A DNA stretch of 40,073 bases. Source: Candidatus Edwardsiibacteriota bacterium (GTDB lineage: Bacteria; Edwardsbacteria; AC1; EtOH8). Positions 1 through 40,073 of the stretch are shown in pieces (the stretch's first letter is position 1; every line of letters starts with the position of its first letter). The DNA lies in assembly GCA_025453955.1 (NCBI GenBank), contig JALOPJ010000006.1:1-40073 (forward strand). Direction: 5' to 3'. A program made the position numbers and the translations under genes. Below the pieces are notes generated by a model. That model was given only the letters and a program-made list of their open reading frames with translations, was not told where the DNA came from and did not search any database.

Positions 1-303
1 TGGCTGTCGGCGCTCAACGTCCGCTACCGCGACGTGGGCCACGCCATCCCCTTCGTGATCCAGGCCTGGATGTTCGCCTCGCCGGTGGCCTACTCGCTGA
101 TGCTGATCCCGGCCCGGTGGCAGCCGCTCTACGCGCTCAACCCGATGGTGGGCGTGATCAACGGGTTCCGCTGGGCGTTCCTGGGCAGCGGGCTGGTGCC
201 GCTCAACACCATGCTGGTCTCGCTCTGCGCGGGGCTGGCGATCCTGGTGAGCGGCGCCTTCTATTTCCGGCGGATGGAGAAGACCTTCGCCGACGAGGCC
301 TGA
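1..303 (+). CDS. wzm: ABC-2 type polysaccharide export permease, C-terminal part (Wzm)
   Basis: The gene enters from the left edge with no start in the window; frame 1 is open to the TGA at 301-303, giving the last 100 residues. The readable protein begins WLSALNVRYRDVGHAIPF, the conserved loop of Wzm/TagG-type permeases (LxxRDVxxxxPF), followed by the usual SPVAYS hydrophobic segment and an LNPM turn, then two more membrane segments and a short basic/acidic tail. Wzm forms the inner-membrane channel that exports a lipid-linked polysaccharide, powered by Wzt. The matching ATPase lies just downstream at 813-2075, separated only by a four-helix-bundle gene and octamer repeats. The family call is strong; the substrate is not deducible. 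Confidence 0.9.
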   Translation, partial: WLSALNVRYRDVGHAIPFVIQAWMFASPVAYSLMLIPARWQPLYALNPMVGVINGFRWAFLGSGLVPLNTMLVSLCAGLAILVSGAFYFRRMEKTFADEA

Positions 304-315
304 TCACCGACGTTT

Positions 316-363
316 AACGTTGTAACGTTGGAACGTTAGAACGTTAAAACGTGCGAACGACAG
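316..363. repeat. 8-bp phased AACGTT array, upstream copy
   Basis: Six consecutive octamers begin at 316, 324, 332, 340, 348 and 356. Each starts AACG; the first four start AACGTT and the last two have drifted (AACGTG, AACGAC). The remaining two bases vary. The array fills most of the spacer between the wzm stop and the four-helix-bundle gene. A second array with the same 8-bp phase lies after that gene at 771-810. Confidence 0.85.
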
Positions 364-390
364 GATTCAGCAATCAAGGGTTCAATAGAA

Positions 391-756
391 ATGGGCACCT
401 TCAAGCGGTTCGAGGACATTGAAGCCTGGAAGACGGCGCGGGAACTGACCAGGGCGGCGTATGCGATCTCCGGCAGCAAGGCGTTCAAGCGCGATTTTGG
501 CCTGCGCGACCAGATCTGCCGTTCCGCGGTCTCGATCATGTCGAACATCGCCGAGGGTTTCGAGAGCCAGACGAAGCCGGGATTCATCCGCTATCTCGGC
601 ATCGCCAAGGCCTCCTCGGGCGAGTTCCGGTCCCAGCTGTATGCCGTCCTCGACCAGGAGTACATCGGCCGGGACGATTTCGCGGTCCTGTTCGACAAGG
701 CCGAAAAGTGCAGCTGCCAGATCAGCAAATTGATAACGTACCTTAAAAACCAATAA
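391..756 (+). CDS. Four-helix bundle protein (23S rRNA IVS-protein family)
   Basis: This 121-residue protein carries the signature order of the TIGR02436/IVS family: an early W-K-x-A-x-E-L helix, FGLRDQICRSAVSIMSNIAE near residues 36-55, then EGFESQTKPGFIRYLGIAK and SSGEFRSQLYAVLDQEYI. The family forms small helical bundles. Members were first found encoded inside 23S rRNA intervening sequences and are common as solitary genes; a related fold is the Avd accessory protein of diversity-generating retroelements. No biochemical role is established for this type. The gene sits alone between wzm and wzt, bracketed by 8-bp AACG arrays (316-363 and 771-810), and its stop codon merges into AACG sequence. 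This looks like an inserted cassette rather than an exporter component. No reverse transcriptase or variable repeat is visible nearby. Confidence 0.9.
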   Translation: MGTFKRFEDIEAWKTARELTRAAYAISGSKAFKRDFGLRDQICRSAVSIMSNIAEGFESQTKPGFIRYLGIAKASSGEFRSQLYAVLDQEYIGRDDFAVLFDKAEKCSCQISKLITYLKNQ

Positions 757-770
757 CGGCAACGCGTTCG

Positions 771-810
771 AACGTGATAACGTCTCAACGCGCCAACGTG
801 CAAACGGAAG
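771..810. repeat. 8-bp phased AACG array, downstream copy
   Basis: AACG recurs exactly every 8 bp at 771, 779, 787, 795 and 803, with variable bases between. Two further AACG words at 755 and 761 are out of phase. The array covers the region just before the wzt start. If wzt began at the earlier ATG at 774, its first 13 residues would be encoded by this array. Confidence 0.8.
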
Positions 811-812
811 TA

Positions 813-2075
813 ATGTCAGATACCGTGATCAGGGCCGAGAGCCTCGGCAAGAAATACCGCATCGGGGCGCTGCATAAGAAGCACGACACCCTCCGCGATT
901 CCATCGCCGCGGCGTTCAAGCGTCCGAACGGCGAGACGTTCAAACGTTCATCGGACGATGAGTTCTGGGCACTCCGGGACGTCTCGTTCGAGGTGAAGCG
1001 GGGCGAGGTGGTGGGCATCATAGGAAGGAACGGCGCTGGCAAGAGCACCCTGCTGAAGATCCTCTCCAAGATCACCGAGCCCAGCGCGGGCCGGGTGGAG
1101 CTGCGGGGCCGGGTGGGGTCGCTGCTGGAGGTGGGCACCGGGTTCCACCCCGAGCTGTCCGGCCGCGAGAACATCTTCCTCAACGGCGCCATCCTGGGCA
1201 TGGGCCGGGCCGAGATCCGGCGGCGGTTCGACGAGATCGCGGCCTTCGCCGAGGTGGAGAAGTTCATCGACACCCCGGTCAAGCACTATTCGTCCGGCAT
1301 GTACATGCGGCTGGCCTTCGCGGTGGCGGCGCACCTGGAGGCGGAGGTGCTGCTGATGGACGAGGTGCTGGCGGTGGGCGACAGCATCTTCCAGCGGAAA
1401 TGCCTGGGGAAAATGGCGGAAGTGAGCCACGACCAAGGACGGACGGTGGTCTTCGTGAGCCACAACATGCAGGCGGTGCGGCAGCTCTGCGACCGGTGTT
1501 TCCTGCTGACGGAAGGGCGGATCACCGACCGCGGCGATGTCGAGCACGTGACCACGGCGTACCTCCGGGGCAGTCAAGTGCCCATGGACGAGAACGCGAT
1601 CGACCAGTTGTTGCGCGGATTGCCGGTGGATCCGGTTTTCGAGCTCGATGGCCTGTCGTTGCATCAGGACGGCGAACCCGTACGGCAGGTGATGAACGGC
1701 AAACAGCTCGATGTCATCCTGACGTATCGGGTGAAGGGAAAAAGCTCCGGACTGCGGGTGTTCATCGATTTGCTCGATGCGGAAGGAGCGCTGCTTTTCC
1801 GCAGTTTCCATGATGGCGCGCACGGGGTGCCTACCGTCGTACAGCCCGGAAGCTACCGGTCGGTGGCATCCATTCCCCGGAACATCCTTGGCCCGGTCGA
1901 CTATGTTGTCAGCGTGCAGGCCGGCATCTTCAACAAGAGAATGTGCCTGCCGCAAGACGGCATCAGGATACCGATCAGCGTTGTCGCGACGACCCCATCG
2001 AATGACTCATATCTGAGCGATACGTTCCGGGGCAAACTCGCACCACAAGTTCGATGGAAGACCGATAAGCTGTAA
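813..2075 (+). CDS. wzt: Polysaccharide ABC exporter ATPase with carbohydrate-binding C-domain (Wzt)
   Basis: This 420-residue protein is the energising subunit of O-antigen or teichoic-type ABC export. Walker A GRNGAGKST is at residues 71-79, the signature YSSGMYMRLAF starts near 159, Walker B LLMDEVLAVGD near 180, and the switch histidine VFVSHN near 217. After about residue 250 comes a beta-rich extension typical of the Wzt C-domain, which in characterised systems recognises the chain terminus. A longer form from the ATG at 774 is possible, but those extra codons are octamer repeat. I prefer 813, preceded closely by GGAAG. Residues 33-46 (AAFKRPNGETFKRS) are encoded by another octamer array and form an extra hydrophilic stretch before the conserved WALRDVSFEV. 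An FkbM methyltransferase follows 19 bp later. Confidence 0.93.
   Translation: MSDTVIRAESLGKKYRIGALHKKHDTLRDSIAAAFKRPNGETFKRSSDDEFWALRDVSFEVKRGEVVGIIGRNGAGKSTLLKILSKITEPSAGRVELRGRVGSLLEVGTGFHPELSGRENIFLNGAILGMGRAEIRRRFDEIAAFAEVEKFIDTPVKHYSSGMYMRLAFAVAAHLEAEVLLMDEVLAVGDSIFQRKCLGKMAEVSHDQGRTVVFVSHNMQAVRQLCDRCFLLTEGRITDRGDVEHVTTAYLRGSQVPMDENAIDQLLRGLPVDPVFELDGLSLHQDGEPVRQVMNGKQLDVILTYRVKGKSSGLRVFIDLLDAEGALLFRSFHDGAHGVPTVVQPGSYRSVASIPRNILGPVDYVVSVQAGIFNKRMCLPQDGIRIPISVVATTPSNDSYLSDTFRGKLAPQVRWKTDKL
911..950. repeat. 8-bp phased array inside the wzt reading frame
   Basis: Within coding sequence, the words GGCG, AGCG, AACG, GACG and AACG start at 911, 919, 927, 935 and 943, again exactly 8 bp apart. 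The reading-frame effect is an FKR motif recurring after eight residues. The segment encodes the linker just before the nucleotide-binding core, where length tolerance would be expected. Confidence 0.65.
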
Positions 2076-2094
2076 CGACGGATCATCATAAAAG

Positions 2095-2976
2095 ATGAAA
2101 CGATTGACGCGAATCGCGATCTGCAAGCTCGCCGCGGCGCTGTCGGCGTGCGCACGCATGCTGTATCGGTTCGCCATGAGGGGAGAGGCGTCGATCTCTC
2201 TCCATCAGATGCAAAGTGGAAGGGCGCTCTTCCGCACGCCCGATGGGTTTCTCTTCTGGCTCGATCGGCGCAGCACGGTCGACCAGTGCATCATCCGTGA
2301 CGGCGTGTTCGAGCAGAAGGGAACGGCACTGGTCAAGCGCCTGGTCAAGCCAGGGCAGACGGTGCTCGATGTCGGCGCGAACATCGGGTACTATGCGGTC
2401 ATCGCATCGCGACTCGTCGGACCGCAGGGGGTGGTGCATGCATTCGAGCCCACCACGATTTTCGCCGATGTCCTCGATCGGAACCTCCGGGAAAATGGCG
2501 TGACGAACTGCGAAGTACATCGTTTCGGCTTTTCGGACCGCAGCCATAGGGGGAACATCAAGATCAACGAATCGTCCGCGACGCTGCACATGCCGGACGA
2601 TTGCCCTGCCTGCACCCAGCAAGCGATATCACTGACGACGTTGAACGCGTTCGCGGCGCGGTCGCGGATCAAATCGGTGGATTTCGTCAAGGTCGATATC
2701 GACGGGCACGAGCCATTTTTCATGGAGGGCGCGTGGCGGGCGCTGGCAAAGTGGAAACCGATCCTGCTGCTCGAAGTGAGCAATTTGCACTATTCCCTGG
2801 CGGGTTACAGCGCATGGGAATTTTACGACGCACTGAAGGCGAAGGGGTATTACATATATCGGGAAGAAAAATTGACCCCATACCGCGACAGGATCGAGTT
2901 CATCCGGGAATGCGGCAGTTTCACCAGGAGCGCGAACATCGTTCTTTCACTGCGCTCATTGGCGCAGGGCGTGTAG
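2095..2976 (+). CDS. FkbM-family SAM-dependent methyltransferase
   Basis: This 293-residue protein has the FkbM arrangement: SAM-binding motif VLDVGANIGYYAV starting near residue 90, an acidic end of strand 2 in HAFEPTTIFADVLDRNL, and the family-specific FVKVDIDGHEPFFMEGA near residue 200 followed by ILLLEVS. The family O-methylates sugars and polyketides using S-adenosylmethionine. In a polysaccharide locus the likely role is methylation of a sugar hydroxyl, possibly capping the chain, which would fit a Wzt with a terminus-binding domain (inference). It follows wzt by 19 bp. The first 30 residues are a less conserved, partly basic extension. The start is the first ATG after the wzt stop. Confidence 0.88.
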   Translation: MKRLTRIAICKLAAALSACARMLYRFAMRGEASISLHQMQSGRALFRTPDGFLFWLDRRSTVDQCIIRDGVFEQKGTALVKRLVKPGQTVLDVGANIGYYAVIASRLVGPQGVVHAFEPTTIFADVLDRNLRENGVTNCEVHRFGFSDRSHRGNIKINESSATLHMPDDCPACTQQAISLTTLNAFAARSRIKSVDFVKVDIDGHEPFFMEGAWRALAKWKPILLLEVSNLHYSLAGYSAWEFYDALKAKGYYIYREEKLTPYRDRIEFIRECGSFTRSANIVLSLRSLAQGV

Positions 2977-2979
2977 CAG

Positions 2980-3804
2980 GTGCTTGTGAAGGACTCATCA
3001 TGTGACCCTGCCGCAGCCCTGGGCAGTTGCATGTTGTGCGGTCAACCCGGTCTCAGGGTCTATCTCGATGCCGGCGGATGGAGAATAATGCATTGCCGAC
3101 GATGCGGGAACGCAGCGACAGATCCGAAACCGGTGAACAACCAGGCGGACACGGCGGACTTCCACAGCCAGTTCGGATACAACACCCTGGACGACGTGTC
3201 GCCCCAGTGGCGGGGCGCGGTGCTGCGGCAGATCGATCTGCTGACCTCGCGGTTGGCGCCGGACGCCGCCATCCTGGAGATCGGCTGCGGCCGCGGGCTG
3301 GCATTGCGGGAGTTGAAGCGCCGCGGGTACGCGGCCAGGGGGATCGAGATCAGCCCGGCCGCGGCCCAGGCGGCGCGGTCCAACGGGCTGGACGTGCAGG
3401 CGGCTGATTTCATGGCGCCGGGAAACCCGGGCAGATACGATGCAGTGTTCTTGTCGCATGTGCTGGAACATATGCCGGACATCGGCCCGTTACTGGACAA
3501 GGTCGCGTCCGCGCTGAAGCCTGCCGGGGTCGTGGTGTTCGCGCAGACCAACTGGAAGGGGCTGGTCCCCAGGTTGCAGCGGGAACGCTGGTATGGCTGG
3601 ACGCCGGACCAGCACTACTGGCATTTCACGCCAAAGGGACTGGGCGCGGTCCTGGCGAGTCGCGGATGGACGGTGCTGCGCACGGAACAGTCCAGCCTGA
3701 GCCACGGCAACAGCCCGCTGTCGCGCCTGGGGCCGCTCGTCGGCATGGGCGACCAGTTCCACCTGCTGGCGACGATTTCGCGGAAGGGCGACGCACAGTC
3801 ATGA
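2980..3804 (+). CDS. Zinc-ribbon class I methyltransferase
   Basis: This 274-residue protein has an N-terminal four-cysteine module, CMLCG at residues 17-21 and CRRCG near 40, followed by a class I SAM fold. AAILEIGCGRGLALREL (from about residue 93) is motif I, GIEISPAAAQAA supplies the acidic residue, and AVFLSHVLEHMPDIGPL with LKPAGVVVFAQTN are the later motifs. This Methyltransf_23-type architecture, with a rubredoxin-like knuckle, is frequent in polysaccharide loci, where it modifies sugars or lipid carriers. The GTG start at 2980 (or GTG at 2986) is chosen because the first in-frame ATG at 3031 would cut off the first zinc-binding cysteine. The stop overlaps the next start as ATGA. Confidence 0.85.
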   Translation: MLVKDSSCDPAAALGSCMLCGQPGLRVYLDAGGWRIMHCRRCGNAATDPKPVNNQADTADFHSQFGYNTLDDVSPQWRGAVLRQIDLLTSRLAPDAAILEIGCGRGLALRELKRRGYAARGIEISPAAAQAARSNGLDVQAADFMAPGNPGRYDAVFLSHVLEHMPDIGPLLDKVASALKPAGVVVFAQTNWKGLVPRLQRERWYGWTPDQHYWHFTPKGLGAVLASRGWTVLRTEQSSLSHGNSPLSRLGPLVGMGDQFHLLATISRKGDAQS

Positions 3805-4499
3805 ACATCGGCGCGTTCCAAAAGGCGTTCCACCGGGAATTCCCCGCCAAGCGGCGCCATGTGCCCACCCCCTGGCACCGGCACTGGTTCTGGCGCAGGT
3901 TCTTCGATCCCTGCCCGGACGTGCCGGGCATGATCTCGGTGAAGAAGCAGCGGCTGCTGAACCTGGCGTTCTCGTTTCTGGCCGCGGGCGAGTGCTACCT
4001 CGAGGTCGGCACCTACCAGGGCAAGAGCCTGATCTCGGCGGTGAAGGGCAACCCGCCGCGCCCCGTCCATGCCGTGGACAACTTCACGGAATTCACCGCG
4101 GCCAATACGCAGCAACTGCTGATGGCCAACCTGGCGCGTTACGGCATGGGGGACAAGGTGAAGTTCCACAACGCCGATTTCCGGACGGCGGTCAACCGGG
4201 CGTTGGTCGCCGAGCCCGTGGGATTGTATTTCTACGACGGCGCGCACGACGAGGAGAGCCAGTACGCCGCGATCAGGGTCGCCGAGCCGCTGCTGGCTGA
4301 CGAGGCGCTGGTGATCATCGACGACTGGCGCAACGCGCCGGATTCGCCCTCGTTCGCCCAGGCCGGCACCGAGCGGGCGGTCGCGGGATCGAAAAACGCC
4401 TGGACGCTGTTGTACGACCTGCCGGCTCGGTTCAATGCCGACCGCGAGCTGTGGTGGAACGGGGTGGCGGTCTATGGCTTCAAGCGCGCCCGGGCCTGA
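3801..4499 (+). CDS. Class I SAM methyltransferase (Methyltransf_24-like)
   Basis: The ATG at 3801 overlaps the previous stop (ATGA) and gives 232 residues. An upstream open stretch back to 3666 lies inside the preceding gene and is rejected. The SAM-binding region reads CYLEVGTYQGKSLISAV (about residues 65-81), followed by HAVDNFTEF. The segment GLYFYDGAHDEESQYAAI carries the conserved D-G-x-H of the Methyltransf_24 group, whose members include sugar O-methyltransferases of glycan clusters. The terminal part has ALVIIDDWRN. The protein is soluble, with no signal peptide or membrane segment. The substrate is unknown; a methylation role in glycan decoration is inferred from the neighbours. Confidence 0.78.
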   Translation: MNIGAFQKAFHREFPAKRRHVPTPWHRHWFWRRFFDPCPDVPGMISVKKQRLLNLAFSFLAAGECYLEVGTYQGKSLISAVKGNPPRPVHAVDNFTEFTAANTQQLLMANLARYGMGDKVKFHNADFRTAVNRALVAEPVGLYFYDGAHDEESQYAAIRVAEPLLADEALVIIDDWRNAPDSPSFAQAGTERAVAGSKNAWTLLYDLPARFNADRELWWNGVAVYGFKRARA

Positions 4500-4502
4500 G
4501 CG

Positions 4503-5498
4503 ATGCCCCGCCCCACCGTCGTCTGCATCGCGCCCGTCCGCAACGAGGCCTGGATCATCGGGCGGTTCCTGGCCAGCGCCAGCCGATGGGCCGACCGGAT
4601 CATCCTGGCCGACCAGGGGTCGACCGACGGCACCCGGGAGATCGCCCGCCGGTTCCCCAAGGTCCGGATGATAGACAACCCGGGCACGGCGTACGACGAG
4701 CACCAAAGGCAGAGCCTGCTGATCGCCGAGGCCAGGAAGATCGCGGGCCCCCGGCTGCTGTTCTCGCTGGACGCCGACGAGGCGCTGTCCGCGGACGCGT
4801 TCGGCGCGGAGTCCTGGGCCGGGGTCCTCGCGGCCGCGCCGGGGACCACCATCGTGCTGCCGTGGGTCAACCTCCGGCCGGGCCTGGCGGACTGCTGGCG
4901 GGCGCCGGCCGGCAAGGCGGTGGCCTACGCCGACGACGGGGCCGAGTACCGGGGCGCGGTGATCCACGGCGGCCGCCTGCCGCGCGGTCCATCGGGCGCC
5001 ACCCTGCGCCCGGCCGCGGGCGTGCTGTTGCATTACCAGTACGCCGACTGGGAGCGGATGATAAGCAAGCACCGCTGGTACCAGTGCTTCGAGCGGCTGC
5101 GCGATCCCGAACGGTCCGCGGTCGACCTCTACCGCCAGTACCACCACATGGACGCCGTCGACGCGGGGCGGATCGAGCCGGTGCAGGCGTCGTGGTTCGC
5201 CGCCTACGAGGCGGCGGGCATCGACATGAAATCGATACCGAAACAAGACGTGTACTGGTACGATCGCGAGGTGCTGCAGTGGTTCGCGCGGCACGGCACC
5301 GGGCCGTTCGCCCGGCAGGCGGTGTGGGATGTCGACTGGGACGCGATCGCCGGAAAGACCGGCCAAACCGGAACGTTCCGCGATCCCCGGAACGCGCTGG
5401 AGAAGCTGATGCACCTCTGGCTGAGGACCACGCAGACAAGGACCTATCATCCGCTGGTCAGACTGGGCGACAGGTTGCTGAAGGCGGCGGGATGGTGA
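4503..5498 (+). CDS. Family 2 glycosyltransferase
   Basis: This 331-residue protein begins with a GT-A fold: VVCIAPVRNEAWIIGRFL, then ILADQGSTDGTREIA, then the metal-binding LFSLDADEALSADAF near residue 95. The sequence resembles the SunS/WaaE-type branch of GT2, where a DADE motif replaces the usual DDD. The C-terminal half carries conserved aromatic and basic residues (HYQYADWERMISKHRWY). It would transfer a sugar from a nucleotide donor to the growing lipid-linked chain in the cytoplasm; donor and acceptor cannot be told from sequence. The gene starts 3 bp after the previous stop, and its own stop overlaps the next start by 7 bp. Confidence 0.88.
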   Translation: MPRPTVVCIAPVRNEAWIIGRFLASASRWADRIILADQGSTDGTREIARRFPKVRMIDNPGTAYDEHQRQSLLIAEARKIAGPRLLFSLDADEALSADAFGAESWAGVLAAAPGTTIVLPWVNLRPGLADCWRAPAGKAVAYADDGAEYRGAVIHGGRLPRGPSGATLRPAAGVLLHYQYADWERMISKHRWYQCFERLRDPERSAVDLYRQYHHMDAVDAGRIEPVQASWFAAYEAAGIDMKSIPKQDVYWYDREVLQWFARHGTGPFARQAVWDVDWDAIAGKTGQTGTFRDPRNALEKLMHLWLRTTQTRTYHPLVRLGDRLLKAAGW

Positions 5499-6451
5499 AC
5501 CCGCGCGTGTCCGACCTGCCGGCCCCGCCGCCGGGAAAGACCGGCTGGCCCTGGACCGAGGGCTGTGATCCACTGCCGCCGGCCATGCCGGACGGTTCGC
5601 CCTGGCCGCGCATCACCGTCGTCACGCCGTCCTTCGACCAGGGCCGGTACATCGAGCAGACGATCCGCTCGGTGCTGCTGCAGGGCTACCCTGACCTGGA
5701 GTACCTCGTGATCGACGGCGGCAGCAGGGACGGCACGGTCGAGGTCATCGGGAAATACGCGCCGTGGCTGGCGCACTGGGTCAGCGAGCAGGACGAGGGC
5801 CAAAGCCACGCCATCAACAAGGGGATGCGGCGGGCCACGGGCGCGGTCGCGGCCTACGTCAACTCCGACGACTACTACCTGCCCGGCGCGCTGCGGGCCG
5901 CCGCCGAGGCGCTGGGGCGGGAGCGGGACGCCGCGATGGTCTACGGCGACTGCGACGGCGTCGACGAGGGCGGGGCGCGGACCGGGGGATTGCCCGCGGC
6001 CGACTTCGACCTGGAAGCGATGCTCCGCTGGTTCCACGGCATCCCCCAGGCCGCCGTGTTCTTCAGGGCCGCCGCGGCGCGGGAGCTGGGCTGGTTCGAC
6101 CAGTCGCTGCACTACGTGATGGACTACGACCTGTGGCTGCGGCTGGGGATGCGGTACCGTCTGGCCCGACTGCCGCTGGCCCTGGCGGCGATGCGGACGC
6201 ACGAGGGTTCCAAGACGACATCGCAACGGGCGGCGTTCAACGAACGGTTCCGCAGGGAACGGTTCGCGGTCAAGCTGAAGGCATTGCGCGACCCCGCCCT
6301 TCCCCGACGGCTGCGGTCGCGCCGTTCATCCATGCTGCGCATGTTCGCGTGGAAGCTGATGGTGGAATGCCTCAAGAACGGCGATGTGCGTGAGGCCGCG
6401 CATTTTATGATCCAGATCATTCGGACGACGCGTGTTGCCGACGATGAGTAA
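5492..6451 (+). CDS. Family 2 glycosyltransferase (WcaA-like)
   Basis: This 319-residue enzyme starts at the ATG at 5492, overlapping the previous gene by 7 bp. The frame is open far upstream, but that part is antisense-quality sequence inside the neighbour. After a proline-rich leader, ITVVTPSFDQGRYIEQTIRS opens the GT-A domain, with YLVIDGGSRDGTVEVIGKY, then AYVNSDDYYLPGAL (the SDD acidic cluster) and the acceptor-side MDYDLWLRLGMRYRL. The order WPWTEGCDPLPP...WPRITVVTPSFDQ is a recurring pattern in a subgroup of polysaccharide GT2 enzymes. It is predicted to be cytoplasmic and to add one residue of the repeat unit. The C-terminus is basic. Confidence 0.88.
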   Translation: MVNPRVSDLPAPPPGKTGWPWTEGCDPLPPAMPDGSPWPRITVVTPSFDQGRYIEQTIRSVLLQGYPDLEYLVIDGGSRDGTVEVIGKYAPWLAHWVSEQDEGQSHAINKGMRRATGAVAAYVNSDDYYLPGALRAAAEALGRERDAAMVYGDCDGVDEGGARTGGLPAADFDLEAMLRWFHGIPQAAVFFRAAAARELGWFDQSLHYVMDYDLWLRLGMRYRLARLPLALAAMRTHEGSKTTSQRAAFNERFRRERFAVKLKALRDPALPRRLRSRRSSMLRMFAWKLMVECLKNGDVREAAHFMIQIIRTTRVADDE

Positions 6452-7208
6452 GAGTAATCGCACCCAGCCGCCGAGCGCCAGGGCTATCGAGGGACAGCCT
6501 TGGAACCGGTATGCCCGGGAGCGCTTGTTGTCGAGGAATTATCTGGTCTTTTATCACCACCGGTTGGCGTTCGAGCAGTTCATTTCCTTTTTTCAGCGCC
6601 TGTCCGTGACGCTTCGCATCGTCGATGTCGGCTGCGGGGACGGGTTCTACCTGGAACAGCTGCGGAACCTCGGGTTCACGAGTATCGAGGGTGTCGATCC
6701 GGCGCCTCTGTTCGTGGCGGCGGCCAAGAAAAAAGGACTGAGGGCGGCGGTCGGCAGCGTGTATGACCTGGCCCCGGCGGAAGCGTACGATGTGGCGCTG
6801 TGCATGGAGGTGCTGGAGCATCTCGACGACCCGGAGCGGGCGCTGCGATCGATCCGTGGCGTGCTGGTACCGGACGGGATATTGTATCTGACCGTGCCGA
6901 TCGTCAATTCGTTGTTCCATAGATGGCGGCGGGCATGGCTGCACGAGACACGGATGGACCAATTGGCGAGGATCGACGAGACCCACCGGCAGGTGTTCAC
7001 GCCGACGGTATTGACCGCGCTGGCCGTGCGGTGCGGTTTTCGGGTCGTGTCGTCCTGGGTGGGCAGCAATCCCGTGCCAGGAGGTGAGCTGCTCGCCAAG
7101 GTCGGGCTGATGGGTCTGGCCCACTGGCTGCAGCGGCGGACACTTGGCGGGACCTGCGGAGACCGTTTTATTATGGTCCTGAAGCGAAGGCCCGGCGTGA
7201 ACCGGTGA
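6444..7208 (+). CDS. Class I SAM-dependent methyltransferase
   Basis: This 254-residue protein starts at the ATG at 6444, which overlaps the previous stop by 8 bp; a GTG at 6432 is an alternative that adds four residues. The SAM core is easily read: LRIVDVGCGDGFYLEQL, then IEGVDPAPLFVAAA, then DVALCMEVLEHLDDPERALR and PDGILYLTVPI. This is the Methyltransf_11/23 pattern found in sugar methyltransferases and in ubiquinone-type enzymes. The remainder, with a tryptophan-rich helix and ETHRQVFTPTVLTAL, is typical of the glycan-locus subgroup, where the histidine-containing lid follows the core. The stop shares bases with the next ATG (TGATG). Confidence 0.85.
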   Translation: MSKSNRTQPPSARAIEGQPWNRYARERLLSRNYLVFYHHRLAFEQFISFFQRLSVTLRIVDVGCGDGFYLEQLRNLGFTSIEGVDPAPLFVAAAKKKGLRAAVGSVYDLAPAEAYDVALCMEVLEHLDDPERALRSIRGVLVPDGILYLTVPIVNSLFHRWRRAWLHETRMDQLARIDETHRQVFTPTVLTALAVRCGFRVVSSWVGSNPVPGGELLAKVGLMGLAHWLQRRTLGGTCGDRFIMVLKRRPGVNR

Positions 7209-8014
7209 TGCACGGCGCTGTCGACAGCATGTTTTTTTGGCTGGAAAGTCGGAGGATCCCAGCCGGGCTATGGAGTCTGGCCCTGCGCTGTGGAGGTTCG
7301 GCTGCTCCGGGCCGCTGTTATCTGGCCAACCGCCGGCAGCGGAATTCGTTCATCTACTGCAGCCTGATGAACGAACTGGCTGGTTATCCGGGCACCGGGC
7401 CGATCGGGCCGAACAAGTACTGGGAGTACCCCTGGGCGCTGTTGAATGGCAAGTTGGCCGGGCGCCTCTCGATCCTCGATGCCGCCTGCGGCAAGAGCCC
7501 GGTCCAGTGCTTCCTGTCAACGCTCGGACATCAGGTGCACGGTATCGACAACGAGATCAACGTGGCGTGGCACGGCATCGACGCCTCGATCAACAGGGGG
7601 TTGCGCCATCCCGTCCGATACTGCGTCGGCGACATCGGCGCGCTGCCCTACCGCCCGGCATCGTTCGACCGGGTGTTCTGCCTGTCGGTGCTGGAGCATT
7701 GCCGGGGCGACGCCGGCCGGCGTGAGACTGCGACGGCACAACAGCGGCGGATCCTGACAGACCTGTACCGCGTGCTGCGGCCCGGTGGCAGGCTGGTGCT
7801 GACGTTCGACCACTACTGCGGAGAGCGCATGCATCCGGACAACATCGATGTCGGGCCGGTGCTTGCGGCGGTCGGGATCGTGGCGGATCACGCCGCGGTC
7901 TTCCGGGCTGCGGACGAACCCGCGGCGTCAGGCCTGATGGTCTCCACATACTTGAACGAGACGCAGGTATCCGTCGGTGTCGTCGTTGATAAGCCGCGCA
8001 GCGGCGCTCGTTGA
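7208..8014 (+). CDS. Class I SAM-dependent methyltransferase
   Basis: This 268-residue protein starts at the ATG at 7208, sharing bases with the previous stop; a GTG lies just before it at 7205. Motif I is SILDAACGKSPVQCFLSTLG with VHGIDNEIN downstream. The Methyltransf_11 signature RPASFDRVFCLSVLEH is followed by LYRVLRPGGRLVLTFDHY. The phrase IGALPYRPASFDRV places it near the UbiE/Methyltransf_11 group. The first 60 residues, with tyrosine-rich and asparagine-rich segments, are not diagnostic. It is the fifth of six methyltransferases in the locus, implying a heavily methylated glycan, or several modified sugars (inference). The end overlaps the following GTG-initiated gene by 38 bp. Confidence 0.83.
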   Translation: MHGAVDSMFFWLESRRIPAGLWSLALRCGGSAAPGRCYLANRRQRNSFIYCSLMNELAGYPGTGPIGPNKYWEYPWALLNGKLAGRLSILDAACGKSPVQCFLSTLGHQVHGIDNEINVAWHGIDASINRGLRHPVRYCVGDIGALPYRPASFDRVFCLSVLEHCRGDAGRRETATAQQRRILTDLYRVLRPGGRLVLTFDHYCGERMHPDNIDVGPVLAAVGIVADHAAVFRAADEPAASGLMVSTYLNETQVSVGVVVDKPRSGAR

Positions 8015-9155
8015 CCTGTTGCGGACCGTCCGCGCGCCGTGGCGTCTTGTCCCGGGGATCATCCTGGGCATCGTCAGGCGGCGCCTCGTGCCGCAAGGAC
8101 TGCGTGCCGGATCGCCGCCGCTCAGGGCTGCCCGCATCCTGGTGATCAAGCTCTACGGGCTGGGCAACATGGTCCTGTTCACCCCGGCGTTGCGGGCGCT
8201 GCGCCAGGCGTATCCCGGCGCCGAACTCACCCTGTTGGTGGACACCGACCTGGCGCTGGACGCGGCAGCGGGACTGGACCTGTACGACAGGTCGTTCGTG
8301 GTGCCGCTGCATCGTTTCGACGATAGCCTCGTCGCCCGGTTCCGCACACACTGCTACGACATCGTGATCGTTTCCTACCCCATGGTGGAGGAGCGGGTCG
8401 CCAGGTTCGCCGGTCTGTTGCGGGGGCGGTACAAGGCCTGCCATGCGTTCGATCGCTGTCAGACCGCTCTGTTCGAGCACCATCCGCCGATCGATCTGGC
8501 CCGGCACGAGGTGCTGATGAACCTCGACCTGCTGGGACCGCTGGGGATAGCGGTGACCGAGCCGCGGCTCTGGTTCGCCGTCGATGGCGCCAGCCGGGAG
8601 TATGCGGAGTCTGTCCCCGGGAATGTCGTGCGGAAGCAGCGCGGCCTGAACGTGGTGTACGCCATCGGGTCGAGCCGGGCCCAGCAGCTCAAGCGTTGGC
8701 CGGCCCAGCGGTACCGGGACGTCTGCGACCGGCTGTGGCGGCGATACGGCGCCACCAGCGTGTTCCTGGGCACGGGCGACGAGGAGAAAGAGATCGGCGC
8801 CTTGATCGCGACGCTGAGAGGCCCGGCGGTGAATCTGGCCGGGAAGACGACGCTGCACCAGGCCGGCGCGGTCATCGCGCGCGCCGGCCTCTTCATCGGC
8901 GGCGATACGGGGCTGATGCATGTCGCCGCGGCGGTCGGCACCCCGGTCGTGGCGATCTTCGGTCCGACGATCGAACGAAAGAACGGCCCCTGGTGCCTGC
9001 GGCACCGGACGGTGACCGCCGGCGTGCCATGCCGGCCTTGCTACCGTTTCCGGATCGACTGCACCCATCGGCCGGCATACGAGTGCTTCAGCGCGATCCG
9101 AGCCGATGATATCATTCGCGTTGCTGGCGAGTTGATCGATGAGTCGAGCCGATGA
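7977..9155 (+). CDS. Family 9 glycosyltransferase (heptosyltransferase-like)
   Basis: This 392-residue protein has the GT9 layout. The N-terminal Rossmann domain opens with ILVIKLYGLGNMVLFTPAL near residue 53, then LRQAYPGAELTLLVDTDLA. The donor-binding C-terminal domain contains VFLGTGDEEKEI, then LFIGGDTGLMHVAAAVGTP near residue 308 and VAIFGPTIERKNGPW. GT9 enzymes such as WaaC, WaaF and RfaQ add heptoses from ADP-heptose; others in the family use different sugars. A cysteine pair (VPCRPCYRF) near the end is also seen in other members. The GTG start at 7977 overlaps the upstream gene by 38 bp and is the least certain detail. The stop overlaps the next gene as ATGA. Confidence 0.88.
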   Translation: MSSLISRAAALVDLLRTVRAPWRLVPGIILGIVRRRLVPQGLRAGSPPLRAARILVIKLYGLGNMVLFTPALRALRQAYPGAELTLLVDTDLALDAAAGLDLYDRSFVVPLHRFDDSLVARFRTHCYDIVIVSYPMVEERVARFAGLLRGRYKACHAFDRCQTALFEHHPPIDLARHEVLMNLDLLGPLGIAVTEPRLWFAVDGASREYAESVPGNVVRKQRGLNVVYAIGSSRAQQLKRWPAQRYRDVCDRLWRRYGATSVFLGTGDEEKEIGALIATLRGPAVNLAGKTTLHQAGAVIARAGLFIGGDTGLMHVAAAVGTPVVAIFGPTIERKNGPWCLRHRTVTAGVPCRPCYRFRIDCTHRPAYECFSAIRADDIIRVAGELIDESSR

Positions 9156-10300
9156 TCGAGGGCCACACCATATTGTGCGACTCCAACATCCCGTGGGAGC
9201 GCAACCGCTACAGCAAGCACCACCTGATGTCCCGGTTGGCCCGGAAGAACCGGGTCGTTTTCGTGGACCCGCCCCGGCCGCTGGGCGCACAGCTTCGCGA
9301 CTCCGGACCGGCGGCGCTGGCCGGACGAGTCTGGCGGCCCGACGGCGAGGACCTGACGGTGCTGTCGCCCTCGCGGCTGCCTTGGACGGACCGGTACGAT
9401 TTCGTGGTGAACACGGCCGATCCGTGGTACTTCGTGACGCAGATCAATCGTGCGCTGGGCCGGTACGATCCACGAAAGCTGGTATTGTTCCTGGGGAATC
9501 CCTGGCATACCAACCTGCTCGAGGCCTATCCCGGGGCGGCGTGCACCATCTATCATTGTTCCGACGACTTCCCCAGCCTGTTCGACGGGCCGTTCCGGCA
9601 ACGCCTGGCCGAGCGTGAACGCACGCTGGCTCGGGCGGCGGACCTGGTACTGGCGGTGTCGCCGCCGCTGCGGGGTCGGTGGCGACGGGAGAACCACCGC
9701 ACGCACCTGTTCCCCAACGCGGTCGATGAATTGTTCTTCCGACCGCAGCGGGAACCGGGCGAACTGGCCGGCCTGCCGCGGCCGATCGTCGGATTCGCGG
9801 GCAGCATCGACGAGCGTCTCGACCTCGACCTGGTCCGGGCGACTGCGGAGCGGCTCGGCAGGATGACGTTCGTGTTCATCGGCCCGATCGCACCCGCCGT
9901 GCAACGACGATGGGCGGCGGTCGCCGGCCGGCCGAACGTCAGATATCTCGGGTCGAAGCCTTGGGACCGGCTGCCCGGATATCTCCAGGCGTTCGATTGC
10001 TGCATCATGCCCCTGGTCCGCGACGAGTTCAACCTCGCCCGCTGCCCGTTGAAGCTGTACGAGTACCTGGCGTCGGGGAAGCGGGTCGTGACGACCCTGC
10101 CGGTGGAACCGCGGCTGTCATCGGCGGTGACCGCCGCGACCACGGCGCGCGCGTTCGCGCAGGGCGTGGCGAACGCAGCGATGCGACGCTCCGTCGCGGC
10201 CCCCGCCAAAGCGCGAAAGCTCGTGGCGCACGATACCTGGGATGAACGTGCCGGGCTGTTGTCGCGTTTGATCGATCAAGCCATTGCGAGCAAGCGGTGA
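9152..10300 (+). CDS. GT4-like glycosyltransferase (TuaH-like family)
   Basis: This 382-residue enzyme starts in an ATGA overlap. It has a GT-B fold: an N-terminal domain with SKHHLMSRLARKNRVVFVDP and YHCSDDFPSLF, and a C-terminal domain with PIVGFAGSIDERLDLDL, NVRYLGSKPWDRLPGYLQAFD and CPLKLYEYLASGKRVVTT. The last segment carries the E-Y-L-A-x-G nucleotide-sugar loop that replaces the classical E-x-x-x-x-x-x-E. It parallels the gene at 18166-19347 block by block (SKHHxM, RVxxVD, LPGYxxAFD, PLKLxEYLA), so the two are divergent paralogues. The family includes teichuronic-acid TuaH-like proteins. A transfer role in glycan assembly is likely; the sugar is unknown. Confidence 0.85.
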   Translation: MIEGHTILCDSNIPWERNRYSKHHLMSRLARKNRVVFVDPPRPLGAQLRDSGPAALAGRVWRPDGEDLTVLSPSRLPWTDRYDFVVNTADPWYFVTQINRALGRYDPRKLVLFLGNPWHTNLLEAYPGAACTIYHCSDDFPSLFDGPFRQRLAERERTLARAADLVLAVSPPLRGRWRRENHRTHLFPNAVDELFFRPQREPGELAGLPRPIVGFAGSIDERLDLDLVRATAERLGRMTFVFIGPIAPAVQRRWAAVAGRPNVRYLGSKPWDRLPGYLQAFDCCIMPLVRDEFNLARCPLKLYEYLASGKRVVTTLPVEPRLSSAVTAATTARAFAQGVANAAMRRSVAAPAKARKLVAHDTWDERAGLLSRLIDQAIASKR

Positions 10301-11445
10301 AGATCCTCGCCATCCAGAACTTCATGCACCAGCGCGCCGCGGGCGGCGCCGAGCTGCTGTGCCACGACCTCTTCACCGGGCTGGCGCGGCTGGGGCACCG
10401 CGTCGACGTGCTGACCGCCGGTCCGGAGGAATACGAGGAGCAGTACCATATCGAGCCGGCGCTGGCGTCGATCCCCCGCACCAGCCACCGCCGCAAGCTG
10501 CGGACCCCGCTGGCCAAGCTGCGGTGGCTGCGGGTCGCCCGCCGCAACCACCATGCCGTGAAAGCGGCCATCGCGCGCCACCAGCCGGACGTGGTCTACG
10601 TCCACAACACCGAATGGACGACGCTGGCCCCCCTGGCCGCGGCCATCGGCTCGGGCATCCGCACCGTGGTCCACTGCCACAACCACCAGTACGGCGACTA
10701 CTGGATCAAGGACAGGAAGGCGCCGTCGCTCGTCCAGCGCCTGTTCTTCAACGACCCGGCCCTGGAACGGGCCAGTTTGATCGCCGTCTCCCGGTCCGTC
10801 GCCCGGCCGCTGGCCGGGAACGGGTTCCCGTCCGACCGGCTGCGGGTGGTCCACAACGGCCTGCCGGACGAGGTGCTGGACGGGCCCTGCGATGGGCCGC
10901 GGGAGCGCAAGGCGCTGTTCGTCGGGGCGGTGTCGCGTCACAAGGGGGTCCACGTCGCGCTGGAGGCCGTCGCCCTGCTGCGGGACGAGGGCATCGCGCT
11001 GCCGCTGGAGATCGTCGGCGCCGGGTCCAGCACGCGGTACCAGGCCCAGCTGTTCCTGTTCGCCAAGCGCAAGAAATTCGCCGGGGCGGTGACCTACGTC
11101 GGCACGCTGCTGCGGCGGAACACCTGGGAACGGATGCGGGCGGCCGAGATGGTGCTGGTCCCCTCGTTGTGCGCCGAGGCGTTCGGCCTGGTGGCGGTGG
11201 AGGCCATGGCCTGCGGCGCGCTGCCGGTGGTGTCGGATCGCGGCGCCCTGCCGGAGGTGGTGGGGGACCACGGCCTGGTGGCCGAGCCGACGGCCCGCGG
11301 GTTCGCGGACGCGATCAAGCGAGCGATCGCCCTGCCGCCGGAGGAGCGGCGACGCAGACGACAGGCCGCGCACCAGTTCGCCGGCACGGCGTACCGGATC
11401 GAAGAGACCGTGGCGCAGGTCGAGAAGGTGCTGGCGGGCGGATGA
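10297..11445 (+). CDS. Family 4 glycosyltransferase
   Basis: The GTG start overlaps the previous stop (GTGA), giving 382 residues. The N-terminus MKILAIQNFMHQRAAGGAE is the typical GT4 opening with the glycine-rich GGAE acceptor loop; then DVVYVHNTEWTTLAPLAAAI ends the first Rossmann domain. The donor domain reads LFVGAVSRHKGVHVALEAV, then LEIVGAGS, VTYVGTL and the motif EAFGLVAVEAMACGALPVV with its paired glutamates and LPEVVGDHGLV. It is a complete, retaining-type GT4 of normal length. It would act in the cytoplasm on the lipid-linked chain. The stop overlaps the next ATG as ATGA. Confidence 0.9.
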   Translation: MKILAIQNFMHQRAAGGAELLCHDLFTGLARLGHRVDVLTAGPEEYEEQYHIEPALASIPRTSHRRKLRTPLAKLRWLRVARRNHHAVKAAIARHQPDVVYVHNTEWTTLAPLAAAIGSGIRTVVHCHNHQYGDYWIKDRKAPSLVQRLFFNDPALERASLIAVSRSVARPLAGNGFPSDRLRVVHNGLPDEVLDGPCDGPRERKALFVGAVSRHKGVHVALEAVALLRDEGIALPLEIVGAGSSTRYQAQLFLFAKRKKFAGAVTYVGTLLRRNTWERMRAAEMVLVPSLCAEAFGLVAVEAMACGALPVVSDRGALPEVVGDHGLVAEPTARGFADAIKRAIALPPEERRRRRQAAHQFAGTAYRIEETVAQVEKVLAGG

Positions 11446-12512
11446 GGATCGCGCTTTTAAACTGGCCGGTCGCCGCCGTCAAGGGCGACCTCTACGGCGG
11501 GTTGGAGACCTCGCTGGTGGATCTCAAGCGGGGCCTGGCCCGGTGCGGACATGCGGTGTCCCTGTACGGACGGGTGGATGGTGACAGCGCAGAGTTCCAG
11601 AGTACCCCTTTTTGTACAATTCCATACCTCGGTGCGGACCGCTACTATCGCTTCTTCCTGAGACAAAGCAGCGGCGCCGACATCCTCCACTTCCACAACT
11701 GCCCGCAGGGAGCGCTCTACCGGCCGGAGCGTTCCGTGGCCGTGTTCCAAAACGAGCTGCACATCGATTACCACCGGGTGTTCCCCGGCCGCTACAACCG
11801 TTCGTGCTTCGTGTTCGTCTCGGAATATCTGAAGCACGCGGTATTGTCGAGACATCCCGGTCTTCATCCGCGCCGTTGCACGGTGGTCCACAATGCCGTG
11901 GATACGGACCTGTTCCGGCCCGCCGATGGGCCGGCGACCGGCCCGCTGCCGGTGGTGACCTACGCCGGCCAATGGAACGCCAGGAAGGGTTTCGACGTCC
12001 TGCTGGCGGCCAAGCGGCTGCTGCAGCAGCGGGGCGTCAAGTTCGTGCTGCGGCTGGCCGGCGGCGGAGACCTGTGGCCGGGGCCGTCGGGTTTCTCGCA
12101 GGAAGAAACAAGCTCATTGCTGAACGGGCTGGACGATGTCGAGCGACTCGGGAAACTCAGCCAGCACGAACTTTCAGCCGCGCTGGCGCGGTCGACGATC
12201 GCCGTGGTTCCCTCGGTGTGGGCCGAGCCGTTCGGCAAGGCCGCCATCGAGGCCATGGCCTGCGGCCTGCCGGTGATCGCATCCCGGGCCGGCGGCCTGC
12301 TGGAGATCGTGCGGCACGGCGAGACCGGCCTGCTGGTCGAGCCCGGCGATGCCGTCGCGCTGGCCGATGCCATGCAACAGTTGATCGAGGACCGGGACCG
12401 GACCAGGGTAATGGGCCGGGAAGCCAGAAGCGAGGCCGTGCGGCGCTTTTCGCTTGACCAGTGGATACAGAGGTTCGAGGACCTCCATGCGGAGATCCTG
12501 GCCGATGGCTGA
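11442..12512 (+). CDS. Family 4 glycosyltransferase
   Basis: This 356-residue enzyme starts at the ATG overlapping the previous stop. MRIALLNWPVAAVKGDLYGG provides the GT4 acceptor loop (GGLETS). FHNCPQGALYR and FVFVSEYLKHAVL lead into the donor domain: VTYAGQWNARKGFDVLLAAK, LRLAGGGDLW, VERLGKLSQHELSAALARS, then EPFGKAAIEAMACGLPVIAS, with GETGLLVEPGDAVALADAM. All canonical GT4 elements are present, and the E-x7-E pair is intact. A short stretch around bases 11580-11640 is less GC-rich than the rest. The stop overlaps the following GT2 start by 8 bp. Confidence 0.9.
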   Translation: MRIALLNWPVAAVKGDLYGGLETSLVDLKRGLARCGHAVSLYGRVDGDSAEFQSTPFCTIPYLGADRYYRFFLRQSSGADILHFHNCPQGALYRPERSVAVFQNELHIDYHRVFPGRYNRSCFVFVSEYLKHAVLSRHPGLHPRRCTVVHNAVDTDLFRPADGPATGPLPVVTYAGQWNARKGFDVLLAAKRLLQQRGVKFVLRLAGGGDLWPGPSGFSQEETSSLLNGLDDVERLGKLSQHELSAALARSTIAVVPSVWAEPFGKAAIEAMACGLPVIASRAGGLLEIVRHGETGLLVEPGDAVALADAMQQLIEDRDRTRVMGREARSEAVRRFSLDQWIQRFEDLHAEILADG

Positions 12513-13485
12513 CCGTCTCGACGTCAGTATCGTGGTGCCAACCTATAACCGCCGGGAGCGGCTGCGGGTGTGCCTTGCCGCGCTGCGCGAACAGGATTAC
12601 GATTCATCACGGTACGAAATCATTGTCAGCGACGACGGCTCCAGCGACGGGACCGCAGACATGGTGCGCTCTCTCCCTCGCGATGTTCCGGCGATCCGCT
12701 ACCTGGGCCACGAGAACATCGGACCGGCGGCGAGCCGTAACCTGGGCATCAAGGCGTCGATCGGCCGGTGGGTACTGTTCATTGACGACGATGTGGAAGC
12801 GGAGCGGGGAATGGTCTCTGCGCACGTGGGCGCGCATTTGCGTGGCGGCAACGAAAAGTCGTTCATGCTGGGGTACACGCCTATTGCGCTAGGACGGGGC
12901 GATAGCCCCATCCTGCGCTACGTCGACCGTTTTTGGAAACGTGTGTACCGTCGGGCGGCCGGACAGAACCCAGCGCAGCCATGGGGGCTGTTCATTACCA
13001 ACAACCTGTCGCTGCGGCGCGACCTGCTGCTGGACGCCGGCTCGTTCGACGAGGATTTCAAGGGATACAGCTATGAGGACAGCGAGCTCGGCTACCGCCT
13101 GATGCAGCGGGGGATGGCGGTGCGGTTCCTGCCCGGGGCCCGCGCGGTCCATCACGTCCGCCTCGACCTCGAGGGCTGCTGCAGCCAGGCATACCGTGCC
13201 GGCCGGTCCGCCGTGGTGTTCTGGCGCAAGCACCCGGAACTGCTGACGGTGCTTTCGATCCCTTCCGCCCGGCGCTACCAAGGTCCGGGACGGCTGCCGC
13301 GCTGGAGGCGCATCGCCAGGGATGCCGTCTACAACGAGTCCGTGGTCCGATGGCTGGCCTCGCTGATCGGCGGATCGACCCCACATGCGTCGATGGCCAT
13401 CTCTCATCTCCTGCTCGATATCGTGCTGTGGCACCACACGGTAACAGGGATGAATGACGAATTGAAGCAAGGGGGCGGCCGCTGA
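12505..13485 (+). CDS. Family 2 glycosyltransferase
   Basis: The ATG at 12505 gives 326 residues beginning MADRLDVSIVVPTYNRRERL. An upstream in-frame ATG at 12454 lies inside the previous gene and adds no GT2 motif. The GT-A signatures are EIIVSDDGSSDGTADMV, NIGPAASRNLGIKAS, VLFIDDDVEAERGM and the catalytic-base region FKGYSYEDSELGYRLMQRG. The C-terminal third is basic and amphipathic, with LDIVLWHHTVTG possibly touching the membrane. The enzyme would transfer a sugar during repeat-unit assembly. The stop shares bases with the following start (TGATG). Confidence 0.88.
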   Translation: MADRLDVSIVVPTYNRRERLRVCLAALREQDYDSSRYEIIVSDDGSSDGTADMVRSLPRDVPAIRYLGHENIGPAASRNLGIKASIGRWVLFIDDDVEAERGMVSAHVGAHLRGGNEKSFMLGYTPIALGRGDSPILRYVDRFWKRVYRRAAGQNPAQPWGLFITNNLSLRRDLLLDAGSFDEDFKGYSYEDSELGYRLMQRGMAVRFLPGARAVHHVRLDLEGCCSQAYRAGRSAVVFWRKHPELLTVLSIPSARRYQGPGRLPRWRRIARDAVYNESVVRWLASLIGGSTPHASMAISHLLLDIVLWHHTVTGMNDELKQGGGR

Positions 13486-14477
13486 TGCGGGTGGGCGTCG
13501 ACATATCGGCCCTGGCGGCAGGGCGCGGCCCGGCGCGGTACGTGTCCGAAATGACCCGCGCCCTGGCCCGCTGCTCAGGCCCCGGCGACGCTTTCGTGCT
13601 GTACAGCCCGTTCCCGGACATCATCGACCGATTGCCGCGGCAGTTTACCCACGTGCTGCGGCCCAAGCGACGGCAGGTCCCGTGGCTGAACTGGACGCTG
13701 CCGCGCCGGGCCCGGCGCGATCGGATCGACGTGATGTACTTCCCGGCCAACGACTGCTGGTGGCGGCCGGCGTGCCCGACCGTGGCCACGCTGCTGGATG
13801 TCGCGCCCTATGTCGAGCTCAAGGGGATGTACCGGGGGCCGGCGCATCATCTCCAGGCATGTGCCCGGCGCGCCACCATCCATCGCGTTGCCCACCGGGT
13901 GGTGACGATCTCGGAATACTCCGCGGCGGCGATCGCCGCCTGGCAGCCGAAGCTGGCCGGCAAGATCACGGTCGTGCCCTGCGGCGTATCGGAGGCGTTC
14001 CTGGCGCCCCGCCCGGCCCGCAAACCGGGGCCGCCCTACATCCTGTTCGTCGGCGGGTTCGACCGGCGCAAGAACCTGGAGCGCCTGGTCGAGGCGTTCC
14101 GCCTGCTGGTCGCCGCCGGCAGGGAGGAGCGCCTGGTGCTGGCCGGCAGGCGGGGCGCCGACCGGGCGCTCTATTACGACATCGACGCGCTGGTATCGGC
14201 CAGCGGCATCGCGGGGCGGATCGACGAGGCCATGGCCTGCGGCTGCCCGGTGGCCTGCAGCCGCGCGGCGTCGCTGCCGGAGGTCGCGGGGGACGCCGCG
14301 GTATATTTCGACCAGATCGATACCAGGAACATGTCAGAAACGATAGGGATGGCGCTCGACGACAGGACCCTCAGGGGAACGCTGATCGACCGGGGCCGTG
14401 AGCGGGTCCGGCGCTTCTCCTGGGATGCCGCGGGGTCGCGGGTCCACGGGCTGCTGCGGGAGGTGTCATGCCGCTAG
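13485..14477 (+). CDS. Family 4 glycosyltransferase with internal deletion
   Basis: This 330-residue GT4 opens MRVGVDISALAAGRGPARYV and has VVTISEYSAAAIAAWQPKLA and ILFVGGFDRRKNLERLVEAF (start of the donor domain). The sequence then runs SASGIAGRI directly into DEAMACGCPVACSRAASLPE. In related enzymes these two blocks are separated by about 35 residues containing a 'xFLGxVxDxxLxxLYxxAxxxVFPSxxEGFGxP' segment, which includes the first glutamate of the donor-binding pair. That segment is missing here without loss of frame. The protein may therefore be inactive, or the junction near base 14220 may be an assembly error. It overlaps the next gene by 10 bp, so the coupling to its neighbours has been kept. 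Confidence 0.82.
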   Translation: MRVGVDISALAAGRGPARYVSEMTRALARCSGPGDAFVLYSPFPDIIDRLPRQFTHVLRPKRRQVPWLNWTLPRRARRDRIDVMYFPANDCWWRPACPTVATLLDVAPYVELKGMYRGPAHHLQACARRATIHRVAHRVVTISEYSAAAIAAWQPKLAGKITVVPCGVSEAFLAPRPARKPGPPYILFVGGFDRRKNLERLVEAFRLLVAAGREERLVLAGRRGADRALYYDIDALVSASGIAGRIDEAMACGCPVACSRAASLPEVAGDAAVYFDQIDTRNMSETIGMALDDRTLRGTLIDRGRERVRRFSWDAAGSRVHGLLREVSCR

Positions 14478-15862
14478 ATAACTGGGGCCGGTTGCAGCAT
14501 CTCGGCCGCACGACACTGCTGCGCGACCTGCTGATCGCCGTGGCCGTGATCTTCCTGGTGAGTAATTATATCTACCGGTACGTGTTCTATCCGGGCTCCG
14601 GCCTGGCGCCGATGATGGTGCTGGCGTTCTGCGCGGTGCTGATCCTGTGGCGGCCGGTCTACGGCATCGCGCTGATGCTGGTCACCTATCCGTTCGCGCC
14701 GTCGACCAGCGGGGTCGGCGTGGCCAAGATGGGCGTCGCCCTGCTGCTGGGATACAACCTGTTCCTGTGGGTCTGGGCCAACGCCCGCCGCGGCCGCAAA
14801 CCGTGGACCTGGCCTGAGTACCGCTGGATCTTCATCTTCACCGCGTACCTGTGCCTGTCGCCCCTGCTGGGGATGAAGAACGGTTTCTCGGTGTCGGATT
14901 GGCTGCGCGACATCGCCCCGCTGCTCGTCTTGCTGATGATCCCGGTAATGGCTGATCATTTCGGCGAGGTGCGGTCGCGCTGGCTGGTCTACCTGGTGGT
15001 CGTGCCGGTCGCCGCCGGCCTGCTGCGGGACGTGTTGTTCCTGCTTAATCGCGCCATCGGGCTGGGCCTGGCGTGGGTCTCTATCTTACCGGTTCGTCTG
15101 TCGACCCTGCACCCGCCGCTGTTCTTCATGGCCGGGCTGGCGCTGTTCATCAGCCGGGCGCCGCGCCGCAACTGGTGGCTGGCGCTGGCCCTGCTGGCGC
15201 TGGCGGCCGCCGGGCTGACCCAGACCCGCACCGTCTGGCTGGCGATGGCCTTCGCGACCCTGCTGATCCTGTTCTTCTTCACCAAGTACCGGGCCCAGGC
15301 GGTGGTGTTGATGGTGTTGCTGATCATGGGGACGCTGTTCTTCCTGTACTTCAGTAAGGGGGCGGAGCAGGTGTTCAGCAGCCAGGAAGAGCGGATGCGC
15401 AGTCTGATCGACTACCAGCATGACATGTCCTACCAGAACCGCAGCAAGGAATTCATGGAAGCGGGCAGGCTGTTCCTGCGGTCGCCGGTGCTGGGCATGG
15501 GCTACGGCTACCAGTACAAGTTCTATCGATTCATCCAGCACATCGGAATGGGATACCTGGAAACGAACTTCACGCACAACGATGTGGTCAATGTGGCGGC
15601 CAAGGGAGGTCTGTTCGGGCTGTTCCTGCTGTTCATGCTGTTCAGGGGCCTGTTGCATCGGCTGCGGGCGCGGGTGAGGGATGATAGCGGCAAGACCGCC
15701 GGGACGTGGGCCGTCATCGCCATGACCTGCTGTTTCCTCAGCCTGTTCGTCGGTTCGTCCACGCCGGTGCTGCAGACGCGGGAGGCCTCGTTCATCATGG
15801 CGGTGGTCATCGCCATGGGGCTGAGCTACGGTGAAAAACGCGGGGATGCCCCCGTTGGCTGA
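14468..15862 (+). CDS. O-antigen polymerase/ligase-like membrane protein (Wzy/WaaL)
   Basis: This 464-residue protein has about ten to twelve hydrophobic segments. The Wzy_C pattern is visible in the second half: a hydrophobic pair, then TQTRTVWLAMAFATLLILFF, then a soluble periplasmic stretch (about residues 300-365) with GAEQVFSSQEERMRSL and RSPVLGMGYGY, and the conserved THNDVVNVAAKGGLFGLFLL. The arginine near the segment end and the H-N motif in the loop are hallmarks of O-antigen ligase/polymerase enzymes, which work on undecaprenyl-linked glycans at the periplasmic face. Whether this one polymerises repeat units or ligates chains to an acceptor cannot be decided from sequence. It overlaps both neighbours. 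Confidence 0.85.
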   Translation: MPLDNWGRLQHLGRTTLLRDLLIAVAVIFLVSNYIYRYVFYPGSGLAPMMVLAFCAVLILWRPVYGIALMLVTYPFAPSTSGVGVAKMGVALLLGYNLFLWVWANARRGRKPWTWPEYRWIFIFTAYLCLSPLLGMKNGFSVSDWLRDIAPLLVLLMIPVMADHFGEVRSRWLVYLVVVPVAAGLLRDVLFLLNRAIGLGLAWVSILPVRLSTLHPPLFFMAGLALFISRAPRRNWWLALALLALAAAGLTQTRTVWLAMAFATLLILFFFTKYRAQAVVLMVLLIMGTLFFLYFSKGAEQVFSSQEERMRSLIDYQHDMSYQNRSKEFMEAGRLFLRSPVLGMGYGYQYKFYRFIQHIGMGYLETNFTHNDVVNVAAKGGLFGLFLLFMLFRGLLHRLRARVRDDSGKTAGTWAVIAMTCCFLSLFVGSSTPVLQTREASFIMAVVIAMGLSYGEKRGDAPVG

Positions 15863-17504
15863 TCTCTCGATCATCATCGTCAGCTTCAACGTGCGGCAGC
15901 TGCTGGCAGACTGCTTGATCTCGATCCTTGAGGCCTGCCCTGATCCGGTGCCCGAGGTGATCGTAGTCGACAACGCCTCGTCCGACGGGTCGGCGCGGAT
16001 GGTGCGGGAGCGATTCCCGCAGGTCGTCCTGATCGCGAACACGGAGAACGTCGGGTTCGCCCGGGCCAACAACCAGGGGTATGCGGTGTCGCACGGTGAG
16101 TATGTCCTGCTGCTCAATCCGGACACGGTGGTCAAGCCCGGCGCGGTACAAACCGTCCTGGGGTTCATGGAAACCGCGCCCGATGCTGGCGTGGCCTCCT
16201 GCCGCCTGTTGAATCCCGACGGCAGCCTGCAGCGGTCGATCCGCAGCCTGCCGACCGTGCGCGAGCACCTGTTGAAGGCCGTGTTCCTTGACAGGATCGT
16301 ACTGCCTGAAAACCGCAAGGAAACGTATTACCGGGGCGAACCGTTCATTATCGGGTATCCGATGGGCGCCTTCATGATGGTGCGTCGCGCGGCGCTGGGC
16401 GGCGGGACTCTGCTCGACGACCGATACTTCATGTACTCCGAGGAGAAGGACCTGGCACTGCGGCTCAAGCAGCGCGGTTACGGCTGTTGGTTCGTCCCGG
16501 GCGCCGGGATCGTCCATGTCGGCGGACAGAGCACGGGACAGGCGCCGGTCGCGATGTTCCTGGAGCTGCAAAAAAGCCAGATCATCTACTTCCGCGGGAA
16601 TTACCGGGGGATCTACCGCGACCTGTTGGTCTGGTCCTATTGGCTGTACCTGGTGACCAGCACCCTGGGGGCAGGGTTGCTGGCCCATACCGAACATGGC
16701 CGTCACCGCCTGCGACTGTTCGCCGCCGCCCTGTGGCAGTACCCCCGTGAAGCCTGGCGGTCGCTGTACCGGCCCCGGTGGTCGGCGTTCCTCGGCCGGC
16801 TGGGCAGCACGGCGCAGATGGTGTACACGTCGTTCGCATCGGGAACGGTCCGTCTGTCCATCGATAACACGGAACGATCACGGCAGTACTATTCGTTCTT
16901 CACCTCGCGGCACCCCCGATATCCGCTGATCCGCAATAAGACGGTCGGCGTGGCGTTGCTGCGGCTGCCCGAATCGTTCGACGAATACATCTCCGGCCGA
17001 CGGCGCGAATACCTGCGGCGGATGCGGAACCGGGCGCAACGCGAAGGGTACCGGTTCGACCGCGTCGATCCCAATGGGCACATCGATGAGATACTGGATA
17101 TCAACCGATCGCTGCCCGTGCGCCAGGGGCGGCCGATGGACGCGGGGTATCTTGAGCGGCAGAAACTGGAGGAGTACTTTGCCGATAAAGCGCAGGTCTT
17201 CGCCGTATTGTCGCGGCAGGGCCGATTGCGCGCGTATGCATACGTTCCGGTGCTCGGCGACGTCTGTCTGTTCGACCGGCTGCTCGGTCACGCCGATGAC
17301 CTTGAGAAAGGAATCATGTACTTTCTGTTGAGCGATATCGTCAGGGCCATGATCGAAAAACGAAACGCAGCGGGCAGCCCCAACTGGGTCGAATATGATA
17401 CGTTCCTGGGCGGCAGCGACGGTATCCGGTTCTTCAAGGAGAAAATGGGCTTTTCCCCCCGCAACGTCCGATGGGTGATGGAGGACGCATCGGCGCGATC
17501 GTGA
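15831..17504 (+). CDS. Fusion: family 2 glycosyltransferase plus GNAT/FemAB-like domain
   Basis: The protein has 557 residues, about twice the length of a plain GT2. Residues 1-250 are a WbbL-type rhamnosyltransferase-like domain: LSIIIVSFNVRQLLADCL, VIVVDNASSDGSARMVRE, NVGFARANNQGYAV, LLLNPDTVVKPGAV and RYFMYSEEKDLALRLKQRG. A hydrophobic stretch near residue 270 follows. Residues about 330-555 are separate: LLRLPESFDEYISGRRREYL, a basic helix, VFAVLSRQGRLRAYAYVPVL and GSDGIRFFKEKMGFSPRNV. The ending matches the last helix-strand of GNAT/FemAB-like acyltransferases (F-K-x-K-x-G-F). One polypeptide may add a sugar and acylate it (inference). The start is GTG at 15831 or ATG at 15846; both overlap the upstream gene. 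The stop overlaps the next start as GTGA. Confidence 0.82.
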   Translation: MKNAGMPPLADLSIIIVSFNVRQLLADCLISILEACPDPVPEVIVVDNASSDGSARMVRERFPQVVLIANTENVGFARANNQGYAVSHGEYVLLLNPDTVVKPGAVQTVLGFMETAPDAGVASCRLLNPDGSLQRSIRSLPTVREHLLKAVFLDRIVLPENRKETYYRGEPFIIGYPMGAFMMVRRAALGGGTLLDDRYFMYSEEKDLALRLKQRGYGCWFVPGAGIVHVGGQSTGQAPVAMFLELQKSQIIYFRGNYRGIYRDLLVWSYWLYLVTSTLGAGLLAHTEHGRHRLRLFAAALWQYPREAWRSLYRPRWSAFLGRLGSTAQMVYTSFASGTVRLSIDNTERSRQYYSFFTSRHPRYPLIRNKTVGVALLRLPESFDEYISGRRREYLRRMRNRAQREGYRFDRVDPNGHIDEILDINRSLPVRQGRPMDAGYLERQKLEEYFADKAQVFAVLSRQGRLRAYAYVPVLGDVCLFDRLLGHADDLEKGIMYFLLSDIVRAMIEKRNAAGSPNWVEYDTFLGGSDGIRFFKEKMGFSPRNVRWVMEDASARS

Positions 17505-18163
17505 ACATAAAGGGGACGTTCCGTCCCGCCTACCGGGCGTTGCTCCGCGCTCTCGGCGCCACCCCGATGCAGAGAGCGTTGGCGGAACTGCGACGGCGCG
17601 GGTATGACCCGGCCGCGATGCGGTGCCTCGAGGTGTTCGGCGGGACCGGAGACATCCATTTATTGGATTATGCGCACAGGATTCGTGAGCTGACGATCTG
17701 GGAGATCGACAAAACAGCGGCGAGCAGGTTGCGGCAGCGGTTTCCCGCCGCAACGATCCAGACGGTCGACTCGCACAAGGAAGTCGAACGGCACGAAGGT
17801 CGATACGAGTTGATCGTGATCGACAACCCGATGTCGACGTATGGGCCATGGTGCGAGCACTTCGGGCTGTTCCCGGACGTCTTTCGCTTGGCGGCGGACC
17901 GTGCGGTCATGATGGTAGCCGTGATCCCGGACGCCGATGCCGGGGCGCGATCGGCGTATCCGTACCTGTTCAACCGTTCACAGCTGGAGGAACGGAGGCG
18001 TTTCTACCGCGCCGGCGATCCCGAGCATGTACCGTTCGATTCGATGGTGAAGATCTATGCGGAGCATGCCGAGTCCGCCGGATTGTCGATTGACTGGTGG
18101 TTCTCGCAGCGGCGGACGCACATGCACTACCTGGTGCTGGGCCTATCACGGGCCACAGTATAG
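17501..18163 (+). CDS. Putative class I methyltransferase-like protein
   Basis: This 220-residue protein is read from the GTG at 17501, which forms a GTGA overlap with the upstream stop; an ATG at 17471 is the longer alternative. RCLEVFGGTGDIHLLDYA fits a SAM-binding glycine loop, and LTIWEIDKTAASRLRQRF supplies the acidic strand-2 end. YELIVIDNPMSTYGPW resembles the motif IV region. The remainder (EHVPFDSMVKIYAEHAESAG and RRTHMHYLVLGLSR) is not a family I recognise. The Rossmann-type nucleotide-binding fold is well supported; methyl transfer is the likeliest chemistry, by analogy with the five other methyltransferases here. Confidence 0.65.
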   Translation: MNIKGTFRPAYRALLRALGATPMQRALAELRRRGYDPAAMRCLEVFGGTGDIHLLDYAHRIRELTIWEIDKTAASRLRQRFPAATIQTVDSHKEVERHEGRYELIVIDNPMSTYGPWCEHFGLFPDVFRLAADRAVMMVAVIPDADAGARSAYPYLFNRSQLEERRRFYRAGDPEHVPFDSMVKIYAEHAESAGLSIDWWFSQRRTHMHYLVLGLSRATV

Positions 18164-18165
18164 TG

Positions 18166-19347
18166 ATGCTCTCCGGCCTCGACATCGTCTGCTTCGCGAC
18201 GGACTGGGACCAGGACCCGCTGTCCAAGCACCACATCATGCGGCGGCTGGCCGGGCCCAACCGGGTGCTGTGGGTGGACTCGATCGGCCTGCGGCGGCCG
18301 GCGCTGCGCGCCGGGGACGCCGCCCGCGCCGCCCGCAAGCTGCGGGCCTTCTGGGGCTCGCGGCTGCGGGAGGCCCTGCCCGGCCTGCACGTGCTGTCGC
18401 CGCTGGCCCTGCCCTACCACGGCAACCCGGCGGCCGACGCGGTCAACCGGATGCTGCTGTCGCGGCAGGTGCGCGCGGCCCTGCGCGGACTGGGCATGCG
18501 CCGCCCGGTGCTCTGGACGTTCCTGCCCAGCGCGGAACCGCTGGCCGGATCGCTGGGCGAGCGGCTGGTGGTCTACCACATCACCGACGACTTCACGCGG
18601 TTCGCCGGCCACCCGGCGGAGAACATCGAGCGGATGGAGCGGCGTCTGGTCGCGCGGGCGGACCTGGTGATCGCCTCGGCGCGGCGGCTGGCCCAGACCA
18701 AGGCGTACGGCGGGAAAACGGTCCACGTGGTGGGCCACGGCGTGGAGCACGCGCACTTCGCCCGGGCGCTGGCGATGGGGAGGGGGCAGCTGCCGCCGGA
18801 CATCGCGGCCCTGCCGCGGCCGCTGATCGGGTTCCACGGCGAGATCAACGACTGGATCGACACCGGCCTGCTGGCCGGGCTGGCCCGGGCCCGGCCGCAG
18901 TGGACCCTGGCGCTGGTCGGGAGGATCGCGGCGGAGGCGGGCGGCGTCGACCGGCTGCTGGGCCTGCCCAACGTCCGCTGGCTGGGGCAGAAACCGTTCG
19001 CCGAGCTGCCCGGCTACTGCGCGGCCTTCGACGTCGCGCTGATCCCGATGAAGCTGAACGAACTGACCCGCTCGGTCAATCCCCTCAAGCTGCGGGAGTA
19101 CCTGGCGGCCGGGGTGCCGGTGGTGTCGGCGCCGCTGCCCGAGGTGGGACCGTACGGCGACGTCGTCAGGTTCGCGGCCACCGCGCAGGACTACATCACC
19201 GCCATCGAGGAACTGCTGCAGCAGGACCGCGCGGCCATCGCTCCCACGCTCAGCGCCCGCGTGGCCGGCGAAAGCTGGGACGCCCGGACGGCGGAGATCG
19301 GCCGGCTGGTCGAGGCGGCGCTGGCGCGCAAGGAGATCCCGCAGTGA
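18166..19347 (+). CDS. GT4-like glycosyltransferase (TuaH-like family)
   Basis: The ATG at 18166 directly follows the previous stop and gives 393 residues. A GTG at 18163 is equally placed, and an ATG at 18097 lies inside the neighbour. The N-terminal domain has VCFATDWDQDPLSKHHIMRR, RVLWVDSIGLRRP and VVYHITDDFTRFAG. The C-terminal domain has PLIGFHGEINDWIDTGLLAG, NVRWLGQKPFAELPGYCAAF and NPLKLREYLAAGVPVVSAPL. These match the blocks of the protein at 9152-10300 one for one, so the two are paralogues within the locus. The family resembles TuaH of teichuronic-acid synthesis. The role is sugar transfer; the donor is unknown. The end overlaps the next gene as GTGA. Confidence 0.85.
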   Translation: MLSGLDIVCFATDWDQDPLSKHHIMRRLAGPNRVLWVDSIGLRRPALRAGDAARAARKLRAFWGSRLREALPGLHVLSPLALPYHGNPAADAVNRMLLSRQVRAALRGLGMRRPVLWTFLPSAEPLAGSLGERLVVYHITDDFTRFAGHPAENIERMERRLVARADLVIASARRLAQTKAYGGKTVHVVGHGVEHAHFARALAMGRGQLPPDIAALPRPLIGFHGEINDWIDTGLLAGLARARPQWTLALVGRIAAEAGGVDRLLGLPNVRWLGQKPFAELPGYCAAFDVALIPMKLNELTRSVNPLKLREYLAAGVPVVSAPLPEVGPYGDVVRFAATAQDYITAIEELLQQDRAAIAPTLSARVAGESWDARTAEIGRLVEAALARKEIPQ

Positions 19348-20573
19348 GCCGCGTCTTCCGCCACTGCGTGCCGGTCGTCATCGGCGTCTCGCTGCTGGCG
19401 CAGCTGGCGGCGGTGCGGCTGCGGGGCGCGTTCGAGCCGCGCTCGGTGCCGGTCGACTACCTGAACCGCTACCGGCCGCAGGCCGAGACGATCCTGGCCG
19501 GGGGCGGGATGCTGCTGCGCGGCGAGCCGCGCACGCCGCCGGCCTATCCGCTGGCATTGGCCGGCGCCATCGCCCTGTGCCGCGGGCACGGCGTCGGTCC
19601 CGATGCCGCGGCCCGGCTGCTCAATCTCGTCCTGATGGCGCTGGCCGCCGCGCTGCTGACGGCGGCGGTGCGCCGCGCGGTGGGTGAGCGGGCCGCGCTG
19701 TGCTCCGGGCTGGCGTTCGCCACCTACCCCTTCGCGGTCTATCTCGGCCTGGCGCCGGGGCCGGAGCCGCTGTACCTGTTCAGCCTGTCGCTCACCGCCT
19801 GGCTGATCGCCGCCACCATGGGGAGCAGTCCCTGGTGGGCGGCCGCGGCCGGTGCGCTGGCCGGCTACTCGATGCTGGTCAAGCCCATCGGCATCCTGCT
19901 GCCGTTGTTCTACGCCGCGGCATACCTGATGATGGGTCGTCAGGACCGGGGCCCGGGTTCGAGATACGCCCGGCCGGCGCTGGTGCTGGCCGCCGCGGCG
20001 CTGGCGGTGCTGCCATGGCAGGTCTACCTGCGGCAGCACGATATCCGCAACGTGCTGCTGTCATCGCTGGGCGGCGCCACGGCGTACGAGGGCTGGACCT
20101 ACGGGCTGGCGGCCGGCGCGGGCGGGGACCGGGCGGACCTGCCGGCCGACGTGATCGCGCTGATGGGCCGGATCGCCGGCGAGGGGAAGGATGCATCGCT
20201 CACCCGGCTCTTCGGCGTGGTCGCCCGGAAGGGATCCGAGCGGCCGGCGGCCTTCGCCAAGCTGGCGGCGCTGAAGCTGGTCCGCCCCTGGTTCGGCACC
20301 GACGAGCAATGGCACGAACGGACCATCGCGCTGGTGCAGGCCCTGTATCTCCTGGCCGCGGTCGCAGGCCTTGTCCTGTGGCTCGGGAGCAGGAACGGCC
20401 GTGCGCTGATGGCGCCATTGGCCGCGATCATGCTGTGCCACTGGCTGATGGCCTTCGCCACGATGTCGATCCTGCGCTACATGATGCCGATGTCGTTCCT
20501 GCTCGCCGTATGCATCGGCGTGCTGGCCGGCCGGATATGGCCCGGACGGCGGGCGGATGCGGTCCATGCCTGA
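19344..20573 (+). CDS. GT39-like membrane glycosyltransferase
   Basis: The protein has 409 residues from the GTG at 19344, chosen because it overlaps the previous stop as GTGA. About nine hydrophobic segments can be read. The first loop carries PVDYLNRYRPQAETILAGGG and GEPRTPPAYPLALAGAI, the pattern (acidic residue, then a P-x-Y-P turn) of the GT39/ArnT-PMT superfamily, which transfers sugars from polyprenyl-phosphate donors at the periplasmic face. FAVYLGLAPGPEPLYLFSLS and YSMLVKPIGILLPLFYAA match the later conserved helices. It would add a side branch after flipping. No cognate dolichol- or undecaprenyl-phosphate sugar synthase can be identified with certainty here; one of the GT2 proteins might serve. 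Confidence 0.8.
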   Translation: MSRVFRHCVPVVIGVSLLAQLAAVRLRGAFEPRSVPVDYLNRYRPQAETILAGGGMLLRGEPRTPPAYPLALAGAIALCRGHGVGPDAAARLLNLVLMALAAALLTAAVRRAVGERAALCSGLAFATYPFAVYLGLAPGPEPLYLFSLSLTAWLIAATMGSSPWWAAAAGALAGYSMLVKPIGILLPLFYAAAYLMMGRQDRGPGSRYARPALVLAAAALAVLPWQVYLRQHDIRNVLLSSLGGATAYEGWTYGLAAGAGGDRADLPADVIALMGRIAGEGKDASLTRLFGVVARKGSERPAAFAKLAALKLVRPWFGTDEQWHERTIALVQALYLLAAVAGLVLWLGSRNGRALMAPLAAIMLCHWLMAFATMSILRYMMPMSFLLAVCIGVLAGRIWPGRRADAVHA

Positions 20574-21651
20574 ACGCTTCGTCTCCATCATCATCCCGGT
20601 GCGCAACGAGGCCGCGCATATCGCCCGCTGCCTGGACTCGGTGCTGGCGCAGGACCTGGCCGGGATCGGGCACGAGGTGCTGGTCGTGGACGGGATGTCC
20701 GATGACGGCACCCTGAAAACGATTTCGGAATACGAAGGCAGAATACAGCAGTTACGAGTGCTCGACAATCCCAAGCGGGGCGTGGCGGCGGGGAGGAACC
20801 TCGGGATAAAAGCGGCGCGGGGCGATGTCCTGGTGATGCTGGACGCCCATGCCCGCTATGCGGCGGACTACGTCAAGCGCTGCCTGGAGGTCATGCAGAA
20901 GACCGGCGCGGCCAACGTGGGCGGACCGGCGGTGGCCCTGCCGGGAGGGAGGTCAGCCATGGCGCAGGCCATCGCCCTGGCCCACCGCAGCCCGTTCGGG
21001 CTGGGCGCCGGGCAGTTCCGGAACCCGCGGGCCGAGGGGTTCGTGGAGACGGTGTGGCCGGGATGTTTCAGGCGCGAGGTGTTCGAAAAAGCCGGGTCCA
21101 TCGACCAGCGGCGCTCCCGCACCGAGGACCTGGAGTTCAACGCCAGGCTGCGGGCCGCGGGATTCACCATCTACTTGTCGCCGCTGATCAGGGCCTGGTA
21201 TTATTGCCGGACGACGCTGGGCGGGACCTGGCGCCAGCGCTGGGCCGACGGGTACGAGATCACGCGTTTCCTGCCGGACAACCCGGCGGCGCCGAAACCG
21301 CGACATTTCGTCCCGCTGGTGTTCGTCTCGGGCCTGCTGCTTTCCGGCGCCGCGGCGCTGCTGCTGCCGGGGCGGTCGCCCTGGGCGCCCCTGGCGACGA
21401 TTGTCTTTTGGTCGATCGTGGGGGCGTACTTTTCGGCTTCGCTGTACTTTGCCGCTCGCTCGGCCTGCCTAGTCACACGATCGTACAACAATTGTGCCCC
21501 AATGGTCACACAATCGCATGACAATAGTGACGTCGCCATGCTCCGCATCGCAGTATTGCTTCCGGTGGTCTTCGCCACGCTGCATTTTTCCTATGGCCTG
21601 GGCTCGCTGTGGGGGTTGGCGACGCTGCCGTTCGTTTCCCACAGGACTTGA
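20557..21651 (+). CDS. Family 2 glycosyltransferase with membrane tail (ExoA-like)
   Basis: The 364-residue protein starts at the ATG at 20557 or, three codons later, at 20566; both overlap the upstream stop. FVSIIIPVRNEAAHIARCLD, EVLVVDGMSDDGTLKTIS, RNLGIKAARGDVLVMLDAHA and RTEDLEFNARLRAAGF are the GT-A motifs. The C-terminus has hydrophobic segments (HFVPLVFVSGLLLSGAAALL, then IVFWSIVGAYFSASLYFAA, then LLPVVFATLHFSYGLGSLWG), as in ExoA-type membrane-bound GT2 enzymes of succinoglycan loci. Between the last two, about 20 hydrophilic residues (VTRSYNNCAPM and VTQSHDNSDVA) are encoded by an 11-bp repeat array and look like a later insertion. This is the last gene of the overlapping chain. Confidence 0.86.
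   Translation: MRSMPERFVSIIIPVRNEAAHIARCLDSVLAQDLAGIGHEVLVVDGMSDDGTLKTISEYEGRIQQLRVLDNPKRGVAAGRNLGIKAARGDVLVMLDAHARYAADYVKRCLEVMQKTGAANVGGPAVALPGGRSAMAQAIALAHRSPFGLGAGQFRNPRAEGFVETVWPGCFRREVFEKAGSIDQRRSRTEDLEFNARLRAAGFTIYLSPLIRAWYYCRTTLGGTWRQRWADGYEITRFLPDNPAAPKPRHFVPLVFVSGLLLSGAAALLLPGRSPWAPLATIVFWSIVGAYFSASLYFAARSACLVTRSYNNCAPMVTQSHDNSDVAMLRIAVLLPVVFATLHFSYGLGSLWGLATLPFVSHRT
21478..21532. repeat. 11-bp phased CAAT array inside a glycosyltransferase gene
   Basis: CGAT at 21478, then CAAT at 21489, 21500, 21511 and 21522 recur exactly every 11 bp; the intervening seven bases vary but often contain GT two bases on. Three periods (33 bp) equal eleven codons, so the reading frame stays open and the peptide VTRSYNNCAPM is followed by the similar VTQSHDNSDVA. 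Local base composition is clearly lower in GC than the flanking gene. Confidence 0.7.
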
Positions 21652-21676
21652 CTGCACAGAGGACGTGGCTGCTGGT

Positions 21677-21780
21677 GTCATTCCCGAATAGTCGGGAGCC
21701 CGTTCACACAAAGCATGCCCTGAGCGGTGCCGAAGGGACGCGAAGACGCGAAGTACCTGACGGAATTCTAACCTGGATCC
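21677..21780. repeat. Dispersed repeat of about 105 bp, copy A
   Basis: The stretch from GTCATTCCCGAATAGTCGGG to CCTGGATCC is repeated with about fifteen differences at 23172-23276. The central block GCATGCCCTGAGCGGTGCCG and the following GAAGGGACGCGAAGACGCG are identical. It lies in the 322-bp spacer between the last polysaccharide glycosyltransferase and wecB, a spacer with no credible gene on either strand. The repeat has no transposase and no clear terminal inverted repeats. Confidence 0.85.
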
Positions 21781-21800
21781 TGGTCGAGCCGGGGATGACA
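21772..21800. repeat. 29-bp CCTGGATCC...GGGGATGACA element, copy 1
   Basis: It reads CCTGGATCCTGGTCGAGCC then GGGGATGACA. It overlaps the tail of the larger repeat copy A. A near-identical element follows at 21828-21857 and a weaker one at 21935-21963. The inner bases CCNGGTCGAGCCGGG have partial dyad symmetry, so a transcript could form a short hairpin. Confidence 0.7.
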
Positions 21801-21827
21801 ACCAAGCAACGTTCCATCCACTATAGG

Positions 21828-21857
21828 CCTGGATCCCCGGTCGAGCCAGGAATGACA
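21828..21857. repeat. 30-bp CCTGGATCC...GGAATGACA element, copy 2
   Basis: It reads CCTGGATCCCCGGTCGAGCC then AGGAATGACA, differing from copy 1 by a few bases and one inserted C. It is separated from copy 1 by 27 bp of unrelated sequence. Confidence 0.7.
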
Positions 21858-21934
21858 CCATGGTAGTAATACTCCAACGGCATTGAATGGCGAACGGACA
21901 AAAATAATCCGTGCAAATCTGTGGATAAAAAGAA

Positions 21935-21963
21935 CCTGGCCCCCGGCAACGACGGGGATGACG
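21935..21963. repeat. Degenerate third copy of the 30-bp element
   Basis: It reads CCTGGCCCCCGGCAACGACG then GGGATGACG, keeping the CCTGG start and GGGGATGAC end. It ends 10 bp before the wecB ATG, so it would be part of that gene's untranslated leader. No classical Shine-Dalgarno is visible apart from GAAAGCGAAA. Confidence 0.5.
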
Positions 21964-21973
21964 AGAAAGCGAA

Positions 21974-23218
21974 ATGGAACGATCGCACAAGGTAATCCTG
22001 GTCGGCGGGGCGCGGCCCAACTTCCCCAAGCTGGCGCCGCTGCTGCGGGCGCTGGCCGGCCTGCCCGCCGCGGTGCGGCCGCGCGTCGTCACGGTCCACA
22101 CCGGCCAGCACTACGACGAGCTGCTGTCGCGGGTGTTCTTCCGCCAGCTGGGCATGCCCCGGGCCGACCACCACCTCGGCGCGGGCTCGGGCACGCACGC
22201 CCAGCAGAGCGCCGCGGTGCTGGCCGCGTTCGAGCGGGTGCTGCAGCAGGAGCGGCCGTCGCTGGTGGTCGTGGTGGGCGACGTCAACTCCACCATGGCG
22301 GCGGCTCTGGCGGCCGTCAAGCTGCACGTGCCCGTGGCGCACGTCGAGGCCGGCCTGCGCAGCTTCGACCGCACCATGCCCGAGGAGATCAACCGGGTGG
22401 TGACCGACCACCTGGCCGACCTGCTGTTCACCCACTGCGCCGACGCCAACGACAACCTGCGGCGCGAGGGGATCGCCGCGGCCAAGGTGCACTACGCCGG
22501 CAACGTGATGATCGACTCGCTGCGCGCCGGGCTGGCCGCGGCGCGGCGGCGGCCGCTGCTGGGGCGGCTGGGGCTGGAGCGGGCGGGGACGGTGCGGCCC
22601 TACGCGCTGGCGACCCTGCACCGGCCGGCCAACGTCGACGACAGGGCGGCGCTGTCCGGGATCGTGGCCGCGCTGGCGGGGATCGCGAAGGAAATGCCGG
22701 TGCTGTGGCCGGCGCATCCGCGCGCGCAGGCCAGCCTGAAGCGCTTCGGTTTGCTGCGGCGCTTGTGCCACACAAAAATCACCAGATCGGATATTGGGCC
22801 CGATGGATTATATTTGATGGATCCATTGGGGTATCTCGATTTCATCAAGGCGGAGATGTGCGCGGCCTGCGTCTTCACCGATTCCGGCGGGGTGCAGGAG
22901 GAGACGACGTGGCTGGGCGTGCCCTGCTTCACGGTACGCCCGGGCACCGAGCGGCCGGTGACGATCGCGCTGGGCACCAACCGCATGGCCGGCGTCAGCA
23001 CGGCGTCGATCCTCAGGGCCTGGCGGGCATGGCGCAAGCGGCATGCCCCGGCGCCGGCCCGTTCGCCCGGGGCGCTCGCCCGGTGCCGGATCCCCGGGTG
23101 GGACGGCCGGGCGGCGCAGCGGATCGCGGCGGCGATCGCGCGGTACCTGGACAAGGACTCGGCACCGTCCCGTCATTCCCGAGTAGTCGGAGGCCCTTTC
23201 ACACGAAGCATGCCCTGA
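21974..23218 (+). CDS. wecB: UDP-N-acetylglucosamine 2-epimerase (non-hydrolysing)
   Basis: This 414-residue enzyme interconverts UDP-GlcNAc and UDP-ManNAc, supplying an amino sugar for the glycan. The family is evident from VGGARPNFPKLAPLLRAL, VVTVHTGQHYDELLS, VVVVGDVNSTMAAALAAVKL, VAHVEAGLRSFDRTMPEEIN (active-site acidic and histidine region), VYAGN-like HYAGNVMIDSLR, LATLHRPANVDD, and FTDSGGVQEETTWLGVPCFT with the following RPGTERPVT. The substrate-binding residues I can recognise are all present. The last 15 residues (from about 400) are encoded by dispersed repeat copy B, which has replaced or extended the natural end. A typical family member ends near the RIAAAIARYL helix seen just before. 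Confidence 0.9.
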   Translation: MERSHKVILVGGARPNFPKLAPLLRALAGLPAAVRPRVVTVHTGQHYDELLSRVFFRQLGMPRADHHLGAGSGTHAQQSAAVLAAFERVLQQERPSLVVVVGDVNSTMAAALAAVKLHVPVAHVEAGLRSFDRTMPEEINRVVTDHLADLLFTHCADANDNLRREGIAAAKVHYAGNVMIDSLRAGLAAARRRPLLGRLGLERAGTVRPYALATLHRPANVDDRAALSGIVAALAGIAKEMPVLWPAHPRAQASLKRFGLLRRLCHTKITRSDIGPDGLYLMDPLGYLDFIKAEMCAACVFTDSGGVQEETTWLGVPCFTVRPGTERPVTIALGTNRMAGVSTASILRAWRAWRKRHAPAPARSPGALARCRIPGWDGRAAQRIAAAIARYLDKDSAPSRHSRVVGGPFTRSMP

Positions 23219-23276
23219 GCGGTGCCGAAGGGACGCGAAGACGCGGAGAACCTGATGGAGAATACAACCTGGATCC
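23172..23276. repeat. Dispersed repeat of about 105 bp, copy B
   Basis: It is in the same orientation as copy A at 21677-21780, so the two form direct repeats about 1.5 kb apart around wecB. The first 47 bp lie inside the wecB reading frame and provide its stop codon. The rest is intergenic and ends 20 bp before the promoter at 23296. Confidence 0.85.
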
Positions 23277-23295
23277 CCGGGAGCGCATTTCCCAC

Positions 23296-23325
23296 TTGAC
23301 ACGACCCGCGCCGGTTGTCTATACT
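23296..23325 (+). promoter_or_regulatory. Sigma70-type promoter for the initiating transferase gene
   Basis: A perfect -35 box TTGACA at 23296-23301 is followed after 18 bp by TATACT at 23320-23325, five of six matches to TATAAT. A transcript would start near 23332 and reach the ATG at 23359 with a leader of under 30 bases. It lies between repeat copy B and the coding region, so this promoter could drive the precursor genes independently of the long upstream operon. Confidence 0.75.
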
Positions 23326-23358
23326 CGAACGGAACACAATGTCATCCCGCAACGTAGT

Positions 23359-24411
23359 ATGAGCATCCTCATCGACACGCCCGCCGTCCGCTACCTGGCG
23401 CTGCTGCTGGTCGCGGCGCTGACCACCCGCGTCCTGATGCCGCTGGCGCACATCATGGGCCGGCGGATGAACGCCTGGGACGCGCCCGACGACCTCTCCC
23501 ACTCGGGCCACGTGTTCCGCCTGGCGCGCACCGGCGGCATCGCCATCGTGGGCGGCATCTACGTCGGCAACATGGTGGCCGTGATGCTCCAGCCCGAGCT
23601 GTTCGCCACCCGCGACATGGCGGCGATGATGCTGGGCGGGGCGGCCGTCTTCGTGGTGGGCCTGCTCGACGACCTGCGCGAGATCGCGCCCTGGCTCAAG
23701 GCCGTGCTGCTGGTGGCCGCCAGCGTGGCCACGGTGATGATGATGACGGCGGTGGCCCTGACGGGCTACGAGCGGCTGGATTTCCTGCTGGCGGCGCTGG
23801 CGCTGATGGGCGGGGCCAACGCCTTCAACCTGATGGACGGGCTGGACGGTCTGGCGGCGGGCATGGCCGTGGCCGCCTGCCTGGGCCTGCTGGCCCTGTC
23901 GCTGCGGCTGCAGACCTTCGAGGGCGGCAGCGTCAAGCTGATCTGCATCGGCGCGGCGCTGGGGTTCCTGTACTACAACCGGCCGCCGGCCGGGATCTTC
24001 ATGGGCGACTGCGGCAGCCTGCCGCTGGGCTTCTACCTGGCCGTGATGGGCCTCAACACCGTCCGCAGCGGTCCGGCGTCGTTCGTCCCGGTGCTGCTGG
24101 TGCTGTCGCCGTTCGCGCTGGACACCGGGCTGGCCGTCGTCCGCCGCCTGCTGCTGCGGCGGGACGTGTTCAGCGGAGACCGGCGGCACATCTACGACCT
24201 GCTGCATGAGCGGATCACGTCGGTGTGGCGGGTGGACTGGATCATGTGGTCGCTGGGCCTGGCGTTCTCAGGCTTGGGCCTGGCCGCCACCTGGCTGGCC
24301 GTGCCTTGGCAACTGGCGCTGCTGGCGTTCTCTTGGACCGCGGCGGTGCTGTGGATGGCGGCCCTGGGGATGTTCGCACCTGAAGCCCGCACACCGGGGA
24401 GCGCGTCATGA
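23359..24411 (+). CDS. WecA/MraY-type polyprenyl-phosphate sugar-1-phosphate transferase
   Basis: This 350-residue polytopic protein transfers a sugar-1-phosphate from a UDP-sugar to undecaprenyl phosphate, the first committed step of lipid-linked glycan synthesis at the inner membrane. Diagnostic motifs are WDAPDDLSHSGHVFRLARTG near the N-terminus, VVGLLDDLREI, ANAFNLMDGLDGLAAG with the catalytic aspartates, GIFMGDCGSLPLG, and the cytoplasmic GDRRHIYDLLHE. The single R-R-H-I-Y-D-L form suggests WecA/TagO rather than MraY. About ten membrane segments are visible. The frame is open far upstream through repeats and wecB antisense-quality sequence, but the ATG at 23359, downstream of the promoter at 23296, gives the family's normal length. 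The stop overlaps the next ATG (ATGA). Confidence 0.9.
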   Translation: MSILIDTPAVRYLALLLVAALTTRVLMPLAHIMGRRMNAWDAPDDLSHSGHVFRLARTGGIAIVGGIYVGNMVAVMLQPELFATRDMAAMMLGGAAVFVVGLLDDLREIAPWLKAVLLVAASVATVMMMTAVALTGYERLDFLLAALALMGGANAFNLMDGLDGLAAGMAVAACLGLLALSLRLQTFEGGSVKLICIGAALGFLYYNRPPAGIFMGDCGSLPLGFYLAVMGLNTVRSGPASFVPVLLVLSPFALDTGLAVVRRLLLRRDVFSGDRRHIYDLLHERITSVWRVDWIMWSLGLAFSGLGLAATWLAVPWQLALLAFSWTAAVLWMAALGMFAPEARTPGSAS

Positions 24412-25514
24412 TCAAGCTGGCAGATCCCGACATCACCGCCCGCGAGATCGCGGCGGTCGCCCGGGTGCTGCGGTCCGGCACGCTCAGCCTGGGCCCGGAA
24501 CTGGCGGCGTTCGAGGGGGCCTTCGCGAAGTACGTCGGCCGCAAGCACGCGCTGGCGGTGTGCTCCGGCACGGCCGGGCTGCACCTGGCGGTGCGGGCCC
24601 TGGGGCTGGGCCCCGGGGACGAGGTGGTCACCTCGCCCTACTCGTTCATCGCCTCGGTCAACTGCATCCGGTTCGAGGGCGCCCGGCCGGTGCTGGCGGA
24701 CATCGATCCCGGCACGTTCAACCTGGACCCGGCCCGGGCCGCGCGGAAGATCACCCGCCGGACCAAGGCCCTGTTGCCGGTCGACATCTTCGGCCTGCCG
24801 GCCGATTTCGACGCATTCCAGGCGCTGTGCGACCGGCACCGGCTGGCCATGATCGAGGATTCCTGCGAGGCGCTGGGCGCCGAATACCGCGGCAGGCGGT
24901 GCGGCTCGTTCGGCGACGCCTCGGTCTTCGGGTTCTATGCCAACAAGCAGATCACCACCGGCGAGGGCGGAATGGTGGTCTGCGACGACGACGCGCTCCA
25001 CCGGCTGATGGCCGCCATGCGCAACCAGGGCCGCAGCTCGATGGGCGGCTGGCTGGCGCACCGCATCCTGGGCTACAACTACCGGATGTCGGACCTCTCC
25101 GCGGCGCTGGGCCGGGTCCAGCTGTCGCGCCTGCCGCGGTTGCTGGCGAGGCGCCAGCGGCTGGCGGGCGCCTACCGGAAGCTGTTCGCCTCGCAGCTGC
25201 CGGAGTTCGGCACGCTGGGCGACCGACCGGGCATGGCCCGCAGCTGGTTCGTGTTCGCGGTGCTGGTGCCGCCGTCCCTGAAGGGAGCCCGGCGGGACGG
25301 GCTGATCAAGGGGCTGCAGGAGTCCGGCATCCAGTGCGCCCACTATTTCCCGGCGCTGCATCTCCAGCCCGCCCTCCGCGACCTGGGCCACCGGCGGGGC
25401 GACTTCCCGGTGGCCGAGGACATCGCCGACCGCAGCCTGGCGATCCCGTTCCACCACGGCCTGACCCGCCCCGACCAGGAACGGATCGTGCGGACGATCC
25501 GGCGGCTGGTCTGA
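24408..25514 (+). CDS. DegT/DnrJ/EryC1/StrS-family sugar aminotransferase
   Basis: This 368-residue PLP enzyme belongs to the group that aminates keto-sugars of nucleotide-activated precursors. Visible elements are KLADPDITAREIAAVARVLR at the N-terminus, ALAVCSGTAGLHLAVRALGL, DEVVTSPYSFIASVNCIRF, the PLP-contact AMIEDSCEALGAEYRGRRCG, the Schiff-base lysine K180 in FYANKQITTGEGGMVVCDDD, and NYRMSDLSAALGRVQL. The family usually reads 'Y-x-x-K-x-x-x-T-G-E-G-G', matched here. It starts inside the previous stop (ATGA), so it is coupled to the initiating transferase. No matching 4,6-dehydratase is visible in the window. The product sugar is unknown. Confidence 0.92.
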   Translation: MIKLADPDITAREIAAVARVLRSGTLSLGPELAAFEGAFAKYVGRKHALAVCSGTAGLHLAVRALGLGPGDEVVTSPYSFIASVNCIRFEGARPVLADIDPGTFNLDPARAARKITRRTKALLPVDIFGLPADFDAFQALCDRHRLAMIEDSCEALGAEYRGRRCGSFGDASVFGFYANKQITTGEGGMVVCDDDALHRLMAAMRNQGRSSMGGWLAHRILGYNYRMSDLSAALGRVQLSRLPRLLARRQRLAGAYRKLFASQLPEFGTLGDRPGMARSWFVFAVLVPPSLKGARRDGLIKGLQESGIQCAHYFPALHLQPALRDLGHRRGDFPVAEDIADRSLAIPFHHGLTRPDQERIVRTIRRLV

Positions 25515-25541
25515 CCCGCGTTCCCCCGGCGGCGAATCCCG

Positions 25542-25570
25542 TTGCTTTTTCCGGCGATCCGCGATACAAT
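25542..25570 (+). promoter_or_regulatory. Sigma70-like promoter ahead of the bamD-like gene
   Basis: TTGCTT at 25542-25547 is separated by 17 bp from TACAAT at 25565-25570. The boxes match consensus at four and five positions respectively. Transcription would start near 25577, about 50 bp before the ATG at 25629. A strong Shine-Dalgarno AAGGAG at 25617-25622 supports that start. This marks a switch from the glycan genes to housekeeping genes. Confidence 0.6.
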
Positions 25571-25628
25571 AGCGGTCGGGTCGTGGTGCCCGACCGACGA
25601 CCATGACAGGACATTCAAGGAGCGTGAG

Positions 25629-26312
25629 ATGTTGAGACGGTTGTCCCTGACGATGCTGTGCGCCGGAGCGCTGGCGGCGCTGCTCTCCTGCGGGACCAAG
25701 CGGCAGACGGTGCGGATGGAGCCCGCCGAGCAGATGGACCGGGGCCGGGAATACTTCCAGGCGGGGAAGTACGAGGAGGCCGCCGACGATTTCCGCGACG
25801 TGGTGTTCAACAACGCCGGCACCCGGATCGCGGCCGACGCCTCGTTCCTGCTGGCCGAGTGCCACTTCAACCGGACGTCGTACGAGGAGGCCCACGAAAG
25901 CTACCTGCAGTTCCTGGCGGACTACCCCGCGGCCGCGCGGGCCGACGAGGCCCAGATCCGCGTGGCGGAATGCCTGCTGCGGCTGTCGCCCCACCACGCG
26001 CTGGACCAGCGGGAGACCGGCGAAAAGGCGCTGGCGGCGATCACGGTCTTCTTCGAACGCCACCCCGATTCCCAGCTGGCCGACCGGGCCCGCACCGTGC
26101 GGACCGCCATCCAGGAGAAGCTGGCGCAGAAGGACTATGAGGCCGGGGCCTTCTACGCCAAGCGCAGGCAGTACCGCTCCGCGCGCATCTACCTGGAGGG
26201 GGTGGTCGCTGATTACACCGAGACAAGCTGGGCGAGCAGGGCCCGCGCCCTGCTGGCGACGCTGCCGGCGGCCCCGGATTCCACGGCCGCTCCCGGCGGC
26301 GCCGGCAAATAA
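25629..26312 (+). CDS. bamD: BamD-like outer-membrane assembly lipoprotein
   Basis: The ATG at 25629 follows AAGGAG with six bases between. The 227-residue product begins with a lipoprotein signal peptide: a basic start MLRRL, a hydrophobic run, and the lipobox LLSC, placing the lipidated cysteine near residue 19. After that come tetratricopeptide helices: AEQMDRGREYFQAGKYEEAA, ASFLLAECHFNRTSYEEAH and YLQFLADYPAAARADEAQIR. Later, YEAGAFYAKRRQYRSARIYL matches the last BamD repeat, followed by VVADYTETSWASRARALL. BamD is the essential accessory of the BamA barrel-insertion machine. The fit in length and order is good, although other TPR lipoproteins (YbgF-like) cannot be excluded. The gene is followed by nadD. 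Confidence 0.78.
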   Translation: MLRRLSLTMLCAGALAALLSCGTKRQTVRMEPAEQMDRGREYFQAGKYEEAADDFRDVVFNNAGTRIAADASFLLAECHFNRTSYEEAHESYLQFLADYPAAARADEAQIRVAECLLRLSPHHALDQRETGEKALAAITVFFERHPDSQLADRARTVRTAIQEKLAQKDYEAGAFYAKRRQYRSARIYLEGVVADYTETSWASRARALLATLPAAPDSTAAPGGAGK

Positions 26313-26313
26313 C

Positions 26314-26335
26314 CGCCCGCCGCCGGCGGCGGGCG
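26314..26335. repeat. 22-bp perfect palindrome between bamD-like gene and nadD
   Basis: From 26314 the sequence CGCCCGCCGCC is followed directly by its exact reverse complement GGCGGCGGGCG. It starts one base after the bamD-like stop. A transcript would fold into a very stable hairpin, but no T-run follows, so it is not an intrinsic terminator of the usual kind. It may protect the mRNA end or tune nadD translation. Confidence 0.7.
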
Positions 26336-26367
26336 CCCGACGGCCGGCCAGGGAATGGCGCATCGCC

Positions 26368-26985
26368 ATGACGAACAGGTCCGCTGACATGCGGGTGCGG
26401 CCCGAGCGCATCGGGATCTTCGGCGGCACCTTCGACCCGGTCCATCTGGGCCACCTGATCGCGGCCCGCGAGGCGGCCGAGCGGCTGCGGCTGGACCGCG
26501 TGCTGTTGGTGCCGGCCGGCCGGCCGCCCCACAAGTGCCGGCGGCGGCTGGCCCCGGCAGCCCAGCGGGCGAGGATGGTGCGCCGGGCCGTGGCCGGAGA
26601 CCCACTGCTGCGGTTCAGCGGCGTCGAACTGGCCTCGCGCTGCGCCTCGTACACCGTGGACACGCTGCGGTCGATCGGCCGCCGGCACCCGCGGGCCCGG
26701 CTGTTCCTGCTGGTCGGACTGGACCAGGCCGCCCTGTTGCATACCTGGAAGGACCCGGGAACGCTGTTCGCGCTGGCCACGGTCTGCGCGCTGGCGCGCC
26801 CGGGTTTTTCGTTCGCCGCCATCCCCCCCCGCTGGCGCCGCCGGATCGTCCCGGTGCCGGTCAGCGCCGTCGGGATCAGCGCCAGCGCCATCCGGGCCCG
26901 GCTGCGCCGCGGCCTGACCATCCGCAACCTGGTGCCGCCGGCCGTCGAGCGGTACATCGCCGCAGAGGGGCTCTACTCGCCGTGA
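26368..26985 (+). CDS. nadD: Nicotinate-nucleotide adenylyltransferase
   Basis: This 205-residue enzyme joins ATP and nicotinate mononucleotide to form deamido-NAD in NAD biosynthesis. IGIFGGTFDPVHLGHLIAAR near the N-terminus is the nucleotidyltransferase signature with its H-x-G-H motif. LLVPAGRPPHKCRRRLAPAA, LRFSGVELASRCASYTVDTL, FLLVGLDQAALLHTWKDPG and VGISASAIRARLRRG (the S-x-T/S-x-x-R motif) complete it. The ATG at 26368 is preferred; another at 26389 would still include every motif. An unbroken frame upstream to 26137 lies inside the bamD-like gene and is not credible. The stop overlaps the next gene's GTG as GTGA, so the housekeeping gene is translationally coupled to the unusual metalloprotease. 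Confidence 0.93.
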   Translation: MTNRSADMRVRPERIGIFGGTFDPVHLGHLIAAREAAERLRLDRVLLVPAGRPPHKCRRRLAPAAQRARMVRRAVAGDPLLRFSGVELASRCASYTVDTLRSIGRRHPRARLFLLVGLDQAALLHTWKDPGTLFALATVCALARPGFSFAAIPPRWRRRIVPVPVSAVGISASAIRARLRRGLTIRNLVPPAVERYIAAEGLYSP

Positions 26986-29900
26986 ACGAAGCTGGTCCGA
27001 CAACACCGCCCGCGCCGCCCGGTGTGTGGGGGCTGCTCGGCGCCAAACTCGACTTCTCGCAGGCGCGGCCGGAGGCGCTGCCGGGCTTCGAGGAGGCCCG
27101 TTTCGTCGACGTCGACGGCCGCGGCTACTACGTCCTGAAGGCGCCGGGCGCCGCGGGCTACGTCAAGCTGGGGGAGAACGACCGCTACCTGTTCTCGCTG
27201 CTGGACGGCCGGCGCACCGTGCAGCAGGTGCTGGTGGAGTATTTCCGCAGGTACGGCGCCCTGGCCTTTTCCCGGGTGGGCTCGCTGGTGTCGCAGCTCT
27301 CGGCCGGCGGGTTCCTCACCCGCCGGCCGGTGGGATTCTACGCCCGGCTGCTGCGCAAGCTGGCCCTGCAGAAGCCGCTGGCCCGGGCGCTGGACCTGCT
27401 GCGCGCGCTGCCCCAGCGGCAGTGGCCGGTGCCCGGGTTCGACCGCCTGGTGGGGACGCTCTACCGCCGCGGATTCTGGCTGTTCTTCACGCCGGCGGTG
27501 ATCGCGCCCACCTCGCTGCTGGCGCTGGCCGGCCTGGCGGCGTTCGTGGCCGTGCTGCGTACCGGCCGCTATTCGGTGCTCACGTCATCGGGGTCCTACC
27601 TGCTGGGGCTGGCGGTGCTGGTGGCGCTCAACTACCTGGCGGTGATCACCCACGAGCTGTCCCATGCCCTGGCCTGCAAGCGGTTCCGCCGCTCGGTCAA
27701 CAGCGGCGGCACCATCCTGAGATGGGGGTTCCCGGCCTTTTACGTCGACACCACGGACACCTGGCTGCTGCCGCGGCGGCAGCGGATGCTGGTGACCATG
27801 GTCGGCCCCTATACCCAGTTCTTCCTGGCCGGCGTCGCCGCCCTGCTGGCGTGGTGGGGCCCGCTGGCGGCGCTCAATCCCCTCCTCTACAAGTTCGCGG
27901 CCCTCTCCTACCTGTCGGTGTTCCTCAACCTCAACCCGCTGCTGCCGCTGGACGGTTACTACATGCTGGCGGACTGGCTGGAGATCCCCGGACTGCGCGA
28001 CAAGGCCACGCGCTTCGTGCGGCGGGAGCTGTTCGCCAAGCTGCGGGCGCAGGCACCGCTGTCCAAGAACGAGAAGATCTACGCTTGGTTCGGTCTGGCC
28101 GTGTTCGCCTGGTCGGTGCTGGCGCTGGCGGCGGCCGTGGCGCTCTACCGCGAGCAGGCGGTGGCCGCCGTCCGGTGGTTTTTCCAGGCCACCAGCCCCG
28201 GGCAGCGCCTGGCCCTGGCCGGACTGCTGGCGGCCGCCCTGCTGGGGTCGGTCGCCGGGGCGCGGCGGCGGGTCGCCGGACTGCTGGCGGCCGCGTGGCG
28301 GGCGCTGCTGCGGTTCGTCAACGGCCACGTCGCCGCGGCGGGATCGGGGCTGGCCGGGGTCGCCCTGGCCGCGGCCTGGCTGGTGTCGCTGTCCCGCGGC
28401 TGGCCGCACCTGCTGCTGACCGGCCTGGCGCTGGCCGGGGGCGTGGCGCTGTTCTGGCGGGTCAACGCCTACTACCGCGGCTCGCACCTGTCGCTGACGC
28501 TGGCCAGCCTGCTGGCCGGCGCCGTGGTCTGTTTGATCGTTCCCGAGCTGCCCAGCACAGCTCAGACCTACGCGCTGCTGGCCGGGTCCACCGCGGCCTT
28601 CCTGGCCGGCTACGGCCAGTTCTCCTTCTCCAGTCTGCGCCGCTGGCGGGCGTGGCAGCGCTGGTTGTGGGGCCCGTTGTGGTACGGCTCGCTGCTGGTG
28701 ATCGGGCTGACCTCCCGCGGCCACCTCCATCAGAGCCTGGCGCTGCTGATCGCGGCGGCATCGTCGTTGATGGCGTTGTCGCTGATCTGGAACAACCGCG
28801 GCTCGGCCCTGCAGTACTTCTGGATCATCTTTCTGCTGGGCAGCCTGGGATGGGGCCTGTTCGTCATCGATCCCGCCGCCGCGCTGTTCGCCACCGCCGC
28901 GGGATTGCTGGAGCTGGCCGCCCTGCTGTGGCTGTTCCTGGTGATCAAGGGCACCTCCTGGTCGCCGGGCACCTCGGCCTTCGAACCGGCGGCCTCCGAG
29001 CGGCGGCGGATGCGCCAGGCCGCGGTCAAGATCTACCGGACGGCCCGCGCCTACTACACGACGTTCTTCGGGGTGGCCGCGGCCCGGGCGATGGACGACC
29101 GGCTCAACCTGATCCTGATCGAGCGCGGCTGGCCGATCCGGCTCTACGGCGACCGCAGCGAGGAGCGGTTCGAGCGCGGCGCCGGGATCGTCGACCGGGC
29201 CCGGGCCTTCGCCGGGATGCTGGACGCGATGCGCGACTACCTGGGCGCCGAGGGCGGCGAGTACTTCGCCGGCAACGCGCTGAAGACCGCCTACGAGAGC
29301 CTGTACTGGGAGGAGCGCGAGATCGCCCAGCAGAACCTGATGCCGGGCGCCCGCTGGCCGGCGGGCCTGGCGCTGGCCCGGGCCGGCCGGGAGCGGCGGG
29401 AGGCCCGGGACGCGGTGGACGGCGTGGCCCGCTTCTGGGAGCTGTCGGACGCGGAGCGCCAGGCCCTGTCCTCGCGGTTGAAGGAGGAGCGGCGGGCCGC
29501 CGGCGCGGTGATCATCCGCCAGGGCGACGCCGGCGACAAGTTCTACCTGGTGAAGTCGGGCGCCGTGGAGGTCGTCATCCGGATGCCGGACGGCGCCGAG
29601 CACGTCGCGGCGCGGTTGTCGGCCGGCGACTACTTCGGGGAGATCGCGCTGGTCAAGAACGTGCCGCGCACCGCGACGGTGCGGGCCGTCGCCGACTGCT
29701 CGCTGTTGACCCTGGACCGCGGGGACTTCGCGCTGCTGCTGTCGCAGCAGGTGGACCTGGCCCCCCGCATCGACCGGCTGATCGAGAACCGCGCGTTCCT
29801 GTCGCGGCTGCCGCTGTTCGCCGAGTTCGCGCCCGGCCAGATGGCGATGGTGGCCTCGCGGCTGGTCCCCGAGCGCTACCGGGCGGGGCAGCGCATCTTC

Positions 29901-30209
29901 TCGCAGGGCGATCCCGGCGACAGCTTCTACATCGTCAAGGAGGGGCAGGTCGACATCCTGGTCGCCAGGGATGGCCAGCAGAGCAGGGTGGCCGAGCTGG
30001 GGCCGGGCGAGTACTTCGGCGAGATCGCCCTGCTGCTGGACGTGCCCCGCACCGCCGGCGTGGTGGCCCGCAGCGACTGCCTGGTGCTCCGCCTGATGCA
30101 GGGGGACTTCATGGAGCTGCTGGGCGAGCAGCTGTACTTCTCCAAGAGCCTGGAGCAGGCCTCCAGCCGCAGGATGAAGGACACGCGGTACAAGATCAAC
30201 GTGGAGTGA
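26982..30209 (+). CDS. Membrane M50-type metalloprotease with PqqD-like and two cNMP-binding domains
   Basis: The GTG at 26982 overlaps the nadD stop (GTGA) and gives 1075 residues; the frame upstream runs inside nadD. Four regions can be read. Residues 35-115 resemble PqqD: VKLGENDRYLFSLLDGRRTV with a winged-helix-like continuation. Residues 165-370 are an M50-type core, with zinc motif HELSH at 224-228 in a membrane helix and NLNPLLPLDGYYMLADWLEI carrying the third ligand aspartate 324; this is the YydH-like 'peptide zinc metalloprotease' pattern. Residues 370-720 hold many more hydrophobic segments. Residues 835-930 and 945-1065 are cyclic-nucleotide-binding domains, each with a cassette (YFGEIALVKNVPRTATV; YFGEIALLLDVPRTAGV) that keeps the glutamate and arginine. 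It may be a signal-gated membrane protease (inference). Confidence 0.86.
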   Translation: MNEAGPTTPPAPPGVWGLLGAKLDFSQARPEALPGFEEARFVDVDGRGYYVLKAPGAAGYVKLGENDRYLFSLLDGRRTVQQVLVEYFRRYGALAFSRVGSLVSQLSAGGFLTRRPVGFYARLLRKLALQKPLARALDLLRALPQRQWPVPGFDRLVGTLYRRGFWLFFTPAVIAPTSLLALAGLAAFVAVLRTGRYSVLTSSGSYLLGLAVLVALNYLAVITHELSHALACKRFRRSVNSGGTILRWGFPAFYVDTTDTWLLPRRQRMLVTMVGPYTQFFLAGVAALLAWWGPLAALNPLLYKFAALSYLSVFLNLNPLLPLDGYYMLADWLEIPGLRDKATRFVRRELFAKLRAQAPLSKNEKIYAWFGLAVFAWSVLALAAAVALYREQAVAAVRWFFQATSPGQRLALAGLLAAALLGSVAGARRRVAGLLAAAWRALLRFVNGHVAAAGSGLAGVALAAAWLVSLSRGWPHLLLTGLALAGGVALFWRVNAYYRGSHLSLTLASLLAGAVVCLIVPELPSTAQTYALLAGSTAAFLAGYGQFSFSSLRRWRAWQRWLWGPLWYGSLLVIGLTSRGHLHQSLALLIAAASSLMALSLIWNNRGSALQYFWIIFLLGSLGWGLFVIDPAAALFATAAGLLELAALLWLFLVIKGTSWSPGTSAFEPAASERRRMRQAAVKIYRTARAYYTTFFGVAAARAMDDRLNLILIERGWPIRLYGDRSEERFERGAGIVDRARAFAGMLDAMRDYLGAEGGEYFAGNALKTAYESLYWEEREIAQQNLMPGARWPAGLALARAGRERREARDAVDGVARFWELSDAERQALSSRLKEERRAAGAVIIRQGDAGDKFYLVKSGAVEVVIRMPDGAEHVAARLSAGDYFGEIALVKNVPRTATVRAVADCSLLTLDRGDFALLLSQQVDLAPRIDRLIENRAFLSRLPLFAEFAPGQMAMVASRLVPERYRAGQRIFSQGDPGDSFYIVKEGQVDILVARDGQQSRVAELGPGEYFGEIALLLDVPRTAGVVARSDCLVLRLMQGDFMELLGEQLYFSKSLEQASSRRMKDTRYKINVE

Positions 30210-30246
30210 GAGGGGAAGCGCTCTGGGCGCCCCGCAGCGCACGTCA

Positions 30247-31701
30247 GTGACCGCGCACGCCGCGCTGACACCGCGCGGGATCATCCTTCGGCGCATCGAC
30301 GTGCTGCGGGCACGTGCGGATGTCCGTCTCACCATCGGCGACTACGATCGGGCGTTGGCCGATGCCGTCGACGCTTTCGCTGCGGCGATGGCGTGCGACG
30401 AGGGGGCCGTGCAGGCCGATTGCCTGATGCTACAAGGCCGGGCGCACTGTGGTCACAGCCGGTTCGCCGAGATGGAACGCTGCGCCCGGCAGGCCCTGGA
30501 CCTGGCGCGGACCCGCGGCGACCTCAGCGACCAGGCGGCCGCGCTCAACAACTTGGCGATGTCGTTGGCCTATCGCGGCGCCTGCCGACCAGCGCTTGAT
30601 GCGCTGGTCGAGGCGCTCTCCCTGCACCGGAGCATCGATGACGAGGATGGCCGGGCCTACACCCTGGGCAATATCGGGTTCATGCACAACGCCCTGGGCG
30701 ACAACGACGCGGCCCTGGCGCACCACCGCCGGTCCCTGGCGCTGCGACAGCGCCTGGGCGAGATCAGGGAACAGGCCTCCAGCCTCGACAACATCGGCAC
30801 CGCGCTCTTCAAGCTGGGCGATCCTCTGCAGGCGCTGGCGCATTACCAGGAATCGCTGCGGCTGCGGATGGGGATCGGCGACCGCTCCGGCCAGGCCACC
30901 TGCCTCAACAACATCGGCTACCTGCGCCAGTTGGCTGGCGACTACTGCGGCACGCTGGACTGCTACCGGCAAGCGCTGCGGTTGCGCGAGGCGACCGGCG
31001 ACCGCGCCGGTCATGCGCTGGTGTTGCAGAACATCGCCATCCTCAACGGGCAGCTGGGCGACTACCGGCACGCCCTGGCGCAGAGCGAACAGGCGCTGGC
31101 CGTGCGCAACGAGTTGGATGACCGCAGCGGCGCGGCCTACAGCCATATCGCTGTCGCGCGGTTGTTGATCGAGCAGGGAGGGGACACACAGCAGGTGGCG
31201 GCGCACCTCGATGCCGCGGCGGCCATCGCCGCCGAGATCGAGGAGCCGGAGATCGGCCTGCGGATCGCGGACGCCCGCACCGAGCTAGCGCTGGCCCGCG
31301 CGGATACTGGTGCCGCCGGCATCTTTTGCGGGGAAGCCCGCAAGCTGGCAGAACGACTGCGCTCGAAACAGGGGCAGGCCCGAACGGCGCTGCTGGGCGC
31401 CAGGATCGACGCCGCGCTGGGCAGGGTCGAGGCGGCGCAGGCCGGATTCCGGGAGGCGATCGCGGTCTGCCAGGAACTGCAACAGGCTTTCGAGACGGCC
31501 GGCGCCCGGCTGCGGTTCGCCGAGTTCCAGATGAGCCGCGACGCCGAGGCCGCCCGGGAACACCTTGATGCCGCGGCGGCGTTCTTCACGCGCATCGGCA
31601 ACCGGACCTATCTGGAGCGGATCGAACGCCTGCAGTCCGATCCGCGGTGCGGGCGGCACCGCGGCCAAGACGCCGGCACATCAGCCACCACAACGGACTG
31701 A
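30247..31701 (+). CDS. Tetratricopeptide-repeat protein
   Basis: This protein of up to 484 residues is built of about eight to ten TPR units of roughly 40 residues, the TPR_12 spacing. Repeated phrases include AALNNLAMSLAYRGA, TLGNIGFMHNALGD, SLDNIGTALFKLGD and CLNNIGYLRQLAGD. Such long-unit TPR arrays are the usual C-terminal half of bacterial adenylate cyclases, LuxR-type regulators and serine/threonine kinases with sensor roles. No catalytic or DNA-binding domain is present here. The GTG start at 30247 is weakly supported: no clear Shine-Dalgarno is seen, and the first ATG lies about 48 codons in. The gene lies 37 bp after the cyclic-nucleotide-binding protease and just before the zinc protein, so a scaffold role in that group is plausible but unproven. 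Confidence 0.85.
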   Translation: MTAHAALTPRGIILRRIDVLRARADVRLTIGDYDRALADAVDAFAAAMACDEGAVQADCLMLQGRAHCGHSRFAEMERCARQALDLARTRGDLSDQAAALNNLAMSLAYRGACRPALDALVEALSLHRSIDDEDGRAYTLGNIGFMHNALGDNDAALAHHRRSLALRQRLGEIREQASSLDNIGTALFKLGDPLQALAHYQESLRLRMGIGDRSGQATCLNNIGYLRQLAGDYCGTLDCYRQALRLREATGDRAGHALVLQNIAILNGQLGDYRHALAQSEQALAVRNELDDRSGAAYSHIAVARLLIEQGGDTQQVAAHLDAAAAIAAEIEEPEIGLRIADARTELALARADTGAAGIFCGEARKLAERLRSKQGQARTALLGARIDAALGRVEAAQAGFREAIAVCQELQQAFETAGARLRFAEFQMSRDAEAAREHLDAAAAFFTRIGNRTYLERIERLQSDPRCGRHRGQDAGTSATTTD

Positions 31702-31714
31702 ACGGAGGTTCCCC

Positions 31715-31927
31715 ATGGAATGCTGGCATTGCGAACGGCCGGCCAACGCGGTCTGCAGCTTCTGCGGCCGGGCGGTGTGCAAGGAGCACGCCCGCAAGCT
31801 GCCCAACCTGATCGCGGTCTACCGGGCCAAGGACCAGAAGCTGAAGGGCCTGGCCACGGCGGACGCGGTGTTCTGCGGGGTCTGCCACCCCAAGAACGAG
31901 CCGGTGGAGCTGGAGGAACTGGACTGA
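31715..31927 (+). CDS. Small B-box-like zinc-binding protein
   Basis: The ATG at 31715 follows GGAGG at 31704-31708 with six bases between, giving a 70-residue protein. It begins MECWHCERPANAVCSFCGRA and continues VCKEHARKLP, then VFCGVCHPK near the end. The order C-x2-C, C-x2-C, C-x2-H, C-x2-C is the cross-brace pattern of B-box-type or related treble zinc fingers. Similar short proteins in bacteria are uncharacterised; a role in protein or nucleic-acid contact is only a guess. The frame is open upstream into the TPR gene, but the ribosome site fixes the start. It ends 90 bp before the NHLP-like gene, with a 7-bp phased array between. Confidence 0.8.
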   Translation: MECWHCERPANAVCSFCGRAVCKEHARKLPNLIAVYRAKDQKLKGLATADAVFCGVCHPKNEPVELEELD

Positions 31928-32012
31928 TCAATGAACATCTGGCATGGAACAATGAACCAATAGCAGCGAATCGTTCCTGCGGAATCGTTCATTGATCATT
32001 GTGCATTGTATA
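31926..32012. repeat. 7-bp phased mirrored array with 11-bp inverted repeat
   Basis: From 31929 the sequence can be cut into heptamers: CAATGAA (31929), CATCTGG, CATGGAA, CAATGAA (31950), CCAATAG, CAGCGAA, then in the opposite sense TCGTTCC, TGCGGAA, TCGTTCA, TTGATCA, TTGTGCA, TTGTATA (32006). The ends form a perfect inverted repeat: GATCAATGAAC at 31926-31936 with GTTCATTGATC at 31987-31997, around 50 bases. It occupies nearly all of the spacer between the zinc protein and the NHLP-like gene. Confidence 0.65.
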
Positions 32013-32017
32013 TAGTG

Positions 32018-32440
32018 ATGCCGGACCCCAACGTCCAGCTGATCCTCGACCGCGTGTTCGCGGACGACGACTTCCGCCGCCGGCTGGAGGCCGACCTGGA
32101 GGGCACGGTGCTCGGCCTGGGCATCGCCCTGTCGGACGCGGCCCTGGCCGAACTGATGACCGTGCTGGACGAGGGCGGCGACTTCGCGGTGGGATTGGAC
32201 CAGCGGCTGTCGCAGAGCGGCTTCGCGCTCAACCCCGCCGCGCTGCTGCGGCAGAAGGCCGCGACCGGGAAACGGACCGAGGATTTCGACCAGCGGTCGG
32301 CTGCGGTCAAGGTTTCGACCGCCCGGCACGGTGGTAGCAATCGGCAGCGGCAAGCCCCGGCCGTAGCCGGCGAACCCGCGGCAATGCCAGCCGAACCCTT
32401 GGAAGAGGGGGAAATGGATATTGAGGTTGAAAGCGACTAG
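32018..32440 (+). CDS. Os1348/NHLP-clan-like small protein
   Basis: The ATG at 32018 gives 140 residues; GTG at 32015 and TTG at 32006 are alternatives, and no good Shine-Dalgarno is visible. Residues 6-50 (LILDRVFADDDFRRRLEADL, then GTVLGLGIALSDAALAELMT) follow the pattern of the Os1348 family of the nitrile-hydratase-leader-peptide (NHLP) clan: 'DxxFRxxLxxDxxxxLxxxGxxLSDxxLxxL'. In other bacteria NHLP-type leaders guide RiPP modification and export. The following 90 residues are polar, with RKAATGKRTEDF-like charge, then a Pro/Ala/Glu-rich end and acidic tail EEGEMDIEVESD. There are no cysteines and no obvious core peptide. Its neighbour carries a PqqD-like domain and a metalloprotease, making a leader/receptor relation conceivable. 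Confidence 0.68.
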   Translation: MPDPNVQLILDRVFADDDFRRRLEADLEGTVLGLGIALSDAALAELMTVLDEGGDFAVGLDQRLSQSGFALNPAALLRQKAATGKRTEDFDQRSAAVKVSTARHGGSNRQRQAPAVAGEPAAMPAEPLEEGEMDIEVESD

Positions 32441-32617
32441 TTATAATAATAGATAATTTTTTGTTGCGTATTATCTATAAATACAATATACATGTTAACA
32501 AAGCGTATATTTAAAACCGATAATATTTTGTATTGCATCGTGTTAAAGATAAATCGCATATTGGTACGCAGTATGCAAATGCAATACATCATATCGGTCT
32601 TTAGAAAGGATAGTGCC
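32441..32617 (+). promoter_or_regulatory. AT-rich leader with nested inverted repeats
   Basis: This 177-bp stretch is roughly two-thirds A+T, in sharp contrast to the surrounding DNA. It holds an inverted repeat ATAGATAAT (32449-32457) with ATTATCTAT (32470-32478). A second, TGTATTGCAT (32529-32538) with ATGCAATACA (32579-32588), encloses a third, GCATA (32556-32560) with TATGC (32572-32576). Several TATAAT-like words occur, for example at 32442, but I cannot pair one convincingly with a -35 box. GAAAGGA at 32604-32610 is the ribosome site for the ATG at 32618. The region is probably the promoter and 5' leader of the large surface protein. Confidence 0.6.
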
Positions 32618-35600
32618 ATGAAACGTCTCATTGTCTGTTTGGCCATGCTCTGCCTGGCGGCGGTGTCATCACAATCGAGCGCCGCCACCTACGGCGTCAA
32701 GAAGCAGATCACCATCGGCCCGACCGGGCCGAACGTGCAGAATCTCGGCTTCAGCAAGCTGAGCAACCGCATGTACTGCGCCTCCGGCTCGTACAGCATG
32801 CTGGTGGCGGTGGATTGCGCCGCTGATTCGTCCTTGGGCACGATCCCGGGGTCGTTCATGGCCGGGCCGATGGCGTACGACGGGACGAACAATCGGATCT
32901 ATATGAAGGGCATGGACGAGCTCTCGGTCATCGATTGCGCCACCAACGCCGAGGACACGACCGTCGACGGGTTCCAGGGCGGACTGGCGGTGGAGTACAA
33001 CCCGGACAACGGCAAGATCTACAGCTACGATGATTTCAGCGGACTGACCGCGATCCACAGCTCGGCCGGCTACGGGTTCCTCGCCAGCATCCCCGGCTTC
33101 GGCGGCCCGATGGCCTACTGCCAGCCGACCAACAGCATCTACATCGCGCATTACTCGGCGGATTCGGTCGGCGCATTCAGCGGGGCGACCAACGCCCGCG
33201 TCGCGTCGATCCCGCTGCCGGGGCTGTCGTCGGGCAACAAGCGGATGGGGACGAACACCGCCATCGGCCGGCTCTACGTCGCGCTGTCCGCCAGCGACCG
33301 GGTGGCCATCGTCAACACGGCGACCAACGGCCTGCTGGCCAGCCCGCTGGTGGGGGACAACCCGGCCGGGTTCGCCCTGTGCCCGCTCAACAACAAGATG
33401 TTCGTGGCCTGCAACGGATCCAGCGCCCGCTCGCTGTATACCATCGACCAGCTGGGCGCCGTCGACTCGGTCGCCGTCAGCGACTCGCTGGCCGCCGTGG
33501 CGTACAACCCGGCCGACTCGCTGGTCTACTGCGCCGACTACAACCGGGGGTCCATCTGGCTGGTCGATCCCCGGGGCGCCAGCCCGGTGCTGGTCGACAG
33601 CGTCAGCCTGGGGGGCACCTGGGCCCGCCCGGTGGCGCTGGCGGTGGACAACGGCGGCGACGTCTACGTGGCCGCCAGCGGCCTGGACCAGGTGCCGGTG
33701 GTGGGCAGGATGCCGGGGCGGATCTGGCGCAGCGTGACCGCCAGCGGGCAGTGGTACTCGCCATCATCGTGGCAGTACTCCGACAACGGCGGCCTCACCT
33801 GGGGCAACCCCGACAGCATCTATCCCTCCGCCGTCGGCGACAGCATCATCACCATCCAGGCCGGGCACGCCATCGCGCTGGACATCGGCGGGCCGAACGT
33901 GACGGTCGACCAGCTGGTGGTCGACGGCATGCTCGTCCAGTTCGGCACGGCGTTCACCGTCGCCGACGGCCCGGGCACGGACCTCGCCGTCAACGGCAAC
34001 TTCCAGTTCTCCGGCGGGACGCTGACCCTGGCCGGCGGCGCGACGATGGCGGTGGCCGCGGGCGGGATGTACACCCATGCGGTCAACGGCGGCACGGTGC
34101 CGGTGGCCGCGTGGGACCCGTACTCGACCTTGCGCCTCACGGACGTCCAGGACCAGGCGCCGGGCGGCATGGAACAGGCGTTCGGCGACATCCTCTGGAA
34201 CTGCGCGGACCAGACCGCCACGGTCGTGCTGCCGGGAGGGCCCTCCTTCACGGTTCGCAACCTGGTGGTCTCATCCACGGCCGGCAGCCGGCTGTTCCTC
34301 ACCAGCCCGGCGGTGCCGGACCTGGCGGTGAACGGCGACCTCACGGTCACCGGCTCGAGCGATGTGGTGCTGGGCGGCGGCGGGACGCGCAGCGTCACGG
34401 TCAACGGGGACTTCAACGTCTCCGATCCCGCCTGGCTGCACCTGACCGACAGCGCCAGCCCCGGCCTCGCCACGCTGAACCTGCGGGGCGACTACTGGCA
34501 CGGGGTCTCCGGCATCGCCGGCGGCGGCCCGGACTCGACCACCATCGCCTTCTGCGGCAGCGACACCCAAAGATACACCGGCAACGGCGAGATCCTGAGC
34601 GGGTACGTCAACTACCGGGTGGACCCGGGAGCGATGCTGGTGATCAACGATTTCAGCTACGTGGGCCAGAACAGCCCGGGCTGGTTCCGGCTGATGGCCG
34701 GCGCCACGCTGGGGCTCAACGATTACCAGGGCCTGTACCTGTCCGGCGACAACGGCGCGGTGCGGGTGGCGGGCGCCCGCAGCTACAGCACCGATGCCAA
34801 TTACTACTTCTACTCCTTCTCGACGGGTCCGTTCCCGACCGGGCCCGGTTTCCCGGACACCGTGCGCCAGCTGACCGTCGCCAGCCCGGGCGATCCCGTG
34901 GTGCTGTCGAAGGACCTGGCGGTGCGGGACACGCTGTCGCTGCAGAGCGGGCCGCTGCGGGTGGGCGCCCGCCGGCTGTCGCTGCTGGGCGCGGTGAGCT
35001 ATGCCGGCGGCGACTTGATCGCGGACAGCACGTCCCGCCTGGCGGTGCTGGGCAATGCCCCCGACCCGGTGCTGATCCCGGCCACGGTCAGCGGGCTGGA
35101 CACCCTGGTGCTGGACCGTCCCGCCGGCGTCAACCTGGGCGCGCCGCTGCCCATCCTGGGCGCCTATGTCCAGCGCCGCGGCACGGTGCTCAGCAACTGG
35201 CTGCAGTACCGGCCGGCGGCCCGGCTGGTCTACGAGATGGCCGGCGCGGCCAGCACGGGCGGCGGAGAGTTCCCCGTCAGCGACGGGCCGCGCAACGTCA
35301 CCGTCAACACCGGCGGGCCGCTGATGCTGCACGATAACCGCACGGTGCCGGGCACCCTGACCCTGACCCAGGGCGTCGTCGCCACCGGCTCCTATGCCAT
35401 CACCGTCGACAGCACCGGGACGCTGGTGCGCGGGGCCGGCTACGTGGAGGGCGGCCTGACCCGCTACCTGGCGATCACCGACACCGGACGCACATTCGAC
35501 CTGGGCACGATCGGCGCGGGATATACGCCGGCCACGGTGCGGACGTACGGCAACACCGGCAACGGTTTCATCGCCGCCCGGGTCACCGGAACGTCGCACC

Positions 35601-37564
35601 CGGCCGTCACCAATGCGCCGGCCTGCCTGCGCAAGTTCTGGTCGTTCGCCTCGGGCGGGCTGATGGCCGACAGCTGCCGCATCACGCTGCGCTACGCCAG
35701 CGCCGACTTCAACCCGCCGCTGTTCGAGGAGGCGGCGCACGAGGGCGCGATGGCGGCGGGCCGCTACGACAACGACACCGTGTCGCTGTGGCGCGGTCCC
35801 GCGGTGGCCGGGCGCGCTCCCGCCGGGTCCGCCGACGGCGGAACGATCACGCTCAGGCACCCCGGGCTGTTCGACCTGGAGCCGGACTTCACCATGGGTC
35901 GGGACAGCGCGGCGCTGTGGGCCCCGTTCGACAGCGCGGCGCCGACGGTGCTGCAGCTGACGCCCTACACCGGTGACACGACGGTTCCGACCATGGCGCC
36001 GGTGACCGTGACCTTCTCGGAGCCGATCAACGACACCAGCCTGCATTTCGCCTGCAGCCCGGACCCCGGCGGCTGGCAGGCCAACTGGGACGCCGGCGGC
36101 ACCGTCGCCACGCTGACCCACTCGCTGTTCGCGGCGGGCACCCAGTACACGGTGACCATCACCGGCGCCCGCGACACCAGCGGCACGCCGCTGGTCTTCC
36201 CGCAGGCCACCATCTTCCGCACGGTGCCGGCGCAGGTCTACACGACGCCTTGGCAGGGCAGGGTCTACCGGCTGTTCTCGGTGCCGGCGGTCCCCACCGC
36301 GACCACGGCCACCGGCCTGCTGTCGGGCTCGCTGGGCGCCTACTCCAACGCCACCTGGCGGATGTTCTGGTACGACCCGCAGGCGGCCGCCTTCGTCGAG
36401 CAGCCCGGCGTCCACAACGGCCAGGCCTACTGGCTGGCCTCGGCCGCCAACGATACCCTGCAGATCGACGCCACGCCGAACGGCGCGGCGCAGACGGTGC
36501 TGCGCCTGGAGCCCGGCTGGAACCTGGTGGGGGACCCCTACGACGTCCCGCTGTCGGTCGGCGATCAGCGGGTCGCGGACGACTCGGGAGCCACCTACCC
36601 CTTCAACGATCCCGGCAGCTACGTCAACGACAGCCTGGTCCGCCAGCGGCTGTGGACGTACCGCGACGTCAGTCAGGACCTGATGAATAACGGCAGTTGG
36701 GACACCGTCAGCGCGTTCGACACCGCGGCCGTGATCGCCCCGTGGCAGGGCTACGCGCTGTACGCCGTCGCCGGATGCGAGCTGAGGCTCTCTGGTGCCT
36801 GGAAGGGCGCCGGAAGTCCCGCGGTGAAACTGCCGGACCCGGGGATCAGCTGGGAGCTGCGGATCGACGCCGTCTGCGATCGCGGGGCTGACCGCGGGGT
36901 GACGTTGGGCGTCGCCGAGCGGTCGCGTGCCGGATATGACCGGCTGGACGCCGAGAAGCCGCCGCTGATCACCTCCGAGATCGGCGTCGCGGTGCCCCAC
37001 CCGGACTGGCACCAGGGGCCCTGCAGTGACTACCATTTCGATTACCGGCCGCCCGCCGACCGGCTGGAATGGCCGCTGCTGGTGCGGCAAAGCGATCCCG
37101 GACGGCCCGGCCGCCTGGTGTTCAGCGCCAGCGGCGCGTTGCCGGCGGGACAGCGGACCTACCTGGTGGACCGTCGGCTGGGGACCGCCGTGGAGATCGG
37201 CGACGGCTCCGTCGTCGGTTTCTCCGGCAACCGCGAGTTCGCCGTGATCTGCGGCGACGGCATCGGGGAGCTCGGCCTGAAACCGCTGACCCTGGCGCTG
37301 GAACGGCCGTCCCCCAACCCCTGCGCCGGCTCGGCCGCCATCGGCTACCAGCTGCCGCGGCCGGGCCCGGTCAGCCTCCGGGTCTACAACGTCGCCGGCC
37401 AGCTGGTGCGGACGCTGGCCGACGGGCACCGGGACGCCGGCTATTACTCGGTGCGCTGGGACGGCAGGAACGACCAGCGGCTGGCGGCCTCCGCCGGGCT
37501 GTATATCGTGCGGCTGGTGTGCAACGGGGAGGCCCGCACCGAGAAACTGGTGCGGTTGAGATAG
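32618..37564 (+). CDS. Large secreted beta-propeller/Ig surface protein with FlgD/T9SS-like C-terminus
   Basis: The ATG at 32618 with GAAAGGA upstream begins a Sec signal peptide (MKRLIVCLAMLCLAAVSSQS, cleavage likely after SSAA); the frame upstream is AT-rich leader. The mature protein of about 1620 residues has three parts. First, YVTN/YncE-like propeller blades to about residue 390 (KLSNRMYCASGSYSMLVAVD and similar). Second, a long beta-rich region with repeated NGDLTVTG/NGNFQFSG-type strands, then an SbsA/Big_5-like Ig domain near 1105-1205 (TVPTMAPVTVTFSEPINDTS). Third, a WNLVGDPYD module near 1300. Residues 1560-1648 (ERPSPNPCAGSAAIGYQLP, LRVYNVAGQLVRTLADG, SAGLYIVRLVCNGEARTEKL) match FlgD-Ig/T9SS-like tail domains of the FCB group. 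Likely surface-exposed or secreted; function unknown. Confidence 0.87.
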   Translation: MKRLIVCLAMLCLAAVSSQSSAATYGVKKQITIGPTGPNVQNLGFSKLSNRMYCASGSYSMLVAVDCAADSSLGTIPGSFMAGPMAYDGTNNRIYMKGMDELSVIDCATNAEDTTVDGFQGGLAVEYNPDNGKIYSYDDFSGLTAIHSSAGYGFLASIPGFGGPMAYCQPTNSIYIAHYSADSVGAFSGATNARVASIPLPGLSSGNKRMGTNTAIGRLYVALSASDRVAIVNTATNGLLASPLVGDNPAGFALCPLNNKMFVACNGSSARSLYTIDQLGAVDSVAVSDSLAAVAYNPADSLVYCADYNRGSIWLVDPRGASPVLVDSVSLGGTWARPVALAVDNGGDVYVAASGLDQVPVVGRMPGRIWRSVTASGQWYSPSSWQYSDNGGLTWGNPDSIYPSAVGDSIITIQAGHAIALDIGGPNVTVDQLVVDGMLVQFGTAFTVADGPGTDLAVNGNFQFSGGTLTLAGGATMAVAAGGMYTHAVNGGTVPVAAWDPYSTLRLTDVQDQAPGGMEQAFGDILWNCADQTATVVLPGGPSFTVRNLVVSSTAGSRLFLTSPAVPDLAVNGDLTVTGSSDVVLGGGGTRSVTVNGDFNVSDPAWLHLTDSASPGLATLNLRGDYWHGVSGIAGGGPDSTTIAFCGSDTQRYTGNGEILSGYVNYRVDPGAMLVINDFSYVGQNSPGWFRLMAGATLGLNDYQGLYLSGDNGAVRVAGARSYSTDANYYFYSFSTGPFPTGPGFPDTVRQLTVASPGDPVVLSKDLAVRDTLSLQSGPLRVGARRLSLLGAVSYAGGDLIADSTSRLAVLGNAPDPVLIPATVSGLDTLVLDRPAGVNLGAPLPILGAYVQRRGTVLSNWLQYRPAARLVYEMAGAASTGGGEFPVSDGPRNVTVNTGGPLMLHDNRTVPGTLTLTQGVVATGSYAITVDSTGTLVRGAGYVEGGLTRYLAITDTGRTFDLGTIGAGYTPATVRTYGNTGNGFIAARVTGTSHPAVTNAPACLRKFWSFASGGLMADSCRITLRYASADFNPPLFEEAAHEGAMAAGRYDNDTVSLWRGPAVAGRAPAGSADGGTITLRHPGLFDLEPDFTMGRDSAALWAPFDSAAPTVLQLTPYTGDTTVPTMAPVTVTFSEPINDTSLHFACSPDPGGWQANWDAGGTVATLTHSLFAAGTQYTVTITGARDTSGTPLVFPQATIFRTVPAQVYTTPWQGRVYRLFSVPAVPTATTATGLLSGSLGAYSNATWRMFWYDPQAAAFVEQPGVHNGQAYWLASAANDTLQIDATPNGAAQTVLRLEPGWNLVGDPYDVPLSVGDQRVADDSGATYPFNDPGSYVNDSLVRQRLWTYRDVSQDLMNNGSWDTVSAFDTAAVIAPWQGYALYAVAGCELRLSGAWKGAGSPAVKLPDPGISWELRIDAVCDRGADRGVTLGVAERSRAGYDRLDAEKPPLITSEIGVAVPHPDWHQGPCSDYHFDYRPPADRLEWPLLVRQSDPGRPGRLVFSASGALPAGQRTYLVDRRLGTAVEIGDGSVVGFSGNREFAVICGDGIGELGLKPLTLALERPSPNPCAGSAAIGYQLPRPGPVSLRVYNVAGQLVRTLADGHRDAGYYSVRWDGRNDQRLAASAGLYIVRLVCNGEARTEKLVRLR

Positions 37565-37618
37565 GAGGTGGCCATGAGGACGAGATCTATGGCAGACGTC
37601 AACAAGCGAGGTGCGAGC

Positions 37619-38461
37619 ATGAGGACCATCGTCAACCGGCCGGCGGCCGTCGCCCTGCTGGCCGCGCTGCTGCTGTCGCCGGCCGGACCGGTGCTGGCGG
37701 CGTTCAAACCGGCCAGCGCCAAGGTCAGCTTCGTCAAGGGCACGGTGGCGATCCAGCGGATGGGAACGAACGCCTGGCTGCCGGCGGCGCTCAAGGCGCG
37801 GGTCTACCCCGGGGACCGGATCGCGGCGGAATCGGGATCGGAGGCCGAGATCACCCTGGACGACGGCAGCGTGGTCAAGCTGCGCGACAAGAGCCTGCTG
37901 GTGATCGACCGGATGGAGCGGCAGAAGAAGCCGCCGGCCTCGATCACCGGCCTGCGGGCGGTCAACGGCAGCGTGCTGGGCTGCATCCGCAAGCTGGCCT
38001 CCAAGGAGAGCAAGTTCAGCGTCACCACGCCGACCGCGGTGGCCGGGGTGCGGGGCACCGTGTTCGGCATCTTCGTGGCGGGCGATTCCACCGAGCTGGA
38101 CGTGCTGCAGGGCGAGGTGGCGATCGCCGGCGAGACGGGCGGCGAGGTGCTGGTGGGCGAGAAGATGATGACCACCGTGCCCAAGGGGGGAAGCGCCCGC
38201 AGACCGGCGGCGATGACCGCCGCCCAGATCGGGATGATGATGATGTGGGGCGGCGCGGCGATCAAGGTGGGCAGCCTGGGCGCCGCGGCGAGCACGGCGT
38301 GGTACGCCTCGGCACCGGCGCTGATCGCCGCCTCGGCCGCCGTGGTGGCCGCGGCCACGGTGACCACCATCGCCATCGTCAGCGGGAAGGACGAGACGCC
38401 CCCCGGCGGCGGCAGCGGCCCCGCCATCCCCACACCGCCGGGCTTCCCGGGGCAGCCGTAA
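37619..38461 (+). CDS. FecR-domain secreted protein
   Basis: The 280-residue protein from the ATG at 37619 begins with a signal peptide (MRTIVNRPAAVALLAALLLS, ending near PVLAA). The FecR domain follows: VSFVKGTVAIQRMGTNAWLP, LKARVYPGDRIAAESGSEAE and ITLDDGSVVKLRDKSLLVI, then VTTPTAVAGVRGTVFGIFV and LDVLQGEVAIAG. A hydrophobic helix near residue 220-255 (SAPALIAASAAVVAAATVTT) and a Gly/Pro-rich tail end the protein. FecR-type domains occur in periplasmic sensors and surface proteins. There is an alternative in-frame ATG at 37574 with a stronger AGGAGG site; it would add 15 residues before the signal peptide. Both starts have a GGTG-containing ribosome site and the same ATGAGGAC. Confidence 0.85.
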   Translation: MRTIVNRPAAVALLAALLLSPAGPVLAAFKPASAKVSFVKGTVAIQRMGTNAWLPAALKARVYPGDRIAAESGSEAEITLDDGSVVKLRDKSLLVIDRMERQKKPPASITGLRAVNGSVLGCIRKLASKESKFSVTTPTAVAGVRGTVFGIFVAGDSTELDVLQGEVAIAGETGGEVLVGEKMMTTVPKGGSARRPAAMTAAQIGMMMMWGGAAIKVGSLGAAASTAWYASAPALIAASAAVVAAATVTTIAIVSGKDETPPGGGSGPAIPTPPGFPGQP

Positions 38462-38508
38462 TGCATGGCCGGATCACGGTTATTCGACAAGAATGCTCCG
38501 GCAGTCGC

Positions 38509-38537
38509 TTGACATGAAACGGGCATTCTGCTAGTAT
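38509..38537 (+). promoter_or_regulatory. Consensus sigma70 promoter before structured leader
   Basis: TTGACA at 38509-38514 and TAGTAT at 38532-38537 are exactly 17 bp apart; the -35 is perfect and the -10 has four of six matches. The start point would be near 38544, just where the first leader hairpin begins. Confidence 0.75.
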
Positions 38538-38540
38538 TTT

Positions 38541-38727
38541 CCCGGGAAGCCAGAGGGCATGACCGGCAGGGACCGAGGCTTTCCGGGAGATCACATGCGA
38601 CGGTACGGCCGTAATCGATGATCCTGGGACCCCCGGAGGAGCGCTGTCAGGATGGCGCTCCGCCGGGGGGTGCTTTTTCCGCGGCGATCGAACGAAACCA
38701 TCAGCAACACAACGGGGGAGCGTCATC
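38541..38727 (+). ncRNA. Structured 5' leader, candidate riboswitch or attenuator
   Basis: The leader runs from the promoter to the ATG at 38728. First stem: CCCGGGAAGCC (38541-38551) pairs with GGCTTTCCGGG (38577-38587), with one G-U. Then GATCA at 38589-38593 pairs with TGATC at 38619-38623, enclosing an ACGG/CCGT hairpin. A strong terminator follows at 38630-38678. TCCGGG at 38582-38587 can instead pair with CCCGGA at 38632-38637, the base of the terminator, so the two structures could be mutually exclusive. The order promoter, aptamer-like fold, terminator, ribosome site is typical of transcription-attenuating riboswitches. It does not fit any class I can name with confidence. Confidence 0.5.
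38630..38678 (+). terminator. Intrinsic terminator in the leader
   Basis: CCCCCGGAGGAGCGC at 38630-38644 pairs with GCGCTCCGCCGGGGG at 38655-38669 (one A-G mismatch) over a 10-base loop, followed by TGC and a T-run at 38674-38678. It may end transcripts coming from the FecR gene as well as those from the promoter at 38509. Confidence 0.8.
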
Positions 38728-39933
38728 ATGCGGAACACATCGTTGGTCCTGGTCGCCGTCACGCTGTCACTGGCCGCAGCCGCGCAGGCGGCGCCGCCGC
38801 CGATCTGCCTGAACTACCAAGGTTACCTGGCGGCAGCGGCCGATACCCTGCCCCTCAACGAGGCGGTCGACATGGCCGTGCGGATCTATGATGTCGCGGT
38901 CGGCGCCACGCCGCTGTGGCAGGAGGTGCATGTCGCCGTCCCGGTCACCAAGGGTTTCTACAACATCGTACTGGGACAGTCGGAGCTGCTCGATCCGGAT
39001 CTCTGCGAGCTGGAGCAGCTGTACCTGGAAGTGGTTGTCAACGGCGAGACGTTGTCTCCGCGCAAGCCGATCACCTACGCGGCCCGTTCGGCATGGTCGT
39101 ACCAGGCTGCATTGGCCGCCAGCGCGACGAACGCCACCAACGCGACCAATGCCACGAACGCGACCAACGCCACCAACGCGGTCCATGCCAGCACGGCCGA
39201 TACCGCCAGCTACGCCCTGAGCGCGCCGACCGGCGCGCACAACCACATGGGCGAGCGCTGGTGGTCGAATACCGGCATCTTGACGATGCGATACGAGGCA
39301 AACTCGGCGAACGCGGTGTATGGTTTGCTTGACACGACATACAACAGCGGCGCTGGCTCCGCATCGGGATTCGCAAGCTATACATATGGAGGCAATACGG
39401 GTGGCCTGCGGCGGGCGTTCCTCGGCATAGTTGACGCCAGTGGCAGTGGTGCGGCTTATGGCGGGGATTTCCAGACAAGCGGCAGCAGCTTCGGCACCGG
39501 CGAGCGGCGCGGCGTCAACGCCTATGGATATCTGATTGACAATGGCGGGCCGGTCTGGGGTATCTACTCAAGGGGTTCGGCAAGCACAACGGGCACATAT
39601 AACGGCTTCATTTACGGCGGGCAATTCTATGCGGATGGTGGGAACGGCGCCACAAAATACGGGGTGCACGCGACCGCAACGGGCAGTGGGATCAATTATG
39701 GCATATATGCCACGGCATCGGACGGTACGGTGAATTACGCCGGTTATTTCAGCGGTAATCTGATAACGACAGGCACGCTGAGAACAACTGGTAAATTGAA
39801 TTTTCCTCCCGGCTACACCCCGGGCGGCTCAGCTGACCCCAACGGCGAAGTCGGGGACATAACCTATAATGACGTGTACATCTACATCAAGACCCCAGTC
39901 GGCTGGCGGCGCGCCGCGATGAGCTCTTGGTAG
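38728..39933 (+). CDS. Secreted 'NYQG' surface protein with ATN repeats
   Basis: This 401-residue protein is preceded by GGGGGAG seven bases before the ATG. It has a clear signal peptide (MRNTSLVLVAVTLSLAAAAQ, cleavage near AQAA). The first domain reads ICLNYQGYLAAAADTLPLNE, MAVRIYDVAVGATPLWQEVH and KGFYNIVLGQSE, a pattern common in secreted proteins of FCB bacteria and some other phyla. Residues 133-150 are six ATN triplets, then a small polar bridge. The second half is a glycine/serine/tyrosine-rich beta repeat (YGGDFQTSGSS, YGGQFYADGGN, YGVHATATGS, YGIYATASDG), like tail-fibre or beta-helix shafts, ending in VYIYIKTPVGWRRAAMSSW, which resembles phage and surface fibre tips. The role is probably adhesion or surface architecture (inference). 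Confidence 0.85.
   Translation: MRNTSLVLVAVTLSLAAAAQAAPPPICLNYQGYLAAAADTLPLNEAVDMAVRIYDVAVGATPLWQEVHVAVPVTKGFYNIVLGQSELLDPDLCELEQLYLEVVVNGETLSPRKPITYAARSAWSYQAALAASATNATNATNATNATNATNAVHASTADTASYALSAPTGAHNHMGERWWSNTGILTMRYEANSANAVYGLLDTTYNSGAGSASGFASYTYGGNTGGLRRAFLGIVDASGSGAAYGGDFQTSGSSFGTGERRGVNAYGYLIDNGGPVWGIYSRGSASTTGTYNGFIYGGQFYADGGNGATKYGVHATATGSGINYGIYATASDGTVNYAGYFSGNLITTGTLRTTGKLNFPPGYTPGGSADPNGEVGDITYNDVYIYIKTPVGWRRAAMSSW
39124..39177 (+). repeat. 9-bp tandem repeat coding six Ala-Thr-Asn units
   Basis: Six copies of a nine-base unit (GCGACGAAC, GCCACCAAC and close variants) lie in frame within the secreted protein gene. The copies differ at third positions, so the array is not a perfect slippage track, and any gain or loss of units would keep the frame. 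Confidence 0.85.
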
Positions 39934-39946
39934 CGGAGGGCCAGCG

Positions 39947-40073
39947 ATGAAACGAACGATACTCATCCTGCTGCTGGCGCTGCTGGCGGCGTCACCGGGA
40001 GCCGCGCAGTTCCTTTTGCTGCAGGATGGATTGTCCGGCGGCTCCGCCAAGGCGGCGTCCGCCTCCTATTATC
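39947..40073 (+). CDS. Secreted protein, N-terminal part only
   Basis: The ATG at 39947 follows GCGGAGGG (39933-39940) with six bases between and runs off the right edge. The visible 42 residues start with a signal peptide (MKRTILILLLALLAASPGAA), then QFLLLQDGLSGGSAKAASAS. The gene begins 13 bp after the preceding surface protein, so the two share a transcript. Short mature starts of this 'QDGLSGGSA' kind occur in secreted repeat proteins, but the family cannot be named from this fragment. Confidence 0.75.
   Translation, partial: MKRTILILLLALLAASPGAAQFLLLQDGLSGGSAKAASASYY

Follow-up and report, generated by a model that had tools for sequence, protein, structure and literature searches.

P0001, encoded on the forward strand of a Candidatus Edwardsiibacteriota contig, joins a predicted RiPP recognition element (RRE) and an M50 protease core to tandem cyclic nucleotide-binding (CNB) domains, and we consider it probable, judging from sequence and fold comparisons, that it acts as a second-messenger-gated leader peptidase, a relative of the daptide peptidase, with P0004 as its substrate and P0003 as an accessory. 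The leader-peptidase reading is supported by the RRE fold, the homology to the daptide protease and the invariant catalytic residues, as well as by contiguous M50/zinc/Os1348 gene sets, the radical SAM and ATP-grasp genes of one Anaerolineae locus (L071), repeat-tailed Os1348 proteins and co-occurrence counts. Its gating part draws on canonical nucleotide-binding cassettes, a PKA-like tandem CNB fold and cyclases near P0001 or Os1348 genes. That the gene set travels together across distant phyla suggests that a second messenger decides when a peptide is cut and released.

Gene layout and neighbourhood in Edwardsbacteria

The window, that is, the whole stretch of 40,073 nucleotides analysed, is contig 60 of a 2.5-Mb MAG, and the named relatives of its genes come from Candidatus Edwardsbacteria / UBP2 MAGs. 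A preliminary description of it had recognised four adjacent genes, and ORF calls place all four where it put them (Table 1). P0001 starts with a GTG at 26982 that overlaps the nadD stop, and P0004, which ends at 32440, starts with a TTG at 32006 or, more likely, an ATG at 32018. P0001, P0003 and P0004 are each kept in 9–10 of the 10 genomes of the window's bacterial family, a conservation that rules out chance ORFs. Upstream, at 21883–25514, lie polysaccharide-type genes (MraY-like and WecB-like by eye, a DegT aminotransferase by Pfam). Downstream of P0003–P0004, at 32618–38461, are genes for a surface-type protein of 1648 aa (Big_5/FlgD_ig) and for one with a FecR domain, which are possible downstream clients.

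Table 1. Genes, domains and motifs of the P0001–P0004 locus, in coordinates of the window.
Feature	Position	Strand	Description
P0001	26982..30209	+	1075 aa; RRE-M50-membrane region-linker-tandem CNB protein
RRE/PqqD-fold N-terminal domain of P0001	27069..27326	+	About residues 30–115; three strands, then three helices
HELSH motif	27651..27665	+	Zinc/catalytic motif (H224, E225, H228); alignment
NPLLPLDGYY motif	27933..27962	+	D324, probable third zinc ligand; alignment
Conserved linker	28995..29345	+	About residues 672–788 of P0001; alignment of long forms; helix-strand-helix model
CNB domain A	29439..29756	+	Phosphate-binding cassette FGEIALVKNVPRTA at 29634–29675
CNB domain B	29799..30131	+	Phosphate-binding cassette FGEIALLLDVPRTA at 30015–30056
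P0002	30247..31701	+	TPR protein, 484 aa; optional, no constant part of the cassette
P0003	31715..31927	+	70 aa; Cys/His zinc-binding-like; most constant partner of P0001
P0004	32018..32440	+	Os1348-type NHLP-clan protein, 140 aa from ATG; probable substrate or precursor
GLDQRLSQSG motif of P0004	32192..32221	+	End of the Os1348 domain; common to Chloroflexota (GVDQRMSK, LDPRLSK)

Among genomes of the family, P0001 is preceded by a BamD-like gene and nadD wherever this could be read, and in Edwardsbacteria relatives P0003 lies directly upstream of P0004, the pair being followed, contig permitting, by a gene for a large surface-type and/or FecR-domain protein. The P0001 block and the P0003–P0004 block abut in two genera (g1, g3) and lie on different contigs in g2; in g4 they are separated by about 300 kb, and this last gap counts against the leader-peptidase reading. 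An orthologue of P0002 (49%) stands upstream of P0003–P0004 in G002/g2, and another TPR protein does so in G001, so that the TPR gene differs between G000 and G001 and is not a fixed part of the cassette. A strict four-gene operon is thus rejected, given the two blocks of g4 and g2 and the varying TPR gene: what stands of the proposed four-gene set is the recurrence of P0001, P0003 and P0004, while the TPR gene is not fixed and the run of four is not universal in the phylum.

The protease core of P0001

The HELSH zinc site of the earlier description proved sound, since H224, E225, H228 and D324 are intact in P0001 and invariant in all 27 homologues, which come from several phyla; both the HELSH and the LDG of the M50 active site are present. 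In a wider set of 35 rows of homologues, HExxH is lost in L140 only. This M50-CNB homologue, which has YQVAQ in place of HExxH and adjoins zinc and Os1348 genes, is likely an inactive form to judge from its residues.

P0001 matches the Pfam M50 model below threshold (E=2e-4), and its residues 56–391 match NF041824, the daptide intramembrane metalloprotease, with E=5e-40; the same model matches 27/27 homologues over RRE and M50. The score of P0001 is 137.8 bits against a family cut-off of 300, and that of its M50 part with NF058609 (YydH/LiaK/EpeP) is 46 bits (E=5.5e-12) against 225, so membership of the daptide or epipeptide family is ruled out by the cut-offs. A long membrane region separates the M50 site from the linker, and the full-length model has a pLDDT of 84 and a pTM of 0.59. 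In a tree of the M50 region, the proteins from Edwardsbacteria fall among the Chloroflexota sets.

The N-terminal RRE domain

A PqqD-like domain at the N-terminus had been claimed from the sequence, and AlphaFold and Foldseek indeed give an RRE/PqqD fold, the sequence likeness being marginal. The model of residues 26–135 (43-row alignment, pLDDT 81) found as its top PDB matches the TbiB1 RRE-leader complexes 5v1u and 5v1v (probability 1.00, TM to target 0.71–0.73), with TfuB1 and TglHI also among the matches. None of these matches reaches E=0.001, and values above that are common for domains as small as this one. By profile search of PDB sequences, PaaA, TfuB1 and PqqD were among the weak matches; TIGR03859 matches with E=0.08 and PF05402 in three of the 27 members of the homologue set, and a related FHA protein exceeds the Pfam PqqD threshold. 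On these models, the N-terminal domain of P0001 is best read as an RRE fold. A domain unrelated to PqqD/RRE folds would have refuted the preliminary hypothesis, which thus withstands this test.

Sensor domains and cyclases

The two cyclic nucleotide-binding domains already described in P0001 are recovered by Pfam with E=8e-53, and their cassettes, FGEIALVKNVPRTATV and FGEIALLLDVPRTAGV, are of the canonical FGE...R type, both intact. In the full-length model, they form a tandem CNB fold like that of the cAMP-bound PKA regulatory subunit. Class III cyclases are found close by in relatives: in the g2 and g4 Edwardsbacteria the vicinity of P0001 includes a cyclase-AAA-TPR gene, a few kb away, and two small CNB genes, and in g4 the cyclase retains its expected catalytic motifs (by eye). 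Similarly, most Os1348 genes in the fetched f61-type loci of Chloroflexota have a class III cyclase-AAA-TPR gene next to them (with Pfam applied to L157, L159 and L160).

Relatives of P0001 also have FHA in place of CNB or in addition to it. In L169 and L170, CNB precedes M50 and the gene adjoins an Os1348 gene; in L167 (G161:C20), the gene for an FHA-PqqD-M50 protein is accompanied by a kinase-like gene and by four consecutive genes for very long Os1348 proteins, and the protein of L168 carries FHA, CNB, PqqD and M50. The CNB-first proteins of L169 and L170 and the FHA protein of L167 point to different sensors on the same kind of protease. The canonical cassettes of P0001, the cyclases beside P0001 or Os1348 genes in relatives and the FHA swaps and additions all lend support to the proposed nucleotide gating. 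In Roseiflexales long forms, the cassettes are degraded (PBC1 has lost FGE, and the Arg of PBC2 is Pro), and gating by cAMP is not general because these CNB domains lack some of the cassette residues.

We regard as tentative, and somewhat doubtful, the broader proposal of a widespread signal-gated peptide-release class with an RRE-M50 core and interchangeable sensors, CNB for cyclic nucleotides and FHA for phospho-threonine. If true, a leader-bearing and sometimes repeat-tailed peptide would be freed only on a cyclase or kinase signal.

P0004 as candidate substrate

The small protein that had been likened to the Os1348/NHLP clan belongs there by several signs: P0004 matches NF038399 with E=2.8e-7 and 32.5 bits (NCBI cut-off 40), its orthologues in G001 and G003 score 42–44 bits, above the cut-off, and its family profile finds nitrile hydratase alpha (E=1e-4) as well as the crystal structure of Os1348, 6LK7 (E=0.002). 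The GLDQRLSQSG motif is a possible leader/core junction. There is no Cys and no GG in the P0004 sequence, and the C-terminus (E-x-D-x-E-V-E) shows conservation where a RiPP core would usually vary. In several Chloroflexota proteins, the tail behind the Os1348 domain consists of repeats, for example (DTGTV)n, (RNTA)n or (LNSAEA)n, which might be precursor-like. In addition, L164 (G189:C32) encodes a tandem pair of Os1348 peptides whose C-termini are rich in Trp (e.g. ...DSKGWWYIIWGWFSWW), adjoining a radical SAM gene.

No modifying enzyme or exporter was recognised beside P0004 among the selected neighbours scanned in the window and in the fetched Edwardsbacteria loci, nor was a daptide-type decarboxylase, aminotransferase or methyltransferase among the nearby ORFs and the Pfam matches of selected neighbours. 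Seven Edwardsbacteria genomes searched contain no TIGR03975 radical SAM protein above cut-off, and SPASM-type matches occur elsewhere in the genome, none of them on the window's contig. The earlier view that no RiPP enzyme stands beside the module applies to the window's locus and fails for the module at large, as RiPP-type enzymes adjoin it in L071 and L075. That neither a modifying enzyme nor an exporter was recognised beside P0004, that the protein lacks Cys and GG and that its C-terminus is conserved all count against the leader-peptidase reading.

Since the end of its tail is conserved and no RiPP enzyme was recognised nearby, P0004 might instead be a regulatory adaptor, a role that we consider unlikely without dismissing it. 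Its Os1348 domain would then bind to the RRE and, jointly with P0003, regulate P0001, the true substrate being another membrane or envelope protein. The neighbouring surface or FecR-domain protein would be the candidate, as in ordinary site-2 proteolysis, and the order of P0003–P0004 followed by such proteins in Edwardsbacteria (Big_5/FlgD_ig in the window) agrees with this. However, Os1348 partners in Chloroflexota bear repeat tails, and in the L071 and L075 sets RiPP-type enzymes adjoin and surface or FecR genes were not seen.

The conserved extreme C-terminus of the P0004 tail would also suit a Pearlin-like scaffold. P0004 would then serve as a carrier, its acidic C-terminus being first modified and afterwards trimmed by the M50 protease in the way that TglG removes C-terminal residues; the M50 proteases TglG and TmoG act at peptide C-termini (PMC10885120), and TglHI is among the Foldseek matches of the RRE domain. 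This is very unlikely in our judgement, as no peptide aminoacyl-tRNA ligase was noticed on inspection of the genes beside P0004, and the P0004 C-terminus is absent from the repeat-tailed Chloroflexota partners.

P0003 as the constant partner

P0003 was rejected as a member of a known fold, giving no more than weak NSD-type Cys/His matches, and it is a more constant partner of P0001 than the NHLP-like protein. Actinobacterial and deltaproteobacterial MAGs, as well as those of Chloroflexota, have P0003-like genes adjoining RRE-M50-CNB genes. In another Chloroflexota family (L132, L138, L152), the zinc protein occurs without M50 and adjoins a ParA/MinD-like ATPase and a CNB protein. In L137, the zinc gene is followed by an (ASKRV)n repeat protein in the expected place of Os1348, and no Os1348 domain was seen in it.

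Recurrence across phyla

Co-occurrence in other genomes, whose absence the preliminary description had named as a refutation of its hypothesis, was found: genes of the P0001, P0003 and P0004 types are contiguous across phyla. RRE-M50-CNB homologues are present in Chloroflexota, actinobacterial and deltaproteobacterial MAGs, with a form without CNB in Acetothermia, and contiguous M50-CNB/Zn/Os1348 sets in Edwardsbacteria and many Chloroflexota. The Anaerolineae MAG of L071 has two sets: in one, M50-CNB/Zn/Os1348 precedes a radical SAM enzyme of the TIGR03975 family (E=2e-195), and the other reads Zn/Os1348/ATP-grasp/M50-CNB.

We fetched 38 Chloroflexota loci that surround the zinc gene: M50-CNB adjoins it in 15, and 11 of these 15 have an Os1348 protein alongside (10 by HMM, L126 by eye); the HMM for Os1348 gave no match in the remaining 23 zinc loci, some of which are on short contigs. 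We also searched one set of 301 Chloroflexota genomes for the RRE-M50, zinc and Os1348 families, classifying the RRE-M50 + CNB genomes (n=35) by hand among the matches listed and leaving out weak zinc matches. The zinc protein occurs in 35/35 RRE-M50-CNB genomes versus 15/266 others (Fisher p ~3e-34) and Os1348 in 34/35 versus 91/266 (p ~1e-13), both p values ignoring shared ancestry. In the f61 family, the three genes co-occur though scattered. Some Chloroflexota long forms have neither a zinc nor an Os1348 gene adjoining, and these forms, together with the Roseiflexales cassette loss and the HExxH loss of L140, count against the leader-peptidase reading.

These distributions bear on whether P0001 is a housekeeping site-2-type protease with incidental neighbours, the co-occurrence being due to shared ancestry and conserved gene order. 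P0001 follows nadD across the bacterial family and is unlinked to P0004 in g4, as would be expected of such a protease. However, in other phyla the set recurs beside unrelated genes, it co-occurs even when scattered, and the zinc gene adjoins RRE-M50-CNB in the MAGs of three groups named above; a housekeeping role is accordingly hardly probable at all.

Proposed mechanism

In the leader-peptidase mechanism that we infer, the cytoplasmic RRE of P0001 would grip the Os1348/NHLP-type leader of P0004, its putative ligand and substrate, and the M50 intramembrane protease would cut the bound P0004, perhaps near GLDQRLSQSG, so that the C-terminal part would be released at or across the membrane, on a side that is likewise presumed. 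The tandem CNB domains would sense cAMP, or another nucleotide, from class III cyclases and switch the protease, in a presumptive direction, and P0003 would assist either the protease or the substrate as a small zinc-binding protein. Binding by the RRE, cleavage and nucleotide gating are all proposed activities of P0001.

Comparison with known systems

Discussion of how RiPP maturation is controlled mostly concerns gene expression. If cAMP-type sensors were built into a leader peptidase, peptide release would come under direct second-messenger control, and the cassette reading would offer a function that can be tested for Os1348-type proteins without a modifying enzyme. Our literature search, with most subscription papers outside its scope, found no paper joining the RiPP recognition element with a cyclic nucleotide and none on a fused PqqD/RRE-M50-cyclic nucleotide-binding architecture.

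Several known systems share parts of this design. The HetC protein of Nostoc is likewise a peptide-processing membrane protein with a CNB-fold sensor domain, although it combines a C39 peptidase with an ABC exporter where P0001 has M50. In vitro, the ligand of its CNB-type domain is ppGpp and not cAMP, and the nucleotide ligand of P0001 may therefore not be cAMP (PMC10986499). The eukaryotic PKA regulatory subunit has the same tandem CNB fold (~29% identity, with the P0001 cassettes intact) but controls a kinase, whereas the CNB domains of P0001 are joined to a membrane protease. P0004 carries the domain of the Os1348 family (NF038399; 6LK7), of which a Pseudomonas protein has been put forward as a precursor that undergoes post-translational modification (PMC7726476). 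Instead of an RRE-M50-CNB protein as here, the Os17 cluster of Pseudomonas encodes a predicted peptidase of gluzincin-like type together with a SagB-type dehydrogenase. The epipeptide proteases YydH/LiaK/EpeP (NF058609) are M50 RiPP proteases as well, the sub-threshold match of P0001 being limited to the M50 part. Closest is daptide MpaP/DapP (NF041824), in which an RRE is fused to M50 and whose model spans both parts of P0001; MpaP is described as taking off the leader by RRE-dependent intramembrane proteolysis (PMC10036551). It differs in that the CNB domains lie outside the model match and P0001 scores 138 versus 300 bits, and daptide clusters contain the decarboxylase, aminotransferase and methyltransferase genes that were not recognised at the P0001 locus.
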